Shown one piece after another: positions 1-6,667 of a DNA stretch of 6,667 nt. Positions within the stretch are counted from its first letter, which is position 1, and each line of letters opens with the position of its first letter. The notes beneath the pieces are model-generated. The model ran no database searches and was not told the DNA's origin. It saw only the letters and a program-made list of their open reading frames with translations. Position numbers and translations under genes: made by a program. Origin of the DNA: Trebonia sp. (GTDB lineage: Bacteria; Actinomycetota; Actinomycetes; Streptosporangiales; Streptosporangiaceae); NCBI GenBank assembly GCA_030038035.1, contig JASHPP010000174.1, positions 1-6,667 on the forward strand, written 5' to 3'.

Positions 1-252
<252 letters not shown>

Positions 253-1767
253 GTGACTGACGTTCAGGCAACGATCGATCCAGAGTTCACCGCCCTCCCG
301 CTGCGGGAACTGGCGGACGCCGCGCTTACCCAGGCGAGGGCGCTCGGCGCGCAGCACGCCGACTTCCGCGCCGAGCGGATCAGGAGCCAGTACATCGGCC
401 TGTCCGACGCGAACCCGCAGACCCTGTTCGACGCCGACGACACCGGCCTGGCCGTCCGGGTGATCGTCGACGGCACCTGGGGGTTCGCCTCGACCGTTGA
501 CCTGAACCCGGACGCGGCGGCGCAGGCGGCGCGGCAGGCCGTCGAGGTCGCCAAGGTGGCGGCCGCGATGAACACCGAGCCCATCGAGCTGGCCCCCGAG
601 CCCGGCTACGGCGAGGTGACCTGGGTGTCGGACTACGAGGTCGACCCGTTCACGGTCACGGTCGCGGACAAGGTCGCGCTGCTGGCCGGCTGGAGCGCCG
701 CCTTGCTCGCGCACCCGGCCGTCAGCCACGTCGACGCCTCGCTCAACCAGGTGAAGGAGTGCAAGTTCTACTCCGACGGCGCCACCACCGCGACCCAGCA
801 GCGGGTGCGCATGAACCCTTCGGTCACCGCCGTCGCGGTGACGGAAGACGGCAGGTTCGACGACATGCAGACGCTGGCCCCGCCCGCCGGGCGGGGCTAT
901 GAATACCTGACGGGGACGGGCTGGGACTTCGCCGCCGAGCTTGCCGAGCTGCCCGAGCTGCTCGCCGCCAAGCTCGCCGCTCCGACCGTCGTGCCGGGGC
1001 GCTACGACCTGGTCATCGACCCGTCCAACCTGTGGCTCGTGATCCACGAGTCGGTCGGCCACGCCACCGAGCTGGACCGGGCGCTCGGCTACGAGGCCGC
1101 GTACGCGGGCACGTCCTTCGCCACCCCGGACAAGCTCGGCACGCTGCGGTACGGCTCCGAGGTCATGCACGTGACCGGGGACCGCACCGCCGAGCACGGC
1201 CTGGCCACCATCGGCTACGACGACGAGGGAGTGGCCGCCCAGGCCTGGGACCTGATCAGCGGCGGCACCCTCGTCGGGTACCAGCTCGACCGGCGGATGG
1301 CGCAGCGCAGCGGCTTCGGCCGGTCGAACGGGTGCGCGTTCTCCGACGGCCCCGACCACATTCCGCTGCAGCGGATGGCGAACGTGTCGCTGCGGCCGGC
1401 CCCGGCCGGCGGCCCCTCGCTTGACGACCTGATCGCCGGGGTTGACGACGGGATCTACGTCGTCGGCGACAAGAGCTGGTCCATCGACATGCAGCGGTAC
1501 AACTTCCAGTTCACCGGCCAGCGGTTCTTCCGGATCAGGAACGGCCGGCTCGACGGGCAGCTCAAGGACGTGGCCTACCAGGCGACGACCACGGACTTCT
1601 GGAACTCGATGGAGGCGGTCGGCGGGCCGCAGACCTACGTGCTCGACGGCGCGTTCAACTGCGGCAAGGGCCAGCCGGGCCAGACCGCGCCGGTCAGCCA
1701 CGGCGCCCCGGCCGCGCTCTTCCGCGGGGTACGGGTGCTCAACACGGCGCAGGAGGGGAGCGCATGA
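253..1767 (+). CDS. tldD: TldD, catalytic subunit of the TldD/TldE metalloprotease
   Basis: TldD is the zinc-bearing subunit of a cytosolic heterodimeric protease that cleaves unfolded peptides. In other bacteria it trims leader peptides of modified peptides (microcin B17 type) and degrades the CcdA antitoxin. The product here is 504 aa and full length for the actinobacterial family. The metal/catalytic HEXXXH motif is HESVGH at residues 265-270, followed by ATELDRALGYEAAYAGTS. The C-terminal NCGKGQPGQ places the expected cysteine ligand at residue 470. The frame is open from ATG 217, but I prefer GTG 253. Homology appears to begin with IDPEFTALPLRELADAAL, just after this start; ATG 217 has no Shine-Dalgarno and would crowd the divergent fabG start. 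Only a weak AGTAGG (237-242) precedes GTG 253, so a leaderless message is possible. The stop codon overlaps an ATG (ATGA, 1764-1767), and tldE follows. The function is well supported; the natural substrate is unknown, and no RiPP precursor or modification enzyme is visible nearby. Confidence 0.93.
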   Translation: MTDVQATIDPEFTALPLRELADAALTQARALGAQHADFRAERIRSQYIGLSDANPQTLFDADDTGLAVRVIVDGTWGFASTVDLNPDAAAQAARQAVEVAKVAAAMNTEPIELAPEPGYGEVTWVSDYEVDPFTVTVADKVALLAGWSAALLAHPAVSHVDASLNQVKECKFYSDGATTATQQRVRMNPSVTAVAVTEDGRFDDMQTLAPPAGRGYEYLTGTGWDFAAELAELPELLAAKLAAPTVVPGRYDLVIDPSNLWLVIHESVGHATELDRALGYEAAYAGTSFATPDKLGTLRYGSEVMHVTGDRTAEHGLATIGYDDEGVAAQAWDLISGGTLVGYQLDRRMAQRSGFGRSNGCAFSDGPDHIPLQRMANVSLRPAPAGGPSLDDLIAGVDDGIYVVGDKSWSIDMQRYNFQFTGQRFFRIRNGRLDGQLKDVAYQATTTDFWNSMEAVGGPQTYVLDGAFNCGKGQPGQTAPVSHGAPAALFRGVRVLNTAQEGSA

Positions 1768-1817
1768 GCCGGGGCCGTGCACGATCCGCGGGCCGCCGGG
1801 CGGGAGGCGGCGCATGA
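1764..1817 (+). CDS. Possible 17-codon bridging ORF between tldD and tldE
   Basis: An ATG at 1764 overlaps the tldD stop as ATGA and opens a frame of 17 codons, MSRGRARSAGRRAGGGA. That frame ends at TGA 1815-1817, which overlaps the tldE ATG (1814-1816) as a second ATGA. It has its own strong Shine-Dalgarno, AGGAGG at 1751-1756, seven bases ahead of its ATG. Five of its 17 residues are arginine. It could couple translation of tldE to tldD, or simply be the leftover of a duplicated gene junction: the two start contexts share CGCATGAG-CC and a GGAGG upstream. I do not recognise the peptide and do not claim that it is functional. Its position and signals are seen directly; translation is inferred. 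Confidence 0.3.
   Translation: MSRGRARSAGRRAGGGA
1803..1807 (+). promoter_or_regulatory. Shine-Dalgarno deciding the tldE start
   Basis: GGAGG at 1803-1807 lies six bases upstream of ATG 1814. It fixes this ATG as the tldE start, although the frame is open far upstream inside tldD (from 1442). Confidence 0.7.
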
Positions 1818-3235
1818 GTCCGAACGAACCTTCGGCGTCTGCCCAGGACACCGTCGCACGCGCCCTGGCCCTGGCCAGGGCGGGCGGTGACTGCGTCGTG
1901 ATCGCGGAGGAGACCTCGACCGCCAACCTGCGCTGGGCCGGCAACACGCTGACCACCAACGGGGTCGCCGTCTCGCGCAGCCTCACGGTGATCGCGATCG
2001 ACCGGCGGAGTCACGGTCCGGACGGCGCCGCTGGCGTCGGCGTCGTCTCCCGCTCAGGGGTCGGGCCCGGGCAGGTCGAGGACGTGGTGCGGGAAGCGGA
2101 GAAGGCCGCCGCCGAGGCCTCGCCGGCCGAGGACGCCGGGGAGCTGGTGGCCGCAGACGGCCGGGATCGTTCGGGATCATGGGATGGACCTCCAGCCGCC
2201 ACGGAGTTCGGAGTCTTCCGTGCGTTCGCGCACGAGCTCGGCGAGACGCTGCGCGCGGCCGAGGGAGCTGGCCGCAAGCTGTACGGGTTCGCCGAGCACG
2301 GGGTCACCTCCACGTTCCTCGGCACCTCGGCGGGGCTGCGGCTGCGGCACGACCAGCCGGCCGGGCGGCTTGAGCTGAACGCCAAGTCCGCCGACCTGGC
2401 GCGGTCGGCGTGGGCGGGGGCGGCGACGCGGGACTTCACCGACGTGGACGTCGCCGCGCTCGACGCCGAGCTCGCGCAGCGGCTGGCGTGGCAGGCGCGG
2501 CGGGTCGAGCTGCCCGCCGGGCGGTACGAGACGCTGCTGCCGCCGACCGCGGTGTCCGACCTGATGGTCGACCTCTACTGGAACGCCGGGGCGCGGGACG
2601 CCGGCGAGGGCCGGACCGTGTTCTCCAGGCAGGGCGGCGGGACGCGGGTCGGGGAGCGGCTGTCCGCGCTGCCTGTCGACCTGTTCAGCGACCCGTCGTA
2701 TCCGGGGCTTGAGTGCGCGCCTTTCGTCATCGCGCACGCGTCGGGGCGGGACTCGTCGGTGTTCGACAACGGGCTGGCCGTCGGCCGCGGGTCGTGGATT
2801 TCCGCAGGCGTGCTGAGCGCGCTGCACTCCAGCCGGTATTCGGCGCGGCTGGCCGGGCTGCCGGCGACGCCGCCCGCTGGCAACCTGATCATGTCGGCGG
2901 ACTCCGCCACGTCCCTGCCGGCGATGATCGCCTCGACCAAACGCGGACTGCTGCTGACCTGCCTGTGGTACATCCGCCAGGTGGACCCGCAGACGATGCT
3001 GCTGACGGGCCTGACGCGCGACGGCGTGTACCTGGTGGAGGAGGGCGAGGTGGTGGGGGCGGTGAACAACTTCCGGTTCAACGAGTCGCCGATGGCCATG
3101 CTCGGCCGCCTGCTCGAGGCGGGCGCGACCACGCCCACGCTGCCGCGTGAGCTTGGCGACTACTTCACCCGCGTGGCGATGCCGCCGCTGCGCGTGGATG
3201 CGTTCAACATGTCGTCGGTCAGCCAGGCGAGCTGA
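1814..3235 (+). CDS. tldE: TldE/PmbA, non-catalytic partner subunit of the TldD/TldE protease
   Basis: The product is a 473-aa TldD/PmbA-family protein without the HEXXXH motif. The corresponding stretch (about residues 245-270, SDLMVDLYWNAGARDAGEG) has no His-Glu pair, as is usual for the TldE (PmbA) subunit, which pairs with TldD to build the substrate chamber. Family hallmarks are the N-terminal WAGNTLTTNGVA region (residues 41-52), the GNLIM strand (356-360), and the C-terminal run LTCLWYIRQVDPQTMLLTGL followed by GVYLVEEGE and NNFRFNESP (about 381-426). The start is ATG 1814 with GGAGG six bases upstream; it overlaps the stop of the 17-codon bridging frame. The gene is co-directional with tldD, only 46 bases after it, so the two almost certainly share a transcript. 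The stop codon is embedded in the first of two hairpins that may end the operon. The family assignment is firm; which peptides the complex processes here cannot be told. Confidence 0.9.
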   Translation: MSPNEPSASAQDTVARALALARAGGDCVVIAEETSTANLRWAGNTLTTNGVAVSRSLTVIAIDRRSHGPDGAAGVGVVSRSGVGPGQVEDVVREAEKAAAEASPAEDAGELVAADGRDRSGSWDGPPAATEFGVFRAFAHELGETLRAAEGAGRKLYGFAEHGVTSTFLGTSAGLRLRHDQPAGRLELNAKSADLARSAWAGAATRDFTDVDVAALDAELAQRLAWQARRVELPAGRYETLLPPTAVSDLMVDLYWNAGARDAGEGRTVFSRQGGGTRVGERLSALPVDLFSDPSYPGLECAPFVIAHASGRDSSVFDNGLAVGRGSWISAGVLSALHSSRYSARLAGLPATPPAGNLIMSADSATSLPAMIASTKRGLLLTCLWYIRQVDPQTMLLTGLTRDGVYLVEEGEVVGAVNNFRFNESPMAMLGRLLEAGATTPTLPRELGDYFTRVAMPPLRVDAFNMSSVSQAS

Positions 3236-3275
3236 CCGGCCGCGCGACCGGTCGGGCCGTGGTGTAGCCGGCCCG
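3234..3275 (+). terminator. Two tandem GC hairpins after tldE
   Basis: Hairpin one is GACCGG (3234-3239) / CCGGTC (3248-3253) with an 8-nt loop, and it begins inside the tldE stop codon. Hairpin two is CGGGCCG (3253-3259) / CGGCCCG (3269-3275) with a 9-nt loop. There is no T-run, as is common for actinomycete hairpin terminators. They fill most of the 64-base gap before the next gene and could separate tldDE transcription from it. In such GC-rich DNA chance stems of this size occur, hence the moderate confidence. Confidence 0.4.
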
Positions 3276-3285
3276 CGCGGAGCGC

Positions 3286-3299
3286 GATAACGTGGGGGA
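3286..3299 (+). promoter_or_regulatory. Candidate -10 for a leaderless DUF3099 transcript
   Basis: GATAAC (3286-3291), overlapped by TAACGT (3288-3293), stands six to eight bases before ATG 3300. This is the spacing seen at leaderless actinomycete genes. The G-run at 3294-3298 is too close to the ATG to serve as a normal Shine-Dalgarno. The -35 is weak (TGTAGC, 3263-3268, 17 bases upstream). Confidence 0.4.
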
Positions 3300-3698
3300 A
3301 TGAGGGTAGGCCATCTCGGACGCGGCCAGCAGGTCCACGTTGTCACGCAGGCGCGCCGTGGGCTGTCCGAGGACATCGCGTACCGCCAGCACCGGTACCT
3401 GATCATGATGGCCATCCGCACCGTCTGCTTCGCGATCGCGATCATCTTGTTCGTCAACCACCTGGGGTGGCTGACGGCTATCCCCGCCGTCGGGGCGATC
3501 GCCATTCCGTATTTCGCCGTGGTGTTCGCAAACGGCGGGCGAGAACCCGCCAACGTCCGCGGGTTCATGGAGTACCAGATGAATCTGCCTGCCCGCAGGG
3601 AGCCCGGCGGGCCATCTGATGACTCTGGCGACTCGGCTTCCGGCGGGTCTGCCGGCGGGTCTGCTGGCCCGGCCGCGGACCGCGCGGACGGCGATTGA
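3300..3698 (+). CDS. DUF3099-family small membrane protein
   Basis: This 132-aa protein matches the actinobacterial DUF3099 family as I know it. A short N-terminal segment ends in ARRGLSEDIAYRQHRYL (residues 18-34). Two hydrophobic helices follow, about 33-53 (MMAIRTVCFAIAIILFV) and 56-77 (GWLTAIPAVGAIAIPYFAVVF), and then the conserved FANGGREP. The tail (about 101-132) is a low-complexity, acidic Gly/Ser/Ala stretch that probably lies free in the cytosol. The family has no established function; its members are small predicted inner-membrane proteins. The start at ATG 3300 fits a leaderless message. Other starts further in would cut into the conserved VVTQARRGLSED segment. It follows tldE in the same direction but is separated by two hairpins and probably has its own promoter. 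Family confidence is good; no role is proposed. Confidence 0.85.
   Translation: MRVGHLGRGQQVHVVTQARRGLSEDIAYRQHRYLIMMAIRTVCFAIAIILFVNHLGWLTAIPAVGAIAIPYFAVVFANGGREPANVRGFMEYQMNLPARREPGGPSDDSGDSASGGSAGGSAGPAADRADGD
3641..3664 (+). repeat. Perfect 12-bp tandem duplication in the DUF3099 tail
   Basis: CGGCGGGTCTGC occurs twice back to back (3641-3652, 3653-3664), encoding the repeated Gly-Gly-Ser-Ala of the C-terminal tail. It keeps the frame and probably arose by slippage; the tail is likely variable in length between relatives. Confidence 0.75.
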
Positions 3699-3886
3699 GG
3701 CCAGGGATAGCCCGCGCTCATTTGTCGCCGGCCAGCGACGGGATTGGCGCTCGCCGCCTATGCGGAATCAAATGGAGGTTCGGAAGCGTACGCATGGGAC
3801 CTTCGGCGTCCCGCCAGCATCGGCAGCATCGCACTTGCGGCTTCAAGTGCCGAAAACGCCGCCGCGGATTCGTTAAGAATTGGGTC
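3699..3886. other. Non-coding stretch between the DUF3099 gene and the small-RNA promoter
   Basis: I find no credible gene here: frames crossing it are short, lack a properly spaced Shine-Dalgarno, and run into the promoter and RNA downstream. It is visibly less GC-rich than the coding DNA. It holds a weak hairpin 26 bases after the DUF3099 stop (GTCGC 3724-3728 / GCGAC 3735-3739), which may be part of a terminator. A short direct repeat, CAGCATCG, occurs twice (3815-3822, 3824-3831). A clean hairpin lies at 3831-3850. Confidence 0.6.
3831..3850 (+). terminator. Perfect 7-bp hairpin, possible terminator or regulatory stem
   Basis: GCACTTG (3831-3837) and CAAGTGC (3844-3850) form a perfect stem around the loop CGGCTT, followed by CGAAAACG. 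It stands about 130 bases after the DUF3099 stop and about 36 bases before the small-RNA -35. It may insulate the small RNA from upstream read-through. The absence of a T-run makes the terminator role uncertain. Confidence 0.35.
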
Positions 3887-3918
3887 TTGACACACCCCGG
3901 GGTGTTTCCGTGTACGAT
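3887..3918 (+). promoter_or_regulatory. Promoter of the C-rich-loop small RNA
   Basis: A perfect TTGACA (3887-3892) is followed by TGTACGAT (3911-3918). If the -10 is TGTACG the spacer is 18 bases; if TACGAT, 20 bases. The predicted transcription start (about 3923-3926) falls exactly at the base of the first hairpin, which supports the pairing of promoter and RNA. It is the best consensus -35 in the window. No start codon with a ribosome site follows it, so it most likely drives a non-coding RNA. Confidence 0.65.
3892..3905. promoter_or_regulatory. Perfect 14-bp palindrome in the promoter spacer (operator candidate)
   Basis: ACACCCCGGGGTGT is a perfect palindrome starting at the last base of the -35 and filling most of the spacer, where a bound repressor would block RNA polymerase. 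The layout of G/C tracts with A/T-flanked ends is reminiscent of CsoR-type operators, but this is a resemblance only and no such regulator is encoded in the window. It is seen directly; the operator role is inferred. Confidence 0.45.
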
Positions 3919-3924
3919 TCATAT

Positions 3925-4041
3925 CGGGTGCTCTGGTCCCCCGTCGGGGCACCGCTGCCGGCGTTCCGGGCCCCCGTCGGAGCGCCGATGATAGCGACGC
4001 CGGGTGGTTTGCCCCCGTAGCCACCCGGCGTCGCCCTATTT
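3925..4041 (+). ncRNA. 6C-like small RNA with C-rich hairpin loops
   Basis: Two hairpins follow the promoter directly. Hairpin 1 (3927-3953) has an 8-bp stem including two G-U pairs and the 11-nt loop GGTCCCCCGTC. Hairpin 2 (3959-3987) has a 9-bp stem with one G-U pair and the 11-nt loop GGGCCCCCGTC, which differs by a single base. A strong terminator-type hairpin follows, with a third C-run in its loop (GCCCCCGTAG). The stems differ in sequence while the loops are conserved, which points to selection on the loops. Actinobacterial 6C RNA is defined by two stem-loops with C-rich loops, often followed by a hairpin terminator. In mycobacteria (B11/6C) the C-rich loops pair with G-rich messenger regions near ribosome sites; in Streptomyces coelicolor the RNA rises during sporulation. 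This RNA fits that pattern except that each loop has five, not six, consecutive C. The ends are estimated from the promoter and terminator. If it is not a true 6C member, it is a look-alike C-loop small RNA. Confidence 0.72.
3994..4041 (+). terminator. Strong 14-bp hairpin terminator of the small RNA
   Basis: GCGACGCCGGGTGG (3994-4007) pairs perfectly with CCACCCGGCGTCGC (4021-4034), with a 13-nt loop holding GCCCCCGTAG. CCTATTT follows, a short T-rich end. It is the strongest stem in the window. It lies about 57 bases beyond the permease stop on the other strand, so it may terminate both convergent transcripts. The 50 bases from 4042 to 4091 hold nothing else I can recognise. Confidence 0.75.
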
Positions 4042-4091
4042 CGCGGGACTTTGCGATATTCGCCGTCCGGTCTAGTTGGTTCCGTGTCCGG

Positions 4092-4982
4092 CTACTCCGT
4101 GCGCTGGAACTGCAGGATCGCTATTCCGAGCAGTGCCGCGCCCATCACCGCCACAAGGCCGAGCGACACCCCGATCGGGACCAGCCAGCCGTTCCAGGTG
4201 ACCCCGGGGCTCAGCACGGCGAGCGCCGCTGGCGCCATGTTCAGGTGGCTGAACACCGCGTGCCGCATCGGGGAGACGATGTAGGTGAGCGGGTCCAGCC
4301 TGGTCAGCACCGTCAGCCAGGCCGGCAGGCCGTTCAGCGGGTAAAGCGCGCCGGACAGGAAGAACAGCGGCATCACCATCATCTGGGTTACCGCCATGAA
4401 CGCCTGTATCTGCTTTATCTGCGCGGCCACCATCACGCCGAACGCGGTCAGCGTGAACGACAACAGCAGCAGCTCACCGATTAGCGTGAGGAACAGCCCG
4501 AGGTTGTAGGGGACGTGCGCGAACCCGGCGAGAGCGAGTATCACCAGTCCCTGGCACGTGGCGACGGTCGCGCCGCCGAGGCATTTGCCGAGGACGAGCG
4601 CGGACCTGCTCACCGGCGCGACGAGCATCTCCCGCAGGAATCCGAACTCCCTGTCCCAGACAATGGACGCCGCCGCGAAGATGGCCGTGAACAGCACGGA
4701 CATTGCCAGGACGCCAGGGTAGATGAACGTCCTGAAGTCGATTCCCGCGGGCATCCCGCGGTTGGCCAGCGTGGACAGCCCGGTGCCGAGGACGAACAGG
4801 AAAAGCACCGGCTGCACCAGCGACGTGATCGCCCGCAGCCGGTCGCTTTTGAACCTGAGCAGCTCGCGGCGCCACACGATGCTGACGGCGCGCAGGTCCT
4901 GGCGCAGTCCTCTTTCCGGTACCGCGACACGGATCGCCTCGGTGAGCCGTTCGCTGTCTAGCTCAGTGACTTCGATAGCCAT
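4092..4982 (-). CDS. ABC-2 type transporter permease (DrrB-like)
   Basis: This 296-aa integral membrane protein forms the channel half of an exporter of the daunorubicin-resistance (DrrB) type, working with the ATPase encoded just upstream. After a cytosolic N-terminus (WRRELLRFKSDRLR, about 37-50) there are six likely membrane helices near residues 51-70, 86-108, 137-155, 160-185, 197-215 and 266-290. The conserved loop DREFGFLREMLVAPVSR (110-126), which contacts the ATPase, is intact. FFLSGALYPLNGLPAWL followed by LDPLTYIVSPMRHAVF (about 207-244) is typical of the family. The start is ATG at 4980-4982 with AGGAGG (4989-4994 on this strand) six bases upstream; that site overlaps the stop codon of the ATPase gene, so translation is probably coupled. 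The substrate is unknown: drugs, lipids or secondary metabolites are all possible. The gene converges on the small RNA. Confidence 0.92.
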   Translation of the reverse strand: MAIEVTELDSERLTEAIRVAVPERGLRQDLRAVSIVWRRELLRFKSDRLRAITSLVQPVLFLFVLGTGLSTLANRGMPAGIDFRTFIYPGVLAMSVLFTAIFAAASIVWDREFGFLREMLVAPVSRSALVLGKCLGGATVATCQGLVILALAGFAHVPYNLGLFLTLIGELLLLSFTLTAFGVMVAAQIKQIQAFMAVTQMMVMPLFFLSGALYPLNGLPAWLTVLTRLDPLTYIVSPMRHAVFSHLNMAPAALAVLSPGVTWNGWLVPIGVSLGLVAVMGAALLGIAILQFQRTE

Positions 4983-4985
4983 CTG

Positions 4986-5966
4986 CTACCTCCTGCGGAA
5001 CGCCATGACTTGCGCGCGGTTCCGGTCGCCGATCGACGCCTCCGCGTCCCTGATCGTCTTGCCGGTGTAGGACATGAAGACGTCGTCCAGCGAGGGGCGG
5101 GCCACGCTCACCGAGCGGATCGGCTGCGTGAGCTCCGCGAACAGGCGGGGCACGAAGTGCTCCCCGGACTCCACGTTAAACGTCACCATGCCCTCGTGCA
5201 GGGCGGCCTCCAGGTCGAAGCGGTCCTTGAGCTCCTTGATGGCGGCCTGGTCGTCATTGGTGGTGATCTGCACGCGGTCCTTGCCGACGCTGGCCTTCAG
5301 CTGCTGCGGCTTGTCGATCGCCACGATCTTGCCGTGGTCGATGATGGCGATCCTGTCGCAGTTCTCGGCCTCGTCCATGTAGTGGGTCGTCAGGAAGATC
5401 GTGATGTCTTCGCGCTGCTTGAGGTCGTTGATGTACTCCCAGATCGAGCTGCGCGTCTGCGGGTCAAGGCCCACGGTCGGCTCGTCGAGGAACAGCACCC
5501 GCGGCGCGTGCAGCAGGCCGCGGGCGATCTCCAGGCGGCGCTTCATGCCACCGGAGTACGTAATGACGTCCGCCTTCCGGCGGTCCCACAGGCCCACCAT
5601 CTCCAGGACCTGGCGCATGCGCGGCACGAGCTGCGCCCGTGGCACGCCGTACAGGTCCGCGTGGAAGCGGAGGTTCTGCTCGCCGGTCAGGTAGTTGTCC
5701 ACCGTCGGGTCCTGGAAGACCAGGCCGATGTTCCGCCGCACGGTGTCCCGGTTTTTCACCACGTCATAGCCCGCGACCCTCGCGGTCCCCGAGGTGGGGT
5801 TCGCGAGGGTGCACAGGATCTTGATCGTCGTGGACTTGCCGGCGCCGTTCGGGCCGAGGAAGCCGAAGGTCTCCCCCGGCTGTACCTCGAACCCGATGCC
5901 GCGCACCGCCTCTATCTCGCCATACCGTTTGACCAGGTCACTGACCTGGACGACCGGTTCACTCAC
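4986..5966 (-). CDS. ABC transporter ATP-binding protein (DrrA-like)
   Basis: The product is a 326-aa ATPase of the DrrA/CcmA-like family that powers the permease encoded three bases downstream. All nucleotide-binding motifs are present: Walker A GPNGAGKST (38-46), Q-loop Gln85 (VFQDPTVD), signature YSGGMKRRLEIARG (137-150), Walker B VLFLDEP (157-163), D-loop GLDPQ (166-170) and switch His195 (TTHYMDEAE). Residues about 230-305 form the C-terminal extension (DUF4162 type) ending in PSLDDVFMSYTG, typical for exporters of this class. The start is GTG at 5964-5966 with GGAGG (5974-5978) seven bases upstream. This GTG overlaps the PadR stop as GTGA, so the regulator and pump genes are translationally linked. 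Function as an export ATPase is secure; the cargo is not known. Confidence 0.94.
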   Translation of the reverse strand: MSEPVVQVSDLVKRYGEIEAVRGIGFEVQPGETFGFLGPNGAGKSTTIKILCTLANPTSGTARVAGYDVVKNRDTVRRNIGLVFQDPTVDNYLTGEQNLRFHADLYGVPRAQLVPRMRQVLEMVGLWDRRKADVITYSGGMKRRLEIARGLLHAPRVLFLDEPTVGLDPQTRSSIWEYINDLKQREDITIFLTTHYMDEAENCDRIAIIDHGKIVAIDKPQQLKASVGKDRVQITTNDDQAAIKELKDRFDLEAALHEGMVTFNVESGEHFVPRLFAELTQPIRSVSVARPSLDDVFMSYTGKTIRDAEASIGDRNRAQVMAFRRR

Positions 5967-6667
5967 TCGTTTCCCTCCGGGGCGCCGGCCGCGCCGGCTG
6001 AGTCGGTAGTCTCGCTAGCTCCATTGTCGCTGGTGCCAGCGGCCTCGCCTGCGCCGGCCGAGTCACCCGCGGTGCCCGCGGTGCCTGCCGTGCCTGCCGT
6101 GTCGTCTTCGGCCAGGATGCGGTACATCGACCGCCGTGCCTCGATGAGCACGCGGCGGGCCTCGGCGAGCTGGCTCGCCGACCCGGCACGCCGAACCTCC
6201 ATGACGGCCAGCATCACCTGGCGGATCATATCGCCGAGCTCGAGGGCGGCCTCGTCGGCCATCCCGGCGGCGGCGTCCCAGGACCTGCGGAGCTCATCGG
6301 CGTGCGCCTCCGCGTACGCCCGGCCCTCCGCGGTCAGCGAGTACATCCGGCGGCGGCCCTCCCCCTCGGGGCTGATCAGCCCCTCGTCCTCGAGCTGCTG
6401 CAACGCCGGGTACACCGACCCCGCGCTCGGCCGCCACACCCCGTCGGTGCGCTCAGCGATCTCCTGGATGATCTGGTAGCCGTTCCACGGATGGCCCTCG
6501 GCCAGCAGGTCGAGGATGGCCGCCCGCACGTCGCCGCGCCGGGCACGCGGACCGCGCCCGAACGGATGCCGGCCGAACATCGGACCCAGCGGCCCCAGCG
6601 GCGGTAGCGGGCCTGGCTCCGCCCAGCCCCAGCGCCGGCCGCCGGGACCAGCCCAGCCCGGGCCGCC
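5963..6667 (-). CDS. PadR-family transcriptional regulator, 5' end possibly outside the window
   Basis: The protein has a PadR winged-helix domain, RRGDVRAAILDLLAEGHPWNGYQ continuing to GSVYPALQQLEDEGLI and RRRMYSLTAEGRAYAE (residues about 14-91 counted from ATG 6578-6580). A helical dimerisation region follows (about 95-158), and then a low-complexity Ala/Gly/Thr/Ser acidic tail (160-205). PadR proteins usually repress neighbouring exporter genes and are released by the transported compound. The gene leads the operon and overlaps the ATPase start, so autoregulation of the pump is likely; the promoter lies off the edge. The frame remains open upstream of ATG 6580 to the window end, adding 29 codons rich in Gly, Pro and Trp. 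That ATG has no clear Shine-Dalgarno, and many actinobacterial PadR proteins carry Gly/Pro-rich N-terminal arms, so I suspect the real start is beyond 6667. If ATG 6580 is used, the protein is 205 aa. Confidence 0.88.
   Translation of the reverse strand, partial: GGPGWAGPGGRRWGWAEPGPLPPLGPLGPMFGRHPFGRGPRARRGDVRAAILDLLAEGHPWNGYQIIQEIAERTDGVWRPSAGSVYPALQQLEDEGLISPEGEGRRRMYSLTAEGRAYAEAHADELRRSWDAAAGMADEAALELGDMIRQVMLAVMEVRRAGSASQLAEARRVLIEARRSMYRILAEDDTAGTAGTAGTAGDSAGAGEAAGTSDNGASETTDSAGAAGAPEGNE
6071..6097 (-). repeat. 9-bp tandem repeats in the PadR tail
   Basis: Three near-identical 9-mers in direct tandem (plus-strand GGTGCCCGC, GGTGCCTGC, CGTGCCTGC) encode the repeated Thr-Ala-Gly of the C-terminal tail (residues about 161-172). 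They keep the frame and are probably slippage-prone, so tail length may vary between strains. Confidence 0.7.

What the first reader, a model, noticed from the sequence alone, without database searches (positions are those of the whole stretch)
3925..4041. 6C-type small RNA with three C-rich loops, including one in the terminator
Seen directly: two hairpins with 11-nt loops GGTCCCCCGTC and GGGCCCCCGTC, plus a 14-bp terminator hairpin whose loop carries GCCCCCGTAG. A TTGACA promoter starts exactly before the first stem. Known 6C RNAs have two C-rich loops; a third C-run in the terminator loop, and five instead of six C, would be a variant. Repeated identical loops on different stems suggest multivalent pairing with G-rich ribosome sites.
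Basis: partly seen in the sequence, partly recalled or inferred. Interest (0 to 1): 0.75.

Follow-up and report, generated by a model that had tools for sequence, protein, structure and literature searches.

The report
Three-looped C-rich actinobacterial small RNA
This stretch most likely encodes a small regulatory RNA, conserved in many actinobacteria and without a match in the RNA-family library searched, that probably switches off genes by pairing its C-rich loops with G-rich messages; it resembles the known 6C RNA but is a separate RNA.

Summary
Window 3927-4034 carries three hairpins, each with a CCCCC loop, behind a promoter-like TTGACA/TACGAT pair. It looks like a real conserved RNA: 70 of 118 relatives of a Nonomuraea genome match strongly. 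In 35 distinct sequences no loop column varies, while 18 of 40 predicted pairs show double compensatory changes.

It is not 6C. The Rfam scan lists no 6C in the window at E<=1, and 67 of those 70 genomes have a separate RF01066 match elsewhere. A C-run in the terminator is not new either: B11/6C pairs through its terminator loop.

A covariance model finds 119 of 394 class genomes. Of 90 loci read, all have the terminator C-loop; 33 have three C-loops, 37 two, 20 one. DUF3099 lies just upstream in 63 of 90.

Best explanation: a trans-acting sRNA of about 115 nt whose CCCCCGU loops pair with ACGGGGG-type tracts near ribosome-binding sites. Structure, strand and conservation are shown computationally; expression and targets are not, and a strict four-genome target scan found no recurring gene.

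The parts
3887..3892 (+). -35-like TTGACA (part of TCTTGAC 3885-3891)
   Evidence: sequence; CTTGAC with a 20-nt spacer to TAnnnT in all 42 distinct promoters that the pattern matched (a 43rd entry, spacer 14, is a second reading of L066)
3913..3918 (+). -10-like TACGAT, preceded by GTG
   Evidence: sequence; TAnnnT conserved in relatives
3924..4041 (+). predicted sRNA, about 115-118 nt
   Evidence: ends inferred from promoter position and terminator hairpin; alignment A2; stems hold 51 G-U and 0 A-C cells read on the + strand
3927..3953 (+). hairpin H1, C5 loop 3938-3942
   Evidence: loop identical in 35 of 35 distinct rows of A2
3959..3987 (+). hairpin H2, C5 loop 3971-3975
   Evidence: loop identical in 35 of 35 distinct rows of A2
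3994..4034 (+). hairpin H3, terminator-like, C5 loop 4012-4016; the part found in all class loci read
3300..3698 (+). DUF3099 gene, the upstream neighbour here and in 63 of 90 class loci read
   Evidence: Pfam PF11298

Best explanation
Window 3924-4041 (+) is a gene for an independently transcribed, trans-acting small RNA of about 115 nt. It belongs to an actinomycete RNA family for which Rfam 15 gave no match. The stems act as scaffolds that present near-identical CCCCCGU loops. Each loop can pair with an ACGGGGG-type tract in an mRNA, most likely near a ribosome-binding site, blocking translation and exposing the mRNA to decay. The terminator loop is the basic seed, and up to two extra C-loop hairpins upstream add multivalency. 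Shown here by computation: the three hairpins, strand, loop conservation with compensatory stem change, conserved promoter-like motifs, and separateness from 6C. Inferred: transcription, antisense pairing, targets, the repressive outcome and the order of evolution.
For: Conservation: 77 of 118 relatives match at E<=1e-3, 70 of them at E<=8.5e-19. Covariation: 18 of 40 pairs with double changes in 35 distinct sequences; in the class-wide alignment (49 distinct rows, fitted to the model) 96.8% of cells pair, 19 of 25 pairs have double changes and 0 of 500 shuffles reach this. Loop columns of A2 are 100% identical, against 94% for stems and 81-86% for linkers. Strand: 51 G-U against 0 A-C cells in A2 stems, 106 against 8 in A4. 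Class search: 119 of 394 genomes, one match each. Promoter-like motifs: 20-nt spacer in the three-loop form; a -10-like motif before the hairpins in 39 of 57 other loci, against 0.5% of random 50-nt windows. Mechanism by analogy: B11/6C pairs its terminator C-loop with G-tracks near ribosome-binding sites (PMC12395582); sX13 uses C-rich loops on G-rich motifs (PMC3771888); RepG uses its terminator loop (PMC8295292).
Against: No transcript data were available. A scan for GACGGGGGA-N3-8-ATG in four genomes gave 28 matches, 9 for the reversed-pattern control, and no encoded protein recurred between genomes. The window's terminator has no good U-tract, and the generic scans flagged neither promoter nor terminator. 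Conserved loops could also serve a protein. One three-loop locus (L164) has four C in loops 1 and 2. DUF3099 was not found upstream in 27 of 90 class loci: 19 of 33 three-loop and 8 of 57 others; all 8 of the latter also lack the -10 motif, so those may be other 3' ends. 18 of 57 loci lack the -10 motif.
Confidence: 0.72

Rival explanations
1. It is a divergent copy of the 6C RNA (RF01066).
For: Same architecture: C-loop hairpin(s) followed by a C-loop terminator.
Against: RF01066 is not listed for the window at E<=1; 67 of 70 strong-match genomes have a separate RF01066 match at E<=1e-3, 66 of them over the cut-off; model R1 does not hit the six 6C loci L008-L013 at their 6C positions; loops are mostly C5 then GU, not C7 then GG.
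Confidence: 0.06
2. It is a protein-binding decoy RNA: repeated near-identical loops titrate an RNA-binding protein such as Rho or a cold-shock-like protein, in the way CsrB-type RNAs work (recalled).
For: Near-identical loops, one to three per RNA, conserved beyond the stems.
Against: No partner protein known; the C-rich-loop sRNAs whose passages I read pair with G-tracts.
Confidence: 0.15
3. It is only a structured 3' untranslated region or terminator of the upstream gene, with no trans function.
For: Same strand and just downstream of DUF3099 in 63 of 90 class loci read; eight loci lack both DUF3099 and the -10 motif.
Against: Promoter-like motifs directly before the hairpins in most loci; the three-loop form persists with its promoter where no DUF3099 was found; loops are conserved while stems co-vary; up to three C-hairpins is more than termination needs; DUF3099 occurs in 375 of 394 genomes but R1 matches in 119.
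Confidence: 0.07

Closest known systems
6C RNA / B11 (RF01066)
   Same: Actinobacterial sRNA; C-rich apical loops; one C-loop lies in the terminator and is the seed in M. marinum (PMC12395582, abstract and passages).
   Different: Two loops of six or more C, separate locus, separate covariance model; here one to three loops, mostly C5 then GU; both RNAs are found in 67 of 70 genomes.
sX13 of Xanthomonas
   Same: 115 nt, three stems with apical C-rich loops, acts on mRNAs with G-rich motifs, reported Hfq-independent (PMC3771888, abstract and passages).
   Different: Unrelated bacterium and locus; homology was not tested; the passage seen names a CCCC motif in loops 1 and 2 and did not show loop 3.
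RepG of Helicobacter pylori
   Different: Different phylum; homology was not tested.
scr5583 and scr1434 of Streptomyces
   Same: Expressed Streptomyces sRNAs with a C-rich loop (PMC3765725, passages).
   Different: Their names point to other gene neighbourhoods (inference); their sequences were not seen, so identity was not tested.

Membership tests
6C RNA (RF01066) | covariance-model hit at or above the gathering score (47 bits) | tested here: not met
   relaxed Rfam scan of the window at E<=1 lists four sub-threshold matches, none RF01066 and none at 3925-4041
6C RNA (RF01066) | two stem-loops, each with six or more C (wording from PMC8388888, passage) | tested here: not met
   three loops of five C each
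6C RNA (RF01066) | is the genome's 6C locus | tested here: not met
   in relatives 6C lies at other coordinates, 67 of 70; the window's own genome is not held
6C RNA (RF01066) | pairs with G-rich sites near ribosome-binding sites through C-loops | not testable with these tools
   needs RNA work; a narrow target scan was negative
the family described here (models R1, R2) | terminator-like hairpin with a C-run loop and covarying stem | tested here: met
   R1 scores window 3959-4036 at 91.4 bits, but the window is one of its training rows; covariation; C-run loop in 90 of 90 class loci read
the family described here (models R1, R2) | same strand, just downstream of DUF3099 | tested here: inconclusive
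   met in the window and in 63 of 90 class loci; not found in 27, so it is common but not defining
any Rfam 15 family | gathering-level match | tested here: not met
   window; seven loci at gathering scores, no match; 25 further loci at E<=0.5 or 0.1, only one sub-threshold Burkholderia match

The most novel reading that the evidence does not exclude
An undescribed global actinomycete sRNA in which the seed is the terminator loop itself and the number of near-identical seed hairpins has grown from one to two to three, partly by hairpin duplication. It would give Streptosporangiales a multivalent G-tract regulator that works in parallel with 6C on a different regulon.
Probability: 0.4. Interest if true: 0.7.

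Novelty: new member of a known kind. Interest (0 to 1): 0.52.

Why it matters
It would add a widespread, strongly covarying RNA family to actinomycetes, a group in which few trans-acting sRNAs are understood (recalled) and in which the search for an Hfq equivalent is open, at least in mycobacteria (PMC8628891, passage). The natural series of one, two or three C-loops is a ready-made test of what each loop contributes. Co-existence with 6C asks how two C-loop RNAs share or divide G-tract targets.

Tried and rejected
6C membership was tested with Rfam and rejected. A peptide-coding reading was judged unlikely, without a formal test: 1-3 nt length changes between the hairpins would break a frame (A2). 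The palindrome ACACCCCGGGGTGT in the window's promoter spacer was considered as an operator; relatives do not conserve it. Chance matches L077, L079 and L080 were not counted as family members. Alignment A2 uses 35 distinct sequences that I picked from loci flagged with H1 by a pattern that itself asked for C5 runs, which allows 4-7 C, gives 5-5-5 in 58 of 61 loci (L065 and L069 are contig-end fragments; L014, missed by that script, has all three) and in 26 of 33 class loci, 4-4-5 in L164; six were not matched by that script but counted three C-loops. Alignment A4, from which R2 was built, holds one antisense self-match of L099. The loop tally was wrong (upstream CCCC taken for loops, hairpins 1 of L129 and L130 taken for terminators). 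still missed TCGGG arms: L121 was called two and seven loci got no call; I moved these eight to three after reading them. A target scan in four genomes gave no protein shared between genomes. Plasmid and phage searches found only a chromosome-sized Nonomuraea gerenzanensis record without annotation there (the window's RNA was searched in plasmids only). Literature searches (listings, plus passages) showed no description of this RNA. Supplementary files could not be opened (cap of zero), so a Streptomyces orthologue may already be listed there.

Full report
What is there. The window (no genome held) encodes part of a short-chain dehydrogenase, two TldD/PmbA-type proteins, a DUF3099 protein (3300-3698), then an intergenic stretch, then on the other strand an ABC-2 permease, its ATPase and a PadR regulator. 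In the intergenic stretch lie three hairpins with C5 loops (3938, 3971, 4012) and stems of 11, 11 and 16 pairs; 0 of 1000 dinucleotide shuffles has three such hairpins within 120 nt, and the fold is 4.1 s.d. more stable than shuffles. TTGACA 3887-3892 and TACGAT 3913-3918 lie 20 bp apart. The generic promoter and terminator scans flagged neither end.

Relatives. A scan of genome contigs with the neighbouring TldE-like protein gave seven loci. Five of the seven (Streptosporangiaceae MAG, Nonomuraea fuscirosea, Planomonospora sp., Actinomadura viridilutea, Microbispora bryophytorum) hold the same three hairpins; in the Propionibacteriales and Acidimicrobiales MAG loci the scan did not show them. 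In 118 relatives of the Nonomuraea genome, 77 match at E<=1e-3 and 70 of these at E<=8.5e-19. I read sequence from 60 of those 70 genomes. Of the seven weak genomes, six hold a shorter relative at that match; in G097 the match was chance, and a copy elsewhere was found later with model R2.

Selection on structure and loops. In 35 distinct three-hairpin sequences (identical copies dropped), 18 of 40 predicted pairs show double compensatory change. All loop columns are identical in all 35; stems average 94%, linkers 81-86%; the stems contain 51 G-U and no A-C cells, so the + strand is the likely RNA (in the class-wide alignment 106 against 8). These rows were chosen with a pattern that asked for C5 runs; a looser check found 5-5-5 in 58 of 61 loci and one real exception among class loci, L164 with 4-4-5. 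The class-wide alignment (52 matches, 49 distinct, fitted to the model and so leaning towards it, one of them an antisense self-match) pairs in 96.8% of cells with 19 of 25 pairs doubly changed, above all 500 shuffles and all slid versions.

Not 6C. RF01066 is absent from the window scan at E<=1. It is present in 95 of 118 of the same relatives at E<=1e-3, 89 over the cut-off; of the 70 strong carriers of the new RNA, 67 have both, at different coordinates (not G071, G072, G073), 66 of them with 6C over the cut-off. The 6C copies read here have loops such as CUACCCCCCCGG and CUCUCCCCCCCGG, the second in the terminator-like hairpin. Model R1 does not match them at those places. Rfam scans of 7 + 25 related loci gave one sub-threshold match to a Burkholderia family and nothing else.

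Family range and loop number. Model R1 (two-hairpin core) finds one match per genome in 119 of 394 class genomes at E<=1e-3 (strict filters); R2, built from such matches, finds 151 of 394 at the looser E<=0.1. I read 90 class-draw loci: the 30 best-scoring and 60 lower-scoring ones that I chose, so not a random sample. All 90 have the C-run in the terminator loop; 33 have three C-loops, 37 two (L194 is marginal) and 20 one (with eight loci moved to three after reading them; sequences). Hairpins 1 and 2 are 76% identical on average over 35 rows, which fits a duplication but also shared constraint.

Context. DUF3099 lies upstream on the same strand in 63 of the 90 loci: 35 of 37 and 14 of 20 lower-scoring ones and 14 of 33 three-loop ones (two tblastn queries). 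In the 19 three-loop loci without it, no upstream reading frame looked like DUF3099 to my eye where one search listed one. DUF3099 itself is in 375 of 394 genomes, so neither needs the other. In several relatives a small cysteine-containing protein and a MoaA-like protein follow (names recognised by eye, not searched).

Promoter. In the three-loop form the spacer between CTTGAC and TAnnnT is 20 nt in all 42 distinct sequences matched, where the pattern allowed about 14-24. In other clades a -10-like motif stands before the hairpins in 39 of 57 loci (26 of 37 in 50-nt windows, 13 of 20 in 80-nt windows), against 0.5% of random 50-nt windows. Independent transcription is therefore likely but not shown.

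Mechanism. C-rich-loop RNAs with worked-out mechanism pair with G-tracts: B11/6C through its terminator loop (PMC12395582, abstract and passages) or either of its two loops (PMC10470900, passages), sX13 with C-rich loops (PMC3771888, abstract and passages), RepG with its terminator loop (PMC8295292, passages). The conserved CCCCCGU predicts ACGGGGG-type targets. A strict first scan (GACGGGGGA-N3-8-ATG, four genomes) gave 28 matches against 9 for the reversed control, about nine of them before gene starts that look plausible to me, and no protein recurred between genomes. This tests one loop, one start codon and a narrow spacing only, so it neither supports nor excludes the mechanism.

Novelty. 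No Rfam 15 family matched, and searches of open full texts showed no description. Supplementary sRNA lists were not readable. I therefore call it a new family of a known kind.

Noticed in passing
window 3885-3918 and relatives: The three-loop form has an unusual promoter: CTTGAC, then 20 nt, then TAnnnT preceded by GTG. The long fixed spacer resembles promoters that need an activator such as a MerR-type regulator (recalled).
   Followed up: partly
window 3891-3904: The window's promoter spacer region holds a perfect 14-bp palindrome ACACCCCGGGGTGT; relatives do not conserve it.
   Followed up: partly
L157, L161, L185-L189, L193: The same C-loop terminator hairpin occurs where no DUF3099 was found, with one C-loop and without the -10 motif; some upstream stretches hold CGGGGG, which could pair with the loop in cis.
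   Followed up: no
L097, L099-L102, L105, L109, L111, L115, L116, L118-L123, L163-L165: Three-loop RNAs without a detected DUF3099 upstream; in several, frames there look like the reverse strand of a dodecin gene (by eye).
   Followed up: partly
NZ_LT559118.1: An 11.85-Mb Nonomuraea gerenzanensis record is filed as a plasmid; its size suggests a chromosome.
   Followed up: no
G071, G072, G073: Three genomes carry the new RNA but show no RF01066 match; whether 6C is lost or only missed was not checked.
   Followed up: no
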